From assembly GCF_019884785.1 (NCBI RefSeq), contig NZ_CP082326.1:1729355-1793354 (forward strand): DNA of 64,000 nt, in the 5' to 3' direction. A program made the translations under genes and the position numbers. Positions 1 through 64,000 of the stretch are shown here, piece after piece (within the stretch, counting starts at the first letter, position 1; the number at the start of each line of letters is the position of its first letter). Under the pieces are notes generated by a model that was not told the origin of the DNA, made no database searches, and saw only the letters and a list, made by a program, of their open reading frames with translations. This DNA comes from Crassaminicella profunda (GTDB taxonomy: Bacteria; Bacillota; Clostridia; Peptostreptococcales; Thermotaleaceae).

Positions 1-75
1 AGATATTATTAATAGTTATAAAAATGACTATGAGGAAAAGCAAATTAGTTTTCTTTAAAATGATATTGCAATTTA

Positions 76-372
76 GTGGGAAGGCCTGAAGCTATTGCTA
101 CAGGAAGTTTAGCAGGACATAATAGTGTTCGCTTAATAAAAGGAATGCCTCTTTTAGAACTTCCAGTAAACTTATGTATTGGTGATTTAATTGCATATGA
201 ACATAGAGAGAGTAGAACAGAAGAAGGGGTCAAAACTAGATATACTTTTGCAGGGGCTGATTATTTTAAGAGAATGAAAGAATTAAATTTGTATACGATA
301 GACATAGAGGTATTAAAGAAAAAAATTGAAAGAATGAATTTATTAAATGTATTTGAAGAGAAGTTAATATAG
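76..372 (+). pseudogene. C-terminal remnant of a GidA-like FAD-dependent oxidoreductase
   Basis: The 98-codon reading frame begins with residues resembling the FAD-binding tail of GidA/TrmFO-like flavoproteins (G-R-P-E-A-I-A-T-G-S-L-A-G-H-N). This motif normally lies deep in such a protein, not at its start. The same frame upstream is full of stops (for example TGA at 61-63), so the N-terminal part is missing or frameshifted. A second scrap of coding-like sequence in another frame (372-419, ending D-V-I-E-stop) looks like the displaced C-terminus. I infer a decayed gene; it could instead be a gene whose 5' part lies outside the window behind a frameshift. The family assignment is from memory of the motif and is only moderately sure. 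Confidence 0.45.
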
Positions 373-469
373 TAGATCATGCTATGGAAGAAGGAAAAAA
401 TCCAGATGTTATAGAATAATATTATATGATAGGAAATGTGCAGTATAAAAATCTTTTGATTTTAGAGGA

Positions 470-512
470 CACCCTATTTTTCTTAAATTATAAGGGAAAT
501 AGGGTGATTTAT
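470..512 (+). terminator. Rho-independent terminator
   Basis: A 10-bp perfect stem (CACCCTATTT at 470-479 with AAATAGGGTG at 497-506) is followed by a T-rich tract. It closes the decayed flavoprotein gene ahead of recU. Confidence 0.75.
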
Positions 513-573
513 TTTAATAGAAATAATGATAAAATAGACTTAGGTGTTTTATCATATTTTAAGGAGGCTTGTC

Positions 574-1128
574 ATGACGACTTGGAGAAGTAGAGGACAT
601 CGTGGAGATTCGTCTGAAAATGAAATTGATTTAACAAATGATTTATATAGAAGGAAAAAACTAGCATACATAAAAAAGAATCCAGTTCCTATAAAAGTAA
701 TAGATATTGATAACAAAGGGATGATTACAAAAGGGTATTTTGAGCAGAAAGCTTATGTAGATTATAGTGGAATTGCACAAGGAATTTCCATTGCATTTGA
801 TGTAAAAGAGACGGAATTAAAAAGCTTACCACTAAGCAATATACATGTTCACCAAATAGAGGACCTTAAGGAACATGCAAAGCAAGGTGGTGTTAGTTTT
901 ATATTAGCAAATTTTAAAATGTATAATGAGTATTATTTAATTCCTCTAGAAATCCTTGCGTATTATTATGAGAAAAGTTTACAGGGGGGACGTAAATCTA
1001 TACCCTATGGGGATATGGATAAAAAGTTTCAAATTAAACGTGAATTTAATGGGATTATAAATTATTTACCTACTATTAATACATATCTTAGTTCAAAACA
1101 AGAATTGAAGAGACAATATATTGTGTAA
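574..1128 (+). CDS. recU: Holliday junction resolvase RecU
   Basis: RecU cleaves Holliday junctions during recombinational repair and chromosome segregation in Firmicutes. The 184-residue product carries the N-terminal R-G-H-R-G-D-S-S-E-N-E-I-D block (about residues 7-19). It also has the nuclease core with F-E-Q-K, D-Y-S-G and F-D-V-K-E-T (about residues 57-85), and the downstream N-I-H-V-H-Q-I-E block. The start at 574 follows AAGGAGG by about 7 bases; a longer in-frame extension to 544 has no such site. In the catalytic segment the usual F-E-A-K-E reads F-D-V-K-E, so a metal-binding Glu appears to be Asp; this is alignment by eye. The gene stands alone, with no PBP gene beside it as in Bacillus. 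Confidence 0.9.
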   Translation: MTTWRSRGHRGDSSENEIDLTNDLYRRKKLAYIKKNPVPIKVIDIDNKGMITKGYFEQKAYVDYSGIAQGISIAFDVKETELKSLPLSNIHVHQIEDLKEHAKQGGVSFILANFKMYNEYYLIPLEILAYYYEKSLQGGRKSIPYGDMDKKFQIKREFNGIINYLPTINTYLSSKQELKRQYIV

Positions 1129-1248
1129 AGAGGTGGTTAAAGAGAGGAAAAAAGATATGTGTATTGCTTTTTTATATAAGAAACATTAAAAAACTTATGC
1201 TGTGAAAAATGGGGGATAAACTTTTTATACAGGGGAGTGATATTTTGT

Positions 1249-2952
1249 ATGAAATATGAGCTGGATTTATCGAAAGAAATTAATAAAATCTTTACAGAGT
1301 TAGTAGCTATTAAAAGTGATACGGGAACAACCCTTGAAAAAGATATAGAAAAATACTTATATAATTGGTTTCAAGGAATAGATTATTTTCAGTTAAATCC
1401 AGATAAATGTGGGCAGTATAACTTAGAAGAAGATCACTTAGGAAGGTCTATTATATGGGGATTAGTGAAGGGAAAAGGAAATGATACTGTCATATTAATT
1501 CACCATCATGATGTGGTAGATGTTCTTGATTATGGGGTGTTGTCAGAATATGCTTATAGTCCAGATGAACTAAAGTATGCTATGAGAGAGAGGGCTGTAT
1601 CAAGTGATGTTAAAAAGGATTTAAAAAGTGAAAAATGGATATTTGGAAGAGGAACTTGTGATATGAAGGCAGGTGCTGCTATTCAATTAGCCCTTATGGA
1701 AGCCTATTCAAAGATAGAGGACTTCAATGGGAATGTACTACTTATTTCTGTACCAGATGAAGAGTGCTTATCCTTAGGGATGAGAGAAGGAGCGAAGCTT
1801 TTAGTTAAACTTAAAGAAAAGTTTAATTTGCAGTATTGTATCTTGATTAATTTGGAACCTCATCAAAGAGAAGAAAATAATAAAGGAATTTTATACGAAG
1901 GTTCTGTTGGAAAGATTATGCCAGTAGTTTATGTGAGAGGTAAAAAAACACATGCAGGAGATATTTTTCAAGGATTGAATCCTATAATGTTATTATCTGA
2001 AATAGTGAAGGTAACGGAATTAAATTCAGATTTTTCAGATGTAGAAGGGGATGAAATTACGCCACCACCTTCTTGGCTTTATTTTAGAGATAGAAAAGAA
2101 AGATATGATGTATCTATTCCTGAGTCAGCTGGAGGCTATTTTAGCATATTAACACTTCAAAGAACACCCAAAGAAATATTAGATCAAGTAAAAAAAGTTT
2201 GTGAAAAGTCTTTTGAAGATATGATAGAAAATATGAATACTCACTATAAGAAATATAGTGAGAAGGTTAATCATATGAACGGAAAATTACCATGGAAGGT
2301 TAATGTAAGAACCTTTTCAGAAATTTATGATGAAGCGGTAAAAAATTCAGGAGATCTATTTATTGAAAATTATAATCATACTCTTGAAAAGTTAAAGAAG
2401 GATATAAAAAATAACAAAACAAATATGCCAGAAAGTAATTTTGTACTGATTGAAAAAACCTTAGAATATATAACGGATTTATCACCAATGGTAGTTATAG
2501 CATTTTCTCCACCTTATTATCCTCATATAGCTAATATAAAACTCAACCAATTATCCACTAAAAATGTATTGAATCTTAGCGAAAAAATAAATGATTTTTC
2601 AAGAGCAAATTGGAATGAAATTTATGAAAAAAGAAACTATTTTATGGGGATCTCTGACATGAGTTATATAGGGTTAAATAATAGTGAAGATGTGATTCCT
2701 TATATTGAACCGAATATGCCCTTGTGGGGAAATCTGTATAGTATATCTTTTGAAGATATGAAAAAATTGTCCATACCTGTAATCAATATAGGACCATGGG
2801 GAAAGGATTTACATAAATTTACTGAAAGAGTATATAAGGAAGATTTACTAGAAAGAACTCCTAAGCTGTTGGATTTTACGATTCAGTACATTTTAAAAAG
2901 GAATCAGAAAGGTGAGGTTTATGAAGAAAACCCTAGCCATTGTAAGCTATAG
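1249..2952 (+). CDS. rocB: M20-family metallohydrolase, RocB-like
   Basis: This 567-residue product resembles the arginine-utilisation protein RocB, a large member of the M20 zinc peptidase/deacylase family whose exact substrate is unsettled. The M20 signature is clear: L-I-H-H-H-D (first metal His and the Asp region), G-R-G-T-C-D-M-K-A-G (bridging Asp), V-P-D-E-E (catalytic Glu) and N-L-E-P-H. A dimerisation insert with G-K-K-T-H-A-G-D follows. ATG at 1249 sits about 11 bases after an AGGGGAG site; GTG at 1237 is an alternative. The 3' end overlaps the sigma-54 activator gene by 32 bases, so the two are probably co-transcribed. This suggests the hydrolase belongs to the same amino-acid catabolic regulon as the ior operon. 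Confidence 0.85.
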   Translation: MKYELDLSKEINKIFTELVAIKSDTGTTLEKDIEKYLYNWFQGIDYFQLNPDKCGQYNLEEDHLGRSIIWGLVKGKGNDTVILIHHHDVVDVLDYGVLSEYAYSPDELKYAMRERAVSSDVKKDLKSEKWIFGRGTCDMKAGAAIQLALMEAYSKIEDFNGNVLLISVPDEECLSLGMREGAKLLVKLKEKFNLQYCILINLEPHQREENNKGILYEGSVGKIMPVVYVRGKKTHAGDIFQGLNPIMLLSEIVKVTELNSDFSDVEGDEITPPPSWLYFRDRKERYDVSIPESAGGYFSILTLQRTPKEILDQVKKVCEKSFEDMIENMNTHYKKYSEKVNHMNGKLPWKVNVRTFSEIYDEAVKNSGDLFIENYNHTLEKLKKDIKNNKTNMPESNFVLIEKTLEYITDLSPMVVIAFSPPYYPHIANIKLNQLSTKNVLNLSEKINDFSRANWNEIYEKRNYFMGISDMSYIGLNNSEDVIPYIEPNMPLWGNLYSISFEDMKKLSIPVINIGPWGKDLHKFTERVYKEDLLERTPKLLDFTIQYILKRNQKGEVYEENPSHCKL

Positions 2953-4981
2953 TCAGGCAACTGTTGATATATATTATGAACAAATAAAAAGCTTGTTTTT
3001 AGATAATATTTCTATGGAGAAGTTTTGTGTTGGCACGAAAGCTATTCAAAAAGGTATAAGTGCTGATATGGTATTGATTCCATCTTATGATGCATTTAAA
3101 AAGATTAAAAAATATATTAAAAATAAGAGTGAAATCGTCATTGCCAATAGAACTATCTCTAAATTAGGATTAGAAAAAATTATGAATATTGGCGAAGGGA
3201 CGGAAGTTCTATTATTAGATGAGAGTGCAGAAATGGCAGCAGAGATGATATCAGTTATTTATCAATTAGGAGCAAGACATTTGGAATTGATTCCTATAAA
3301 TCCTGGGGGACAAGAAAAATTAGAAGGAAAAACCATGCTGCTATTAGGAAAAGGAAAAGAGCTACCGGATTTTTCTGGAGAAATTATCAATATTGGAAAT
3401 AGTCTTTTAGATATGAATACGATTATTGACATTGGTGTAAAGCTTAAACTAGATCATCTTTTAAATAAACAGAATATCAAAAAAGCTTATAGAGAAAGTG
3501 TAACAACCAATTTTGGTTTGGCTAAGATATTAGGAAGAATCAATAGATTTGAGAGTGAATTAGATATTTTATTACAAGTCTTAGAGGATGGGATTATTGG
3601 GATTAATAGGGAAGGGATCATTTATTCTTATAATGAAAGTGCACAAAATATCATAGGAAGTAAAAAAGAAGAATTAGTAGGAAAGAATAGTTTTAAAATA
3701 TTAGAGAAAATTCCTTTTCAACAGGTACTTAGAAATAAAAAATCTATAAAAGAAAAACTCATAAAAATAAATGGTTATGATGTGATTTTATCTGTTGATC
3801 CAATTATTCATTCAGAAAGATTATATGGAGCTGTTGCCATCTTTAAAAAATTTAGTGATACAGAAAAGAAGCAGCATGAATTAAGGGCTCGATTGATTGG
3901 AAAAGGACATAGGGCAAAATATACATTTGAAGATATTATTGGAGTAAGTGAAGGGATTCATAAATGTAAAGCTATTGCAAAAAGAATGGCTAAATCTAAT
4001 TCATCTGTTTTAATTAGTGGAGAAAGTGGAACGGGAAAAGAATTGTTTGCCCATGCAATACATAATGGCTCTAAAAGAAAAAAATTTCAATTTGTAGCAG
4101 TAAATTGTGGTGCGTTACCAGAAAGCCTTTTAGAAAGTGAGCTATTTGGATATGAAGAGGGAGCTTTTACAGGAGCTCGAAAGGGTGGAAAATCAGGACT
4201 TTTTGAATTAGCTCATAAGGGAACCTTGTTTCTTGATGAAATTGGAGAAATGCCTTTAGATCTTCAAAAGAGGCTTTTAAGGGTATTACAAGAAAGAGAA
4301 GTAATGCGCCTTGGGGGAGATGGATTGATTCATGTGGATATTCGCATTATAGCAGCTACTAATAGAGATTTAAAGGAAATGGTGAAAAAAGGAATGTTCA
4401 GACAGGATTTATATTTTAGATTGAATGTACTTCCGTTAAAAATCCCCCCTTTACGAAGTAGAAATGAAGATGTTTTCCCTCTTATGGAGGAAATGAAAAA
4501 GGAATTTCATAGTCAATTTTATTTCACAGCAAAAGCAGAAGAGGCTTTATTTAAACATAAATGGAAAGGTAATGGTAGAGAATTAAGAAATTGTATTGAA
4601 TATCTTGCTAATTTAGGAATTAATGAAGTAGATATAAAAGATTTACCCTTTGAGTATGAAGAAACTTTTAAAGGTATTGCTTTTGATGAAGAAGAAAAAA
4701 ATTTAATAGATGAATTTTTAGGGGTAGTTGGGAAAAACATATCTAAATATATATTTGTACTAGAGCAATTAAATAATAGTTATCTTGATAAAAAAAGATT
4801 AGGTCGAAGAAGTATTTACAAACTGGCAAAGCAGAGAGGCATTTTTATTAGTGAACAGGAAATAAGGCGTATATTAATAAATCTTGAAAAATTTTTGATG
4901 GCAGAAATATTTAAGGGAAGAAGTGGAAGCACCATAACAGACTATGGTATGCGGGTGCTTAAATATTTAAAAATGGATTAG
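2921..4981 (+). CDS. Sigma-54-dependent transcriptional activator (PAS, AAA+)
   Basis: The 686-residue protein is an enhancer-binding activator for sigma-54 RNA polymerase. The N-terminal ~190 residues look like a PrpR_N-type ligand sensor, followed by a PAS domain (about 210-310). The AAA+ core has Walker A G-E-S-G-T-G-K-E, the sigma-54 contact loop G-A-F-T-G-A, and Walker B G-T-L-F-L-D-E-I-G. The C-terminus is not a Fis-type HTH. It is a longer segment with R-R-S-I-Y-K-L-A-K and E-Q-E-I-R-R-I-L-I-N, which I read as a winged helix. ATG at 2921 follows AAAGGTGAGG and overlaps the RocB-like gene. A sigma-54 promoter lies 100 bases downstream before iorA, its likely target. Confidence 0.92.
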   Translation: MKKTLAIVSYSQATVDIYYEQIKSLFLDNISMEKFCVGTKAIQKGISADMVLIPSYDAFKKIKKYIKNKSEIVIANRTISKLGLEKIMNIGEGTEVLLLDESAEMAAEMISVIYQLGARHLELIPINPGGQEKLEGKTMLLLGKGKELPDFSGEIINIGNSLLDMNTIIDIGVKLKLDHLLNKQNIKKAYRESVTTNFGLAKILGRINRFESELDILLQVLEDGIIGINREGIIYSYNESAQNIIGSKKEELVGKNSFKILEKIPFQQVLRNKKSIKEKLIKINGYDVILSVDPIIHSERLYGAVAIFKKFSDTEKKQHELRARLIGKGHRAKYTFEDIIGVSEGIHKCKAIAKRMAKSNSSVLISGESGTGKELFAHAIHNGSKRKKFQFVAVNCGALPESLLESELFGYEEGAFTGARKGGKSGLFELAHKGTLFLDEIGEMPLDLQKRLLRVLQEREVMRLGGDGLIHVDIRIIAATNRDLKEMVKKGMFRQDLYFRLNVLPLKIPPLRSRNEDVFPLMEEMKKEFHSQFYFTAKAEEALFKHKWKGNGRELRNCIEYLANLGINEVDIKDLPFEYEETFKGIAFDEEEKNLIDEFLGVVGKNISKYIFVLEQLNNSYLDKKRLGRRSIYKLAKQRGIFISEQEIRRILINLEKFLMAEIFKGRSGSTITDYGMRVLKYLKMD

Positions 4982-5026
4982 AGGGTTAAAAGGTATTGAA
5001 ATATTATACCTTTTAACCCTTTTTGA
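4982..5026 (+). terminator. Rho-independent terminator after the sigma-54 activator gene
   Basis: A 15-bp perfect stem (AGGGTTAAAAGGTAT at 4982-4996 pairing with 5006-5020) with a 9-base loop is followed by five T. It separates the activator transcript from the ior operon. Confidence 0.92.
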
Positions 5027-5080
5027 TTACATTTTTATGAGGATGTTGTGGAAAACACAGACTTTTAAGGGTTATATGGC

Positions 5081-5096
5081 TGGCATAAAAATTGCA
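5081..5096 (+). promoter_or_regulatory. Sigma-54 (-24/-12) promoter of the ior operon
   Basis: TGGCAT-N5-TTGCA matches the sigma-54 consensus (TGGCAC-N5-TTGCW), with GG and GC exactly 12 bases apart. It lies 80 bases upstream of iorA and directly downstream of a sigma-54 activator gene. A short dyad TGTG-N5-CACA at 5047-5059 is a weak candidate for an upstream activator site. Confidence 0.85.
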
Positions 5097-5175
5097 ATAC
5101 TATTAAATTGATTCTAAAAATTCAGATAAAATAGATTATATTATTTCATTTAAAAATAGTAAGGGAGGAAGTAGG

Positions 5176-6954
5176 ATGAAGAAGTTATTAACAGGGAATG
5201 AAGCTGTTGCACGTGGAGTGTATGAAGCGGGGATTACTTTTGCAGCAGCATATCCTGGTACACCAAGTACAGAAATATTAGAAAATATTGCTCCATATAA
5301 AGAAGAAATTATTGCCGAATGGGCACCAAATGAAAAAGTTGCATTAGAATCAGCCATAGGAGCATCCATTGTAGGTGCAAGAGCGTTTGCTGCTATGAAG
5401 CAGGTAGGAGTAAATGTGGCTGCGGACCCTTTATTTTCATTTGCTTATACAGGCTGTAATGGTGGAATTGTTTTGGTATCAGCCGATGAACCAGGGATTC
5501 ATTCATCTCAAAATGAACAGGATAATAGAATGTATGCAAAGTTTGCAAAGATTCCAATGCTTGAGCCAAGTAATAGTCAAGAAGCAAAAGATATGGTAAA
5601 GGATGCAATAAAGATTAGTGAAATGTATGACACGATCGTTCTTTTAAGGATGACTACGAGAATATGTCATAGTAAAAGTTTGGTTGAACTTGGGGAAAGA
5701 GAGGAAGTGGGTAAAAAACCTTATAATAAGAATCCACAAAAATATGCTACTACTCCTGCATATGCTAGAAAAATGCGTGTAAGAGTTGAAGAAAGAATAA
5801 AGAAACTTAAAAGTTTTACAGAGGAAACACCATTAAACTATTTTGAGTGGAATAAAAAGAAAATTGGCATTATCTCATCAGGGGTTGCTTATCAACATGC
5901 AAAAGAAGTATTTGGAAAATCTGCATCCTACTTAAAACTTGGATTTACTTTTCCTCTTCCAATGGAAAAAATTAAAGCGTTTGCAGCAAAAGTACAAACC
6001 CTCTATGTAATTGAAGAAGTAGAGCCATATATGGAAGAACAAATAAAAGCCATGGGAATCAAGTGTATTGGAAAAGAAAAAATTCCAAACATAGGAGAAT
6101 TGAATGCAGATATTATTAGAAAAGGTTTACTTGAGGAGGAAAAACCATTAATTGAGTGTGATACTTCGGATCTTGTAGGCAGACCGCCAACATTATGTGC
6201 AGGATGTCCTCATAGGGGGCTTTTTTATGAATTAAGTAAAAAGAAAAATATTATTGTAACAGGGGATATCGGATGCTATGGATTAGGTGTTGCAGATCCT
6301 TTAAATGCTGTTGATACAGTAATTTGTATGGGTGCTAGTGTAAGTGCAGGTCATGGAGCCCAAAAGGCCCTTAGTAAACATGGTGACCATATGAGAGCAG
6401 TGTCAGTTATTGGAGATTCAACATTTTTTCATACGGGAATGAATAGTCTTTTAGATATTGCATATAACCAAAGTAATACGGTTACAGTAATATTGGATAA
6501 TAGAACTACTGGTATGACAGGTCATCAAGAGAATCCAGGAACGGGGTATACATTGCAAGGGGAAAAAACAAAGGAAATAGATATTCCTACCCTTTGTAGA
6601 GCTATTGGAATCGATCATGTTAAAGTTGTAAATCCTTTAAAATTAGAAGAAGTGAAAACGGCACTAAATGAAGCTTTAAACCTTGATGAGCCTTCGGTAA
6701 TCATAACAAGATGGCCTTGTGTACTCAAAAAACATTCAGATTTAGATATAGATGAATTTGGTGATTACAAGGGATTGTGTGAAGTTGATAAGGATCAATG
6801 TATTGGATGTAAAAAATGTATCAATACAGGATGTCCAGCATTACACTTTGATAAAGAAAGTAAGACGGTAAAGATTGATAAGGTTCAGTGTGTGGGTTGT
6901 GAAGTCTGTGTACAGGTGTGTCCTGTTCATGCAATTAAAAAGGTAGGTGAATAA
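5176..6954 (+). CDS. iorA: Indolepyruvate:ferredoxin oxidoreductase, alpha subunit
   Basis: IorA carries the thiamine-diphosphate site and ferredoxin-type clusters of the complex. The complex oxidatively decarboxylates aryl pyruvates (from Trp, Phe and Tyr transamination) to aryl-acetyl-CoA, reducing ferredoxin in the cytoplasm. The 592-residue length is normal. Visible features are the N-terminal G-N-E-A-V-A-R-G and Y-P-G-T-P-S-T-E pyruvate-oxidoreductase motifs, and the central R-P-P-T-L-C-A-G-C-P-H-R-G cysteine motif. A ThDP-binding G-D-S-T-F-F-H-T-G segment follows. Two C-terminal [4Fe-4S] motifs read C-I-G-C-K-K-C-x4-C-P and C-V-G-C-E-V-C-x3-C-P. The start follows AGGGAGGAAG. First gene of a sigma-54-driven operon. 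Confidence 0.95.
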   Translation: MKKLLTGNEAVARGVYEAGITFAAAYPGTPSTEILENIAPYKEEIIAEWAPNEKVALESAIGASIVGARAFAAMKQVGVNVAADPLFSFAYTGCNGGIVLVSADEPGIHSSQNEQDNRMYAKFAKIPMLEPSNSQEAKDMVKDAIKISEMYDTIVLLRMTTRICHSKSLVELGEREEVGKKPYNKNPQKYATTPAYARKMRVRVEERIKKLKSFTEETPLNYFEWNKKKIGIISSGVAYQHAKEVFGKSASYLKLGFTFPLPMEKIKAFAAKVQTLYVIEEVEPYMEEQIKAMGIKCIGKEKIPNIGELNADIIRKGLLEEEKPLIECDTSDLVGRPPTLCAGCPHRGLFYELSKKKNIIVTGDIGCYGLGVADPLNAVDTVICMGASVSAGHGAQKALSKHGDHMRAVSVIGDSTFFHTGMNSLLDIAYNQSNTVTVILDNRTTGMTGHQENPGTGYTLQGEKTKEIDIPTLCRAIGIDHVKVVNPLKLEEVKTALNEALNLDEPSVIITRWPCVLKKHSDLDIDEFGDYKGLCEVDKDQCIGCKKCINTGCPALHFDKESKTVKIDKVQCVGCEVCVQVCPVHAIKKVGE

Positions 6955-6955
6955 A

Positions 6956-7531
6956 ATGACAGAAGTGAAAAATATATTATTAGTAGGGGTAGGCGGTCAG
7001 GGAACAATTCTCGCTAGTAAAATATTATCAACTGGATTGATGGAAGCAGGTTATGATGTGAAAATGTCTGAAATTCATGGTATGTCTCAAAGAGGTGGTA
7101 GTGTTACTACACAAGTTAGATTTGGAGAAGAAGTATATTCACCTATCATTGGGAAAGGTGAGGCAGACATTTTAGTTTCTTTTGAAGTGATGGAAGCTTT
7201 AAGATGGTTAGATCACTTAAAGCCAAATGGAAAAATGGTCATTAATGATTATAAAATCCCTTCAGTGCCAATACTTACAGGTAAAAAGAATTATCCAAAA
7301 GGAGTTATTGATAGAATCAAAGAAAAGGTAGATACAACAGTATTAAATGCTGCAAAGATTGCTGAGGAGTTGGGAAATGTAAGGACTATGAATATTGTTC
7401 TTCTTGGATCTTTAGTTAAAGCAATGGGACTTGAAGGAATTGATTGGGAAGAAATTATTCAAAAAACCGTAAAAGAAAAGTTTGTTCATATGAATATAAA
7501 AGCATTAAAAGCTGGAATGGAAAGATTGTAA
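6956..7531 (+). CDS. iorB: Indolepyruvate:ferredoxin oxidoreductase, beta subunit
   Basis: IorB is the gamma-type domain partner of IorA and completes the aryl-pyruvate oxidoreductase. The 191-residue product has the family N-terminus L-L-V-G-V-G-G-Q-G-T-I-L-A-S-K. It also has the H-G-M-S-Q-R-G-G-S-V block that contacts the ThDP subunit. The gene starts one base after the iorA stop codon, with GTG at 6947 as an overlapping alternative, so translation is probably coupled. It is followed by the acyl kinase gene after 26 bases. Confidence 0.94.
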   Translation: MTEVKNILLVGVGGQGTILASKILSTGLMEAGYDVKMSEIHGMSQRGGSVTTQVRFGEEVYSPIIGKGEADILVSFEVMEALRWLDHLKPNGKMVINDYKIPSVPILTGKKNYPKGVIDRIKEKVDTTVLNAAKIAEELGNVRTMNIVLLGSLVKAMGLEGIDWEEIIQKTVKEKFVHMNIKALKAGMERL

Positions 7532-7557
7532 AACAGAAGATTTAAAGGAGGTAAAAA

Positions 7558-8634
7558 ATGGATCAAAATCGTAAAATTTTAGCAATTAATCCAGGCTCAA
7601 CATCCACGAAAATTGCCATATATGAAAATACCAAAGAAATTTATAAAAAATCAATAGAACATCCAAGCGAAGAAATTGAAAAATATAGGCATATTGCAGA
7701 TCAATATGAAATGAGAAAAGAAGCATTAATGAATTTTTTAAAAGAAATAAATTTTGATGTGAAAGAGCTATCTGCTGTAGTGGGGAGAGGAGGATTATTG
7801 CCTCCTGTACAGTCAGGAGCCTATAGGGTGAATGAATCCATGGTGGAAAGATTAGCTAAAAGACCAGTGATTGAGCATGCTGCTAATTTAGGGGCAATCA
7901 TTGCATATGAGATTGCAAAACCTTTAGAAATACCATCCTTTATATATGATTCTGTTGCAGTAAATGAATTAGAAGATATTGCAAAAATTTCTGGAATGGC
8001 TGATATAGAAAGAGATAGTTTTTCTCATGCATTAAATATGAGAGCTGTAGGGATTAAGGTTGCTAAGGAATTAGGAAAATCATATACAGATATGAATCTA
8101 ATTATTGCGCATCTAGGTGGAGGTATGTCTGTAAGTATTCATAAAAAAGGAAAAATGGTAGATATTGTTTCAGATGATGAGGGACCTTTTTCACCTGAAA
8201 GAGCTGGAAGAGTCCCTTGTAAGAGATTGATTCAATTATGTTATTCAGGGAAATTTGATAAAAATACCATGAAAAAGAAATTAAGAGGAAAAGGTGGGCT
8301 CATTTCCTATTTAGGAACCAATAGTGCAATAGAAGTAGAAGAAAAAATAAAAAATGGGGATGAGTATGCAAAATTAATCTATGAAGCAATGGCATACCAA
8401 ATAGCAAAAGGAATAGGTGAGCTTGCAACGGTAGTAGAGGGTCAGGTAGATACAATCATTATTACTGGAGGAATTGCTTATTCTAAGATGATTACAGAAT
8501 GGATTAAGAAAAGGGTACAATTTATTGCACCCGTTGAGATTGTACCAGGAGAGAATGAATTAAAAGCCCTTGCATTAGGAGCTCTTAGAGTACTAAATGG
8601 AGAAGAAATAGCTCATGAATATGATTTAGATTAG
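7558..8634 (+). CDS. buk: Butyrate kinase-type acyl kinase
   Basis: Acetokinase-family enzymes interconvert acyl phosphate + ADP and acid + ATP. The 358-residue protein has N-P-G-S-T-S-T-K near the N-terminus and H-L-G-G-G-M-S-V in the middle. It also has S-P-E-R-A-G-R-V-P and the adenosine-site I-I-T-G-G-I-A-Y, all typical of Buk. RBS is AAAGGAGG. Its place as third gene of the ior operon suggests it acts on branched or aromatic acyl phosphates made from the IOR product rather than, or as well as, butyrate; that is inference. No phosphotransacylase gene (ptb), needed to form the acyl phosphate from the CoA ester, is present in the window. Confidence 0.92.
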   Translation: MDQNRKILAINPGSTSTKIAIYENTKEIYKKSIEHPSEEIEKYRHIADQYEMRKEALMNFLKEINFDVKELSAVVGRGGLLPPVQSGAYRVNESMVERLAKRPVIEHAANLGAIIAYEIAKPLEIPSFIYDSVAVNELEDIAKISGMADIERDSFSHALNMRAVGIKVAKELGKSYTDMNLIIAHLGGGMSVSIHKKGKMVDIVSDDEGPFSPERAGRVPCKRLIQLCYSGKFDKNTMKKKLRGKGGLISYLGTNSAIEVEEKIKNGDEYAKLIYEAMAYQIAKGIGELATVVEGQVDTIIITGGIAYSKMITEWIKKRVQFIAPVEIVPGENELKALALGALRVLNGEEIAHEYDLD

Positions 8635-8668
8635 TAAAAGATAAACATATAAAATAGACTAAAAAATA

Positions 8669-8722
8669 AAAGAATCTATTAAGGTGAAAAGAAATAACGT
8701 TAGCCTTGATAGATTCTTTTTG
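8669..8722 (+). terminator. Rho-independent terminator of the ior-buk operon
   Basis: A 16-bp stem (8669-8684 with 8704-8719, one G-T wobble) around a 19-base loop ends in a short T run. It closes iorA-iorB-buk. Confidence 0.85.
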
Positions 8723-8818
8723 AAATATTTGAGAAGTTGTATAGAAATATAGTCTTAGTAGTCTAATAGTTTGATTTGTGTTATGATTAGATAGACTAAT
8801 TTTGAGAGGATTGTTAAC

Positions 8819-11008
8819 ATGAATAAAATACTTGTATTAGCTGAAAAACCTTCTGTTGGAAGAGATTTAGCTAGAACTTTAAAATGTAGTAAAAAAGGAA
8901 ATGGATATTTAGAGGGTGAAAAATATATCGTTACTTGGGCTTTAGGACATTTAGTTACATTAGCTGATCCAGAAAGTTATGAGGAAAAATATAAATCATG
9001 GAGAATTGAAGATTTACCTATGCTACCTTCTCAGTTAAAACTTGTTGTGATTAAGAAAACGGGAAAGCAATTTAATATTGTTAAACAGCAAATGAATAGA
9101 AAAGATGTAGGAGAAATTGTTATTGCTACTGATGCTGGTCGGGAGGGAGAATTAGTTGCTAGATGGATTATAGAAAAGGCTCGTGTAAAGAAACCGATCA
9201 AACGACTTTGGATTTCTTCTGTTACAGATAAGGCTATAAGAGAAGGGTTTAATAAATTAAAAGATGGAAAAGTATATGAAAACCTTTATGCTTCTGCAGT
9301 TGCTCGTGCTGAAGTTGACTGGATCGTGGGGATTAATGCTACCCGTGCGTTAACTTGTAAATATAATGCACAGCTTTCTTGTGGAAGAGTGCAAACGCCG
9401 ACGATTGCCATGATTGCTAAAAGGGAAGAGGAGATTCAAAACTTCAAGTCAAAATCTTTTTATGGAATCACGGCTGTAGTGAATAAGTTAAAGTTAACAT
9501 GGCAAGATGGAAAGACAAAAGATATAAAGACTTTTGATAAAAGTAAGGCAGATAAAATATTAAAAGTTATTCAGAATAAAGATGCTGAGATTATAGATAT
9601 AAAAAAAGCCTATAAAAAAAGCTATGCTCCAAAATTATATGATTTAACAGAACTTCAAAGAGATGCAAATAAAATATTTGGGTTTTCTGCAAAAGAAACA
9701 TTATCCATTATGCAAAAGCTTTATGAGCAACACAAAGTCTTAACTTATCCAAGAACGGATTCAAGATATATTACAGAGGATATTGTAGATACCCTAAAAG
9801 ATAGAATTAAAGCATGTGGTGTGAGTCCTTATAGTTCTATAGCAGGAAAACTTTTAAGAAAACCAATAAAGGGCAATAAATCATTTGTTGATAATAGTAA
9901 GGTAACAGATCATCACGCCATTATTCCAACGGAAAAGACTGTTTTTTTAAGTGATTTAAGTGATAAAGAAAGAAAAATATATGATTTGGTTGTTAGAAGG
10001 TTCTTAGCTATTTTATATCCACCTTTTGAGTATGAGCAGACAACTATAAAAGCTAAAATAGAAGAAGAAATTTTTATAGCTAAAGGAAAAATAGTTATTA
10101 AACAGGGTTGGAAGGAAGTATATAAAAACAATGTTGATGATGAGGATATAAGTGATTCTATTAAAGAGCAAACCTTACCCAATTTAAATAAAGGTGATAT
10201 TTTAAAAATAGCTAGTATAAATCAAACTAAGGGAGAAACGAAACCCCCAGCATCTTTTAACGAAGCAAGTTTACTTTCAGCTATGGAAAATCCAGTAAAA
10301 TATATGGAAAGTGAAAATAAGGATTTAATTAAGACCATTGGAGAAACAGGTGGAATCGGGACGGTAGCTACAAGAGCAGATATTATAGAAAAGTTATTCA
10401 ATAGCTACTTGATTGAAAAGAAGGGAAAAGATATTTGTATCACTTCTAAAGGGAAACAGCTCTTAAATTTAGTTCCTAAAGATTTAAAGTCTCCTGCATT
10501 AACAGCTCGATGGGAACAAAAGTTAGAATCAATTTCAAAAGGGAAAATCAATAAAAATATTTTTGTGAGTGATATGAGAGATTATACGAAAGAAATTGTT
10601 AATGAAATAAAAAATAGTAAAGAATCATTTAAACATGATAACCTTACAAGAAGCAAATGTCCTGAATGTGGAAAATATTTATTAGAAGTGAATGGAAAAA
10701 GAGGAAAAATGCTTGTTTGTCAGGATCGAGAATGTGGTTATAAAAAAGGGATTGCTAAAAAAACCAATGCGAGATGCCCAAATTGCCATAAAAAAATGGA
10801 ACTTCGTGGTGAGGGAGAAGGTCAAATATTTGTATGTGGGTGTGGACATAGAGAAAAACTAACATCCTTTAAAAAGAGAAAAGAAGAAAAGAAAAGTCAG
10901 GGGAATAAGAGAGATGTAGCCAAGTATTTAAAAAATCAAAAGAAGAATAATAATGAACCAATCAATACAGCCCTTGCAGATGCTTTAGCGAAATTTAAGT
11001 TTAATTAA
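8819..11008 (+). CDS. topB: DNA topoisomerase III
   Basis: Type IA topoisomerase that relaxes or decatenates DNA through a 5'-phosphotyrosine link. The 729-residue protein begins with a Toprim domain (L-A-E-K-P-S-V-G-R-D at about 7-16, T-D-A-G-R-E-G-E at about 103-110). The active-site tyrosine lies in L-T-Y-P-R-T-D-S-R-Y. Cys4 zinc-ribbon segments near the C-terminus (C-P-E-C-G-K and C-P-N-C-H-K-K) are typical of clostridial TopB. It has its own terminator-separated promoter region upstream and appears monocistronic. Whether it is housekeeping or of mobile-element origin cannot be decided, but no conjugation genes are nearby. Confidence 0.94.
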   Translation: MNKILVLAEKPSVGRDLARTLKCSKKGNGYLEGEKYIVTWALGHLVTLADPESYEEKYKSWRIEDLPMLPSQLKLVVIKKTGKQFNIVKQQMNRKDVGEIVIATDAGREGELVARWIIEKARVKKPIKRLWISSVTDKAIREGFNKLKDGKVYENLYASAVARAEVDWIVGINATRALTCKYNAQLSCGRVQTPTIAMIAKREEEIQNFKSKSFYGITAVVNKLKLTWQDGKTKDIKTFDKSKADKILKVIQNKDAEIIDIKKAYKKSYAPKLYDLTELQRDANKIFGFSAKETLSIMQKLYEQHKVLTYPRTDSRYITEDIVDTLKDRIKACGVSPYSSIAGKLLRKPIKGNKSFVDNSKVTDHHAIIPTEKTVFLSDLSDKERKIYDLVVRRFLAILYPPFEYEQTTIKAKIEEEIFIAKGKIVIKQGWKEVYKNNVDDEDISDSIKEQTLPNLNKGDILKIASINQTKGETKPPASFNEASLLSAMENPVKYMESENKDLIKTIGETGGIGTVATRADIIEKLFNSYLIEKKGKDICITSKGKQLLNLVPKDLKSPALTARWEQKLESISKGKINKNIFVSDMRDYTKEIVNEIKNSKESFKHDNLTRSKCPECGKYLLEVNGKRGKMLVCQDRECGYKKGIAKKTNARCPNCHKKMELRGEGEGQIFVCGCGHREKLTSFKKRKEEKKSQGNKRDVAKYLKNQKKNNNEPINTALADALAKFKFN

Positions 11009-11036
11009 AAAACTAAGGGATATTATGAAAAAAGTG

Positions 11037-12781
<1,745 letters not shown>

Positions 12782-12788
12782 TAATTTT

Positions 12789-12814
12789 AGCAGGAGATTG
12801 ACTCCTGCTTTTTT
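12789..12814 (+). terminator. Rho-independent terminator
   Basis: AGCAGGAG at 12789-12796 pairs perfectly with CTCCTGCT at 12802-12809 and is followed by a run of T. It ends the ABC-F gene. Confidence 0.92.
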
Positions 12815-13359
12815 AGTGGAAAATAAAAAAGATAGTTATCTATAAAGTTAAACGGTTTATAATTTTTGTAACAAATCAAATAGTTCCGAGTAGTGAAAAG
12901 CGTATGAAATAAAATGATTCTGTTAATCTCTCTAATCATAGTTATTAAATCCATTTTATCAACATAATAGAACTACTGCTTTATAAATTATTTATTTTTA
13001 TAAGGCATTATTCTCCAATATCTTATATAATATAATAGCTATGATCTCAGCAGGAATGTAATATAAAGGTATTAATATATTCTTACGATTGCAAATAGAT
13101 AACATTACCATCATATCCTTTATCATATTTTATAATATAGTATGAGTGAAAGGAGTATTCTGTTACTAAGTAGATTTGAACGGTTTATGTGGCCTAGATA
13201 TGTACTTTTAAGTTACTTCCATAGGACAGGTGTATAATTTAAAATGGATATCCATAGAGGGATTATAGTTTTATAGAAGGCGAATTTTATATAATCATAA
13301 TATAAAGAGCACAAGAATATCCTTTTCATATAGTGGAAATATGGAAAGGAGTAGATGAA
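12815..13359. other. 545-base intergenic stretch without a recognisable gene
   Basis: Very AT-rich sequence with stops in all frames. The only structured items I see are a 12-bp palindrome ATGGATATCCAT (13243-13254) and the phrase ACGGTTTAT occurring twice (near 12850 and 13179). Neither supports a named RNA or element. The downstream end must hold the promoter for the small gene at 13360. Confidence 0.4.
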
Positions 13360-13614
13360 GTGGATGAAAAAATTATTTGTTTACTAGAGCAAATAAACGA
13401 AAAGTTAGAAAGAATAGAGAATACATTAAAGGGCATTGATAAAAAAGAACTATTTAATGCAAACCATAAAAAATATAAAACGAAGGAAACATTTAAGGAT
13501 AAAGAAATTAAAAAAAATGAGAATAATGAGGATATTTTAGAAAATTGGGAAAGCAAGATGCCCTATGATGAAGTGATTAAAAAAATGTATACATATAAAA
13601 AATCAAAAGAATAA
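13360..13614 (+). CDS. Small charged coiled-coil protein of unknown function
   Basis: An 84-residue product. GTG at 13360 follows AAAGGAG with a 9-base gap, which favours it over the upstream in-frame ATG at 13333. Residues 1-28 show an amphipathic heptad-like pattern (I-I-C-L-L-E-Q-I-N-E-K-L-E-R-I-E-N-T-L-K) fitting a short coiled coil. The rest is lysine/glutamate-rich and probably disordered, ending in a short helix with Y-D-E-V-I-K-K-M-Y. I do not recognise the family. It lies 88 bases upstream of rluB and may be transcribed with it. Confidence 0.6.
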   Translation: MDEKIICLLEQINEKLERIENTLKGIDKKELFNANHKKYKTKETFKDKEIKKNENNEDILENWESKMPYDEVIKKMYTYKKSKE

Positions 13615-13702
13615 AGTTATTCAATATATTTAAAGAAAAGTTAGTGTAAAATATATAATAGACTTAAGGTATTTTTCTAACAAAAGAAAAGGAGCGAGTT
13701 TT

Positions 13703-14410
13703 GTGAGATTGCAAAAATATATAGCACATTGTGGGGTTACATCCAGAAGAAAAGCTGAAGAATTAATCAAAGAAGGTAGAGTTAAAGTAAACAAAGAAGT
13801 TGTAAAGGATATGGGAGTAGTTATAAATCCTCATAAAGATATTGTTTGTATAGACAATAAGTCCATTCAGTTAGAGGAAAATAAAATATACATCATGCTC
13901 AACAAACCAGAAGGATATATAACTACATTATCAGATGAATTTAATAGGTCTACTGTAGCTGACCTTACAAAAGATATTCATGAAAGAATTTATCCTGTAG
14001 GAAGACTTGATTATGATACTTCTGGGTTATTGATCATGACAAATGATGGAGATTTATCCTATCGGCTAACACATCCGAAACATGAAATAAAAAAAACTTA
14101 CATGGCTAAAGTGAAAGGGGTACTAAACAATAAAGAGCTTAATTTATTTCAAAAAGGGATAGATATAGGAGGATATGTAACGGCACCTGCATCTATTAAG
14201 GTGTTAAAAGGAGAAAAGGATTATAGTATTGTTGAGGTAATCATTCATGAAGGGAAAAATAGACAGATTCGAAAAATGTTTGAAAAAATTAATCATCCTG
14301 TTACACGATTACAAAGAATTGCTGTTGGTAAAATAAAATTAGATCCTCTACAAAAAGGAAAATGGAGACATCTAACAAAAAAAGAGATTGAATACCTAAA
14401 ATCATGTTAA
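13703..14410 (+). CDS. rluB: 23S rRNA pseudouridine synthase, RluB/RsuA family
   Basis: The 235-residue protein isomerises uridine in rRNA. An N-terminal S4 RNA-binding domain (R-L-Q-K-Y-I-A-H-C-G-V-T-S-R-R-K-A, residues 2-18) precedes the catalytic domain. That domain has G-R-L-D-Y-D-T-S-G-L-L, whose first Asp is the nucleophile, and E-G-K-N-R-Q-I-R-K-M-F near the C-terminus. It uses a GTG start after AAAGGAG. In many Clostridia rluB lies by scpB; here it is followed by a GNAT gene and mnmM. RluB and RsuA cannot be told apart by eye; RluB is the usual clostridial member. Confidence 0.9.
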   Translation: MRLQKYIAHCGVTSRRKAEELIKEGRVKVNKEVVKDMGVVINPHKDIVCIDNKSIQLEENKIYIMLNKPEGYITTLSDEFNRSTVADLTKDIHERIYPVGRLDYDTSGLLIMTNDGDLSYRLTHPKHEIKKTYMAKVKGVLNNKELNLFQKGIDIGGYVTAPASIKVLKGEKDYSIVEVIIHEGKNRQIRKMFEKINHPVTRLQRIAVGKIKLDPLQKGKWRHLTKKEIEYLKSC

Positions 14411-14499
14411 AATATTTGTATTGTATAGAGGATATGAAGTTTTACATTTATATGATTCAAGTATAATAGATCAAGTAATTTTTATAAGGAGTTGGGAGG

Positions 14500-14961
14500 A
14501 TGCTAGAAATTAGGGTAGCAAATCAAGAGGAAATAAATATCATAAAAAAGCTAATAAAAGAGAGCCAATTAAAGATAGAGGGAATAGAAGATTATATTTC
14601 AAATTGTATGATTGCTTATGACCAAAAGAAGGCTGTTGCAGCTGCTGGGTTCATAAAAACAGAAAATGTAGCTATTATAAAATTTGTGGTAGTTTCAAAA
14701 AATAGACAAAAAGAATATCTAGGGGATGGTATCGTAAAAGCTACTTTAAACTTAGCGGATAAAAAGGGCGTAAAAAGGGTATTTGTAAATGCTGATAAAG
14801 AAGAAATATTTTTTGTAAAGGTAGGCTTTAAAGACGTTATTTTAGAGGAAGTTAAAAAGTGTTGTGAGGATATAGATATTTTGAACGAACTGGATGGAAA
14901 TAAGATCTTACAGGTGATTTTACCAGATTATTTTTTAAAGGCATGCAAATCTCATAAATAA
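14500..14961 (+). CDS. GNAT-family N-acetyltransferase
   Basis: The 153-residue product has the GNAT arrangement: a beta strand with V-A-I-I-K-F-V-V-V, then the acetyl-CoA loop region (R-Q-K-E-Y-L-G-D-G-I-V), and a final V-F-V-N-A-D ... F-F-V-K-V-G-F-K strand-loop. The loop departs from the usual R-x-x-G-x-G/A pattern, so activity is not certain. The substrate is unknown. It starts at ATG after a GGAGTTGGGAGG stretch and is 15 bases upstream of mnmM, so the two are probably one transcript. Confidence 0.75.
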   Translation: MLEIRVANQEEINIIKKLIKESQLKIEGIEDYISNCMIAYDQKKAVAAAGFIKTENVAIIKFVVVSKNRQKEYLGDGIVKATLNLADKKGVKRVFVNADKEEIFFVKVGFKDVILEEVKKCCEDIDILNELDGNKILQVILPDYFLKACKSHK

Positions 14962-14976
14962 AATAGAGGTGTTGAA

Positions 14977-15543
14977 ATGGATATAAAATATTTAACAAGG
15001 CCTACAGAAGTAGCTAAATCTTTTTTAGAACAAGCTTTAAAAAAAGGTGATAGAGCAGTTGATGCAACAATGGGGAATGGAAATGATACATTGTTTTTAG
15101 CAAATATTGTAGGAGAAGAAGGTAGAGTAATCTCTTTTGATATACAAGATTTAGCAATTTTGAATACAAGAAAATTGCTTGAAAACAATCATATAAGTAA
15201 TGTAGATTTAATACAAGATGGACATGAAAATATGGATACTTATATTTGTAATGAAATAAATGGAGCTATGTTTAATTTAGGATATTTACCAAAGGGAGAG
15301 CACCATATTGTTACAAAGGCGAAAACTACTATTGCTGCAATTGAGAAATGTTTGACCCTTTTAAAGAAAAATGGAATTATTACTATTGTTATATATTATG
15401 GTCATTTTGAAGGAAAAATTGAAAAGGAACAGGTTATAAGCTATGTTGAAAATCTTGAACCCAAGAAGTTTCATGTGATGAAGGTGGATTATATTAATCA
15501 AGCCAAAGAACCACCTATGTTGATTACAATTATTAAAAAATAA
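14977..15543 (+). CDS. mnmM: tRNA 5-aminomethyl-2-thiouridine methyltransferase MnmM (YtqB family)
   Basis: The 188-residue Rossmann methyltransferase belongs to the YtqB family, now known as MnmM. This family adds the final methyl to mnm5s2U34 in tRNA of organisms lacking MnmC. Visible features are the SAM-binding D-A-T-M-G-N-G-N-D-T-L-F-L-A (about 29-42), G-R-V-I-S-F-D-I-Q (acidic ribose contact), F-N-L-G-Y-L-P-K-G and a C-terminal catalytic region with Y-Y-G-H-F-E-G. The start follows AGAGGTG. It sits behind the GNAT gene and shares a bidirectional terminator with the convergent gene that follows. Confidence 0.88.
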   Translation: MDIKYLTRPTEVAKSFLEQALKKGDRAVDATMGNGNDTLFLANIVGEEGRVISFDIQDLAILNTRKLLENNHISNVDLIQDGHENMDTYICNEINGAMFNLGYLPKGEHHIVTKAKTTIAAIEKCLTLLKKNGIITIVIYYGHFEGKIEKEQVISYVENLEPKKFHVMKVDYINQAKEPPMLITIIKK

Positions 15544-15566
15544 AACTCCTCTATTTTGGAGTTTTA
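15541..15566. terminator. Bidirectional terminator between mnmM and a convergent gene
   Basis: TAAAACTCC at 15541-15549 pairs with GGAGTTTTA at 15558-15566. It has T-rich flanks readable on both strands and overlaps the mnmM stop codon. Confidence 0.85.
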
Positions 15567-16205
15567 TTAGCAGTCTAGATGTAGATAGATGATATTTGGT
15601 TTGTTGCTGTGATATTTGAGTACTTTTACATGGGTATTGTCATTAATTTTATTCCAGCATTTTAAACAGTTGTATCTGCTATGTTTAAGATAGGTTGTTT
15701 CTATTTGTAAATCAAGGTTTCCATATTTTTTCCAACTTTTCCAACCTGTTTTGCAAAGGGAGACACGATGGTCATAATCTGCATAGACCCATCTAAGCAA
15801 TCGATGGAAATGAAAGGGATACTTTGTATAGGTTAAAAATTCATGGGGAAGACCTAGAGAAACTGTATATTCTTCAAAAGTATTTTCAACTTGAGATTGA
15901 AGAGGTTCTCCTATGGAGGTACTAGAAAAATTATATTGATTTTCTTTTAAAAATATCCTTAGTTTGTCAAACATGTATCCTCTACATATTTCTATTTTTT
16001 CGTCTTTTGACACATGTAATGTTTCAAGTAGGGAACTTACTATATCAACTACTTTATCTAGATATAATTTTTTTTCGAATTGATTACTATGATAAAATTC
16101 TAAAGGGATAATATCATAAAAGTACTCTTTAGTTTCGGCTCGCATAGCGCCAATACAAGTACCACCGATTAAGCTGCCGCTTCCGGAGTCGTCAATTTGA
16201 ATCAA
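15567..16205 (-). CDS. Conserved-looking protein of unknown function
   Basis: A 212-residue cytoplasmic protein without signal peptide or membrane segment. TTG at 16205 sits 9 bases after GGGAG; TTG at 16220 is a possible upstream start. The N-terminus I-Q-I-D-D-S-G-S-G-S-L-I-G-G-T-C-I-G has an acidic-plus-glycine pattern reminiscent of an RNase H-like or actin-like fold, but that is only an impression. The C-terminal third is rich in Trp, Tyr, His and Cys (R-Y-N-C-L-K-C-W). It is the only minus-strand gene between 1 and 29 kb and is divergent from surE. Confidence 0.7.
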   Translation of the reverse strand: MIQIDDSGSGSLIGGTCIGAMRAETKEYFYDIIPLEFYHSNQFEKKLYLDKVVDIVSSLLETLHVSKDEKIEICRGYMFDKLRIFLKENQYNFSSTSIGEPLQSQVENTFEEYTVSLGLPHEFLTYTKYPFHFHRLLRWVYADYDHRVSLCKTGWKSWKKYGNLDLQIETTYLKHSRYNCLKCWNKINDNTHVKVLKYHSNKPNIIYLHLDC

Positions 16206-16324
16206 ATGTATCACTCCCAATTTAAAAATGATTAATTTTTAATATTAGTATTTGCTTTATATTAAATTACTATTAAAATATTTATGCAATAATTATTAGC
16301 ATATGATTGAAGGAGGAAAACACT

Positions 16325-17086
16325 TTGAAAATATTAATCACAAACGATGATGGTATTTTTGCAGAAGGAATATATAAATTAGCGTGTGCATTAGATAAAA
16401 TTGGGGAGGTATATATTGTAGCACCAGATCGTCAAAGAAGTGCTACAGGACATGCGATAACCATGCATGAACCTCTTAGAGCAGAAAAAATTAAGTTTTT
16501 TGATAAAGATTTTCATGCATGGGCAATTAGTGGAACACCTACAGATTGTGTAAAGCTTGCTATAGAATCATTGATTTCAGAAAAAATAGACATTGTCTTC
16601 TCAGGAATTAATAAAGGACCTAATTTAGGGACAGATGTACTTTATTCAGGAACCGTTTCTGCTGCTATAGAAGGTGCCATTTTAGGATATCCTGCTGTTG
16701 CTGTATCTCTTGCAGATTTTAAAAATGTAAATTATGATGTGGCTGCGGAATTTAGTTGCATTGTAGCAGAAAAAATATTGAAAAATCCATTACCTCCGGA
16801 TACGTTGTTAAATGTAAATATACCTAATTGTCAAAAAGAAAATATCAAAGGGGTCAATGTAACAACATTGGGTGCAAGAAAGTATAAAAATTCTTTTATA
16901 GAGAGAATTGACCCAAGGGGACAGAGTTATTACTGGTTAGGTGGAGAAGTGATTGACGCAAAGAACAATGAAGGAAGTGACATAGATAGTATAAAAAACA
17001 ATTGTATTACTGTTACACCTATTCACTTTGATCTAACTAAATTTGATTTAATTGAGCAAGTAGATAAATGGAATATGAAGATTTAA
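16325..17086 (+). CDS. surE: 5'/3'-nucleotidase SurE
   Basis: SurE is a metal-dependent phosphatase for nucleoside monophosphates and is linked to stress survival. The 253-residue protein opens with L-I-T-N-D-D-G-I-F-A-E-G, whose Asp pair binds metal. It also has V-A-P-D-R-Q-R-S-A-T-G-H-A-I-T and S-G-I-N-K-G-P-N-L-G-T-D-V-L-Y-S-G-T-V-S-A, all diagnostic. TTG at 16325 follows GAAGGAGG with a 9-base gap and gives the usual family N-terminus, so I prefer it to TTG at 16307. It is monocistronic. Confidence 0.94.
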   Translation: MKILITNDDGIFAEGIYKLACALDKIGEVYIVAPDRQRSATGHAITMHEPLRAEKIKFFDKDFHAWAISGTPTDCVKLAIESLISEKIDIVFSGINKGPNLGTDVLYSGTVSAAIEGAILGYPAVAVSLADFKNVNYDVAAEFSCIVAEKILKNPLPPDTLLNVNIPNCQKENIKGVNVTTLGARKYKNSFIERIDPRGQSYYWLGGEVIDAKNNEGSDIDSIKNNCITVTPIHFDLTKFDLIEQVDKWNMKI

Positions 17087-17089
17087 TGA

Positions 17090-17112
17090 AGGCGCCATAT
17101 GCGTCTTTTTTT
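17090..17112 (+). terminator. Short Rho-independent terminator after surE
   Basis: AGGCGC at 17090-17095 pairs with GCGTCT at 17101-17106 (one G-T wobble) and is followed by six T. Confidence 0.75.
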
Positions 17113-17173
17113 GCTTGGATAACTGCATACAATAATAACCGTAAACCTGTATAAAAAAATTCGTGTGTGCAAT

Positions 17174-17233
17174 TTGAAAGAAAAATTGCATTATTGTATA
17201 TTTTTCAAAAAATATGAAATAAAAATTGCATTA
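17174..17233 (+). repeat. 20-bp direct repeat spaced 40 bp, upstream of the kor operon
   Basis: Two copies at 17174-17193 and 17214-17233 match at 18 of 20 bases, sharing TGAAA-N-AAAAATTGCATTA. Their starts are exactly 40 bp apart, close to four helical turns. The first copy also forms a dyad with the sequence before it (TGCAATTT at 17168-17175 with AAATTGCA at 17183-17190). The position 60-120 bases before the first kor gene suggests regulator binding sites. Each also resembles a sigma-54 element with GA in place of the -24 GG. Confidence 0.6.
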
Positions 17234-17296
17234 CGACAATTTTTTTGATATCATAAAAATGTGGAAAACATTAACTTTGGAATGGAGTTGAATAGA

Positions 17297-17509
17297 ATGG
17301 CAAACCAGAATGAAAAGAAACTAATCGTAAAAAAAAGCTGGTGTAAGGGCTGTGGAATTTGTGTAGAATTCTGCCCCAAAAACGTGCTTGCTTTAAAACA
17401 TGAAAAAGTTGAGATTGTAGATATGGAAAATTGTATTAAATGTGGATTATGTGAATTACGCTGTCCTGATTATGCAATTTATCTAGGAGGTATTGAAGAT
17501 GAAAAATAA
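17297..17509 (+). CDS. korD: 2-oxoacid:ferredoxin oxidoreductase, ferredoxin (delta) subunit
   Basis: The 70-residue electron-transfer subunit has two [4Fe-4S] motifs: C-K-G-C-G-I-C-x3-C-P and C-I-K-C-G-L-C-x3-C-P. It passes electrons from the ThDP core to external ferredoxin. ATG at 17297 follows GGAGTTG. The upstream GTG at 17261 would add residues without a ribosome site. Its last 11 bases overlap korA, so translation is coupled. It is the first gene of a korD-A-B-C operon. Confidence 0.93.
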   Translation: MANQNEKKLIVKKSWCKGCGICVEFCPKNVLALKHEKVEIVDMENCIKCGLCELRCPDYAIYLGGIEDEK

Positions 17510-18638
17510 TAATATAAAATTAATGCAAGGGAATGAAGCCGTTGTAGAAGGTGCCATTGCTGCAGGAATGCGTTTTTATGGAGGATATCCAATAACACCT
17601 TCAACAGAAGTAGCAGAAGGTTCTGCACAAAAGCTTCCAAGAGTAGGTGGAAAATTCATTCAAATGGAAGATGAAATTGGTGGTATGGCTGCAACTATTG
17701 GGGCTGCACTTACTGGTGTGAAGGCTATGACTGCAACAAGTGGTCCTGGATTTTCATTAAAACAAGAAAACATTGGTTATGCGGCTATGGCTGAAATTCC
17801 ATGTGTAATTGTAAATGTACAAAGACATGGTCCAAGTACAGGACTTCCAACTTCTCCATCTCAAGGGGATGTAATGCAAGCAAAATGGGGGACACACGGA
17901 GACCATCCTATTATTGCTATATCTCCAGGATCAGTAAAAGAAGCTTTTGATTTAACTGTTAGATGTTTCAATCTTGCAGAAAAATATAGAACACCTGTAA
18001 TCCTTTTAATGGATGAGATTGTTGGACATATGAGAGAAGGAATTAGAATTCCTGATGCTAGCGAAATAGAAATTATTGATCGTAAGAAACCTGCAGATAA
18101 TGATAACGATTACCTAGCTTATAAAGTTGAAGAGGGAGAATGTGTACCGCCTATGGCAGGATTTGGTGATGGACATAGATATCACGTAACAGGTCTTGTT
18201 CATGATGAATCAGGATTCCCAGTAAACAGTAATGCAGTAGCAGATAAACTTTGCACAAGACTTATGACAAAAATTGAAGATAATATTGATGATATTGTAA
18301 CGTATGAAGAATTATACATGGAAGATGCAGAAATCGTTGTATTAGCTTATGGTGGAACAGCAAGAAGTGCAAAAAGTGCAGTGAAAAAAGCTAGAGAAAA
18401 AGGATTAAAAGTAGGTATGTTTAGACCAATTACTATTTGGCCTTTCCCTGAAAAACAAGTAAAAGACTTTGCACAAAAAGCAAAAGGAATCATCGTTGCA
18501 GAACTTAACTATGGACAATTAGTTTTAGAAGTTGAAAGAGTAGTAAAAGGAACATCTGATATTTTCCATATTGGAAAAGTTGATGGTGATATTATTACTC
18601 CTGACGAGATATTATCTAAAATTGAGGAGGTAATTTAA
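17499..18638 (+). CDS. korA: 2-oxoacid:ferredoxin oxidoreductase, alpha subunit
   Basis: The 379-residue alpha subunit carries the pyruvate-oxidoreductase domain I and transketolase-like domain II (residues about 1-240 and 260-375). The motif Y-G-G-Y-P-I-T-P-S-T-E-V-A-E near residue 25 is characteristic, as is A-T-S-G-P-G-F-S-L-K. With KorB, KorC and KorD it oxidises a 2-oxoacid to acyl-CoA. The D-A-B-C order and sequence fit the 2-oxoglutarate/2-oxoisovalerate type; the exact substrate is not decided by sequence alone. ATG at 17499 follows AGGAGG inside the end of korD. Confidence 0.93.
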   Translation: MKNNNIKLMQGNEAVVEGAIAAGMRFYGGYPITPSTEVAEGSAQKLPRVGGKFIQMEDEIGGMAATIGAALTGVKAMTATSGPGFSLKQENIGYAAMAEIPCVIVNVQRHGPSTGLPTSPSQGDVMQAKWGTHGDHPIIAISPGSVKEAFDLTVRCFNLAEKYRTPVILLMDEIVGHMREGIRIPDASEIEIIDRKKPADNDNDYLAYKVEEGECVPPMAGFGDGHRYHVTGLVHDESGFPVNSNAVADKLCTRLMTKIEDNIDDIVTYEELYMEDAEIVVLAYGGTARSAKSAVKKAREKGLKVGMFRPITIWPFPEKQVKDFAQKAKGIIVAELNYGQLVLEVERVVKGTSDIFHIGKVDGDIITPDEILSKIEEVI

Positions 18639-18639
18639 A

Positions 18640-19461
18640 GTGGCTAGCACATTAATTCAAAATAATTTTAGAATGGATAAATTACCACATATTTGGTGTC
18701 CAGGATGTGGACATGGAATTTTAATGAGAAGTATTGCTCAAGCAATAGAAAATTTAGGATTAGATAAGGATAAAGTATGTATCGTATCTGGTATTGGATG
18801 TTCTTCAAGAGCACCTGGATATATGGATTTTAATACACTTCATACTACACATGGTAGAGCTTTAGCTTTTGCAACAGGCGTGAAAATGGCTAACCCAGAA
18901 TTGGAAGTTATTGTAATCACTGGTGATGGTGATGCAACAGCAATCGGAGGAAACCATTTAATTCATGCTTGTAGAAGAAATATCAACATTACAACAATCG
19001 TTTTCAACAATAATATCTATGGAATGACAGGTGGTCAATATTCTCCAACAACACCTACTGGAGATTTAGGTACTACAGCTCCTTATGGAAATATAGATAG
19101 ACCGTTTAATATTCCAGAATTAGCAGCTGCTGCAGGAGCAACATATGTAGGTCGTGCTACTGCTTATCATGCAAATCAATTAATAAAGCTTGTAGAAAAA
19201 GGTATTCAAAATAAAGGATTCTCATTAATCGAAGGACTTAGTGTATGTCCTACTTACTATGGAAGAAAGAATAAAAAAGGATCAGCTGTAAACATTATGC
19301 AGTGGCAAAAAGCGACAGCAGTTGATGTTAAAGTTGCAGAAAAACTTTCTCCAGAGCAGCTTGAAGGGAAATTCTTAATAGGAGAATTCAAAAATACTAC
19401 AGCACCAGAATATACTGAAGAGTATCAAAAAATAATTGATAGATTTACAAAGGAGAGATAG
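18640..19461 (+). CDS. korB: 2-oxoacid:ferredoxin oxidoreductase, beta subunit
   Basis: The 273-residue ThDP-binding subunit. C-P-G-C-G-H-G-I (about 20-27) and G-I-G-C-S-S-R give Fe-S/ThDP-site cysteines. G-D-G-D-A-T-A-I-G-G-N-H ... N-N-N-I-Y-G-M-T-G-G-Q is the ThDP-Mg motif. It uses GTG at 18640, one base after the korA stop, with GAGGAGGT as ribosome site. It is a core part of the same operon. Confidence 0.94.
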   Translation: MASTLIQNNFRMDKLPHIWCPGCGHGILMRSIAQAIENLGLDKDKVCIVSGIGCSSRAPGYMDFNTLHTTHGRALAFATGVKMANPELEVIVITGDGDATAIGGNHLIHACRRNINITTIVFNNNIYGMTGGQYSPTTPTGDLGTTAPYGNIDRPFNIPELAAAAGATYVGRATAYHANQLIKLVEKGIQNKGFSLIEGLSVCPTYYGRKNKKGSAVNIMQWQKATAVDVKVAEKLSPEQLEGKFLIGEFKNTTAPEYTEEYQKIIDRFTKER

Positions 19462-19462
19462 T

Positions 19463-20002
19463 ATGTCTAAGCAAATGGAATTAAGATTAACTGGTTCAGG
19501 CGGACAAGGTCTTATTTTAGGTGGAATAATCCTAGCTGAGGCAGCAATCATGGACGGTAAGAACGCTATTCAATCACAATCTTATGGTCCAGAAGCTCGT
19601 GGAGGTGCTAGTAAAGCAGAAGTTCTTATTAGTACTGAGGAAATTGATTTTCCAAAGGTTCAAACAGCAGATCTTCTATTATCTTTAACACAAGTAGCAT
19701 GTGATAAATATGTTGATTTAATTGGAAAAGAAGGTCTATTATTAGTGGATTCAACTGTAAAGGTACCTGAAAATACACAGGCAGGAGAAGTAGTTCAAAT
19801 TCCAATACTTGAAACTGCTAGTGAAGTAATTGGAAAGCCAATGGTTGCAAATATTATTGCAATTGGTGCTATTAATGCTGTATTAAATATTGTATCAAAA
19901 GAATCTCTTGAAGCAGCAGTTTTAAATAGAGTACCAAAAGGAACAGAAGAATTAAATCGCCGTGCTTTAGAAGAAGGCTACAAGCTTGGAGCTAGAGCAT
20001 AG
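19463..20002 (+). CDS. korC: 2-oxoacid:ferredoxin oxidoreductase, gamma subunit
   Basis: The 179-residue gamma subunit has the family N-terminal G-S-G-G-Q-G-L-I-L-G-G-I-I-L-A-E and the contact block S-Y-G-P-E-A-R-G-G-A-S-K-A. ATG at 19463 follows AGGAGAG and lies one base after korB. It completes the four-subunit enzyme. It is homologous to IorB at 6956, so the window holds two separate 2-oxoacid oxidoreductases of the same superfamily with different promoters. Confidence 0.94.
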   Translation: MSKQMELRLTGSGGQGLILGGIILAEAAIMDGKNAIQSQSYGPEARGGASKAEVLISTEEIDFPKVQTADLLLSLTQVACDKYVDLIGKEGLLLVDSTVKVPENTQAGEVVQIPILETASEVIGKPMVANIIAIGAINAVLNIVSKESLEAAVLNRVPKGTEELNRRALEEGYKLGARA

Positions 20003-20026
20003 ATTTAGTCTAGAAAGGGAATTCCC

Positions 20027-20899
20027 ATGAAAAATGATCATACAGATTTAATTAAAATTATTCAAAAAAGCTTTTCGAGACTGAGTAAAGGTCAGAAATT
20101 AATTGCGCAATTTATTACAAATAATTATGATAAAGCAGCATTTATGACTGCTTCTAAATTAGGAAATAAAGTAGGTGTTAGTGAGTCTACAGTTGTAAGA
20201 TTTGCTAATGCATTAGGATATGATGGATATCCACAACTACAAAAAGAATTACAAGAATTAATTAAGACAAAATTAACAACTGTTCAAAGATTAGAAATGT
20301 CAGATGATTATACAAATGAAGGTGCTGTTCTTAAAAAAGTATTAAAAGCAGATATGGATAATATTAAAGCTACCATTGAAGAAATAGATGATGAAGTTTT
20401 TCAAAATGTAGTGGACAGTGTATTCAAAGCTAAGAGAGTTTATATCTTAGGATTAAGAAGTTCAAGTACATTAGCAGAATATTTAGGATTCTATTTAAAT
20501 TTGATACTAGATAATGTAAAAATAGTAACAGCAGGAGTTAGTGATGTTTACGAACAGATGTTAAGAGTTGGAAAAGATGATGTAGTGATTGGTATTAGTT
20601 TCCCAAGATATTCTACAAACACATTAAATGCATTAAACTATACAAAAGAATTAGGTGCTACTGTAATAGGGATCACAGATAGTCAAGTTTCTCCAATTGC
20701 ATCTATTTCTGATTATACATTGGTTGCAAGAAGTAATATGGTTTCTTTTGTAGATTCATTAGTTGCGCCTTTAAGTTTAATTAATGCATTGGTAGTAGCA
20801 GTTGGAATGAAAGAAAAATCTGAGATATCAAGTACTTTTGATAGATTAGAAAAGATTTGGGAAAAACATAATGTCTATAATTATAAAAATACATTATAA
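20027..20899 (+). CDS. MurR/RpiR-family transcriptional regulator
   Basis: The 290-residue regulator has an N-terminal RpiR-type HTH (A-S-K-L-G-N-K-V-G-V-S-E-S-T-V-V-R-F-A-N, about 45-64). A C-terminal SIS domain (about 125-265) binds phosphosugars in known members, with L-G-L-R-S-S-S-T-L-A and S-F-P-R-Y-S. It lies 24 bases after korC and ends in a strong terminator, so it is probably the last gene of the kor transcript and may regulate it. The direct repeats at 17174-17233 are a candidate target; that link is inference. Confidence 0.9.
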   Translation: MKNDHTDLIKIIQKSFSRLSKGQKLIAQFITNNYDKAAFMTASKLGNKVGVSESTVVRFANALGYDGYPQLQKELQELIKTKLTTVQRLEMSDDYTNEGAVLKKVLKADMDNIKATIEEIDDEVFQNVVDSVFKAKRVYILGLRSSSTLAEYLGFYLNLILDNVKIVTAGVSDVYEQMLRVGKDDVVIGISFPRYSTNTLNALNYTKELGATVIGITDSQVSPIASISDYTLVARSNMVSFVDSLVAPLSLINALVVAVGMKEKSEISSTFDRLEKIWEKHNVYNYKNTL

Positions 20900-20910
20900 T
20901 AATAAGATAA

Positions 20911-20938
20911 AAAAAACTACGGAATTCCGTAGTTTTTT
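20911..20938 (+). terminator. Strong Rho-independent terminator
   Basis: AAAAAACTACGG pairs with CCGTAGTTTTTT around an AATT loop. The stem continues imperfectly into the flanks (TAATAAGAT with ATCTTGTTATTA). It ends the kor-rpiR operon. Confidence 0.93.
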
Positions 20939-21042
20939 ATCTTGTTATTATAGGTTTTATATTTATATAAAAATGGAAAAAATAATTAGAAAAGCTTAAT
21001 TTAATGGTATAATAGATTTGGTATTTTTAAGGGGGAGAAAAT

Positions 21043-21657
21043 ATGACAAGATTATATCTCATAAGACATGGACAAACGAAATGGAATCTTGAATCTAGAG
21101 CACAAGGATCAAAAAATGTAGAACTTACCCAAAAGGGACGTAATCAAGCTGCGCTTTTAGCGGAAAAAATGAAAAATTATGAAATTGATTGCATTTATAG
21201 TAGTGATTTAGATAGAGCATATGAAACAGCTAAAATGATTGGGGAAAAAATGAACTTAGAAGTTAAAAAAATAGATGGGTTAAGAGAAATGTCTTTTGGA
21301 GAATGGGAAGGTTTAACCAATGAAGAAATTCAAAAGGACTATTTTGAGCATTATACAGTATGGAGAAGTGATCCTCATAAAGCTATGATTCCAGGAGGAG
21401 AGAAACTTTTAGATGTACAAAAAAGAGGACTAAAGGCCATTAACAATATTGTAAAGGAAAATGAAAATAAAAATATCATTGTTGTATCTCATGGTGTTGC
21501 CATAAAGTCAATTATACTTGGGCTAATGGATATAGATCTTTCTTATTTTTATAAAATAAGACAAGATAATACTTCTATGAATTTAATTGAATATAAATCT
21601 TATGGGCCAGTACTTGTGACATTAAATAATACTTCTCATTTAGAAAATAATAAGTAG
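21043..21657 (+). CDS. Histidine phosphatase family protein (GpmB/CobC-like)
   Basis: The 204-residue protein has the phosphohistidine motif L-I-R-H-G-Q-T at residues 6-12 and the downstream E-M-S-F-G-E-W-E-G, Y-S-S-D-L-D-R-A and V-S-H-G-V-A-I-K blocks. It belongs to the broad branch that includes alpha-ribazole phosphatase and phosphoserine phosphatase-like enzymes; the substrate cannot be assigned. RBS is GGGGGAG. It is followed after 14 bases by the flavoprotein gene. Confidence 0.88.
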   Translation: MTRLYLIRHGQTKWNLESRAQGSKNVELTQKGRNQAALLAEKMKNYEIDCIYSSDLDRAYETAKMIGEKMNLEVKKIDGLREMSFGEWEGLTNEEIQKDYFEHYTVWRSDPHKAMIPGGEKLLDVQKRGLKAINNIVKENENKNIIVVSHGVAIKSIILGLMDIDLSYFYKIRQDNTSMNLIEYKSYGPVLVTLNNTSHLENNK

Positions 21658-21671
21658 AGGGTGATAAATAA

Positions 21672-22898
21672 TTGGAAAAAGTAGTTGTTATTGGAGGCGG
21701 TGCTGCTGGTATGATTGCAGCAGGTACAGCTGCATCTAGAGGAAAGCAGGTTATATTATTAGAAAAAAATGATAAACTAGGAAAGAAAGTTTATATTACA
21801 GGTAAAGGAAGATGTAATGTTACAAATAATAGTGATATTGAAGAACTATTGAATCATGTAGCAACTAATAAAAACTTTTTATATAGTGCTTTTTATACTT
21901 TCACAAATGATAACTTAATCAATTTACTCAATAACTATGGTACGCCTACTAAAGTAGAAAGAGGAAATAGGGTATTTCCTAAATCTGACAAATCAAGTGA
22001 TGTGATTAAAGCTTTAGAAAAATATATGGTATCTCATGGCGTTGATATAAGATTAAATACAGAAGTAAAAGAAATATTAACAAAAGATAAAAAAATCCTT
22101 GGTGTTAAATTATCTGATAACCAAAATATAAATTGTGACAAAATTATTATTGCTACAGGTGGAATGTCTTATCCTACTACTGGATCAACAGGAGATGGAT
22201 ATAAATTTGCCAAAGGAATAGGGCATAATATAAAGTCATTAAAGCCAGCATTAGTACCTTTAGAAGTAGAGGAAGATTGGATTAAACAGCTACAAGGATT
22301 ATCTTTAAAAAATGTTTCATTAAAAACAGCTTATAAGGATAAAGAGATTCATACAGAATTTGGAGAAATGATTTTCACGCACTTTGGCATATCTGGTCCG
22401 ATTGTTTTGAGTATGAGTAGTTATATTAGTGATTATTTAAAAAATAAAAAGATTCAAGCTTTTTTAAACCTTAAGCCTGCTTTAGATGAAGAGAAGCTAG
22501 ATAAAAGAATGATCAGGGATTTTGAAAAATACTCCAAGAAACAGTTTAAAAATGCCCTAAGTGATTTACTTCCTTCTAAATTGATTCCTGTAATCATTCG
22601 ATTATCAGGTATACGAGAAGATAAATATGTAAACCAAATAACGAAAGATGAGAGAAAAGGATTAGTCAATTTATTGCTTAATTTACCTATGACAATTACG
22701 AGGACAAGGCCTGTAAAGGAAGCAATCATAACATCAGGAGGAATTGATGTAAAGGAAATTAATCCATCTACTATGGAATCTAAAAAAATGGAAGGGCTAT
22801 ATTTTACAGGAGAAGTATTAGATGTAGATGCTTTAACTGGAGGATATAATCTTCAGATTGCTTTTTCAACTGGATATTTGGCAGGAATTAGTGTATAA
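21672..22898 (+). CDS. NAD(P)/FAD-dependent oxidoreductase, HI0933 family
   Basis: The 408-residue flavoprotein belongs to the HI0933/YtfP/YhiN-like family of unknown physiological role. The FAD dinucleotide fold V-V-I-G-G-G-A-A-G-M-I-A-A is at residues 5-17. K-V-Y-I-T-G-K-G-R-C-N-V-T-N and the C-terminal G-E-V-L-D-V-D-A-L-T-G-G-Y-N-L-Q are family signatures. TTG at 21672 is used with AGAGGGTG upstream. It is followed by cmk, a gene pairing common in Clostridia. Confidence 0.9.
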   Translation: MEKVVVIGGGAAGMIAAGTAASRGKQVILLEKNDKLGKKVYITGKGRCNVTNNSDIEELLNHVATNKNFLYSAFYTFTNDNLINLLNNYGTPTKVERGNRVFPKSDKSSDVIKALEKYMVSHGVDIRLNTEVKEILTKDKKILGVKLSDNQNINCDKIIIATGGMSYPTTGSTGDGYKFAKGIGHNIKSLKPALVPLEVEEDWIKQLQGLSLKNVSLKTAYKDKEIHTEFGEMIFTHFGISGPIVLSMSSYISDYLKNKKIQAFLNLKPALDEEKLDKRMIRDFEKYSKKQFKNALSDLLPSKLIPVIIRLSGIREDKYVNQITKDERKGLVNLLLNLPMTITRTRPVKEAIITSGGIDVKEINPSTMESKKMEGLYFTGEVLDVDALTGGYNLQIAFSTGYLAGISV

Positions 22899-22933
22899 AT
22901 AAAGAGATGAACGTAAAAGAAAGGAAATAGACC

Positions 22934-23581
22934 ATGAAAAATATAAGTATTGCTTTAGACGGTCCGGCAGGGGCAGGTAAAAGTACTATAGCAAAAATAA
23001 TTGCGAAACATAAAAATTTAACTTATATAGATACAGGCGCTATGTATAGGGCTATTGCACTTAAAATATTAAGAAAAGGTATAGATGTAAATAAAGAAAA
23101 AAGTGTACAAGACATTTTATTAGTAAGCAATATTGATTTAGAAGGAAATGATATTTTTCTTGATGGAAATTTAGTTACTGAAGAGATTCGTACGCCAAAA
23201 GTGAATAATTTTGTTTCCCATGTAGCAAAAATTTCTTCAGTAAGAATGAAAATGGTAGAGCTTCAAAGAAATATAGCAGCAAACAAAAATGTTATTATGG
23301 ATGGAAGGGACATAGGAACTTATGTAATACCTAATGCTACCTATAAATTTTACTTAACAGCATCTATCGAAGAAAGAGCAAAAAGAAGATTTGTAGAGTT
23401 AAGAGACAAAGGTTTTGATACCACCCTTGAAATCGTAAAGGAAGAAATAAAAAATAGAGATAAAATGGATACAGAGAGAGAGTTTGCTCCTTTAAAAAAA
23501 GCAGAAGATGCTATTGAAGTGGATACAACTGGAAAATATATACAGGATGTTGTTAACGAAATATTACAGTATTTGAAATAA
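22934..23581 (+). CDS. cmk: Cytidylate kinase
   Basis: The enzyme phosphorylates CMP and dCMP. The 215-residue protein has the P-loop D-G-P-A-G-A-G-K-S-T at about 8-17. Y-I-D-T-G-A-M-Y-R-A, D-G-R-D-I-G-T-Y-V and E-E-I-K-N-R-D follow in the expected order. RBS is GAAAGGA. It lies 93 bases upstream of ispH-rpsA, the standard clostridial order. Confidence 0.94.
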   Translation: MKNISIALDGPAGAGKSTIAKIIAKHKNLTYIDTGAMYRAIALKILRKGIDVNKEKSVQDILLVSNIDLEGNDIFLDGNLVTEEIRTPKVNNFVSHVAKISSVRMKMVELQRNIAANKNVIMDGRDIGTYVIPNATYKFYLTASIEERAKRRFVELRDKGFDTTLEIVKEEIKNRDKMDTEREFAPLKKAEDAIEVDTTGKYIQDVVNEILQYLK

Positions 23582-23674
23582 AATATATTTTATAAGCTTT
23601 TTATTTATTTTAAGAAGGACTTTTGTAATAATATGTAGAATCTAATAAAAATGGGCTTAGGAGGGATAATAATA

Positions 23675-25657
23675 TTGAAAATAATTATTGCTGACAATGC
23701 AGGATTCTGCTTTGGTGTAAAACAAGCTATGAATAAAACAATTAATGCTATTGGTAATACGAACAGTAAAAAAATATATACCTATGGACCTTTAATACAT
23801 AATAATCAAGTCATCAATAAATTAGAAGGTATGGGTGTTTCTGCTGTAGAGAACTTAGAAGATGCTAAAGAAAGCACCTTAATCATCCGTTCTCATGGGG
23901 TGCCTATTCATATATATGATTTAGCTAAGCAATGGAATATTGAAATCATTGATGCTACTTGTCCCTTTGTGAGAAAAGTTCAAAAAACTGCAAAAGAATA
24001 TTATGATCAAGGGTACACGATTATTATTATAGGAAATCCTAAGCATCCAGAAGTCATAGGTATTAATGGATGGTGTAATAATAATGCATATATTGTTCAA
24101 ACGTTAGAAGATATTGATGCTATTAAGCATTGGGAAAAAATATGCGTTGTAGCCCAAACAACTATTACATTGGATTTATGGAATAGTGTAGTTGAAAAGC
24201 TTAATGAAAAAGCGACTGTTTTTGAGAAATTTAATACTATTTGTACTGCAACGAAGGAAAGGCAAAAAGCTTGTGGTAATGTTGCAAAAGAAGTAGATGC
24301 AATGATTGTCATTGGTGGTTATCATAGTTCAAATACTCAAAAACTTGTACAGATAGGGAAAAAGTATTGTAAAAATACTTATCATATAGAAACAGCTGAT
24401 GAATTACCAATAGAAGAGTTAAAAAATTTGAATAAAATTGGAGTTACAGCTGGTGCATCTACGCCAGACTGGATTATTAAGGAGGCTATTGAAAAAATGA
24501 ATAACATGGAACATGAAAATAATGAAATGATGAAAATGATGGAAGAAATTGAAAACAGTTTGACAGTACCTAGAAGAGGAAATACAGTGAATGGTACTGT
24601 TATCCATGTAACAGATAAAGAAATTATGGTTAATATTGGATATAAATCTGATGGAATTATTCCTAAACATGAGATTTCAAATGATCCATTGGTAAATCCT
24701 CATGATATTGCAAAAGAAGGGGATCCTATTGAAGCATATGTTTTAAGAACTGATGATGGAGAAGGAAATATCCTTTTATCTAAAAAAAGAGTAGATGCAG
24801 AAAAATATTGGGAAAACTTAGAAGAAGTGAAAGCGGAAAATAAGACACTAAAAGTAAAAGTTCTTCAAGTTGTTAAAGGTGGAGTTATTGCTGCATATAA
24901 AGAAATTACAGGTTTTATACCAGCGTCACAATTATCAACAAGTTATGTAGATGATTTACAAGAATATGTTGGAAAAGAACTTCATGTAAAGATCATTGAT
25001 TTAGATTTCAGAAAGAAAAAAGTTGTATTTTCACGAAGAGTTGTTAAGAAAGAAGAAAATGAAATTAAAAGACGTTTATTATGGGAGAGTATAGAAAAAG
25101 GTAAGACTATTGAGGGTGAAGTAAAAAGACTTGCAGATTTTGGAGCCTTTGTTGATATTGGTGGAATGGACGGATTAGTTCATATTTCAGACCTTTCATG
25201 GGGAAGAGTAAATCATCCAAAAGAGGTTGTAAAAATTGGAGATAAAATTAAAGTTGTTATATTAGATTTTGATAAAGAAAAAAATAGAATTTCATTAGGA
25301 CTTAAGCAAACAACTCCTGAGCCATGGGGAAATATTGAAGGAAAATATAATGTTGGTGATATTGTAGATGGGAAAGTTGTAAAGCTAGTAGATTTCGGAG
25401 CTTTTGTTGAACTTGAGCCTGGTGTAGATGGACTAGTGCATATTTCTCAAATAGCTGATCGCCACATTGCAAAGGCATCTGAGGAAGTTCATGTTGGTCA
25501 AACGGTAAAAGTAAAAATACTAGATTTGAATAAAGAAAATAAACGAATTAGTTTAAGTATGAAAGAAGCTGTAGAAGGTGCAAATGATACAAATGTAGAA
25601 ATCATCAATGAAGATGAACCTACTACAATAGGTGAAATATTAGAATCTAAAGAATAA
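23675..25657 (+). CDS. ispH-rpsA: Fused IspH (HMBPP reductase) and ribosomal protein S1
   Basis: The 660-residue product joins two complete proteins. Residues about 1-280 are IspH, the [4Fe-4S] enzyme of the last MEP-pathway step, with cluster cysteines in N-A-G-F-C-F-G-V, D-A-T-C-P-F-V and N-T-I-C-T-A-T-K. Residues about 305-640 hold four S1 RNA-binding repeats, the last two with the classic D-F-G-A-F-V-D-I and D-G-L-V-H-I-S. A Met/Glu-rich linker joins them (about 283-300). TTG at 23675 follows AGGAGGG. This fusion is known in Clostridia, so it is not a sequencing artefact. Confidence 0.95.
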   Translation: MKIIIADNAGFCFGVKQAMNKTINAIGNTNSKKIYTYGPLIHNNQVINKLEGMGVSAVENLEDAKESTLIIRSHGVPIHIYDLAKQWNIEIIDATCPFVRKVQKTAKEYYDQGYTIIIIGNPKHPEVIGINGWCNNNAYIVQTLEDIDAIKHWEKICVVAQTTITLDLWNSVVEKLNEKATVFEKFNTICTATKERQKACGNVAKEVDAMIVIGGYHSSNTQKLVQIGKKYCKNTYHIETADELPIEELKNLNKIGVTAGASTPDWIIKEAIEKMNNMEHENNEMMKMMEEIENSLTVPRRGNTVNGTVIHVTDKEIMVNIGYKSDGIIPKHEISNDPLVNPHDIAKEGDPIEAYVLRTDDGEGNILLSKKRVDAEKYWENLEEVKAENKTLKVKVLQVVKGGVIAAYKEITGFIPASQLSTSYVDDLQEYVGKELHVKIIDLDFRKKKVVFSRRVVKKEENEIKRRLLWESIEKGKTIEGEVKRLADFGAFVDIGGMDGLVHISDLSWGRVNHPKEVVKIGDKIKVVILDFDKEKNRISLGLKQTTPEPWGNIEGKYNVGDIVDGKVVKLVDFGAFVELEPGVDGLVHISQIADRHIAKASEEVHVGQTVKVKILDLNKENKRISLSMKEAVEGANDTNVEIINEDEPTTIGEILESKE

Positions 25658-25683
25658 GGAAGATACATCTTCCTTATTTTTTT
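25656..25683 (+). terminator. Rho-independent terminator after ispH-rpsA
   Basis: AAGGAAGA at 25656-25663 pairs with TCTTCCTT at 25668-25675 and is followed by A then seven T. It overlaps the stop codon. Confidence 0.92.
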
Positions 25684-25763
25684 CTTGAAATTCGTAATGC
25701 TTTATAAGAAAATAGAAGTAGGATGTGATTCGAAAAAATTCAGAATACTAAAGGGGATGAAAA

Positions 25764-26534
25764 ATGATTAATTACGAGAAATTCAAAGAAAAAGTATATA
25801 AAAAGACAGGCATTAATTTATCTTATTATAAAGAAAGACAAATGAAGAGAAGAATTGATTCTTTAATTAAAAGAAATAATTTTACAAACTATGAAGATTA
25901 TTATAATGCTATAACTAAGGATAAAAAACTTTTTGATGAGTTTATTAATTATCTAACAATAAACGTATCAGAGTTTTTTAGAAATTCAAGTCAATGGACG
26001 ATCCTACAGAAGGAAATATTTCCTGCCCTTTTAAAAAATAAAAAAACTCTAAAAATTTGGAGTGCTGCATGTTCTACTGGTGATGAGCCTTATTCTCTTG
26101 TAATGGCATTAAGCGAATTAGTACCACTAAAGTCTATAAAAATATTAGCTACGGATCTTGATAAGGAAGCAATCAACAAAGCTAAAAATGGTGTATATTC
26201 TAAAAAGAGTATTGAGAATGTACCAAAGCATCTGGCGAGTAAATATTTTGAAAAAATTGGAGATGCTTATAAAGTTTGTGATGATATCAAAGCTTGTGTT
26301 CAATTTAAACAGCATAATTTATTGAATGATAAATATCCAGACCAGTGTGACTTAATTGTATGTAGAAATGTGATGATTTATTTTACAGAAGAATCTAAAG
26401 AAATCATGTATAAAAAATTTCATGATGCATTAAATGATGAAGGTATATTGTTTGTTGGCAGTACCGAACAAATTATTTTACCTACAAGATATAATTTAGA
26501 TTCTCATAGAACTTTTTTTTATAAAAAAATATAA
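25764..26534 (+). CDS. cheR: Chemotaxis protein methyltransferase CheR
   Basis: CheR methylates glutamates on chemoreceptors using SAM. The 256-residue protein has the N-terminal helical domain with M-K-R-R-I-D-S-L-I-K and N-V-S-E-F-F-R-N-S. The SAM-binding W-S-A-A-C-S-T-G-D-E-P-Y-S-L at about 96-109 and C-R-N-V-M-I-Y-F at about 202-209 follow. RBS is AAGGGGATG. It is alone here; no other chemotaxis genes are in the window. Confidence 0.93.
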   Translation: MINYEKFKEKVYKKTGINLSYYKERQMKRRIDSLIKRNNFTNYEDYYNAITKDKKLFDEFINYLTINVSEFFRNSSQWTILQKEIFPALLKNKKTLKIWSAACSTGDEPYSLVMALSELVPLKSIKILATDLDKEAINKAKNGVYSKKSIENVPKHLASKYFEKIGDAYKVCDDIKACVQFKQHNLLNDKYPDQCDLIVCRNVMIYFTEESKEIMYKKFHDALNDEGILFVGSTEQIILPTRYNLDSHRTFFYKKI

Positions 26535-26716
26535 ACCTTTTATTTCCGACAGAATACTATGTATTTGTATATACTTATTACAAATATATAGTATTTTTTA
26601 TTTATGCATTAAAAAGTATGTAAAATGCTGACCGAAATTGCTATTGAAATACATTGGGATGAGAGAGGATTTAAAGGTTCAATCAAGAATAGTAAAATTA
26701 GATGGGAGGGATTCTA

Positions 26717-27319
26717 GTGTTTGATAAAGAGAAAAGATATTCTATTTCCGAAGTTAGTAAAATAACAGGATATGAACCCCATGTACTAAGATATTATGAA
26801 AATGATTTTAATTTAGAAATACCGAGAACAAAATCTAATCGGAGATATTATACCTATAAGGAAATCGAACAAATTATTTACATAAAGGAACTTCAGCAAA
26901 AGGGATTAACCAATAAGCAGATTAAACTTATTCTTGAATCTCCAGAATTAGTTTTACCTGCATCAAGTGAGGTTGCTGCCACTAGTTCTGAGGAGTTAAG
27001 TATTGTAGAAGATCATTCTTCAGATATTGTACAAGTGGTATGTAGCAATATGAATGAGTCTATTAATAATAATATTAGTTTTAAACTTGAAGAAATGAAG
27101 GAGGAGATTATAGACTCTATAGATTCTATGCTGAAAGAAAAAGATGAAATAGAGCATGCTGATTCAATACGAAAAGAAAAGGATGTTTTAATATGTGAAA
27201 ATGCTAGATTGAAGATGAAGGTAAAGGAAAAGAGCTATGAATTGGCTCAATTAAAAGAAAAGATGAGCCGATTAGATCAACAAAAAATACCTTTTTGGAA
27301 AAAAATATTTTCAAAATAA
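26717..27319 (+). CDS. MerR-family HTH regulator with C-terminal coiled coil
   Basis: The 200-residue protein has a MerR-type winged HTH at residues 5-75 (Y-S-I-S-E-V-S-K-I-T-G-Y-E-P-H-V-L-R-Y-Y then N-R-R-Y-Y-T-Y-K-E-I). A linker and a long charged helix with heptad character (about 140-190) follow, ending in a basic W-K-K-I-F-S-K tail. There is no Cys effector site, so a metal or drug sensor role is unsupported. This layout resembles RacA-like or other chromosome/stress HTH proteins. GTG at 26717 follows GGGAGGG. Confidence 0.8.
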   Translation: MFDKEKRYSISEVSKITGYEPHVLRYYENDFNLEIPRTKSNRRYYTYKEIEQIIYIKELQQKGLTNKQIKLILESPELVLPASSEVAATSSEELSIVEDHSSDIVQVVCSNMNESINNNISFKLEEMKEEIIDSIDSMLKEKDEIEHADSIRKEKDVLICENARLKMKVKEKSYELAQLKEKMSRLDQQKIPFWKKIFSK

Positions 27320-27456
27320 AATGGATGAAGAAAGTAGTCAATATATAATTAATCAATGTATAAAATTCTGAAAATTGAATATAAACATTCTTTTTTAATA
27401 TATTTAAAAAATTAAAATCATTCAAAAAATAGCTGTTATGTTTTTCCTAAATATGG

Positions 27457-27491
27457 TATAATACATTTAAGACAAGCACTAATGATTAGTG
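27457..27491 (+). promoter_or_regulatory. ald promoter with adjacent palindromic operator
   Basis: TATAAT lies at 27457-27462. A perfect 15-base palindrome, CACTAAT-G-ATTAGTG, lies at 27477-27491, where the start of transcription and early leader would be. No good -35 is visible. Such a position would let a bound repressor block initiation. Confidence 0.55.
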
Positions 27492-27529
27492 TAAATATTA
27501 ACAAAAAATTTTATGATGAGGTGATTGAC

Positions 27530-28648
27530 ATGATAGTAGGAATTCCAAAGGAAATTAAAAACAATGAGAACAGAGTGGCTATAACACCTGCCGGCGTAGA
27601 AGCTTTTGTTAAAGCAGGGCATGAAGTTATCATTGAAAACAATGCTGGTGTTGGAAGTGGCTTTAGTAATGAAGTTTATGAAGATGCAGGTGCGAAAATA
27701 ATTCCTACCCCTAAGGAAGTATTTGACCAAGCTGATATGATTATCAAAGTTAAGGAACCTCTAAAAGAAGAATACGATTACTTTAAAGAAGGACAAATAT
27801 TATATACATATTTACATTTAGCTCCAGAACCAGAATTAACTAAAGCCCTTATAGAAAAGAAAGTAGTTGGTATTGCCTATGAAACAGTTCAACTTGAGGA
27901 TCGTTCTCTTCCACTACTTATGCCTATGAGTATGATAGCAGGAAGAATGGCAACTCAAATTGGTGCTCAATTCTTAGAAAAGCATGAAGGCGGAAAAGGC
28001 GTATTATTAGGTGGAGTACCAAGTGTTGCTCCAGCTGAAGTTGTAGTAGTAGGTGGCGGTATTGTTGGAACAAATGCAGCTAAAATGGCTGTTGGTCTTG
28101 GCGCAAATGTAACGATTTTAGATGTAAGTATGAGCAGACTTATTTATTTAGATGATATTTTTGGTGGAAGAGTAAACACTGTTATGTCAAATAGCTATAA
28201 TATTGCAGAAGCTGTTAGAAAAGCAGATTTAGTAATAGGTTCTGTATTAATCCCAGGAGCAAAAGCACCTAAATTAGTAACAGAAGATATGGTTAAGACA
28301 ATGGCACCAGGTTCTGTACTTGTTGATGTTGCTATTGACCAAGGTGGTTGTATAGAAACAATCGATAAAATCTCTACTCATGACAATCCTACATATGAAA
28401 AATTTGGTGTTCTTCATTATGCAGTTGCAAATATGCCAGGTGCAGTAGCAAGAACATCTACTCTAGCATTAACAAATACTACTTTAAAATATGGATTAGA
28501 TATAGCTAATAAAGGTTATTTACAAGCAATTAAGGATGATAAAGCGTTAGCTAAAGGTGTTAACGTAATTGATGGAAAGATTACTTTTGAAGCAGTAGCA
28601 AAAGCACATGATCTTGAGTATACTCCACTTGAAGAAATTATTGGATAA
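27530..28648 (+). CDS. ald: Alanine dehydrogenase
   Basis: The enzyme oxidatively deaminates L-alanine to pyruvate with NAD+. The 372-residue length is normal. Features are [17 protein letters not shown] at the N-terminus, K-V-K-E-P, H-L-A-P and the Rossmann motif [11 protein letters not shown]. The C-terminal [10 protein letters not shown] segment is also present. ATG at 27530 follows GAGGTGAT. It fits the amino-acid fermentation theme by feeding pyruvate and NADH. It is monocistronic with its own terminator. Confidence 0.95.
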
Positions 28649-28663
28649 TTATAAGAATATGAA

Positions 28664-28699
28664 AAATCCTTCTTGAAATTTTGAGAAGGATTTTTTTTA
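28664..28699 (+). terminator. Rho-independent terminator of ald
   Basis: AAATCCTTCT at 28664-28673 pairs with AGAAGGATTT at 28684-28693 and is followed by six more T. Confidence 0.93.
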
Positions 28700-28775
28700 G
28701 TAAATGAATAATATTGTTGATTTCTATTAAGATGAGGACATAAATAAGTTTAATATTCTAAGATAATATTTAGTC

Positions 28776-28815
28776 ATTTTGCATATGAATTTTTCGAATG
28801 ACATATGTGCAAAAT
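28776..28815 (+). promoter_or_regulatory. Inverted repeat upstream of the selenoprotein gene
   Basis: ATTTTGCA-TATG at 28776-28787 mirrors CATATGTGCAAAAT at 28802-28815, apart from a 2-base insertion. It lies about 45 bases upstream of the coding start, where a promoter-proximal operator would be. Confidence 0.45.
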
Positions 28816-28860
28816 AATTAAATACTAGAATAAATAAAAAATATAGAAAGGAACTACAAA

Positions 28861-29085
28861 ATGGAAAAAATCAAAGTGTTTACTACAAAAACATGACCTC
28901 ATTGTGCAACTGTGAAAGAGTATCTTTCACAAAAAGGAGCATCCTTTGAAGAAGTGGATGTAACAAGTAATATGGATGCAAGAAAAGAATTGATGAAAGA
29001 AAGAATTATGGCAGTACCTGTTGTGAAGATCGATGATGAATATATTGTTGGTTTTGATAAAGAAAAATTAGATAAATTAATGTAA
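28861..29085 (+). CDS. Glutaredoxin-like selenoprotein (in-frame UGA = Sec12)
   Basis: The frame runs 74 residues from ATG 28861 to TAA 29083-29085, with one in-frame TGA at 28894-28896. Reading it as selenocysteine gives the redox motif T-U-P-H-C at the end of the first strand. The rest is a complete glutaredoxin/NrdH-type fold: Y-L-S-Q-K-G-A-S-F-E-E-V-D-V, the cis-Pro loop M-A-V-P-V-V and a final I-V-G-F-D-K-E-K-L. RBS is AAAGGAAC. An 8-bp hairpin at 28911-28931 fits a bacterial SECIS. Selenocysteine glutaredoxins are established in Alkaliphilus-type clostridia. Ordinary gene finding would split or drop it. Selenocysteine insertion genes are not in this window. Confidence 0.9.
28911..28931 (+). 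promoter_or_regulatory. SECIS-like hairpin for selenocysteine insertion
   Basis: TGTGAAAG (28911-28918) pairs perfectly with CTTTCACA (28924-28931) around a 5-base AGTAT loop. The loop starts 22 bases after the UGA and has G at its second position. Both match the known bacterial SECIS pattern (apical loop about 16-37 nt from UGA, G in the first two loop positions). Confidence 0.82.
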
Positions 29086-29088
29086 AGA

Positions 29089-29114
29089 ATCATGCCTTCT
29101 ATAGGCATGGTTTT
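29089..29114 (+). terminator. Rho-independent terminator of the selenoprotein gene
   Basis: CATGCC at 29091-29096 pairs with GGCATG at 29104-29109. Flanking A-T pairs extend the stem and a T run follows. It lies directly after the TAA stop. Confidence 0.82.
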
Positions 29115-29148
29115 TAATTATTTCGTGATGATCTTCTTTGGGTTTGGG
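29104..29148 (-). pseudogene. DUF4177 gene fragment
   Basis: On the minus strand this stretch encodes P-K-P-K-E-D-H-H-E-I-I-K-N-H-A, the recognisable centre of the small DUF4177 protein family. It has no proper start, and the C-terminal W-R-L-V-Q region is lost. A better-preserved copy of the same motif is at 36224-36352. The fragment is antisense to, and merged with, the terminator of the selenoprotein gene. Confidence 0.5.
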
Positions 29149-29187
29149 GATGATGATTATAGAATAGATAGTCAGTGTGATTTGTGA

Positions 29188-29382
29188 CTAATAGATATCT
29201 GTATTTGCCATAAGTAGAACAGCAGCAATTACAATAAGCACATTTACTGTTATTAATATTTGGGTAAGCATTTTATTTTCAAGGATTCTTTGTATGATGG
29301 AATCAATGTATTTTACCATATATATTGCAATACAATTAAGCAAAACACCAAAAATCAACTGTTGAAAAGAGATAGGTAACAT
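29188..29382 (-). CDS. Small two-helix membrane protein
   Basis: A 64-residue product with two predicted transmembrane segments: L-I-F-G-V-L-L-N-C-I-A-I-Y-M-V (about 9-23) and I-L-I-T-V-N-V-L-I-V-I-A-A-V-L-L (about 43-58), joined by a short charged loop. ATG at 29382 has an excellent GGAGG ribosome site 9 bases upstream. It lies 5 bases downstream of a 15-codon ORF whose last codons contain that site, so translation is probably coupled. No family is recognised. Confidence 0.55.
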   Translation of the reverse strand: MLPISFQQLIFGVLLNCIAIYMVKYIDSIIQRILENKMLTQILITVNVLIVIAAVLLMANTDIY

Positions 29383-29387
29383 ATAAA

Positions 29388-29435
29388 TTAACCTCCTTTC
29401 CAAAATGGATTTTTTATAATTGTTTTATAGACCAT
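29388..29435 (-). CDS. 15-codon micro-ORF with a strong ribosome site
   Basis: ATG at 29435 is preceded by AAAGGAGGTGAT, a near-perfect Shine-Dalgarno, and the 15-residue peptide ends in K-N-P-F-W-K-G-G. Its final Gly codons form the GGAGG site of the next gene. It may be a leader peptide or a real micropeptide. It overlaps the end of another open frame (29425-29523, 32 residues, one hydrophobic helix, no ribosome site). Confidence 0.45.
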   Translation of the reverse strand: MVYKTIIKNPFWKGG

Positions 29436-29676
29436 TTGCTATCACCTCCTTTGAATTTATTAGTAGACGGATTTCAAGTGTTTCGTAGATAAATATTGCA
29501 ACAATGGTGAACATCATCCCCATAAAATTAATAAACAATTAGTATATGTAAACTTAATCAAAATTATATAGTTAATTTAACCATTTTTATAAAAAATTAT
29601 GTGGATTTAAAACTCATAAGGGAGTTTTTTAGGGAGCGGCCTAGTTTTGGCCGCATCAAGGTTCTTACTATCCTAA

Positions 29677-30792
29677 TTATTCAGACCTTTTTATTTTAAA
29701 CCAACCTGGGAAACTAGCAATTTTATTGGCCATTCTGATTGGAATATTTTGTTTTTCAAGGTTTTCCATATCTATGTAATTTTGAATTTCTTCGCTAGCT
29801 TTTATCTTTCTAATCCAATTAGGGTCTGTGACTATAGCTTGCCCTATAGAAACTAGATTGTATCCTACATTGTTCAAAGCATCTTCTACGTCTGCTTTGG
29901 AATATATGCTTCCTACTCCAATTATTGGCTTTCTTCCGTTAACCTTTTCCAGTAATAACTTTCCTATGATTCTTTTATCACTTGGATTTCTTATTGATGT
30001 AGCTTTGTAATGCATTAGAGATACATGCATATAATCAATTTCTTGATCTGCTAATTTGTCTACTAGATATAAGGTATCTTCTAATGTAATTCCTTTCTCT
30101 TCCATTTCTTCTGGGGAGAATCTATAGCCAATTATAAATTTTGTATTACTGTATTGAGTTCTTGCTTTATTTGCAGCCTTTATGATTTCAAGTGGGAAAC
30201 GCAGTCTTTTCTCACTTGTTCCACCCCATTCATCTGTTCGGCGATTAGTTTCTGCTGAAAAGAATTGTTGAATCAAGAATTTGTTTGAACCATGGATTTC
30301 AATACCATCAAAGCCTGCTTCAATTGCTCTTCTAGTTGTTTCGTAAAAGTCATGAATAAACTCTTGGATTTCTTCATGAGTCATTTCTTTTGGTGTTTCC
30401 ATTTCTGCTTCCATTCCAAAAACATTATACATAGATTTAACTGCTGAAGCACTAATGAGTTGCCCGTTGTTAGGCAAAGCCATTCTACCACCATGGAATA
30501 TTTGAAGAATAGCCTTTGCACCTTGCGATTTTATTGAATTTGATAGTTTTTTTAGTGAAGGTATAAATTCATCACTACCCGCATAAAACTCGTTTTCAAA
30601 TGCCTGCCCATTTGGTTGAAAGAAAGTACATCCTGTAATAACCATTCCTGCTTCTTTTGATCTAGCTATATAATAATCGACTTCTTCATCTGAAATCGTT
30701 AGATTATCATTTGAAGACCATGTTGTTAAAGGTGCCAAAACAATTTTATTTCTTAATTTCACGTTTTCTTTAAGTATAAATTCATTAAACAT
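29677..30792 (-). CDS. NADH:flavin oxidoreductase / Old Yellow Enzyme family
   Basis: The 371-residue TIM-barrel FMN protein reduces activated C=C bonds with NAD(P)H in related enzymes. Visible are R-N-K-I-V-L-A-P-L-T at the start, Q-I-F-H-G-G-R (flavin contact), G-F-D-G-I-E-I-H-G-S-N (usually H-G-A-H or H-G-A-N), and R-T-D-E-W-G-G-T. The C-terminal I-G-V-G-S-I-Y and S-I-G-Q-A-I-V-T-D-P are also present. It lacks the extra Fe-S and FAD domains of dienoyl-CoA reductases. ATG at 30792 follows GGGGG; upstream is a perfect Fur-type box, so iron control is likely. Confidence 0.88.
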   Translation of the reverse strand: MFNEFILKENVKLRNKIVLAPLTTWSSNDNLTISDEEVDYYIARSKEAGMVITGCTFFQPNGQAFENEFYAGSDEFIPSLKKLSNSIKSQGAKAILQIFHGGRMALPNNGQLISASAVKSMYNVFGMEAEMETPKEMTHEEIQEFIHDFYETTRRAIEAGFDGIEIHGSNKFLIQQFFSAETNRRTDEWGGTSEKRLRFPLEIIKAANKARTQYSNTKFIIGYRFSPEEMEEKGITLEDTLYLVDKLADQEIDYMHVSLMHYKATSIRNPSDKRIIGKLLLEKVNGRKPIIGVGSIYSKADVEDALNNVGYNLVSIGQAIVTDPNWIRKIKASEEIQNYIDMENLEKQNIPIRMANKIASFPGWFKIKRSE

Positions 30793-30822
30793 TTGAATCC
30801 CCCTCTGCAACTAATCGATAGC

Positions 30823-30841
30823 AATGATAATTATTATCATT
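30823..30841 (-). promoter_or_regulatory. Fur-type box upstream of the Old Yellow Enzyme gene
   Basis: A perfect 19-base dyad, AATGATAAT-T-ATTATCATT, contains the 7-1-7 core TGATAAT-N-ATTATCA (30825-30839) that is the established Fur motif of Firmicutes. It lies 31 bases before the ATG, in the expected promoter/leader position. Confidence 0.82.
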
Positions 30842-31072
30842 CACTTATTGAAAAATATATCATTATAAGTTAAATATGTCAATATCTTAATTTATACACA
30901 AAGGGGCGGTTATGTTGTATGATATTGAAAATTATAAGAATGAACATTGTTTGAGTGGTCTTAAATTTTTAGCATCTACAATTTCATCACAATTTAGTTT
31001 TCTAAAATTTTCAATTTTTAAAGTGGGGTTAGAATTATAATAGTTTTATAAAAAAATTGAGGATTAATATGA

Positions 31073-31127
31073 AAAAGCAGGAAAGGGTTACAATAGTCCC
31101 TTCCTGCTCATTCAGGAATAATACATA
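31073..31127 (-). repeat. Three-segment hairpin element, copy A
   Basis: Read on the minus strand, ATGTATTATTCCT is followed by GCAGGAAGGG, a loop, CCCTTTCCTGC and T residues. Segment 2 can pair with segment 1 (TTCCTG-N6-CAGGAA) or with segment 3 (the terminator form). Copy B at 36434-36488 shares about 25 conserved bases and the same folding options. No intact gene precedes copy A, so it may be a relic of a lost gene. The surrounding 30842-31401 stretch holds no gene that I can support. Confidence 0.5.
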
Positions 31128-31401
31128 TGTAAAAGAAGAATCTATTACTAGATAATATAACCAAAAAAGAAAAATATACGCATTAAATGTAAGGTCAGAA
31201 GGATAAAAATCAAAAGAAGTGATTAATAACACTTTTTTTGATAGAGACTAACTATGACAAACAAACGAATCAACATTATACATACATGTTCCAAAATAAT
31301 ACCACTGAGTGTCAAGCCATATCCAGCCACCTATGTATATTATCTTTGTTCATTAACATACTATTATTGAATATTAAAATAATGAAAGGATGAACAAAAA
31401 T

Positions 31402-31641
31402 ATGATTACAGCAGAAGTAGCGGTATATCCAATGAAAACTTCTAATGCTACAAATGCAATTAACAATTCTATTAACACATTGAAAGCAAATAATGTTAGT
31501 TACACTGTAAATTCTATGAATACTCAATTAACAGGGACAAAGGCACAGATATTTAATAGTTTAGAATCAATGTTTACAGAAGCAGAGAATACTGGAGGAG
31601 AAGTAAGTATGGTAGTTACAATAACTAATGCAAGTAAATAG
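31402..31641 (+). CDS. Thiamine-binding (YkoF/MTH1187-type) domain protein
   Basis: The 79-residue single-domain protein resembles the YkoF/DUF77 fold, which binds thiamine or hydroxymethylpyrimidine in characterised members. Seen are I-T-A-E-V-A-V-Y-P-M-K-T at the start and E-A-E-N-T-G-G-E-V-S-M-V-V-T-I-T at the end, the two outer strands of the ferredoxin-like fold. ATG at 31402 has AAAGG 12 bases upstream; ATG at 31390 is too close to that site. No TPP riboswitch or thiamine transporter accompanies it, so ligand and role are open. Confidence 0.72.
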   Translation: MITAEVAVYPMKTSNATNAINNSINTLKANNVSYTVNSMNTQLTGTKAQIFNSLESMFTEAENTGGEVSMVVTITNASK

Positions 31642-31643
31642 TT

Positions 31644-31676
31644 AAAAGGCAGGTACTCAGAAATGGGTGCCTTTTT
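31644..31676 (+). terminator. Rho-independent terminator
   Basis: AAAAGGCA at 31644-31651 pairs with TGCCTTTT at 31668-31675, with a partly paired interior. It follows the thiamine-binding-type gene. Confidence 0.8.
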
Positions 31677-31896
31677 CGTTGTGAAGGAAAGTTAATTATT
31701 TTTTGATATAATAATAGTGCAGCTATTGGTATGAAAGAAAGCTTGTTGACCTTTTGAGAAAGTACAACTATGATTTTCATATTGATGCTAGTTAGATAGA
31801 AATCAAATATATTCGCTGAAACCGTACCATAAGTGACGGCGATTCTAAAATTATGTTTAAGCGTGAAATACGTAACCAGATGGAGGTGGATATATT

Positions 31897-32805
31897 ATGG
31901 AGTTTATATTTAATGAATCAAGGTTGATTTATATTTCTAAAATTAATAAGGTACAAGATTATATAGAAAAACATTTAGATGAAGAATTAAATATAAGGCA
32001 GCTATCAGAAATTGCTGCCTTTTCTAGTTTTCATTTTCAACGGATTTATCGACAGATGACAGGGGAAAGTCTCTATAGTTATATCAAAAGATTACGACTT
32101 GAAAAAGCTACATTTCTATTACTTGCTAATAAGAAAAAATCAATCCAAGATATTGCTTTATCAATTGGTTTTTCCAATCAGGCATCTTTTGCAAAAGCTT
32201 TCAAAGAGAAATTTGCTATGAATGCAAGTCAATTCAGATATCTTAATGAGACTGGAAATATGACAATTAAAGATATTAGCATGAATGGAAAAGTATATAA
32301 TACAGATATTCGTTATACTAGACCTATAGAAATATCTGTCAAATCAATAGAGACAATAAAAGTGGTTTATATTAGGCATGTGGGCTCTTATAAAGGTAAT
32401 AACAATCTTTTTGAAGGATTATTTTCAAAATTATATTCTTATACCAGTTCAAGGAATTATATAAGAAATGATTCAAAATGGTTTGCGCTGTACCATGATT
32501 TTGGGGATCTGACAATGGAAGAGCAGCTAAGATTAAGTGTATGCATGTCAACTAATGAAGATGTAAAAACTGACGGCGAATTTGGCAGTATGTTTCTAGA
32601 AGGTGGTACATGTGTGGTTGGAAGATTTTTGTTAAAGCCAAATGAATATCAACTAGCTTGGAATTATATGCTGTCAAAATGGTTGCCAGAAAGCGGTTAT
32701 ATGCCAGATAATCGTATATTTTTTGAACATTACCCATCTCAAGAATGCTATCAATGTAAAGAGGAGAAAGTTGTAGAAATATGTATTCCGATAACTCCTC
32801 TTTAG
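31897..32805 (+). CDS. AraC-family regulator with GyrI-like effector domain
   Basis: The 302-residue protein has an N-terminal pair of AraC HTH motifs (residues about 10-108; I-R-Q-L-S-E-I-A-A-F-S-S-F-H-F-Q-R-I-Y-R and I-Q-D-I-A-L-S-I-G-F-S-N-Q-A-S-F-A-K-A-F). A C-terminal GyrI-like/effector-binding domain follows (about 140-300, ending E-I-C-I-P-I). This Rob-like layout often senses small toxic molecules. RBS is GGAGGTGG. It ends 11 bases before the TrmO-UvrA gene, whose ribosome site lies between them, so it probably controlled that gene. Confidence 0.9.
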   Translation: MEFIFNESRLIYISKINKVQDYIEKHLDEELNIRQLSEIAAFSSFHFQRIYRQMTGESLYSYIKRLRLEKATFLLLANKKKSIQDIALSIGFSNQASFAKAFKEKFAMNASQFRYLNETGNMTIKDISMNGKVYNTDIRYTRPIEISVKSIETIKVVYIRHVGSYKGNNNLFEGLFSKLYSYTSSRNYIRNDSKWFALYHDFGDLTMEEQLRLSVCMSTNEDVKTDGEFGSMFLEGGTCVVGRFLLKPNEYQLAWNYMLSKWLPESGYMPDNRIFFEHYPSQECYQCKEEKVVEICIPITPL

Positions 32806-32816
32806 AAGGAGGAATT

Positions 32817-35649
32817 ATGAAAAAAATAAAATTTCAATCAATTGGAGACTATGAAATTATAAACAGATTGGATGAAGGGACAGAAGGTATTACAAAGATT
32901 ACTTTAAAAAAGGACTTTCAAAAAGCTATGATAAAATTAGGTGATTTTAGTCATTGTATTATTTTCACCAAAAATAAAAATAACCTTTTCTGTTATGGAG
33001 CAAAAATATATAGGTTGCATGAAAAGAGTGGTGAAATTTTGATAAATGGAGTAAATATGAAAGGTGAAATTGTAGATATAAAACCATATTTCCCATGTGA
33101 AGAAAGGCTAGAAAATGACTATACAAATCAAAAATCTACAGCAATTTATTTCAATGAAAATCCTATTGGTGAGTATCTATTTTTCAATAACAGTGGTGTA
33201 ATACAGATTCATGAATCGGAATATCTTCCAAAAGATAAAATAGAATCAGCATTAGAAAAGATAGAAAAAGGAGATTATCTAAGGGTTCTTTGGTGGTTTG
33301 ACAGATTTGACAAAAAAGAATTACGTAAGAATTGTATGTGTAATCCGCCTTATGAAAATGCACCAAAGTGTGGGATTTTTGCTACAAGGTCACCTGTAAG
33401 ACCAAATCCTATGGCATCTACCGTTGTAAGAGTAGAAGCCGTGGATAAGTATAATCACTATATAAGGGTTTGTGGTTTTGATGGATTTGAAAATTCGCAG
33501 ATATTACAAATCATTCCATATAGTGATGTTACTGTTTTTAAAGATGTTAGAGTTCCGGAGTGGGTAGAGCATTGGACGGATTACAAAGTCTTTCAAGAAT
33601 CTAAAGGGGATATTCCAGAAAACAATGTATGTGGTCAATGCGGAAGCATTTATTTTGACTTGACACCAGGAGTATTTAGTTACAATGACCCGGATCATAT
33701 GTGTCCTACATGCAAGGGCTTAGGAGAGAAATTACAGATTGATGTTGAGCGTATAGTAAGTAATCCTAATAAATCTATTTTGGATGGAGCATCTGTTTGG
33801 TGGGGAAATTTGAGAAAGCATAGGGAAAAGCCAAATGCAAACTGGATGAGAGGAGAAGTACTTGCCCTTGCTGGATATGAAGGAAAATCTGGAAGTACCT
33901 TTTAAGGAGCTTTCTGAGAATTTTAAGAGGCAGCTCTTCTATGGTACTAATGGGCGAGAAGTCAGTCTTAGCTATGTAAATTCTAATGGTAGGAAAGGTA
34001 TCATAAAAAGACCAGTTGAAGGTGTAGTCAATACAATGTATCGCCTATTAAGAAATAATAATGCTCAAAAATCAATGGCGAATCTTGAACAATATATTGT
34101 GAAAAAGAAATGCAGTCATTGTAATGGGGAGCGTTTAAAGGATGAAGGTCGTTTGGTGAAAATTGGTCCAACAAGATATCCAGAAGCTACTAACATGAAT
34201 ATATCAAAGTTGAAAAATTGGTGTCATCAAATATATAATACTTTAACTACTGAAAAGAAAGATAAATCCAAAATAATATTTATGAAGATTCTATATCAAT
34301 TAAAGAAAATGGAACAGGTAGGATTAAACTATTTAAGTTTAAATAGAAGTGTTCCTTCCCTTTCAGGTGGAGAATCTCAGAGGCTAAAAATTGCAACTTA
34401 ATTTGGATCAGACTTGACAAATATTCTCTATGTAATGGATGAACCATCTAAAGGACTTCATCCAAGGGACTATCAATTTCTTATAGAAGTTATTCGCGAT
34501 TTAAAGAAACTAAACAATACAGTTATCATGGTGGAACATAAAAAAGCGTTTATTGATAGGGCAGATTATTTAGTAGAGGTAGGTCCAAGAGCCGGTAAAT
34601 ACGGTGGACAATTATTAAGAGCTGAAGAAGTACAGGATAATAAAGGTAGTAATAGAGATACTTTTGATTTTAGACCTACCAATAAAGTGATTAGTGGAAA
34701 TAGGATTTTGGCACTAAAGGGGGTAACTACCAATAATCTAAAAAACATAGATATTAAGATACCTCTATCAAAACTAACTTGTGTGATTGGGGTAAGTGGA
34801 TCGGGTAAGAGTAGCTTAGTTTCAAAAACCATATATCCGGCTGTTTTAAAAAAGCTTGGGAAAAAAAGTGATGTCACAGGAGAGTATAAGGATATTTGTG
34901 GAGCAAATGACTTAAAAGAAGTTTATTATGTTAGTCAAAACCCAATTGGTAAGACACCTAGGTCGATTCCTGGAACTTATTCAGGTGTATATGATTTAAT
35001 AAGGGATTACTATGCTAAATTGGAGCAAGCAAAGAAGAAGAGATTAACTAAGGAGCATTTCAGCTTTAATAGCAAAAAAGGACAGTGCTCAGAATGTAAA
35101 GGTGCTGGTCTGATAGCTGTTCCTATGCATTTTATGCCAGATATATATACGACATGTACAAAATGTAATGGAAGAAGATATGATGATAAGATATTAGAAA
35201 TAAAATACAAAGGGTATAGTATTTCAGATTTATTAGAGATGGAAATTAATGAGGTTAAGGAAGTGTTCAGGGATGAAAAGAAAATATTTGATATGCTAGA
35301 CATATTTGATCGATTAGGAATATCTTATATTAAACTAGGTCAAAGTGCAACAACGCTTTCTGGGGGTGAAGCACAGCGAATAAAATTAGCAAAACAATTA
35401 TGCTTAGGTAAAACAAAGGATGTACTATATATTCTCGACGAACCTACAACCGGTCTTGATGATGAAAATGTAAAAAAACTAATCTATATCTTAAAAGAAC
35501 TAACAAATAATGGCGCAACTGTTATCGTAATTGAACATAATTCTTTACTTATACAACAAGCAGATTGGATTATTGAGATGGGCCCGGATGGTGGAAATTT
35601 AGGTGGTTATGTTGTAAATGAAGGTTGGTTGAATAATGGAACTATATAG
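32817..35649 (+). pseudogene. Broken gene for a tandem TrmO-like/UvrA fusion protein
   Basis: About 944 codons in three pieces. Residues 1-95 are a degenerate TrmO/TsaA-like unit (ending D-I-K-P-Y-F-P). Residues about 115-270 are a full one with F-A-T-R-S-P-V-R-P-N-P-M. The rest is UvrA from its first zinc finger (C-G-Q-C ... C-P-T-C-K-G-L-G) on. It keeps signature I L-S-G-G-E-S-Q-R, the second Walker A G-V-S-G-S-G-K-S-S, zinc finger 2, and signature II L-S-G-G-E-A-Q-R. The first UvrA Walker A is absent. A frameshift near 33866-33875 and an in-frame TAA at 34399-34401 (expected Gln in L-A-T-Q-x-G-S) break the frame. The rest reads well, so decay is recent. ATG 32817 has AGAAGGAGG. Confidence 0.85.
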
Positions 35650-35694
35650 CTCAGCGAAACTAATAAGGATATAGGTCATTAATGAGTACATTTC

Positions 35695-35799
35695 CTCTCT
35701 TTCGGCGGTTACATTTTTCATCGTGACAATTGGTACAATCCAGATGACTTTCATTTAAATATAGAAGCCGTTATTTGATTCTGTCAACATCATTTGTAA
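35695..35799 (+). pseudogene. Orphan C-terminal gene scrap
   Basis: One frame gives G-G-Y-I-F-H-R-D-N-W-Y-N-P-D-D-F-H-L-N before a TGA at 35776-35778, and then F-C-Q-H-H-L and TAA. This has protein-like composition but no start or N-terminus. I cannot name the family. It sits between the broken TrmO-UvrA gene and a terminator at 35828. Confidence 0.3.
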
Positions 35800-35827
35800 A
35801 CTTCCAGAGTAACAAAAAGAGCTGCAG

Positions 35828-35865
35828 TAGAATTTTAGCGAAGAGTAATTCTATTTATTTTTTTA
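35828..35865 (+). terminator. Probable Rho-independent terminator
   Basis: TAGAATT at 35828-35834 pairs with AATTCTA at 35847-35853 and is followed by TTTATTTTTTTT. It would end the AraC/TrmO-UvrA transcript. Confidence 0.6.
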
Positions 35866-35881
35866 AAAACACCTATTGTTC

Positions 35882-36145
35882 TTAGGCTCTACTATGCTTT
35901 AAATAACATTTCAAAATTAAATAAAAAGTATATAAGGTGACAGGGATTTGTAAGCTAGTCCAAAGAATCATTTGGTTTGTATCTCGTGGAAAGCTAATAC
36001 CTTGTCTAACTAGAATTTTATATTGTTCAACACTAGGGTTGATGAATGGCAGTATAACACCTGAGTAAAATAGTAACCAAAATAAAAAAAGATCAACCAA
36101 TAAAACAATAATGATAACTTTATGTTTTTTTATTATATTAAGCAT
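35882..36145 (-). CDS. Small two-helix membrane protein
   Basis: An 87-residue product with a basic N-terminus and two hydrophobic segments: V-I-I-I-V-L-L-V-D-L-F-L-F-W-L-L-F-Y (about 10-27) and L-Q-I-P-V-T-L-Y-T-F-Y-L-I-L (about 65-78). The loop between them would face outside. ATG at 36145 has AAGGAG 6 bases upstream, better than the longer frame from 36181. I recognise no family. Confidence 0.6.
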   Translation of the reverse strand: MLNIIKKHKVIIIVLLVDLFLFWLLFYSGVILPFINPSVEQYKILVRQGISFPRDTNQMILWTSLQIPVTLYTFYLILKCYLKHSRA

Positions 36146-36223
36146 ACGATACTCCTTATATATGGAATTTATGTAAATCAATATAAATTATATTATAATA
36201 TCAAAGGAAAATAAAGAGCCAAC

Positions 36224-36352
36224 TTAGGTATGAATTTTAATGTTAATTAAGAGTTTAGGGATAGCATGTTTTTCAATTACTTCGTGATGATCTTGCTTGG
36301 GTTTACGCCCAAAGGAACTGAGATCAATTTTAACAAATTTATATTCGTACAT
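36224..36352 (-). pseudogene. Truncated DUF4177 protein gene
   Basis: ATG at 36352 has a CAGGAGG ribosome site 7 bases upstream. The first 30 codons read as a normal DUF4177 N-terminus (M-Y-E-Y-K-F-V-K-I-D-L-S-S-F then R-K-P-K-Q-D-H-H-E-V-I-E-K-H-A). At residue 31 the frame changes to unrelated sequence and stops at residue 42, so the conserved W-R-L-V-Q-I-F half is gone. It is a 3'-truncated gene that may still be translated. The function of DUF4177 is unknown. Confidence 0.65.
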
Positions 36353-36433
36353 ATAAAACCTCCTGTTTTTTCGCTGGCAAGTATATTATATCAAAACTAA
36401 AAATAGAAAACACTAAATTAAAGATTAATCTAA

Positions 36434-36488
36434 GAAAGCAGGAAAGGACATTAAAGATCCCTTCCTGCTTAAGTAGGAATAATACATA
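36434..36488 (-). repeat. Three-segment hairpin element, copy B
   Basis: It lies just after the stop codon of the DMT transporter gene on the minus strand. GCAGGAAGGGA (36468-36458) pairs with TCCTTTCCTGC (36448-36438), followed by TTTCTT. A preceding ATTATTCCT can pair with the first arm instead. The order and about 25 bases match copy A at 31073-31127. Here it is probably the transporter terminator. Confidence 0.55.
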
Positions 36489-36493
36489 ATCAT

Positions 36494-36925
36494 CTATTTC
36501 TTCATGATAAAGTAGGTACCACAAAGCAAAAGGACGATTCCAATTAACTTAAACCAGTCTAATTCCTGTTGCTTGTTGACAAATACATCGATTAATAACC
36601 CACTTATGATTTGGGAAGCAACGATGATAGTAAGCGTGTTTGCTACACCTAGTTTAGGAATTGTTCTTGTCACAAAGTAAATAATGAAAGTACCAAAAAT
36701 ACCACCAATGAGTAACTGAGGTCTTACATGAATGACTTTTGTGTATTGGTGTAAGCTACCTTTTAACAGATTTCCGATTAGGATAATAATAACACCTGTA
36801 ACTAAACTATGTAGAGTGGCAATTTTAGGAGAAACAATTCTTCCTAATTTAGCATTAATACTTGCTTCTAGAGTGGTAAAAATACCTGCTAAGACAGCAA
36901 ATATAATTGGGATTATTTCTTTCAT
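36494..36925 (-). CDS. Half-size DMT-family transporter (YdcZ/DUF606-like)
   Basis: The 143-residue protein has five hydrophobic helices, the size of one YdcZ half-transporter. These are thought to pair with a second small partner or dimerise. Seen are I-I-P-I-I-F-A-V-L-A-G-I-F-T-T-L-E-A at the start, N-A-K-L-G, and V-A-N-T-L-T-I-I-V-A-S-Q-I-I-S-G in the fourth helix. No partner gene is adjacent, which is unusual because DUF606 genes are often paired. RBS AAAGGATG precedes ATG at 36925. The substrate is unknown. Confidence 0.8.
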   Translation of the reverse strand: MKEIIPIIFAVLAGIFTTLEASINAKLGRIVSPKIATLHSLVTGVIIILIGNLLKGSLHQYTKVIHVRPQLLIGGIFGTFIIYFVTRTIPKLGVANTLTIIVASQIISGLLIDVFVNKQQELDWFKLIGIVLLLCGTYFIMKK

Positions 36926-37488
36926 TTTATCGCATCCTTTATAAAATAAATGTCATTAAGAATATATTCCTAATAAAATAGTACTATGATAATGCTTTAA
37001 TCTTTAGATTTTGCTTATGGCTCCTTCTGGAACATGAGGGATTTTTTATTTATCTAAAGCTTTTTATGAGGAAAAAAAATATATATGGATTTAATGGATG
37101 GTAAAGGAATCACTATGAAAGCAATTTTATAAAGGTAGTTTACTAAATGTATAAAGTATTATACTTGCAATGATCTATCCCATAGTAACACCTCAAAATG
37201 GCTATAATATTGTGGGTACAAGGGATGATCTAATAAATTACATTGATGAAGGGAAAACTATACTAATAAAATTCCTGAAAAAAATAATTTTGTAAATCCT
37301 AGTGATCAAGATGCTTTATTTTAGAATTGTTACCAAAGCTATATGGGCTACTGATTAAAAAAGTTCATAAACATATAAAACCTTGAGCAGAGTGTTGAAT
37401 ATACTCACACCAAACTGATATAATATGATATGATATTAATCGAGTTAGATTTAAAAAAGCATTAATAGTAAGAAGGAGCGATAGTTTA
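36926..37488. other. 563-base stretch with eroded coding scraps
   Basis: Around 37170-37330 short segments have protein-like composition (V-T-P-Q-N-G-Y-N-I-V-G-T-R-D-D-L-I-N-Y). They are interrupted by stops and lack start sites, so I read them as an old pseudogene of unknown family. The last ~60 bases hold the miaB promoter region and its AAGGAGCGAT ribosome site. Confidence 0.35.
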
Positions 37489-38925
37489 ATGAGCGAAAGA
37501 AAAAAAGTAGAAGTTTCAGCAGATGAAATAGCATTACAAGATAAATATATAGAAAAAATAGCAGCGCAAAATATAGAACATTACCAAATGACAGGAAACA
37601 AAAAGAGAGTATATTTGGTGACCTATGGTTGTCAAATGAATGAACATGATTCTGAATTTTTATTAGGAATGCTTGATTATATGGGATATATTGAAACAAA
37701 TAACTTAAATGAAGCTGATTTAGTGATTTATAATACTTGTTGTATTCGTGAAAATGCTGAGCTAAAAGTTTATGGGAACTTAGGACAGCTAAAAAATATG
37801 AAGAAAAAAAGAAAAGATTTAATGATTGCTGTTTGCGGTTGTATGATGCAACAACCTCATGTTGTTAAAGCAATAAAAACTAAATATAAACATGTAGACC
37901 TAGTCTTTGGTACGCATAATCTACATAAGTTCCCTCAACTATTAGTAGAAGGAATGCAATCAGAAAAAACCGTTGTAGATGTATGGGATGAGGAAGGAAG
38001 AATAGTAGAAGGACTTCCAGCTATAAGAAAATATAAATTAAAAGCATTTGTAAATATTGTATATGGGTGTAATAACTTTTGTACTTACTGTATTGTCCCT
38101 TATACGAGAGGACGAGAAAGAAGCAGAAAACCTGAAGACATTATAGAGGAAATTAAGGAATTGGTGGCTACTGGTACAAAGGAAGTTACACTTTTAGGAC
38201 AAAATGTAAACTCTTATGGAAAAACTTTAGAGGAAGATATTGATTTTGCAGGTCTTTTATATAGAATCAATGAAATTGAAGGTTTAGAAAGAATAAGATT
38301 TATGACATCTCATCCGAAAGATTTATCCTTTAGATTGATAGAAGCCATGAGAGATTGTGAAAAAGTGTGTGAACATATGCATTTACCTGTACAAGCAGGA
38401 AGTACAAATATACTAACAAAAATGAATCGACACTATACAAAGGAAAAATATCTTGAATTAGTAAATGCCTTAAAAAGAGAAGTTCCTCATGTAGGAATCA
38501 CAACAGACATTATTGTAGGATTCCCAGGAGAAACAGAAGTAGACTTTGAAGAAACATTAAACTTAATCAAAACTGTTGAATATGATTCTGCTTATACTTT
38601 TATTTACTCTGTTAGAGAAGGAACGCCAGCAGCTAAATTTGAAGATCAAGTACCAGAAGCTATAAAGCATGAACGTTTTGAAAGATTATTAGCTGTTTTA
38701 AATCCTATTGTTGCCGAAAAAAATAGTAAATTTAAGGATAAAGTAGTAGAAGTTTTAGTAGAAGGATACAGTAAAACGAATAAGACAAAGCTTATGGGAC
38801 GTACAAGAACAAGTAAGCTTGTGAATTTCACAGGACCTAAAGAGTGTATAGGAAAACTTGTAAAGGTAAAGATTACAGATCCTAAAACATTTAGTTTAAA
38901 TGGTGAATTTATTGGGGAGAATTAA
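37489..38925 (+). CDS. miaB: tRNA-2-methylthio-N6-isopentenyladenosine synthase MiaB
   Basis: The radical-SAM methylthiotransferase acts on i6A37 of tRNA made by MiaA. The 478-residue protein has an N-terminal ~60-residue extension and then the UPF0004 domain (Y-G-C-Q-M-N, N-T-C-C-I-R, C-G-C-M-M). The radical-SAM motif is C-N-N-F-C-T-Y-C at about residues 194-201, and a C-terminal TRAM domain follows. It is the first gene of a tRNA-modification/mismatch-repair block; miaA lies four genes on in the same direction. Confidence 0.95.
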
Positions 38926-38931
38926 AATGTG

Positions 38932-38960
38932 AAAACCAGGGAAAACCCTGGTTTTATATA
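38932..38960 (+). terminator. Hairpin between miaB and mutS
   Basis: AAAACCAGGG at 38932-38941 pairs perfectly with CCCTGGTTTT at 38946-38955 around AAAA. The T tract is interrupted (ATATAG before TTTTT), so it may be a partial terminator or attenuator before mutS. Confidence 0.75.
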
Positions 38961-38999
38961 GTTTTTAATATAGATATTATGTTTGATAGGAGGTTTTTT

Positions 39000-41666
39000 A
39001 TGAGTAAGTTAACTCCAATGATGAGACAATATTTGGATTTAAAAGAAAAATATAAGGATTGCATTTTATTTTTTCGATTAGGTGATTTTTATGAGATGTT
39101 TTTTGATGATGCTATTTTAGCTTCGAAAGAGTTAGAAATAACCTTAACTGGTAAAAATTGCGGATTAGAAGAAAGAGCACCTATGTGTGGTGTTCCTCAT
39201 CATTCGGCAGAAAATTATATTGCAAGACTAATTGAACGGGGATATAAAGTTGCTATTGGGGAGCAGGTAGAAGATCCAGCTGTAGCCAAAGGTATTGTAA
39301 AAAGAGATGTAGTAAGAGTTATTACTCCTGGGACTGTAATGGATAGTCATATGCTTGATGAAAAAGAAAATAATTATATTATGTCAATCTTTATAGATGA
39401 AAATGGTGGGGGTATATCTTTTGCAGATGTATCTACAGGAGAATTAAAAACGACAGAGTTTGTAAAGAAGCCATTTCTGAATCATTTATTAGATGAAATT
39501 GCTAAAATCAATCCAAAAGAAATTATTATCAATACATTAGAATATGATGGAACTAATATAAAATCTGAAATAGCAAGGGTTTCTACTCTATATATAGATG
39601 AATTTGATAATTGGGCTTTTGAAAGAGAGTATGCCATTAAAAAAATCAAATCCCATTTTAATGTGTTAGCAGTAGAAGGATTTGGAATAGATGAACATGA
39701 GTATTCTATTTCTTCTGTAGGGGCATTGTTTGAATATTTAGAGAAAACTCAAAAGAGTTCTCTATTCCATATAAATAATATAAGCTATTATTCATCAGAT
39801 GCTTTTATGGTTTTAGATAAGTCTACAAGAAGAAACTTAGAACTTACTGAGACTATGAGAGATAAAAAGAGAAGAGGGTCTCTTCTTTGGGCGTTAGATA
39901 AAACAAATACAGCAATGGGAGGAAGAACCTTAAAAAAATGGGTGGAAGAGCCTCTAAAGGATGTTCATGAAATACAATTGAGATTAGATGCTGTACAAGA
40001 GCTAAAGGATCATCTATTAACACGAGATGATTTGAAGGATTTACTTAAAAATGTTTATGATCTTGAACGACTGGTGGTAAGAATATCTTATGGGAATGCT
40101 AATGGGAGAGATTTAGTGGCATTAAAATCATCTCTTAAAGCCTTACCTCAAATAAAAGAGCTTTTAGATGATTTTCATGGAGCAAAACTGAAGAATATAT
40201 TAAAAAACATAGATTTAGTAGAAGGCGTGAAGGATTTAATAGAACAATCTATTATGGATGAGCCTCCTGTTACCATAAAAGAAGGAGGAATCATTAAAAA
40301 AGGCTATGATTCTGAGCTAGATGAATTAAGAGAGATTGTAAGTAATAGCAAAGAATGGATTGCAAATTTAGAAAATAATGAAAAAAATGCTACAGGAATA
40401 AAATCATTAAAAATAGGATTTAATAAAGTATTTGGATATTATTTAGAAGTAACTAAATCAAATTTAAATTTGGTACCCGAGCATTATATTAGAAAACAGA
40501 CCCTTGCTAATGCAGAAAGATATATTACACCTGAATTAAAAGAAGCAGAAGCTAAAATATTGGGTGCTGAGGATAAGATTATCGAATTAGAATATCAAAT
40601 TTTTATAAAGGTGAGAGAGGAAATTAAAAAATTCACCAAAGAAATTCAAGGTACAGCTACGGCTATTGCCTCTTTAGATGCTTTAGTGTCTTTTGCAGAG
40701 GTAAGTGATCGTTATGGCTATACAAAACCACAGGTGAATAATGAATTACTTATAGAGATTGAAAATGGAAGACATCCAGTTGTAGAGCGAACAATGAATT
40801 TAGATATGTTTATAGGGAATGATACGTATCTTGATGGAACTGAAAATAGATTTTCAATTATTACAGGACCTAACATGGCTGGAAAATCTACTTATATGAG
40901 ACAAGTGGCTTTAATCGTATTGATGACACAAATAGGCTGCTTTGTTCCAGCAGATCAAGCAACTATTGGCATTGTAGATAGAATCTTTACAAGGGTAGGA
41001 GCATCAGATGATTTAGCCCAAGGACAAAGTACTTTTATGGTTGAAATGAGTGAACTTGCAAATATTTTAAATAATGCAACAAACAAGAGTTTAGTTATTT
41101 TAGATGAAATCGGAAGAGGGACAAGTACCTATGATGGACTGAGTATTGCTTGGGCCGTTGTGGAGCATATTAGTGAAAAAGATATTTTAGGTGCAAGAAC
41201 ATTATTTGCTACTCACTATCATGAGTTAACAGAATTAGAAGGACTTTTGGAAGGTGTAAAAAATTATTGCATATCTGTTAAAGAAAGTAATGATGATATA
41301 ATCTTTTTAAGAAAGATTATTAGAGGAAGTGCGGATCAAAGCTATGGGATTCAGGTTGCAAAGCTTGCAGGGGTTAGGGAGGAAGTCATTCTCAGAGCTA
41401 AAAAGATTTTAAACCAATTAGAAGAAAATGATTTGAATCATAAGAGTATAGAAAAAAATGTTCAAGAAGTGCAAGTTGTTCAAGAAGAGGAAAGCGTAAA
41501 AGAAGAAATAGCTGCTGTATGTGAAGAACAAATAAGTTTATTTAATAATAATGATCAAAAAATTATAGAACAATTGAGAAAAATAGATATTTTAGACGTT
41601 ACGCCTATGGAAGCTATGAATCATTTATACAAGCTTGTAAAAATAGCTCAAAATAGAGGAGCGTAA
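39000..41666 (+). CDS. mutS: DNA mismatch repair protein MutS
   Basis: MutS recognises mismatches and recruits MutL. In the 888-residue protein the mismatch-binding G-D-F-Y-E-M-F-F lies near residue 30. The core and clamp domains follow, then the ATPase with G-P-N-M-A-G-K-S-T-Y (Walker A), the D-E-I-G-R-G-T-S-T-Y-D-G Walker B/D-loop and A-T-H-Y-H-E-L. A C-terminal tail ends in a P-M-E-A-M-N-H-L-Y dimerisation helix. ATG at 39000 follows AGGAGG with a 6-base gap; the frame extends to 38979 without support. It is four bases from mutL. Confidence 0.97.
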   Translation: MSKLTPMMRQYLDLKEKYKDCILFFRLGDFYEMFFDDAILASKELEITLTGKNCGLEERAPMCGVPHHSAENYIARLIERGYKVAIGEQVEDPAVAKGIVKRDVVRVITPGTVMDSHMLDEKENNYIMSIFIDENGGGISFADVSTGELKTTEFVKKPFLNHLLDEIAKINPKEIIINTLEYDGTNIKSEIARVSTLYIDEFDNWAFEREYAIKKIKSHFNVLAVEGFGIDEHEYSISSVGALFEYLEKTQKSSLFHINNISYYSSDAFMVLDKSTRRNLELTETMRDKKRRGSLLWALDKTNTAMGGRTLKKWVEEPLKDVHEIQLRLDAVQELKDHLLTRDDLKDLLKNVYDLERLVVRISYGNANGRDLVALKSSLKALPQIKELLDDFHGAKLKNILKNIDLVEGVKDLIEQSIMDEPPVTIKEGGIIKKGYDSELDELREIVSNSKEWIANLENNEKNATGIKSLKIGFNKVFGYYLEVTKSNLNLVPEHYIRKQTLANAERYITPELKEAEAKILGAEDKIIELEYQIFIKVREEIKKFTKEIQGTATAIASLDALVSFAEVSDRYGYTKPQVNNELLIEIENGRHPVVERTMNLDMFIGNDTYLDGTENRFSIITGPNMAGKSTYMRQVALIVLMTQIGCFVPADQATIGIVDRIFTRVGASDDLAQGQSTFMVEMSELANILNNATNKSLVILDEIGRGTSTYDGLSIAWAVVEHISEKDILGARTLFATHYHELTELEGLLEGVKNYCISVKESNDDIIFLRKIIRGSADQSYGIQVAKLAGVREEVILRAKKILNQLEENDLNHKSIEKNVQEVQVVQEEESVKEEIAAVCEEQISLFNNNDQKIIEQLRKIDILDVTPMEAMNHLYKLVKIAQNRGA

Positions 41667-41670
41667 GAAG

Positions 41671-43695
41671 ATGAGCAAGAAAATTTATAAACTAGAAAAA
41701 TTTATTGCCAATAAAATTGCAGCAGGAGAGGTGGTAGATCGACCTAGCTCTGTTGTAAAGGAATTAGTTGAAAATGCTATCGATGCAAAATCGTCTAAAA
41801 TCATTATTGAAATCAAAGATGGCGGAAAAAGCTATATGAGAATTACAGATAATGGTGTAGGGATTCATGAAGAAGATATGGAAATAGCCTTTGAAAGACA
41901 TGCTACTAGTAAGATAAAAAATGTTGAAGATTTAAATTCTATTTTATCTTTAGGATTTCGAGGAGAAGCATTAGCAAGTATTGCATCTGTATCTCAAGTT
42001 GAGTTAATATCTAAGACGAGAGAAGAAACCTCTGGTACTTATTTAGAATTGCATGGAGGACAAATTGTAGAGCATAAAGATATTGGGTGTCCTAATGGAA
42101 CTACTTTTGTCATAAAAAATTTATTTTATAATGTGCCAGCAAGACTTCAATTTATGAAGTCTAATGCTACAGAAACAAGTTATATAAGTGATCTGATTAG
42201 TAAATATGCTCTAGCTTATCCAGATATTTCTTTTCGGTTTATTAATAATGGAACCATTGTATTTACAACATCTGGGACAAGCAGTATTGTAAATAATATT
42301 GCTAGTATTTATGGAAAAGAAATGGCAAAGAATATGCTTTATCTTGCAAAGAAGAAAAGTGATGTATTCTCCATACAAGCATATATTTCAAAACCAACTA
42401 CAACAAGAGGGAACAAACAGCTTCAAGTATTTTTTGTAAATGGTCGATATGTAAAAAATAAAATTATTAGTCAGGCAATAGAAGAGGCTTATAAGACACT
42501 TATTACAATCAATAGATTTCCAATATGTTTCATTTATTTAAATGTTCCTCCTGATAAGTTAGATGTAAATATTCATCCTACAAAAACAGAAATACGCTTT
42601 AATAAAGAATTAAATATTAAAGATTTTGTAGTAGATACATTAAAAGAAAGATTGCTTCGTGAAAATTTGATTCCTAGTGTAAGTTTTGAAAAACGTAAGA
42701 AAAAAGAGGATGGACATCAAGAAACAATATTAGATATGCCTGTATTGAAAAAACCTAGTGTCCCATCTGAAATAAAAATAATTAAAAAAGAAGAGAAACC
42801 AATAGAACCTATAAATGTAGTACAGACAAAATATGAAAAATTTGTAAAAAATTTAGTTTATGAGGATAAATCAACCTATAATGTAAATAATAAGAAATAT
42901 AAAAATAATAAACAAGTATTTCCTAAAAAAGAGGAATCTCCTAAAGAAGAAGAAAGAGTAAAAAACATAAAGCAAAATATTCATGCAGATATTAAAATAG
43001 AGGATCAAGGAATAAAGGAACAAGAAATTAATCATACAAAAACAGAAATTATTAAAGAAAGAAATAATAATAGAAGTGTTGAAGAGATAGAGGAGAAAAA
43101 ATATAATAAAAATACTGATAAGATTTTGGGAATTCGTATTTTAGGGCAGATTTTTAATACATACTTGATTGGACAAGATGGGCAGTCTATGTATTTAATT
43201 GATCAACATGCAGCTCATGAAAGAATCATGTATGATCAATTGATGAAAAATTATCAGAATCAAGCTCCTGTAAGTCAAAAGTTATTAGCACCTATTGTAG
43301 TAGAATTATCCTTTGGAGAATTTGAAATTGTAAAGAAAAATATGGATATGTTTATCCACTTAGGATTTGAAATAGAAGAGTTTGGAATAAATGCATTTAT
43401 TTTAAGAGCTGTCCCAGTTATATTTGGCAAACCAGAAGCGAAAAAATTCTTTATAGAAATTGTAGATCATCTTCAAAAGAATATCCAATCTAGTTATGAT
43501 ATGAAAGTCGAAAAAATAATATCTATGTCTTGCAAACAGGCGATTAAAGCAAATGATCAATTAGATCCTTTAGAGATTGATGAACTCATGAAACAATTAT
43601 CAAAGCTTGAAAACCCATTTACATGTCCTCATGGAAGACCGGTTATTGTGGCCATGAGTAAATATGAGATTGAAAAGAAATTTAAAAGAGTATAG
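41671..43695 (+). CDS. mutL: DNA mismatch repair endonuclease MutL
   Basis: The 674-residue protein has a GHKL ATPase N-terminus (A-A-G-E-V-V-D-R-P-S-S-V-V-K-E-L-V-E-N-A, G-F-R-G-E-A-L). A long Lys/Glu/Asn-rich linker (about 350-475) and a C-terminal endonuclease domain follow. Endonuclease motifs are D-Q-H-A-A-H-E-R-I-M-Y-D (the last acidic residue is Asp where Glu is usual), S-C-K-Q-A-I-K, C-P-H-G-R-P and terminal F-K-R. A nicking MutL is expected, as in organisms without MutH. It follows mutS by four bases and is followed by miaA after ten. Confidence 0.96.
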   Translation: MSKKIYKLEKFIANKIAAGEVVDRPSSVVKELVENAIDAKSSKIIIEIKDGGKSYMRITDNGVGIHEEDMEIAFERHATSKIKNVEDLNSILSLGFRGEALASIASVSQVELISKTREETSGTYLELHGGQIVEHKDIGCPNGTTFVIKNLFYNVPARLQFMKSNATETSYISDLISKYALAYPDISFRFINNGTIVFTTSGTSSIVNNIASIYGKEMAKNMLYLAKKKSDVFSIQAYISKPTTTRGNKQLQVFFVNGRYVKNKIISQAIEEAYKTLITINRFPICFIYLNVPPDKLDVNIHPTKTEIRFNKELNIKDFVVDTLKERLLRENLIPSVSFEKRKKKEDGHQETILDMPVLKKPSVPSEIKIIKKEEKPIEPINVVQTKYEKFVKNLVYEDKSTYNVNNKKYKNNKQVFPKKEESPKEEERVKNIKQNIHADIKIEDQGIKEQEINHTKTEIIKERNNNRSVEEIEEKKYNKNTDKILGIRILGQIFNTYLIGQDGQSMYLIDQHAAHERIMYDQLMKNYQNQAPVSQKLLAPIVVELSFGEFEIVKKNMDMFIHLGFEIEEFGINAFILRAVPVIFGKPEAKKFFIEIVDHLQKNIQSSYDMKVEKIISMSCKQAIKANDQLDPLEIDELMKQLSKLENPFTCPHGRPVIVAMSKYEIEKKFKRV

Positions 43696-43705
43696 GAGGC
43701 GGATT

Positions 43706-44644
43706 ATGAAAAAACCTCTTTTAATTATTGTAGGTCCTACAGCAGTTGGAAAAACGGAAACATCTATTCATATTGCCAAAAGATTAAATGGTGAAATTAT
43801 TTCTGCAGACTCAATGCAGGTTTATAAATATATGAATATAGGGAGTGCAAAGCCCACAGAAGAAGAAAAATCAGGAATTCCCCATTATCTAATGGATGAA
43901 ATTGATCCTAGAGAAAAGTTTTCAGCAGCAGATTTTAAGGAAAAAGCAAAGGAATATATGGATAAGATTCTTGAAAAGAATAAGTTGCCTATTATTGTTG
44001 GGGGTACTGGTCTATATGTAAACTCTATTATATATAATGTTGATTTTACACAAACTACATCTAATTGGGAATTAAGAAAAAAGTTAGAAGATATGGGAAA
44101 AGAATTTGGAAATGAGTATCTACATAAAAAACTTTTAGAAAAAGATGAAGAAGCAGCAGCTCGTATTCATCCTAATAATGTAAAGAGAGTTATTAGAGCA
44201 CTAGAAGTCATTGAAAATGGGGAAAAAATGAAAGACTTTAAAAATGATCTAGTTGAAAACGAGGAATATAATTATGTATTAATAGGTCTTATTAGAGATC
44301 GACAAGAACTTTATGAAAGAATCAATATGAGAGTAGATTTAATGATAGAGGGTGGACTCATTGAAGAAGTAAAGCATTTGATGAAGCTAGGACTTGATGA
44401 AGAAGCCATATCTATGAAGGGGTTAGGATATAAGGAGATTATTCGATATTTAAAAGGAGAATATGATCTTGAAGAAGCCACAAGAATTTTAAAAAGAGAC
44501 ACACGTCGTTATGCAAAAAGACAAATCACATGGTTTAAGAGATATGATCAAATGAAGTGGTTTGATTTTGGTGATTATGCATCAAAAAAAGAATTAGAAG
44601 AGGATATTCTAAAATATGTAGGAGGAAAATTAAACTTTTTATAG
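43706..44644 (+). CDS. miaA: tRNA dimethylallyltransferase MiaA
   Basis: MiaA adds dimethylallyl to A37 of tRNA, providing the substrate of MiaB. The 312-residue protein has the P-loop I-V-G-P-T-A-V-G-K-T-E at about 7-17. S-A-D-S-M-Q-V-Y, G-G-T-G-L-Y and the C-terminal K-G-L-G-Y-K-E and R-R-Y-A-K-R-Q-I-T-W-F motifs follow. ATG at 43706 has AGGAGG 6 bases upstream, rather than the longer frame from 43664 that overlaps mutL. hfq follows 39 bases later, as in many bacteria. Confidence 0.96.
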   Translation: MKKPLLIIVGPTAVGKTETSIHIAKRLNGEIISADSMQVYKYMNIGSAKPTEEEKSGIPHYLMDEIDPREKFSAADFKEKAKEYMDKILEKNKLPIIVGGTGLYVNSIIYNVDFTQTTSNWELRKKLEDMGKEFGNEYLHKKLLEKDEEAAARIHPNNVKRVIRALEVIENGEKMKDFKNDLVENEEYNYVLIGLIRDRQELYERINMRVDLMIEGGLIEEVKHLMKLGLDEEAISMKGLGYKEIIRYLKGEYDLEEATRILKRDTRRYAKRQITWFKRYDQMKWFDFGDYASKKELEEDILKYVGGKLNFL

Positions 44645-44683
44645 AATATTTTAACTAATGACATCACTTTAGGAGGGGTATTT

Positions 44684-44926
44684 ATGAAAAATGCAATCAA
44701 TCTTCAAGATATATTCTTGAATCAAGTTAGAAAAGAACATATACCTATCACCGTATATTTAGTAAATGGGTTTCAAATAAAGGGAACGGTAAAAGGTTTT
44801 GACAGTTATACCATAGTATTAGATAGTGATGGAAAACAACATATGATTTATAAGCATGCTATTTCAACCATTACGCCATTAAAAGCTGTTAATTTTGTAC
44901 AAAACAGAAAACAAGACCATGAGTAA
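44684..44926 (+). CDS. hfq: RNA-binding protein Hfq
   Basis: The 80-residue Sm-like protein forms a hexamer that binds small RNAs and mRNAs. Sm1 shows [12 protein letters not shown] and [11 protein letters not shown]. Sm2 has [11 protein letters not shown], matching the Y-K-H-A motif that lines the U-binding pore. RBS is AGGAGGGG. It is followed by its own terminator, separating it from the spoVK cluster. Confidence 0.96.
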
Positions 44927-44939
44927 AGAACTTTAAAAT

Positions 44940-44971
44940 AAGGGCAACCAAATGTTGCTCTTATTTTTTTT
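44940..44971 (+). terminator. Rho-independent terminator after hfq
   Basis: AAGGGCAAC at 44940-44948 pairs with GTTGCTCTT at 44954-44962 (one G-T wobble) and is followed by A and eight T. Confidence 0.92.
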
Positions 44972-45029
44972 GAAACTATTCTTATATTTGTGCATATGTT
45001 ATTATAGCAACTATTTTGAGGTGATAAGA

Positions 45030-45974
45030 ATGGTATATAGGAATAAAGAGCAAGAAGATCTATTAAATTTACTAGAGCATGGAAAAATATCTACTGAATA
45101 TGCTATTGGGAGAATATCTAAAAGTAAAACTCAAAAAGAAAATAGAAATACAAATGAAGAGGATTTAAAGGCTATGATGAATGAACTAGATGCACTAATA
45201 GGGTTAAAAAGTGTAAAAAAATTGGTCAAAGAAATTCAGGCTTTCATATGTATCCAAAAAAAACGAAAAGAGGAGTCGCTTGTAGCTGATCCATTGGTAC
45301 TGCACATGATTTTTAAAGGAAATCCTGGAACAGGAAAAACAACAGTAGCAAGGCTTTTAGGAAAGATTATGTGTGCAATGGGAGTACTTGAAAAGGGTCA
45401 TGTAGTAGAAGTTGAGAGAGCCGATTTGGTTGGGGAGTATATTGGGCATACAGCAGTAAAGGTGAGAGAACATATAAGGAAATCATTAGGTGGTATTATG
45501 TTTATTGATGAAGCATATTCTTTAGCAAGAGGAGGAGAAAAGGATTTTGGAAAAGAGGCCATAGATGCTATGGTAAAAGGAATGGAAGACTATAAAGAAA
45601 ATCTTATTCTTATTCTTGCAGGATATAGAGATGAAATGGAAAAATTTCTAAGGACTAATCCAGGACTTAAGTCACGGTTTCCTATACATATAGAGTTTCC
45701 TGATTATACTTTAGAAGAGCTGATGAATATTGCTGAAGTGATGGTTGAAAAAAGACAGTATAAACTTTCTATGTCGGCTAAAGCAAGACTTGCAAAAATC
45801 CTATCTAAAAAAAGAATAGAAGATCCACTAAGTAGCGGAAATGCAAGGCTTGTTCGAAATATTGTAGAAAGAGGGATAAGAAAGCAGGCCGTAAGACTAC
45901 AAAGAACAGGTAATTTTAAAAGAGATGATTTAATTACTCTAATCAGAGAGGATATGACAGAGGGGGATGATTGA
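45030..45974 (+). CDS. spoVK: SpoVK-like AAA+ ATPase
   Basis: The 314-residue CbxX/SpoVK-family ATPase is needed for spore maturation in Bacillus. Features are Walker A K-G-N-P-G-T-G-K-T-T (about residues 98-107), E-R-A-D-L-V-G-E-Y-I-G-H-T pore-loop region, Walker B G-I-M-F-I-D-E-A-Y-S and sensor R-F-P. A helical lid with N-A-R-L-V-R-N follows. ATG at 45030 follows GAGGTGAT; the longer frame from 44952 would translate through the hfq terminator. Its last base is the first base of the following GTPase gene. In Bacillus spoVK also lies between hfq and ynbB. Confidence 0.9.
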   Translation: MVYRNKEQEDLLNLLEHGKISTEYAIGRISKSKTQKENRNTNEEDLKAMMNELDALIGLKSVKKLVKEIQAFICIQKKRKEESLVADPLVLHMIFKGNPGTGKTTVARLLGKIMCAMGVLEKGHVVEVERADLVGEYIGHTAVKVREHIRKSLGGIMFIDEAYSLARGGEKDFGKEAIDAMVKGMEDYKENLILILAGYRDEMEKFLRTNPGLKSRFPIHIEFPDYTLEELMNIAEVMVEKRQYKLSMSAKARLAKILSKKRIEDPLSSGNARLVRNIVERGIRKQAVRLQRTGNFKRDDLITLIREDMTEGDD

Positions 45975-46582
45975 TGAAAAAGTGTCTTATAGTTGGAAGA
46001 CCTAATGCAGGAAAGACACTATTTATGATAAATTTTGCTGAATATGTGGGACTAAAACATGTAGAAATCAAGTTTTTTAAAAGAGATAAAGAAATAGATC
46101 ATAAAAAATATACAATAGAAGAAGCAAGAGAGCTATTATCTTCAGATATTCCATACAAGACAAATTGTCTTCAATCTACTGAAATAAAAATTCCAGTATT
46201 AAAAGGAAAGAAGATAGTAAGTCTGATGGATAGTAGTGGTTTAATTGATGGGATACATAAAAATATTCAGATTCGGCGAGCCATGGCGCAAACATTAGGT
46301 GCTATTACAGAAAGCCATATGATTTTACATATGATTGATGCTTCAAAGATTAATGATGAAAGTATTAAAAACACTATTGGAGAAGTAGATTATCAATTAG
46401 TAGAATATGGACGAATGAAAGAGGGATATATGATTTTAGCCAATAAAGTAGATTTGCTTGAAAGAAAGACACCTATTATACAGCTTCAAAAGGAATTTCC
46501 TGATCATTATATTATTCCCATATCTGCATTAACAAAGGAAGGGTTTGGAGAGGTAAGAAGCTTTGTGTGTAGGAGGTTATAG
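45974..46582 (+). CDS. Small P-loop GTPase of unknown family
   Basis: The 202-residue TRAFAC-type GTPase has G1 G-R-P-N-A-G-K-T at residues 7-14, G3 D-S-S-G, G4 N-K-V-D and a G5-like S-A-L. It is a lone G domain with an insert after G1 (K-F-F-K-R-D-K-E-I-D). It lacks the glycine-rich HflX N-domain, so it is not HflX, although it occupies the position of hflX (ynbA) in Bacillus. It overlaps spoVK by one base and the membrane-protein gene follows one base later. A role in sporulation is inference from context. Confidence 0.8.
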   Translation: MKKCLIVGRPNAGKTLFMINFAEYVGLKHVEIKFFKRDKEIDHKKYTIEEARELLSSDIPYKTNCLQSTEIKIPVLKGKKIVSLMDSSGLIDGIHKNIQIRRAMAQTLGAITESHMILHMIDASKINDESIKNTIGEVDYQLVEYGRMKEGYMILANKVDLLERKTPIIQLQKEFPDHYIIPISALTKEGFGEVRSFVCRRL

Positions 46583-46583
46583 T

Positions 46584-47150
46584 ATGATTTTTAAGTTTAG
46601 TGCAAGCTTACTCATTGGATTTACTATAAAGCTTATAGATGATTATGTTGATGATGAACTTGATTATATGGGAAAAAATAATATAGATAAAACCATCCTC
46701 CTCTATAGTATACTTTTTATTGCTATTGCTGCTGGAATATATGTAGAATATGCTGTAACACTTATAAGTGCATGCTACATGGTGGGTATGTTTCATGATA
46801 TGGCTATGAAACTGCCTACAAGACTTAGGGGATATCAAGAAAGTATTATCATTTTTTTTATAAATATATATTTATTTTCTTTTCATGAGATGATCACATC
46901 TTTTTTAGCTATAGGAATTATTCAGCTTATTGATGATTTATGTGATACAAAATGGGATAAAAAATATGGCTATAAAAATTTTGCAAATCAATTTGGAAAA
47001 GTTGAAATCATCATTATAAGTCTTATTTTGACTATATTATTAGGGATGTTAGATCATACGAAATTATTTATTGTAATGATATCTTATGTATTGATTCATT
47101 TTATTTATAAAAAAGCATTTTATCAAGTGAAGAGGAGAGAAGTTATATGA
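46584..47150 (+). CDS. UbiA-like polytopic membrane protein
   Basis: The 188-residue protein has about six hydrophobic segments. Two Asp-rich motifs, I-D-D-Y-V-D-D-E-L-D (about 13-22) and I-D-D-L-C-D-T-K-W-D-K-K-Y-G-Y-K-N-F (about 115-132), recall the two metal-diphosphate motifs of UbiA prenyltransferases. The protein is much shorter than a typical UbiA (about 280-300 residues), so catalysis is uncertain. ATG at 46584 follows AGGAGG. It overlaps the next gene by four bases (ATGA). Confidence 0.65.
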   Translation: MIFKFSASLLIGFTIKLIDDYVDDELDYMGKNNIDKTILLYSILFIAIAAGIYVEYAVTLISACYMVGMFHDMAMKLPTRLRGYQESIIIFFINIYLFSFHEMITSFLAIGIIQLIDDLCDTKWDKKYGYKNFANQFGKVEIIIISLILTILLGMLDHTKLFIVMISYVLIHFIYKKAFYQVKRREVI

Positions 47151-47344
47151 TGTATGGTATCTGTAGCATAGGTGTATTATTCATTTTTTTAATAGGCTAT
47201 GCTTATGGAAGAAGAGTAGGGATCAAAGAGGGATACGAGAAGGGGCTTGCTTATGCTCCTTTGAAAATGAAAGAAGAAATTTATGAAGATTATAGCTGTC
47301 CTCTTTGTACTGAGCAAATTGATAATGATGAGAGAATGTGTTAA
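47147..47344 (+). CDS. Small membrane-anchored protein with a C-terminal CxxC
   Basis: A 65-residue product: an N-terminal transmembrane helix (I-G-V-L-F-I-F-L-I-G-Y-A-Y-G) followed by a basic stretch. A short tail has S-C-P-L-C-T-E-Q and ends D-E-R-M-C. Three Cys could form half of a zinc ribbon. It overlaps the UbiA-like gene (ATGA), so the two are translationally coupled. The family is not recognised. Confidence 0.65.
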   Translation: MMYGICSIGVLFIFLIGYAYGRRVGIKEGYEKGLAYAPLKMKEEIYEDYSCPLCTEQIDNDERMC

Positions 47345-47410
47345 AATACATAAGGATTACAGTTACAACAGTTTATGGATGAACTGGCAAATACAATGGA
47401 TGGTGATAAA

Positions 47411-48703
47411 ATGAAAAAACATACAGAAGATTTTTTAAAAGAACAAATGCAGATCCATGGGTCAATATATAATTTAGCAATAGAAGTAGAAAAAGAAATA
47501 GAAGAAAGCTTTAAGCATATTGATGAAATCAAAGAATATAACCAATATAAAGTATTAAAAGTGATGCAAGATGCAAGAATCAGTGATATGCATTTTAACT
47601 GGAATACAGGATATGGATATGATGATGCAGGAAGAGAAGCTATCGAAAAAGTATATGCAAATCTTTTTAAAACAGAAGATGCCATTGTAAGACCTACTAT
47701 AGTAAATGGTACCCATGCCCTTACTTTATGTGTTACAGGAATACTTCGGCCAAATGATGAAATATTATCAGCAACAGAAAGACCATACGATACATTAGAA
47801 GAAGTAATCGGCATTAGAGGAGAAGGAAAGGGTTCACTAAAAGAGTTTGGTGTAACTTATAACCAAGTAAATTTCAAACAAAATGGAGAAGTGGATTTAG
47901 AATTATTAGCAAAATCTATTACAGAAAAGACAAAAATGGTTTATATCCAAAGATCAACAGGATACAGCTGGAGAAATGCATTAATGGTTGAAGATATCAA
48001 AAAAATTGTAGAAACAGCCAAAGCTATTAAATCAGATGTAATCTGTATGGTTGATAATTGCTATGGAGAATTTTTAGATATTTACGAGCCTACTGAAGTA
48101 GGGGTAGATATTATGGCAGGATCTTTAATTAAAAACCCTGGTGGTGGATTGGCACTCACTGGAGGATATATAGTAGGAAGAAAAGATCTTATAGAATTGA
48201 TTTCTTATAGAATGACTTCACCTGGAATCGGAAAAGAATGTGGATTGACCTTTGGTCTTACAAGAAGTATGTTCCAAGGACTTTTCATGGCTCCTAAAGT
48301 TGTTAGTGAGGCCATAAAAGGATCTATCTTTTGCGCAAGACTTTTTGAAAAATTAGGTTATGAAGTATCTCCAAAATACAATGAAGACAGAAGTGATATT
48401 ATTCAGTCTATCAAAATGGGAAGTCCTGAAAGAGTCATTGCCTTTTGTCAAGGAATACAAGCAGCAGCTCCAGTAGATTCATTTGTAACTCCAGAACCTT
48501 GGGATATGCCTGGATATGATAGTCCAGTAATTATGGCAGCAGGAGCTTTTGTACAAGGGTCCTCTATCGAACTAAGTGCAGATGCACCGATTAAAGAGCC
48601 TTATATCGTATATTTTCAAGGGGGACTTACTTATGAGCATGCAAAGTATGGGGTGATGAAAGGCCTTCAGACTATGTTGGATAAAGGGTGTGTGGAGTTG
48701 TAG
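47411..48703 (+). CDS. ynbB: Methionine gamma-lyase-like PLP protein YnbB
   Basis: The 430-residue PLP-dependent enzyme belongs to the YnbB family, labelled aluminium-resistance or methionine gamma-lyase family; its true reaction is unclear. It shows N-G-T-H-A-L-T-L-C (phosphate-binding region), M-V-D-N-C-Y-G-E-F (Asp contacting PLP) and the Schiff-base S-L-I-K-N-P-G-G-G. ATG at 47411 has GGTGAT upstream; the frame from 47375 adds a poorly supported N-terminus. The neighbourhood hfq-spoVK-...-ynbB matches Bacillus. It ends at a strong terminator. Confidence 0.92.
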   Translation: MKKHTEDFLKEQMQIHGSIYNLAIEVEKEIEESFKHIDEIKEYNQYKVLKVMQDARISDMHFNWNTGYGYDDAGREAIEKVYANLFKTEDAIVRPTIVNGTHALTLCVTGILRPNDEILSATERPYDTLEEVIGIRGEGKGSLKEFGVTYNQVNFKQNGEVDLELLAKSITEKTKMVYIQRSTGYSWRNALMVEDIKKIVETAKAIKSDVICMVDNCYGEFLDIYEPTEVGVDIMAGSLIKNPGGGLALTGGYIVGRKDLIELISYRMTSPGIGKECGLTFGLTRSMFQGLFMAPKVVSEAIKGSIFCARLFEKLGYEVSPKYNEDRSDIIQSIKMGSPERVIAFCQGIQAAAPVDSFVTPEPWDMPGYDSPVIMAAGAFVQGSSIELSADAPIKEPYIVYFQGGLTYEHAKYGVMKGLQTMLDKGCVEL

Positions 48704-48725
48704 TTATTTAATATAGTTGTAAACT

Positions 48726-48764
48726 AAACTTGCAAAACTGAAAGATGTTTTGCAAGTTTTTTTC
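48726..48764 (+). terminator. Strong Rho-independent terminator after ynbB
   Basis: AAACTTGCAAAAC at 48726-48738 pairs perfectly with GTTTTGCAAGTTT at 48747-48759 and is followed by five more T. It closes the spoVK-ynbB cluster. Confidence 0.94.
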
Positions 48765-48958
48765 AGTTTTGAGAAGATATTTTTCAATAAAATTGTGATT
48801 ATATATGATACTGTACTCTATTATTTAGGAAAAGTAAAATTATAAATTTGAAAATGTGTCCGCGTACTAAAGATAAAAACACAGGATGAATTAGATATAA
48901 CTAATTGATTTATTTTAATATTGATATCCCCTTTAAAATATAATTAAAAATAAATTAG

Positions 48959-50037
48959 TTACCTTCCTCTATTCTTTTTTATTTCTGAAGGAATCCATAT
49001 AATGATGGGTAAAATAACCTCAAAGGGAAAAGCATACCAATACCATACATCTGCAAATTTGTAATATTCTATCATATTCTCAAATTCAAAAGAAGAAAGA
49101 TTAATCATCAATAAAGACATAGGTACTACTATAAATCGATAATCCTTAAAGCTGAATATTTTAGTAATTCCTTTACAAGCTGCTATCATATATATGCTTA
49201 TTTTAATAAATGTTCCAATTGTTAATATTATACTAGGCAATATTTCTATCCTTTGTAATGCATTTCTAATATTTATTCTTGAAGCAGTAATATGAGAAGG
49301 AAAGTAATAACGTTCAATTCCATTTATTCCTAATGTCAAAATGTTAGTTAATGATATAATAAATATTATTATTCCTCCAATTAGTAATCCTTTTATATAG
49401 ACTTTAAAAGGAGAATCTTTTCTTTCAAACTTACCTAAAACCATTGTAAGTACAACAGTTTGAAGAAACAGAAATGTACATGTTTCTAAAGCTCCTTTTA
49501 TAACTGATTTTATACCATTACTTAATATAGGGCGAATATTGTTTATATCCATTTGAGGAATTTCGAAAAAAGTTGTACTAATAATACTAACAATAAATGG
49601 TATTACAAAAAACTAGACCACCTACCTATCACTTCAATTCCTTCTTTTACTATCCAAACACATAAAATTATAGTAGCTATCCATATTATCAATAAGGGTG
49701 TTTTAACTAATGCCACAGTGTTTACAAATTGACTATAATTTCTTAATGTCTCTGCATTGTCCTCAAAAACAAAGCAAGTGAAAAGTATAATTATTGCCTT
49801 CCCAATACAATTTCCAAAACAAATTTCAATAATATCAAATAAGTCTTTACCTGGAAAAAGATAGTGGAGACGAGCATATATAAGTATAATACATAAGGAT
49901 ATACATATACCCATAATAATAGTTACCTATAAGTCTTTCTTAGCTGATATACCTGATGCTTCTATTGAAGCCGTTCCTATTATAAATAAAATAATAATAG
50001 CTATTCCTTGTTGACCAGAAATTATTTCTTTATTCAA
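48959..50037 (-). pseudogene. Disrupted gerAB-type spore germination permease gene
   Basis: The pieces together give a full GerAB-like polytopic membrane protein of about 355 residues, the B subunit of a spore germinant receptor. The N-terminal piece (I-S-G-Q-Q-G-I-A-I-I-I-L-F) ends at an in-frame TAG at 49927-49929, where family alignment expects Trp after K-K-D-L. The middle piece (49603-49914) ends at a frameshift in a run of six T near 49606-49612. The reading then continues as V-I-P-F-I-V-S-I-I and runs to 48959. With only two lesions the decay is recent. No gerAA or gerAC gene is adjacent. Confidence 0.8.
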
Positions 50038-50160
50038 AAACCATCTATGCAAAGCATAAATGGCGATGGCTTATCTTAGAAAAATATATATTACCCCAAA
50101 ATTACTGTAGAAATTTGTAAAATTGAATAGGATGTAGATAATTGTTTTATCTACAGACCT

Positions 50161-50200
50161 TTAACACCACCGTACATACCGCGTATTTAACGCAAAAGAG
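50161..50200 (-). mobile_element. Possible group II intron trace
   Basis: On the minus strand GCGTTAAATACGCGGTATG followed by TACGGTGGTGT resembles a conserved structural segment of bacterial group II introns (the GCGTTAAA...CGTACGGT phrase). No reverse transcriptase or domain V is recognised nearby. The flanking 50040-50458 stretch otherwise holds no gene that I can support. Low confidence. Confidence 0.3.
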
Positions 50201-50458
50201 TTTTCATTTAGTATACTTTTTTAACTTAAGTCAACTATTTCTAAAATATATGTTCAAGCAAGTATCAATAGTTTTTTCGTATATTTCATAAATACTATTT
50301 TTAGTGTTGTGGAACACTTTTTTTATTTTAACAATTTGAATTTTAAATTTTTTATCGCCTTTTAAGTTTCTTTTAAGATTTAGAAGATATACTAAATTTA
50401 TATAATCAATATAAAGCAGTTTGCTTTTTGCAAAAATTACATAGGAAGGAGCTTTTTC

Positions 50459-50590
50459 ATGAGATTATCGTCAATGATAGGTAGTAAACTTACAGGTTTG
50501 AATGTAAATAGTAGGTTTAAAGGACAATTAAGTTTGAAATCTGTTAATGAAAAAAAGAAAATGCAAATTCTCAAAGAAGTAATGAAATGA
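50459..50590 (+). CDS. Short basic ORF of unknown status
   Basis: A 43-residue frame with an AGGAAGGAG ribosome site 8 bases before the ATG. The peptide is basic and without membrane segment or Cys (ends K-K-M-Q-I-L-K-E-V-M-K). Its 3' end overlaps the transposase remnant in another frame, so it may be an N-terminal stub of a gene cut by an insertion. Confidence 0.4.
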   Translation: MRLSSMIGSKLTGLNVNSRFKGQLSLKSVNEKKKMQILKEVMK

Positions 50591-50660
50591 TGCAAGAAAG
50601 AGGACTATTTATTAATCATACAACAATACACACCTCATATATTTAAGCATTGTTGCAAGT
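50566..50660 (+). mobile_element. IS6-family-like transposase remnant
   Basis: The frame through 50578-50646 encodes S-N-E-M-M-Q-E-R-G-L-F-I-N-H-T-T-I-H. This closely matches the N-terminal helix-turn-helix of IS6-family transposases (E-M-M-x-E-R-G-x-x-V-D-H-T-T-I-Y). A neighbouring frame continues with Q-Y-T-P-H-I, as expected a few residues later. No catalytic DDE part and no inverted repeats remain. Confidence 0.55.
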
Positions 50661-50763
50661 AGGAATATCATAAGATTATTGCTTCGAATTGTAACTATGC
50701 TCTGTGAAAGAAGCACTTATTTTTTACATTACAAACGCATTTTTTAAAAAAGGGAGGATAATT

Positions 50764-51870
50764 ATGACATTATTTAAAAGAAGTTTGTTTATTACAATCG
50801 CGGTTTTATTATTTTTTAGTTTAGGCCCCACTTTTGCAGACAGTGTAACGTCTTATGAATTTCCAAATAACAAAGTTATTGAATTCAGCGATGCAACAGG
50901 TATAAGTATCGTCGATGAAACCATTATAGCAACCCCTTTAGAGAATTTAAATGAAAATTCCGTCTCTATGCATTACAAAGTGCAGTATACTCTTAAAGAA
51001 ACAACAGGATCAGATCAAACACCCAGTGTCCATTTTAAGATTCCGTTCTTAAATCCCGATTCTTTTGATATTACAATGACTTATGAAGATGAAACAAGTA
51101 TGATTCCTAAACGTTTGGATGATCTTGAAAGCACTCAGGATATATTATATTTGGAACATCCAAGAACCAAATTCTTTATTGACCCAACCACGGAGAAATT
51201 TTTTTGTCGTGGTTCAAGTTCCAGCTCTCACCTTACTTCAATGTGCTATAGGTTAGATATGAAGGCTAACAGTCTTGCTGTACTAACTATTAATTACACT
51301 GGATATGGTAATATGTACTATACTGACGAAGTAATAAATTCGATTCATGGACATATTTTTTATCTGACACCAGCATCTTCATGGAATGATAACACATTGC
51401 TTAGGTTAGTACTCGATAGCTCAAGATTGCCGAATTACAAAGTTTATTCTACTATTCCTATGAGTGAGAGTGAGATAGACCCTAATGTTTACGAAGCACG
51501 TTTTGAGCAAGTGCCCAATGAAGAATGGCAGATATACTTAACGGATAAGCGCAAACTGACATTTGGCATCAACTTAAAGCAATGGCACAATCGCTTATCA
51601 GCTTGGGTAATTTTACTCAGTGTTATTGCAGCTATTTATACAAGAAAGAAATACCCTGCTCAAAAGAAACCACTTACCATTATCTTTAGCTTACTTATGT
51701 TATTGTATATTTATATGTCCATATCAGGGTACCTTATTAGGCTTTCTTATGGTAGTGCCTTAGCTATCGGAATGATTATTGGAGTGCTTCCTTTACGCTA
51801 TATTTCCATAGCCATTATGGCTGTTTTAGCAGTAACTGTGATTATAATAAAGCATCGTAGAGCTAATTAA
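50764..51870 (+). CDS. Secreted/membrane-anchored protein of unknown function
   Basis: The 368-residue product starts with a signal peptide (basic M-T-L-F-K-R-S then a hydrophobic stretch ending F-A-D). A ~270-residue extracellular domain rich in Ser/Thr/Tyr follows. Three hydrophobic segments lie near the C-terminus (about 270-287, 300-318, 325-360), and the tail is basic (K-H-R-R-A-N). ATG at 50764 follows GGGAGG, better than the frame from 50704. Codon use looks less AT-biased than its neighbours (more GCC, CCC and ACG). Together with the adjacent IS remnant this hints at transfer. Family not recognised. Confidence 0.7.
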   Translation: MTLFKRSLFITIAVLLFFSLGPTFADSVTSYEFPNNKVIEFSDATGISIVDETIIATPLENLNENSVSMHYKVQYTLKETTGSDQTPSVHFKIPFLNPDSFDITMTYEDETSMIPKRLDDLESTQDILYLEHPRTKFFIDPTTEKFFCRGSSSSSHLTSMCYRLDMKANSLAVLTINYTGYGNMYYTDEVINSIHGHIFYLTPASSWNDNTLLRLVLDSSRLPNYKVYSTIPMSESEIDPNVYEARFEQVPNEEWQIYLTDKRKLTFGINLKQWHNRLSAWVILLSVIAAIYTRKKYPAQKKPLTIIFSLLMLLYIYMSISGYLIRLSYGSALAIGMIIGVLPLRYISIAIMAVLAVTVIIIKHRRAN

Positions 51871-52276
51871 TTTCATTTAGAGGTAGTGATAGATGACTAT
51901 CAAGCTAAAAAATTTGTAAAAATTACATGTCTTCCATATGATGAAAAAATATTAGGTTCTAGTGCAAAAAATATTAAATACTAGAATAATCCCTTTTCCA
52001 ATTTTATTTTATGCCACTAAACTAAATAACTTATTTTAATAAAGAAAAATAATAAAGTAAAAAACAAAATCGTGAAGATAATGTTTTGATATATATACCT
52101 CCTGCAGTTGTAGGAGGTTTTATTGTACTAATATTTTAGTTAGCGTATGTAAATTGATCTATAAAGTATGAAAATTATGCAATGATATTAACAAAAATGT
52201 TATAATGTGGGTACAAATTCTGAAAAAAATTTCATTTCAACAAAATACTATTTTACGAATATGAGGAGTGATTGTG
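51871..52276. other. Intergenic stretch with a gene scrap
   Basis: About 400 bases. From about 51885 to 51983 a 32-codon frame (D-D-Y-Q-A-K-K-F-V-K-I-T-C-L-P) ends in TAG and looks like a gene fragment of unknown family. The rest is AT-rich. The 3' part holds the terminator at 52097-52125 and the promoter region for the TfoX gene. Confidence 0.35.
52097..52125 (+). terminator. Rho-independent terminator
   Basis: ACCTCCT at 52097-52103 pairs with AGGAGGT at 52112-52118 and is followed by a TTTATT tract. Confidence 0.8.
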
Positions 52277-52531
52277 ATGGGAGAACTTTTTAAATTGCCC
52301 AACATAGGAATTGTACTTGAAGAACAACTGAATAAAGTAGGAATAACTACTTATGAACAATTAGAAAAAATTGGTAGTAAACAGGTGTGGTTAAACATAA
52401 AAGCTATTGATCCTTCGGCATGTATTCATCGTTTATATGCATTAGAAGGAGCAATTGAAGGTATTAAAAAAAGTCAATTATCACAAGTAAGAAAAGCTGA
52501 ATTAAAGGAATTTTATAATGCTTTTAAATAA
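52277..52531 (+). CDS. TfoX C-terminal domain protein
   Basis: The 84-residue protein matches the stand-alone C-terminal domain of TfoX/Sxy, a helix-hairpin-helix-like domain (L-P-N-I-G-I-V-L-E-E-Q-L-N-K-V-G-I, then A-C-I-H-R-L-Y-A-L-E-G-A-I-E-G). The Sxy N-terminal domain is absent, as is common in Firmicutes copies. No competence role is known for such short forms. ATG at 52277 follows GAGGAGTGATT. It ends about 20 bases before the DUF3795 gene. Confidence 0.82.
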   Translation: MGELFKLPNIGIVLEEQLNKVGITTYEQLEKIGSKQVWLNIKAIDPSACIHRLYALEGAIEGIKKSQLSQVRKAELKEFYNAFK

Positions 52532-52550
52532 ACTAGAGGGCATGGTCAAA

Positions 52551-52751
52551 ATGTTTGAGTCAAGATGTGGTGTTTGCTGTAACAATTGCACAAGGAAAGA
52601 ACAGGTAAATTGTTCTGGATGTACTAAAATGAAAATTCCTTTTTGGGGTGGGGAATGCTTGGTTAAGTCTTGTTGTGAAAATAAAAAACTTAATCATTGC
52701 GGAGAATGTGATATATTTCCTTGTGAAATGTTATCTAATCTATGTTTTTAA
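52551..52751 (+). CDS. Cysteine-rich DUF3795-type protein, short form
   Basis: The 66-residue product has ten Cys, arranged C-G-V-C-C-N-N-C, C-S-G-C, C-L-V-K-S-C-C and C-G-E-C-D ... F-P-C, typical of DUF3795 and probably metal-binding. It ends shortly after the F-P-C-E-M-L block, where most members continue, so the 3' part may be lost. ATG at 52551 has a GAGGG site about 10 bases upstream. Probably co-transcribed with the TfoX-C gene. Confidence 0.7.
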   Translation: MFESRCGVCCNNCTRKEQVNCSGCTKMKIPFWGGECLVKSCCENKKLNHCGECDIFPCEMLSNLCF

Positions 52752-52876
52752 TCCATTCATATTTTGTTTGAACCATTATAACCATTACTTTTTTACTAAA
52801 TTAAAAGTAAAATGATTGGGTAATTTTGATATAATAGATTGAAATGTTTTTTTACGATTTTAAAGGAGTATGAGTG

Positions 52877-54325
52877 ATGAATAAAGTTTTATTAAGTATT
52901 GTGCTAATTATATCTTCAATATTGCTTAGCAATTTAGCTCTTTACGGGATTAGAAGAAAAACAGTACCGGGGGCTTTTGCGTTTTCTATTCTTTTGATTG
53001 GTATGATATTTCATTCTTTAGGTTATGCATTTGAGTTGTTAAGTAATACCGTAGAAATGATGTATTTTTGGATAAGAATTGAATATATTGGAGTTTCTTT
53101 TTATCCTTTTCTTATTATGTTGTTTGCAAGGGAGTATACAGATGAGAGGAAATTAGCTAACAGGTATGTGTTGAGGTTGCTGATTACAGTTAATATTGCC
53201 ACGTTAGTTTTGGTGAACACAAATTCTTTTCATTTGCTCTATTATGATTCAGTTAGCGTTGATTCTTCATTGGGCTTCAATGCCTTGAAATTGGAAAAAG
53301 GGATTTGGTATTGTGTACAAGTGGCTACATTATGCTTTTCAAATCTGTACAGCATTGTGGGTTTTACTATGAAATGGAAAAAATCAAAAGGGGACTACAG
53401 AAAAAGAGCTCTATTTATGCTTGTGGGAGTTACAATACCGATGGTGGTTTTTATTGTCTATATTTTAGGGTTGGGACCAGCATATATTGATTTACTACCA
53501 TTTTCATATATATTTATGAGTTTTTTAATTGGAGTTGGACTTTTTAGGCATGATATACTTTTCTTGACACCTATTACTCATGAAATGGTTTTTAATGCTG
53601 TAGATGAAGCTGTTTTGGTCACGGACAGGAAGGGCATGATTATAAGCTTTAACCGGGTATCAAAACAGTTTTTTCCTTCACTTGAAAATATAAGGGCTGG
53701 AGAATCCATCCACTTGATCAGAGAACTGATTAATTACGATTTTGAGTTAAATCAGGAGAAATATGAAATAGATGATAGAATATACAGCTTTAAGGTTACT
53801 GAAATGAAAAGCAACAGAGGAAGAATTTATGTTGTAAATGACATAACCGAATCGGAACAGACTAAAAAACAGCTTGAAATTCTAGCAACTACGGATATGT
53901 TGACTGGAATTTATAACAGACGGTATTTCATGGAGAAATTTGAAAAAAGTGTGACAGGAGGAGTTTTTGCCATAATCGATATCGACAATTTTAAAACCAT
54001 TAATGATAGATTTGGCCATGTTGAAGGTGATAAGGTACTGAGCTATTTTGGAAATGAACTTAAAACTTTCTTTAAAGAGCACATGGTATGCAGATATGGA
54101 GGAGAGGAATTTGCCATGTTTATTCAGGATAATGATTTAGATAAGGAATTCATAAAACTGGATATTTTTAGGGAAAGAATAGCGGCTAATGAACATGGTG
54201 TAAGATTTACATTTTCGGCGGGAATGGCTAAATATGAAACAGATCGAATATCAAATGCGATTGTTGAAGCTGATAAAAAACTTTATGAGGCAAAGGAAAA
54301 TGGGCGAAATCAAATCAGATACTAA
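52877..54325 (+). CDS. Membrane diguanylate cyclase with 7TM sensor and PAS-like domain
   Basis: The 482-residue protein has an N-terminal ~220-residue region of seven hydrophobic helices resembling the histidine-kinase 7TM sensor domain. A PAS-like segment (about 240-320; A-V-L-V-T-D-R-K-G) and a GGDEF domain (about 335-482) follow. The active site reads R-Y-G-G-E-E-F, a functional variant, with D-I-D-N-F-K-T-I-N-D-R-F-G-H for Mg/GTP. I do not see an R-x-x-D inhibitory site five residues before it. It would make cyclic di-GMP at the membrane. RBS is AAAGGAG; GTG at 52874 is an alternative start. Confidence 0.92.
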   Translation: MNKVLLSIVLIISSILLSNLALYGIRRKTVPGAFAFSILLIGMIFHSLGYAFELLSNTVEMMYFWIRIEYIGVSFYPFLIMLFAREYTDERKLANRYVLRLLITVNIATLVLVNTNSFHLLYYDSVSVDSSLGFNALKLEKGIWYCVQVATLCFSNLYSIVGFTMKWKKSKGDYRKRALFMLVGVTIPMVVFIVYILGLGPAYIDLLPFSYIFMSFLIGVGLFRHDILFLTPITHEMVFNAVDEAVLVTDRKGMIISFNRVSKQFFPSLENIRAGESIHLIRELINYDFELNQEKYEIDDRIYSFKVTEMKSNRGRIYVVNDITESEQTKKQLEILATTDMLTGIYNRRYFMEKFEKSVTGGVFAIIDIDNFKTINDRFGHVEGDKVLSYFGNELKTFFKEHMVCRYGGEEFAMFIQDNDLDKEFIKLDIFRERIAANEHGVRFTFSAGMAKYETDRISNAIVEADKKLYEAKENGRNQIRY

Positions 54326-54326
54326 G

Positions 54327-54848
54327 CTATTTTTTCTTTGATGAAATAAGCAACTTAAATACTCCATAAATAACCCCGACTATAACCAAAACTATGCAAG
54401 AATAATATTTTATTAATTCCTTATTACTCGATTTTGAGTTTAATATTTTAATTTCATTATTAGCAAATTGAAATACCGTCTGATTCTTCAAATCAATTAA
54501 AGCATCACTATCCTTAATATAAGAATCGCTATCATCATATAGAACAAAATCTTCGTTAAAATACCTATCTAAAAGTCCATCTTTTTCAAATACTGCATAT
54601 CCAATAGGTTTTTCTTGTATATCAGTTTTAAATAAAACAACTAATCCATATTTTGTTTTAATATCATCTATAAGTCTTATTTCAAGCTTTGAAATACCAA
54701 CATCACTTTTTATCTTTTTAGTGAGATACTTTTCAATATTCTGTTCACTAATATTATATATAACAAAATATTGAAGTAGCATTGCTACTGAACAAATAAC
54801 TATTATTACTATTGCTCCAATTTGATTATTGCTATTCTTTTTTTTCAT
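54327..54848 (-). CDS. Two-helix membrane protein of unknown function
   Basis: A 173-residue product with an N-terminal transmembrane segment (I-G-A-I-V-I-I-V-I-C-S-V-A-M-L-L, about 9-24) and an extracytoplasmic domain of about 110 acidic residues. A C-terminal transmembrane segment (Y-Y-S-C-I-V-L-V-I-V-G-V-I-Y-G-V, about 145-160) ends in K-K-K. ATG at 54848 is preferred over GTG at 54857. It is convergent with the diguanylate cyclase gene, with one base between stop codons. Family not recognised. Confidence 0.65.
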   Translation of the reverse strand: MKKKNSNNQIGAIVIIVICSVAMLLQYFVIYNISEQNIEKYLTKKIKSDVGISKLEIRLIDDIKTKYGLVVLFKTDIQEKPIGYAVFEKDGLLDRYFNEDFVLYDDSDSYIKDSDALIDLKNQTVFQFANNEIKILNSKSSNKELIKYYSCIVLVIVGVIYGVFKLLISSKKK

Positions 54849-55003
54849 ATAATACACCGCCCTTAAATTTACCTATTGATAAACACTGAAGTCACTAAAT
54901 ATTATGGTTTTGCTCATAAGAATCTCCATTTCGAATATATGTTCCTATATTGTAGCATAGATTTTAGTTAGATACAATATATACGAAAACCACCTAAAAT
55001 ATC

Positions 55004-55122
55004 AATGAATTTCATGAAGCAAATCAATATTATACAGTAGATAATAATTGTATTGAATGTAGTTTGTGTGCAAAAGATGCTCGGTAAATAATATTACAAT
55101 GGTTAATGGTAAGCCAAACTAG
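55004..55122 (+). pseudogene. Remnant of a ferredoxin domain (EFR1-like)
   Basis: The frame reads Y-Y-T-V-D-N-N-C-I-E-C-S-L-C-A-K-D-A-R and stops. One base later another frame continues V-N-N-I-T-M-V-N-G-K-P. Together this is the first [4Fe-4S] motif region of a clostridial ferredoxin protein. The fourth Cys-Pro is lost and a frameshift is present. No start codon with ribosome site is visible. The rest of 54849-55220 has no other gene. Confidence 0.55.
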
Positions 55123-55220
55123 TCTTTGATACAACTGCGTTAACAAAAGTATATTATTGAAAATAACGTATCATAAGTTATATAGTATAATAAAATAATA
55201 AATACAGTTTGGGAGGGCAT

Positions 55221-55355
55221 ATGGATATTAATTACTTAAAAAATAGTATTTATGATGGAATGAATTTTAACAAGGGAAAAGGAAGTAGCATTATTATTAA
55301 AGCAACAGATGGTGGATTTACTTATAAATATTTCAAATACCAGATATTTTTCTAG
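55221..55355 (+). CDS. Short ORF with strong ribosome site, possible gene stub
   Basis: A 44-residue frame starting at ATG 55221, 5 bases after GGGAGGG. It reads M-D-I-N-Y-L-K-N-S-I-Y-D-G-M then G-S-S-I-I-I-K-A-T-D-G-G-F-T, and ends 11 bases before the response-regulator gene. The I-K-A-T-D-G segment looks like the start of a larger enzyme, so this is probably the 5' stub of a deleted gene now acting as leader for the two-component operon. Confidence 0.4.
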   Translation: MDINYLKNSIYDGMNFNKGKGSSIIIKATDGGFTYKYFKYQIFF

Positions 55356-55366
55356 GTGGTGATGAT

Positions 55367-56047
55367 ATGGAAAAAACTATACTAATTGTTGAAGATGAGA
55401 GTAAAATTCGTGAATTTATTAGTCTATATCTAAGAAAAGAAGGATATAAAGTTATGGAAGCTTATAATGGTGAAGTAGCCTTAAAAAAGTTTAGTGAAAA
55501 TAAAATTGATTTGATAGTACTTGATGTGATGATGCCTAAATTAAATGGTTTTGAGGTTTGTAAAAAAATCAGAGAAAATTCAAAAGTACCCATTATCATA
55601 CTAACGGCCATAGAAGATGAAAGGGAGCATGTAAAAGGATATGAACTTGGTGCCGATGATTATGTAACGAAGCCTTTTAAGATAAAAATTCTAATAGCAA
55701 AAATTAAAAGAATACTTGAAAGAATGAAAGAAGAAATAAATAAAAAAGTTTTTATATATGAGAAACTTAAAATAGACGTGGATGGTAAAGAGGTTTTTAT
55801 AAATGAAAAGAAGATTAAACTTGCTCCGAGAGAATTTGGATTACTTGAATACCTTGTAAGGAATAAAGGAATTGCACTAACGAGAAATCAAATTCTAGAA
55901 AATGTATGGGGATATGATTTCGAGGGAGAAACTAGAGTTGTTGATAATCATATTAAAAAAGTAAGAAGCAAATTGGGAAATTATTCTGTATTTATTGAAA
56001 CGGTAATATCTGTTGGTTATAAATTTGAGGTATACAAATATGCTTAA
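55367..56047 (+). CDS. OmpR/PhoB-family response regulator
   Basis: The 226-residue regulator has a receiver domain with acidic pocket E-D-E, phospho-acceptor Asp in L-D-V-M-M-P, the conserved Thr in I-L-T-A and Lys in V-T-K-P-F-K. A C-terminal winged-helix DNA-binding domain ends with V-D-N-H-I-K-K-V-R-S-K-L and V-G-Y-K-F. RBS is AGGTGGTGAT. It overlaps the histidine kinase gene by 8 bases. Likely targets are neighbouring envelope genes, but no binding sites are evident. Confidence 0.94.
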   Translation: MEKTILIVEDESKIREFISLYLRKEGYKVMEAYNGEVALKKFSENKIDLIVLDVMMPKLNGFEVCKKIRENSKVPIIILTAIEDEREHVKGYELGADDYVTKPFKIKILIAKIKRILERMKEEINKKVFIYEKLKIDVDGKEVFINEKKIKLAPREFGLLEYLVRNKGIALTRNQILENVWGYDFEGETRVVDNHIKKVRSKLGNYSVFIETVISVGYKFEVYKYA

Positions 56048-57836
56048 TAGTATTGTGAAAAAAATATTTTCAACTATAGTAGGTATATTTGTTTTGGTTA
56101 TGCTTATTCAACTTGTTCTTCAAAATTTTTTCCTAGAAGATATATATACAAACATGAAAATTTCTAAAATTGAAAAGAACTTCAATCAGCTTTGTGAAGA
56201 GTATAATAGTCAGAAATGGACGAATTTACAGTTAAATGAGAAAACAGTTGATTATCAAAATGAAAATGGAGCGTCTATCCTTATTTTTAATGAAAATAAG
56301 GATATCTTAAATGATTCTTTTTTAGAAGCGTTTAATTATATCACTATAAGAGATGGTGAAGAGAAAGAACTTAAAATTATGATAGACTTTATGATTGATG
56401 AAGAAGGAAATTTTAGAAATTCTGACAATAAAATAAATGATGGTGAAAAAATTAAAGTTCTAGGGATGCGTATGAAAGGTACAAATTTTATAGAACCTTT
56501 AGAAATAAAACAAACGAATGCTTCCTTTGTTAGTGATGAAGGATATGGGACTTGGGATGAATTATATAAAAAAAATCCTTATGACCTTGTTGCAATAAGG
56601 GGTGAAGTGATAGCTAAGAACCTTGTTGTTAGAGACCAAGGGATTTTAAGTTATCAGCAAGAAAAATTATTTAACGAAGTAAAAAGCTATTGGATTGAGA
56701 AGAGTAAAAATCCTCAAGAGGTTAAGGAAATCTTAAAAAAAGGCAGATATGAGTTTGTTGAGGAATATTCAGGTTTGCTGATTGTTGTATTAGTAAAAAA
56801 AGTAGAAGAGGTAGATGATATTCCAACTTATGTATTTTCATTATTTACCCTTGAAAATATACATGATGCATTTCAACTATTAAATGGATATTATTACTAT
56901 ATTTTTGCATTTCAATTAGGATTAGTTTTAGTGCTTGTATATTTTTATTCTAAATGGATTACAAAGCCATTAATAAAGCTTATTGATTCAGCTAAGAGTA
57001 TATCAGAGCTGGATTTTACAAAAAGGACAGATATAAGTACAAACGATGAATTGAGTATTTTATCGGATAGTTTGAATAATATTTCAAATAATTTATCAAC
57101 AACAATTGAAAAATTAGAATCATCAAATAATCAATTAGCTATTGAAGCCATCAAAAAAGCAGATAATGAAGAAAGGATGAGAAATTTATTAATGAGTCTA
57201 TCTCATGAATTTAAGACACCTCTTGGGATTATCTCTGGCTTTTTAGAGATTATAAGGGATGGTGTTTATGAAAAAGAACCAGAATATTATATAAATGTAA
57301 TTTCCGAGGAAATCGAAAAATTGAATGGACTTGTACTTGAGACGATTGAGTTATCTAAACTTGAAACAGGTAGTTATAAATTAAATTTAAGTGAATTTGA
57401 AATTAAGCCGTTTATTGAAGCTTTGATGAGTAAATTTGAAAAGCCATTGAAAGATAAAAATATGCCCTTTGAACTTAAGATAGAAGACAAAATTGTCATT
57501 GGAGATATAAGTAAGATTGAGCAAGTTATGATTAATCTTTTAAGTAATGGGATGAGGTATTCCCCTAATGGTGAAAGAATTGAGGTAACTTCAAAGTTCC
57601 ATAAAGATGATCTATATCTTCACATCAAAAATTATGGAGTTATAATTGATGATGATTTAGACAAAATTTGGGATAGGTTTTATAGAACAGAAAAATCAAG
57701 AAATAGAAGATTAGGAGGAAGTGGGCTAGGACTTACAATAGTGAAAAATATCCTAGAGTTACATGATTCTGATTATGGTGTTAAGAATATAGACAATGGT
57801 GTAGAATTTTATTTTTCGTTAAAACTGAAAAATTGA
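56040..57836 (+). CDS. Membrane sensor histidine kinase
   Basis: The 598-residue partner kinase has TM1 near residues 8-28, a long extracytoplasmic sensor region (~250 residues) and TM2 around 290-305. A HAMP domain (W-I-T-K-P-L-I-K-L-I) follows, then the H-box S-L-S-H-E-F-K-T-P-L-G. The ATPase has the N-box Q-V-M-I-N-L-L-S-N-G and G-G-S-G-L-G-L-T-I-V. ATG at 56040 lies inside the response-regulator stop region, so translation is coupled. The signal is unknown. Confidence 0.93.
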   Translation: MLNSIVKKIFSTIVGIFVLVMLIQLVLQNFFLEDIYTNMKISKIEKNFNQLCEEYNSQKWTNLQLNEKTVDYQNENGASILIFNENKDILNDSFLEAFNYITIRDGEEKELKIMIDFMIDEEGNFRNSDNKINDGEKIKVLGMRMKGTNFIEPLEIKQTNASFVSDEGYGTWDELYKKNPYDLVAIRGEVIAKNLVVRDQGILSYQQEKLFNEVKSYWIEKSKNPQEVKEILKKGRYEFVEEYSGLLIVVLVKKVEEVDDIPTYVFSLFTLENIHDAFQLLNGYYYYIFAFQLGLVLVLVYFYSKWITKPLIKLIDSAKSISELDFTKRTDISTNDELSILSDSLNNISNNLSTTIEKLESSNNQLAIEAIKKADNEERMRNLLMSLSHEFKTPLGIISGFLEIIRDGVYEKEPEYYINVISEEIEKLNGLVLETIELSKLETGSYKLNLSEFEIKPFIEALMSKFEKPLKDKNMPFELKIEDKIVIGDISKIEQVMINLLSNGMRYSPNGERIEVTSKFHKDDLYLHIKNYGVIIDDDLDKIWDRFYRTEKSRNRRLGGSGLGLTIVKNILELHDSDYGVKNIDNGVEFYFSLKLKN

Positions 57837-57869
57837 AGGAGAAAATAATTCTATTCAAATGAATTTTAT

Positions 57870-57912
57870 ACAAACCCAGGATTAATGTTTATTGATCGTG
57901 GGTTTTGTATTT
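57870..57912 (+). terminator. Rho-independent terminator of the two-component operon
   Basis: ACAAACCCA at 57870-57878 pairs with TGGGTTTTGT at 57899-57908. An inner paired section lies within the loop and a T-rich tail follows. Confidence 0.75.
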
Positions 57913-58050
57913 ATGCTGAAAGGTTTTAAAATTAAAAAGCTATAAATTTTGAAATGGATACACGATGGATACATGATTGAGTTAAGCTATTGTTGTAAAG
58001 AAGTAGGACCGGTATGAAATTATAGGAAATTCAAAAAAGGAGTGGAGCGT

Positions 58051-59319
58051 ATGAGAAAGTTTATTGTATGTATAGTGTGTTTGATAATTTTAACAGGTTG
58101 CTTTGTGTTTGCTCAAAAAGATGAAGAACATGCAAAATTTGAAGATGTTAAAGAAGTTATCAAAGAAGAAGTAATGAATCCAAATTATAAGCAATATATA
58201 AGTGAAGAAGATATTATTAGAGATCCTTCAAAATTAGGAAAGGTTTACAAAAAATATTATTCAAAATATATTCAATATATAGCACCCAATGGAAAGCCTA
58301 TTACGATTGTAGCTCAAGATAAAGTGACAGATGAACAATTATTAAAAGCATATAATCAATTAAGCTTTTATCTAGAAGATTTTGGAGCATATAAAAAAGG
58401 TGAAGTGGCAAATAAAATAGCTGATAATAAAGCTGTTTTAGTGATGCCAAATGGAGCTGATGGAGAGTCTGATATTCCAGAGGAAGCACTAAAAGGACAA
58501 TCTTTATATCAAATGGAAACCCCTACCGTAGGGAGCAAATGGTATATAGAAAATGATTATAATCACAGAGATGCAGCATATGAAGAAATACTTCATATGG
58601 TTCATGATTATGGTATTGGAATAAAGAGTAATCCAGGAGCACTTCCTGATTTACAAAAGAAAATTTATAAAGCCATGAGAAATTCACTTCCTAAAAACAA
58701 AAGGGATTGGGGTAAAAAAGGATTGTGGGGACTTGGCTCAAAGGATTGGTTAGTAGAGCTTGAACAAGAAGGAAGTCTTGAACAAGAGTATTTAGCATCT
58801 GTAGTAGATTCTTATTATGGACTGTGGGCACCTTATACAGAAAATAAAGGTGGCATGTGGGGAATCTATACTTCAAAGACGAGAGAAGACATTAAGAAAA
58901 ATGATCCTATGGGATATAAAATTGTTAGTAAATTTTTACCAAGCGCTATTACCTATATGGCTAGGATTGATTCAGCCTTTAGTGGTACTTTTAAGATGTA
59001 TTATGATGAAAAAGAACCTTATACACATAAATCAAAATATCTAAAAAATGCAAGACTGTTAGGAAATAAAAATACAGGATTAATGGGAAATTCACTAGAT
59101 AATATTTTAATTGGAAATAGTGGAAATAATCATATTGATGGAAGAGAAGGGATGGATATTGTCCAATTTATAGGTAAATCAGATGATTATAAAATTGAAG
59201 TGAAGGATAACAATATTGTTATTGAAGATCAATTGAATCGTGATGGAAAAGATATATTAAATAATATTGAAATATTAAGGTTTATAGATCAAGATATTAA
59301 GGTTAGTGATTTAAATTAA
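58051..59319 (+). CDS. Lipoprotein with C-terminal RTX-like repeats
   Basis: The 422-residue protein has a type II signal with lipobox L-T-G-C at about residues 14-17. The large middle domain is rich in Tyr/Trp/Asp with A-Y-E-E-I-L-H-M-V-H-D; two His around hydrophobics may bind metal, but no HExxH is present. Near the C-terminus short glycine/asparagine repeats (N-S-L-D-N-I-L-I-G-N-S-G-N-N-H-I-D-G-R-E-G) look like RTX calcium-binding nonapeptides. A beta segment follows. RTX-like repeats on a Gram-positive lipoprotein are uncommon. It lies behind the two-component system, which may control it. ATG at 58051 follows GTGGAGCG. Confidence 0.75.
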   Translation: MRKFIVCIVCLIILTGCFVFAQKDEEHAKFEDVKEVIKEEVMNPNYKQYISEEDIIRDPSKLGKVYKKYYSKYIQYIAPNGKPITIVAQDKVTDEQLLKAYNQLSFYLEDFGAYKKGEVANKIADNKAVLVMPNGADGESDIPEEALKGQSLYQMETPTVGSKWYIENDYNHRDAAYEEILHMVHDYGIGIKSNPGALPDLQKKIYKAMRNSLPKNKRDWGKKGLWGLGSKDWLVELEQEGSLEQEYLASVVDSYYGLWAPYTENKGGMWGIYTSKTREDIKKNDPMGYKIVSKFLPSAITYMARIDSAFSGTFKMYYDEKEPYTHKSKYLKNARLLGNKNTGLMGNSLDNILIGNSGNNHIDGREGMDIVQFIGKSDDYKIEVKDNNIVIEDQLNRDGKDILNNIEILRFIDQDIKVSDLN

Positions 59320-59381
59320 AGAAAAAAAATAGCGATACTTCATATCTGAAAGCATATTACTATGCATCAAATAAAAAATAA

Positions 59382-59425
59382 AAAACATAGTTAAGGAGTA
59401 CCAATTACTTAACTGTGTTTTTATT
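59382..59425 (+). terminator. Rho-independent terminator
   Basis: AAAACATAGTTAAG at 59382-59395 pairs with CTTAACTGTGTTTT at 59408-59421 (one G-T wobble) and is followed by T residues. It ends the RTX-like lipoprotein gene. Confidence 0.9.
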
Positions 59426-59446
59426 ACATTACTGTTAAAATTAATA

Positions 59447-59498
59447 TTGACAATTTATGATTACAAGTGTAATATTAAATTGAGATTACACTTGTAAT
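59447..59498 (+). promoter_or_regulatory. blaI promoter with two BlaI-type operators
   Basis: TTGACA (59447-59452), a 17-base spacer and TATA-like TAATAT (59470-59475) form a strong promoter. Two 14-base dyads, ATTACAAGTGTAAT (59460-59473) and ATTACACTTGTAAT (59485-59498), match the TACA...TGTA core of BlaI/MecI operators, centred 25 bp apart. The first covers the spacer and -10, the second the start region, an arrangement expected for autorepression. Confidence 0.88.
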
Positions 59499-59527
59499 TT
59501 TTTATATAATTTTTAGGAGGTGAGGCT

Positions 59528-59914
59528 ATGAATAAAACAGGACCATTACCCAAAATTTCTGATGCAGAATATGAAATTATGAAAATTATTTGGAAAAACA
59601 AAAAGATGACAGCCTATGAGGTGATTGAAAAGATTGATCCCAAATTTAATTGGAATGATAAAACAATTAAAACTATGCTGAATAGGCTTCTTAAAAAGCA
59701 TGTAATTGATTATGAAAAACAAGGTAAACATTATATTTATTATCCTATCATCAAAGAAGAAGAATATCGGGTAGTAGAAACTAAATCTTTCATCAAAAAA
59801 ATATTTAATGGTTCCTTAAATACACTAGTTGCGAGTTTCTTAAAAGAAGCAAAATTATCAAGTGAAGAAATAGATGAATTAAAAAAAATATTAGAAGAGA
59901 AAGAGGAAGAATAG
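59528..59914 (+). CDS. blaI: BlaI/MecI/CopY-family repressor
   Basis: The 128-residue winged-helix repressor shows I-S-D-A-E-Y-E-I-M-K-I-I-W at the start and the recognition region W-N-D-K-T-I-K-T-M-L-N-R-L. A C-terminal dimer helix with S-E-E-I-D-E-L-K-K-I-L follows. Known members are cleaved by the membrane protease BlaR1/MecR1 on signal. RBS is TAGGAGG. It lies two bases before the M56 gene and downstream of two operators it probably binds. Confidence 0.92.
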   Translation: MNKTGPLPKISDAEYEIMKIIWKNKKMTAYEVIEKIDPKFNWNDKTIKTMLNRLLKKHVIDYEKQGKHYIYYPIIKEEEYRVVETKSFIKKIFNGSLNTLVASFLKEAKLSSEEIDELKKILEEKEEE

Positions 59915-59916
59915 AT

Positions 59917-61398
59917 ATGAATCCTTTTATAGGAATATTGAATAATTTAATCAATATGGTTATAAAGACTTCTTTAAGAGCAAGTGTATTAATAGTACTT
60001 ATATTCATCGTTAAATTTGTATTAAGGCAAAAAATTAATGCTAAATTTCAGTATGGAATATGGTATTTGTTACTGATATCTCTAATGATTCCACAGATGC
60101 CAGAGAGTCATTTGAGTATATATAATATCCCTAAATACTTTCAGCAAAATGAAACAATCATTCAAAGTAGTTTAGTAACAGAAGATAATGTAACACAAGA
60201 GAACATTTTTTTAACAAATTTGATACCACCAAAGGTTATAAAAAAATCCAGTTTAACCCATAAAGAAAATCAGCTAAGTTCGATTTTTTATATATGGATA
60301 AGTGGGGTTTTAATAATAGGATTATATATTTTATACAAAAATTTATCTTTATATAAATTAATACAGAAAGGAGATGAAATCGTAGATGAAACCAAATTAA
60401 ATGGTTTAAGAAAATGTAAAGATAGAATGAACATAAAAAAAGAAGTGAAAATGTTAAAGACAGAAGCCTTCAATGTACCTGTATTATTTGGTGTGATTCA
60501 TCCCAAAATCATTTTTCCAAGAGAAATGATTTATGATTTTGATGATAAACAATTAGAATATATCATGCTCCATGAACTTTCTCATTTAAAACGTAAAGAT
60601 TTATTCATCAATTGGATTATTTTAGTTTTTCAATTGATACATTGGTTCAATCCCCTTATTTGGATTGGTTTTTATGAAATGAAAAATGACGTGGAATTAG
60701 CATGTGATGCATTAGTACTAAATCATTTGAATAAAAAAGAGCATGTTGCTTATGGGAAAGTCATTCTTGATCTATTAGAATACTTATCAAAGCCTAAATT
60801 TATTCATGTAACTGCAAATTTGTTAGAAAATAAGAGAGAAGTAAAAAGGAGGATTATTATGATTAAGAAATTTAATAAAAATAGCTATAAGATAACGATT
60901 TTAGGATTGATTATAATAGCTTTAGTAGGATGTAGTGCTATATCTTCACCAATATCAAACAATAATGAAAAAGCAGATACTAAAATAGAAGAGAAAGGAA
61001 AGAATACATCGGAAGCAGAGGATATCGATACATCTCTTCCACCCAAAGAATTAATAGAAAATAATATAGAAGGAACGGATGTTACAGTAGCTTTAGAAGT
61101 TATAGCTGCAAATCAACTAGAAAAAGATGCTAAAGATGATCTTTATGTAACTTATAAAATAAAAGCAAAATTAATCAATGTATATAAAGGAGAATACGAA
61201 GTAGATGATGAAATTGAATTTTATAAAACCATAGAGGATGATAAAGATTATGAAAAAACGAATCCATTCATAAATAAAAAATTAATCGTCAGCTTTGTAT
61301 ATTCAGAAGATAAACAACTACAGATTCCAGATGTAGCTTATGATTTCATTTATTCTGAAGAATTAAATACTTTATTTGAAAGTGTTGCTAAAAAATAG
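59917..61398 (+). CDS. blaR1: BlaR1-like M56 membrane metallopeptidase with lipobox-like junction
   Basis: The 493-residue protein has about four transmembrane helices and the zinc motif M-L-H-E-L-S-H-L-K-R-K-D (HExxH) near residue 222. The third ligand region is V-E-L-A-C-D. After another membrane segment ending A-L-V-G-C-S there is a ~150-residue extracytoplasmic domain. That domain lacks the S-x-x-K/S-x-N/K-T-G motifs of a penicillin sensor, so the ligand is probably not a beta-lactam. It starts two bases after blaI. The signal would trigger cleavage of BlaI. Confidence 0.9.
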   Translation: MNPFIGILNNLINMVIKTSLRASVLIVLIFIVKFVLRQKINAKFQYGIWYLLLISLMIPQMPESHLSIYNIPKYFQQNETIIQSSLVTEDNVTQENIFLTNLIPPKVIKKSSLTHKENQLSSIFYIWISGVLIIGLYILYKNLSLYKLIQKGDEIVDETKLNGLRKCKDRMNIKKEVKMLKTEAFNVPVLFGVIHPKIIFPREMIYDFDDKQLEYIMLHELSHLKRKDLFINWIILVFQLIHWFNPLIWIGFYEMKNDVELACDALVLNHLNKKEHVAYGKVILDLLEYLSKPKFIHVTANLLENKREVKRRIIMIKKFNKNSYKITILGLIIIALVGCSAISSPISNNNEKADTKIEEKGKNTSEAEDIDTSLPPKELIENNIEGTDVTVALEVIAANQLEKDAKDDLYVTYKIKAKLINVYKGEYEVDDEIEFYKTIEDDKDYEKTNPFINKKLIVSFVYSEDKQLQIPDVAYDFIYSEELNTLFESVAKK

Positions 61399-61414
61399 GG
61401 TAAAATTTAGAGAG

Positions 61415-61462
61415 CAATTCAAGTCAATAATTTAATAAATAATAAATTATTGACTTGAATTG
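61415..61462 (+). repeat. 20-bp perfect inverted repeat before the DUF4846 gene
   Basis: The 61415-61434 arm (CAATTCAAGTCAATAATTTA) pairs completely with 61443-61462 around an 8-base loop. There is no T tract after it, and the ribosome site AAAGGTG of the next gene begins only two bases later. It may control translation or act as an RNA end-stabilising hairpin rather than a standard terminator. Confidence 0.8.
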
Positions 61463-61475
61463 AAAGGTGAAAAAA

Positions 61476-62357
61476 ATGAGAAAAGTATTGATTTTAGTTA
61501 TACTTGTAGGATTGCTTTTAGGCTGTGTAAATACAGAAAAGAAAAACAACGAAGTACCAGACCTAAAGGGGAATATAAACACAGAAACCAATCGATCTAT
61601 AATCAATGAAAAAGGATTAACTATTTATGATAGGATCAATGTACCTAAGGGATGTACTCGAACAAAGGTAGAAGAAAATTCATTTGCAGATTATTTACGC
61701 AAATTACCGCTAAAAGAGCATAATGCAAAAGTTTCATATTACAATGGCAAAATAAAAGAAAACTTTGGCGTATATGAAGCAGTTGTTGATATGGACATAG
61801 GAACAAGAAATCTACAGCAATGTGCAGATGCCATTATGAGGCTAAGAGGAGAATATCTATTTCAAAAAAAGGATTTTGAAAAAATTCATTTCAATTTAAC
61901 CAATGGATTTAGGGTAGATTATGATAAATGGATACAAGGGAATAGAGTAGTTGTAGATGGAAATAAAACCTATTGGAAAAAGAAAAGTCAAAAATCTAGT
62001 ACATATAAGAACTTTAGAAAGTATATGGACTTGATCTTTTCTTACGCAGGTACTTTATCTTTATCTAAAGAACTTCAAGCTATAAAATTAGAAGAGATGC
62101 AAATTGGAGATATATTTATTCAAGGTGGAAGTCCTGGGCATGCTGTTATCGTTGTAGATATGGCAGAAAATAAAGAAACAGGAGAAAAGTACTATCTATT
62201 AGCACAAAGTTATATGCCAGCTCAAGATATACAAATTCTTGTAAATCCAAATAATAGAGACATAAGCCCTTGGTATGTTTTGAATACTGACAAAGAAATA
62301 ATAAATACACCTGAATGGACTTTTACAAAAGATGATTTGAAACGATTTGATGATTAA
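61476..62357 (+). CDS. DUF4846-type lipoprotein
   Basis: The 293-residue protein has a lipoprotein signal (L-V-G-L-L-L-G-C, Cys about residue 17). Its domain matches DUF4846: R-L-R-G-E-Y-L near the middle, F-S-Y-A-G-T-L-S-L, Q-I-G-D-I-F-I-Q-G-G-S-P-G-H-A-V-I-V-V-D and L-L-A-Q-S-Y-M-P-A-Q. The S-P-G-H-A-V and Q-S-Y segments resemble an NlpC/P60-like or transglutaminase-like site, but Cys is not in the usual place. The function is not established. ATG at 61476 follows AAAGGTG. The gene sits directly behind blaI-blaR1, its likely controllers. Confidence 0.82.
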   Translation: MRKVLILVILVGLLLGCVNTEKKNNEVPDLKGNINTETNRSIINEKGLTIYDRINVPKGCTRTKVEENSFADYLRKLPLKEHNAKVSYYNGKIKENFGVYEAVVDMDIGTRNLQQCADAIMRLRGEYLFQKKDFEKIHFNLTNGFRVDYDKWIQGNRVVVDGNKTYWKKKSQKSSTYKNFRKYMDLIFSYAGTLSLSKELQAIKLEEMQIGDIFIQGGSPGHAVIVVDMAENKETGEKYYLLAQSYMPAQDIQILVNPNNRDISPWYVLNTDKEIINTPEWTFTKDDLKRFDD

Positions 62358-62543
62358 TATAGGGATCAGTATGAAAAATAAAAAAAAGAAGAGTCAATCT
62401 TTTTATCTGTAAAGACAAGATTGGTAAAGATGTAGTGATTGAAAGTATTCAAATTTTTTGTGAGATGGCTTAGTATTTTGAAAGGATGAAATGTGTAAAG
62501 TGATTGGGAAAGAGAATATTGCACCCTTAAAATAATAATTAAA

Positions 62544-62609
62544 TTGACATTCTTTTAAATAATAGTTAAAATTTAAACTGTTAGATTTATTATTATTCAA
62601 ATTTAAACT
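62544..62609 (+). promoter_or_regulatory. Promoter with paired direct repeats for the DUF2164 gene
   Basis: TTGACA (62544-62549), a 17-base spacer and TAAAAT (62567-62572) give a good housekeeping promoter. AAATTTAAACT occurs at 62569-62579 and again at 62599-62609, exactly 30 bp apart, the first overlapping the -10. The preceding stretch from 62358 holds no gene. Confidence 0.65.
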
Positions 62610-62639
62610 ATTATTAATAAAAAAAGAGGAGATCAAAAA

Positions 62640-62864
62640 ATGAATGAAATTAAACTTACTAAAGACCGATATGAAGATGCAGTAGAAGAAATAAGAAGAT
62701 ATTTTGAATGTGAAAGGGAAGAATCAATTGGAAATTTACAAGGGCAACTTATTTTGGACTTTATAATAGAAAAAATAGGTCCACATATTTACAACCAAGC
62801 AATTAGCGATATGCAAAAATATATGAATGATAAAGTTGATGATATGTATGCATATATGATTTAA
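62640..62864 (+). CDS. DUF2164 family protein
   Basis: The 74-residue soluble protein shows the DUF2164 pattern: I-R-R-Y-F-E-C-E-R-E-E-S-I-G-N-L-Q-G-Q-L-I-L-D-F then I-G-P-H-I-Y-N-Q-A-I-S-D. The function of the family is unknown. RBS is AGAGGAGAT. It has its own promoter with paired repeats and lies 93 bases before a MarR gene. Confidence 0.85.
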   Translation: MNEIKLTKDRYEDAVEEIRRYFECEREESIGNLQGQLILDFIIEKIGPHIYNQAISDMQKYMNDKVDDMYAYMI

Positions 62865-62957
62865 ATAATTTAATATAATGAACAAGTTAGATTAAATGGT
62901 ATAAGTATTTGGTAAGCAAAATGGATGTTTTAATTATTATTGAATTGAGGTTTTTTT

Positions 62958-63404
62958 ATGAAAAAGGAAACAAGTAAATTATTGAATCAACTTTTTTTTG
63001 AGTACATAACATTATATCATCAAAAAGTTGGTATAGTGTTTAACCATGATGATGATACAATGCCAAAGTGTAATAAAAATCAAAGAAAAGCACTATTCGT
63101 TATTAAGAAGCAAAAAAGAATCATTCAAACAGATTTAGGAAAGTGCTTGGATTTAAGTAAAGGTGCACTTACAATACTTTTAGATTCTTTAGAAAAATTT
63201 GATTTAGTAAAACGTGAAAATGATCTAAAAGATAGAAGAAAAACTTGGGTACAGCTTACTGAAAAAGGGGAACAGTATACTGATGCTAAGTTAAAGTTGT
63301 ACGAGCTAGGGATTGTAGAAATATTTAAAGAAATTGATGAAAAAGAGATTATAAAAGCTACTGAAAATCTTAAACAATTAATAGATCTTATGAATAAGTT
63401 ATAG
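62958..63404 (+). CDS. MarR-family transcriptional regulator
   Basis: The 148-residue regulator has the winged-helix core: I-I-Q-T-D-L-G-K-C-L-D-L-S-K-G-A-L-T-I-L-L-D (about 51-72), then the wing V-K-R-E-N-D-L-K-D-R-R-K-T-W-V-Q-L-T. Long N- and C-terminal helices for dimerisation are present. The R-x-x-D-x-R-R wing motif is intact. A Cys in the recognition region (C-L-D-L-S) could be redox-sensitive, but that is a guess. RBS is GAGG. Its target may be the direct repeats at 62569-62609. Confidence 0.9.
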   Translation: MKKETSKLLNQLFFEYITLYHQKVGIVFNHDDDTMPKCNKNQRKALFVIKKQKRIIQTDLGKCLDLSKGALTILLDSLEKFDLVKRENDLKDRRKTWVQLTEKGEQYTDAKLKLYELGIVEIFKEIDEKEIIKATENLKQLIDLMNKL

Positions 63405-63483
63405 GTGAATAATGATGACTTGGATAATTAAAAATTTGTGAAAAAAATAAGAACATCTATGAAATTTTAAGGAGAGCGTAAGC

Positions 63484-63963
63484 ATGAAAGAATTAGACAA
63501 CGCAATTGCATTAAGAAAAGAAGGAAAATTAAAAGAATCAAATGAAATTTTGATAAATCTTGCAAATGAATACCCAGATAATTCAATAATTAATTATCAG
63601 TGTGCTTGGAGTTTTGATGTTATGGGTTTGGAAAAGCAGGCAGTACCATATTATGAGAAAGCTATTTTAATGGGTTTAGCAGATAATGATTTGCAAGGTG
63701 CTTTTTTAGGATTGGGCAGTACGTACAGAACATTAGGAGAATATAAAAAATCAAAAGAAGTATTTGAAAAAGCATTAGCTAAATTTACAAATGATAAAGC
63801 TATGAAAGTTTTTTATGCTATGACATTATATAATTTAGGTGAACACGCTAAAGCAATGGAAATATTATTAACCAATTTAGCTAAAACATCCTCAGATGAA
63901 AATATCAAGCAGTATAAAAAAGCAATAGAATTCTATTCTGATAAGTTAGATAAAATATGGTAA
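63484..63963 (+). CDS. Tetratricopeptide repeat protein
   Basis: The 159-residue helical protein has three to four TPR units. Examples are A-C/W-S-F-D-V-M-G-L-E-K-Q-A-V-P-Y-Y-E-K-A, then L-G-S-T-Y-R-T-L-G-E-Y-K-K-S-K-E-V-F-E-K-A-L, and Y-A-M-T-L-Y-N-L-G-E-H-A-K-A-M-E-I-L. It has no signal peptide or enzymatic domain, so it is a likely protein-protein interaction module of unknown partner. RBS is AAGGAGAG. The gene is complete within the window; nothing recognisable follows in the last 37 bases. Confidence 0.88.
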   Translation: MKELDNAIALRKEGKLKESNEILINLANEYPDNSIINYQCAWSFDVMGLEKQAVPYYEKAILMGLADNDLQGAFLGLGSTYRTLGEYKKSKEVFEKALAKFTNDKAMKVFYAMTLYNLGEHAKAMEILLTNLAKTSSDENIKQYKKAIEFYSDKLDKIW

Positions 63964-64000
63964 TATTTAATGGTGGAAAAAGATAGATGACGAGATTGAT

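Follow-up and report, generated by a model that had tools for sequence, protein, structure and literature searches.

The window analysed here, a 64,000-nucleotide stretch of the Crassaminicella profunda genome (a single contig of 4.59 Mb, completeness 98.46), holds a short gene whose reading frame is broken once, by an in-frame TGA at codon 12. With this TGA written as U, the predicted protein of 74 residues reads MEKIKVFTTKTUPHCATVKEYLSQKGASFEEVDVTSNMDARKELMKERIMAVPVVKIDDEYIVGFDKEKLDKLM, so that the 74-codon frame giving T-U-P-H-C, first noticed in a reading made from the sequence alone, is exact in both sequence and translation. The gene is preceded by a ribosome-binding-site-like motif and followed by a terminator-like hairpin (Table 1), which bears out the terminator of that reading: two terminator-like sites were found in 28600–29200 on both strands, against a mean of 0.0 in shuffled sequences. 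In the same frame, the mechanical list of open reading frames (ORFs) offers only a 57-amino acid (aa) ORF from GTG 28912, from which the active site is missing. Mechanical ORF calling thus shortens a well-supported glutaredoxin gene.

Table 1 Features of the glutaredoxin locus and UGA-containing genes elsewhere in the genome. Positions are those of the window unless prefixed G000:C1 (contig of the same genome).
Feature	Position	Strand	Basis
Alanine dehydrogenase, upstream neighbour	27482..28648	+	ORF list; counterpart in L021
Ribosome-binding-site-like AAAGGA, 8 nt 5′ of the ATG	28847..28852	+	By eye from sequence
Selenocysteine glutaredoxin gene (predicted)	28861..29085	+	74 codons plus stop (ATG 28861, TAA 29083–29085); PF00462 match and frame-conserved homologues
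In-frame TGA, predicted Sec12, active site UPHC	28894..28896	+	Aligned codon TGA 33, TGT 23, TGC 18 in 74 homologues
Codon for Cys15, probable resolving cysteine	28903..28905	+	Translation; role from Clostridium oremlandii Grx1 Cys16
SECIS-like hairpin	28911..28931	+	Arms 28911–28918 and 28924–28931, loop AGUAU 28919–28923; synonymous-recoding control and pair counts
Intrinsic-terminator-like hairpin, then T-rich tail	29085..29115	+	Terminator scan
selD with in-frame TGA within TSG-U-AAKIG	G000:C1:1951713-1952636		Genome search and translation
grdA with one in-frame TGA	G000:C1:2295435-2295875		Genome search
grdA with one in-frame TGA	G000:C1:2239957-2240397		Genome search

The order alanine dehydrogenase then glutaredoxin recurs in two congeners (loci L021 and L031), and the L021 counterpart of the alanine dehydrogenase matches TIGR00518 with 566 bits. 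Directly 3′ of the glutaredoxin in these two congeners lies miaB; in the window miaB starts at 37489, separated from the glutaredoxin by about 8.4 kb (29086–37488) with ORFs that we take to encode an NADH:flavin oxidoreductase-like protein and an AraC-like regulator.

With the TGA entered as cysteine, the protein matches the Pfam glutaredoxin family PF00462 (E = 8.5e-18; 64.8 bits, cut-off 22.9) and carries the C/U-P-x-C motif near its N terminus, as UPHC at residues 12–15. The closest solved structure by sequence is 7c10, ‘Glutaredoxin’ (E = 5.6e-23, 37 of 72 residues identical), whose CPHC at 13–16 aligns with this UPHC. Taken together, family and structure-sequence matches predict a complete glutaredoxin fold. 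Among NCBIfam models the YruB-type TIGR02196 fits best: the window protein matches its profile positions 1–73 of 74 and yet scores 87.2 bits, 1.35 bits under the curated cut-off of 88.55; model-based annotation could therefore narrowly miss the gene. Membership of NrdH (TIGR02194) was rejected at 52.9 bits against a cut-off of 85.75, and of the fold first described as ‘glutaredoxin/NrdH-like’ the glutaredoxin half stands, while NrdH gives way to the better-scoring YruB-type model. Likeness to the Uxx-star family (NF041212; UXX-star 1–3), small glutaredoxin-like proteins that include selenoproteins, amounts to 49.1 bits, short of the cut-off at 66.

Judging from CPHC or CPHS at residues 13–16, the chains of 7c10 and 7c12 are presumably C. 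oremlandii cGrx1. Passages of two papers on this protein (PMC4479559, PMC7642778) describe Grx1 as a native selenoprotein, report a U13C/C16S mutant and a structure solved with cysteine in place of selenocysteine (Sec), giving a CPHC motif, and propose Grx1 as reductant of the methionine sulfoxide reductase MsrA. The window protein has C/U-P-H-C at the place equivalent to the catalytic Sec and resolving Cys described there for the native protein, and by sequence it is related to Sec-glutaredoxin 1 and probably orthologous to it. The two differ in their context rather than as proteins: cGrx1 was proposed in those passages to reduce Sec-MsrA, whereas the window genome lacks MsrA by PF01625. A table in a 2006 survey (PMC1794560) lists two Sec glutaredoxins for Alkaliphilus metalliredigenes, also a clostridium, to which the window protein can be likened by their description, and a 2026 review (PMC13188914) states that a limited set of bacteria is known to have Sec glutaredoxins and places the UxxC glutaredoxin above the heading ‘Predicted with high confidence’.

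We searched for the family in 59 genomes, that of C. profunda included, and found it in 48. From about 110 matches (a hand count) 70 homologues were extracted, the remainder being the weaker matches and some middling ones (for example, G038, G048:C10, G055, G027 and G043:C6). Four further loci came from the eight of a separate locus search, in which L021 (same sequence as L030), L026 and L027 (distant, with gaps) and L028 (partial coverage) were omitted. Across these 74 homologues the alignment column of the TGA in the window is occupied without exception by TGA or a cysteine codon (33 TGA, 23 TGT, 18 TGC). The TGA forms, 21 short and 12 long, come from 26 genomes. In all 33 the frame downstream of the TGA is open to its end, and upstream it is open back to the matched start; in four (L034, L047, L062 and L073) the start-type codons that come first in the list ahead of the TGA are all GTG or TTG, with no ATG. 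Their active site is UPHC in 31, UPLC in L078 and UPYC in L097. The sequence-only reading had proposed as a test that the frame be conserved both before and after the UGA; this held, the UGA being exchanged only for Cys codons. We regard this comparative evidence as decisive for a predicted Sec at this position.

The same alignment bears on whether the TGA instead ends translation, as a genuine stop codon or through a recent nonsense mutation, leaving either a pseudogene or the 57-aa ORF that begins after it and that the mechanical list does contain. Such a product would start too late to include either the first strand or the active site, and a pseudogene is hard to square with the same aligned TGA in 33 of 74 homologues from 26 genomes, flanked on both sides by conserved residues, or with a hairpin stronger than the protein sequence demands (see below). 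The same TGA with open frames occurs in congeners (L030 and L031) and in more distant relatives, and we rejected this explanation as highly improbable.

The closest named relative of the gene, at 91% identity, belongs to a Marinisporobacter MAG, a genus that NCBI taxonomy places in the Clostridia, Thermotaleaceae. Within the genus of the window organism, the Sec form occurs in G001 and G003, and G002 has just a Cys form. The window genome itself also encodes a Cys paralogue with the motif CVYC (L076:2995-3243, minus strand); its neighbours are two ORFs that we take to resemble dehydratase-activase-like proteins and, presumably, a small ferredoxin-like membrane protein. When all 74 rows are placed on a tree, which has few columns to draw on and many forks open, 12 Sec/Cys changes are needed (24.5 in shuffles), and of these 12 changes 5 are forced by branches with good support. 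A supported branch (98/96) unites the window gene with five further Sec forms from its own family, and the CVYC paralogue sits apart from it, among 26 Cys forms in a branch of their own (99/85).

The 12 long TGA forms (L059, L062, L073, L078, L083, L091, L092, L094, L095, L096, L097 and L098) represent a longer Sec glutaredoxin (about 112 aa) whose C terminus bears a CxxC...CxxC tail, by sequence resembling a zinc ribbon. The same tail is borne by a Cys form, L077. Scans of two long forms gave no NCBIfam model over its cut-off, Pfam matches to the tail lay below cut-off in the three that were scanned, and a limited literature search found no published account of a long Sec glutaredoxin with a CxxC tail.

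Bacterial SECIS elements consist of a hairpin shortly 3′ of the UGA with a G in the apical loop. The window gene has a hairpin of this kind, a candidate SelB site, and its coordinates agree with the earlier description of a perfect 8-bp stem with its loop 22 nt after the UGA and G as second loop base; an A-U at the loop edge could form a ninth pair, leaving GUA as the loop. On folding, the isolated 52 nt stood out from shuffles only moderately (z = -1.69; 13 of 200 shuffles equally good), a score that is not convincing by itself. When the encoded protein stretch was kept constant and recoded synonymously 5,000 times, with codons sampled at the usage of five ORFs of the window, 3 recodings reached the observed hairpin energy. 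An Rfam scan of 28600–29300 that admitted E values up to 1 gave two matches, both at 28600–28700, and none at the hairpin.

We then compared the hairpin across homologues, counting identical stretches (L068, L096) once, which left 32 distinct TGA forms and 40 distinct Cys forms; as these are related by descent, the counts that follow are not independent. In a fixed-register control, 23 of 32 TGA forms reached p ≤ 0.01 and 24 of 32 reached p ≤ 0.05, against 2 of 40 Cys forms at either threshold. Because the fixed register missed TGA forms with the stem in another register, we added a free-register test, in which the best hairpin whose loop lay 15–31 nt downstream of the codon and had a G close to its beginning was compared with 300 synonymous recodings per homologue. 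Here, the hairpin went beyond the recodings at p ≤ 0.05 in 28 of the 32 TGA forms but in 3 of the 40 Cys forms, and at p ≤ 0.01 in 15 of 32 against 0 of 40. Among the TGA forms failing at 0.05, L044 is without such a hairpin, and L054, L056 and L097 have one with p values of 0.07–0.12; L050 and L078 pass, but at another distance, 31 nt.

Pair by pair in the fixed register, the four middle pairs are formed in 25 or 26 of 32 TGA forms against 5 to 14 of 40 Cys forms, and the three loop-adjacent pairs are formed in nearly all TGA and Cys forms, as expected from the conserved protein sequence there. One pair of the stem is CG in 14 TGA forms, UA in 9, GC in 1, GU in 1 and unpaired in 7. Cells changed on both sides number 17 against a shuffled mean of 4.8, with none of 500 shuffles as high. 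The slide control is not clean: at slide -2, covariation is 0.208 against 0.233 in the true register, and the pairs changed on both sides are 5 against 4, with 61.3% against 73.8% of cells paired. The hairpin is thus kept in TGA forms with some compensatory changes and is mostly absent from Cys homologues. In one Cys form, L040, a hairpin persists that is short but sits in the same register (p = 0.02), as a remnant of a SECIS-like element would; hairpin remnants after Cys codons are described for other families in a passage of the 2006 survey (PMC1794560).

The genome encodes the machinery that Sec insertion would call for, and the proposed search for selA, selB, selC and selD accordingly found all four: selA (638.9 bits), selB (403.9 bits), selD (401.4 bits) and, as selC, a tRNA-Sec with anticodon TCA (74.5 bits). 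selA adjoins selB, with selD about 2 kb and the tRNA-Sec about 9 kb from selA. Other genes of the genome carry in-frame TGA codons too (Table 1). In the translated stretch around selD, the stops before the gene are read as non-coding region. Two grdA genes, one of which was translated, each have one in-frame TGA, and further members of known selenoprotein families therefore carry UGA in this genome. Over the wider sample, selA exceeds its cut-off in all 26 genomes with TGA forms and is absent from 9 of the 59; in one genome without selA (G028), the single family match is a close homologue (L045) in the Cys form.

These observations also weigh on a reading of the TGA as tryptophan, or on its unspecific suppression. 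With TGA, TGT or TGC at the position in 74 of 74 homologues, decoding as tryptophan was rejected: all 41 homologues with a codon other than TGA carry Cys. The Sec machinery is present in the genome, and the hairpin is mostly confined to the TGA forms. Nothing was found in favour of this alternative, and we give it hardly any weight.

The earlier observation is confirmed, and its interpretation as a selenocysteine glutaredoxin is supported. What the sequences show is the gene itself, the exchange of UGA with Cys codons, conservation of the hairpin, a genome equipped with the Sec machinery, and membership of the glutaredoxin family, and we are nearly certain that the gene encodes a 74-residue selenoprotein glutaredoxin in which UGA specifies Sec12. 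From this we infer Sec insertion in this organism, the chemistry, and the existence of a client and a reductant, as follows. SelB carrying GTP and Sec-tRNA(Sec) would bind the hairpin just 3′ of the UGA, so that selenocysteine would enter at position 12 and termination would be averted. The product would be a dithiol-type glutaredoxin with the active site Sec12-Pro-His-Cys15. The selenolate of Sec12 would attack the oxidized thiol of a client protein, after which Cys15, probably the resolving cysteine by analogy with Cys16 of C. oremlandii Grx1 as described in passages of PMC4479559 and PMC7642778, would resolve the mixed bond, and a reductant would regenerate the enzyme. Two thioredoxin reductases score over cut-off in the genome; both are encoded close to the grdA pair, at distances of no more than about 2 kb.

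As to the client, reduction of MsrA could be the main task of the Sec glutaredoxin, as proposed for C. oremlandii Grx1: the nearest solved homologue is 7c10, parts of the Grx1 work (PMC4479559, PMC7642778) concern MsrA, and three genomes (G015, G039 and G051) each have a short Sec glutaredoxin together with a TGA-containing MsrA. Against this, PF01625 detected no MsrA in the window genome, in a search whose control finds MsrA in 12 of 14 known genomes, and likewise none in G001, G002, G003 or G004 (the last only 68% complete); by the same model, 7 of 21 genomes with a short Sec glutaredoxin are without MsrA. An MsrA gene with one in-frame TGA, by sequence a probable Sec-MsrA, occurs in 9 of 59 genomes (G015, G019, G030, G039, G041, G042, G049, G051 and G058). 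In six of these nine the short glutaredoxin is a Cys form, which also argues against MsrA as the client (one of the six, G058, additionally has a long Sec form), and in the three named above it is a Sec form. These mixed states indicate that Sec in the two proteins is not tied together. We consider MsrA reduction as the main task very improbable. Because MsrA was not found in the genome, the client here probably differs from the MsrA of C. oremlandii. That the Sec glutaredoxin of this clade serves a non-MsrA client, a different oxidized protein, possibly without glutathione, is a tentative proposal to which we give slightly less than an even chance; the glutathione synthesis family TIGR01435 was not found in the genome, in a weak search that was positive in only 3 of 14 controls, and the genome does have the two thioredoxin reductases mentioned above.

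The gene is a new addition to a selenoprotein family that is already known and of which a related protein has been studied in a clostridium. Without MsrA, the one client studied so far fails to explain why the protein would be retained as a selenoprotein here. More broadly, one small protein switches between a Sec and a Cys form across the alignment, with the SECIS-like hairpin present in the Sec state and mostly gone in the Cys state, and this makes the family a handy test bed for Sec/Cys exchange.
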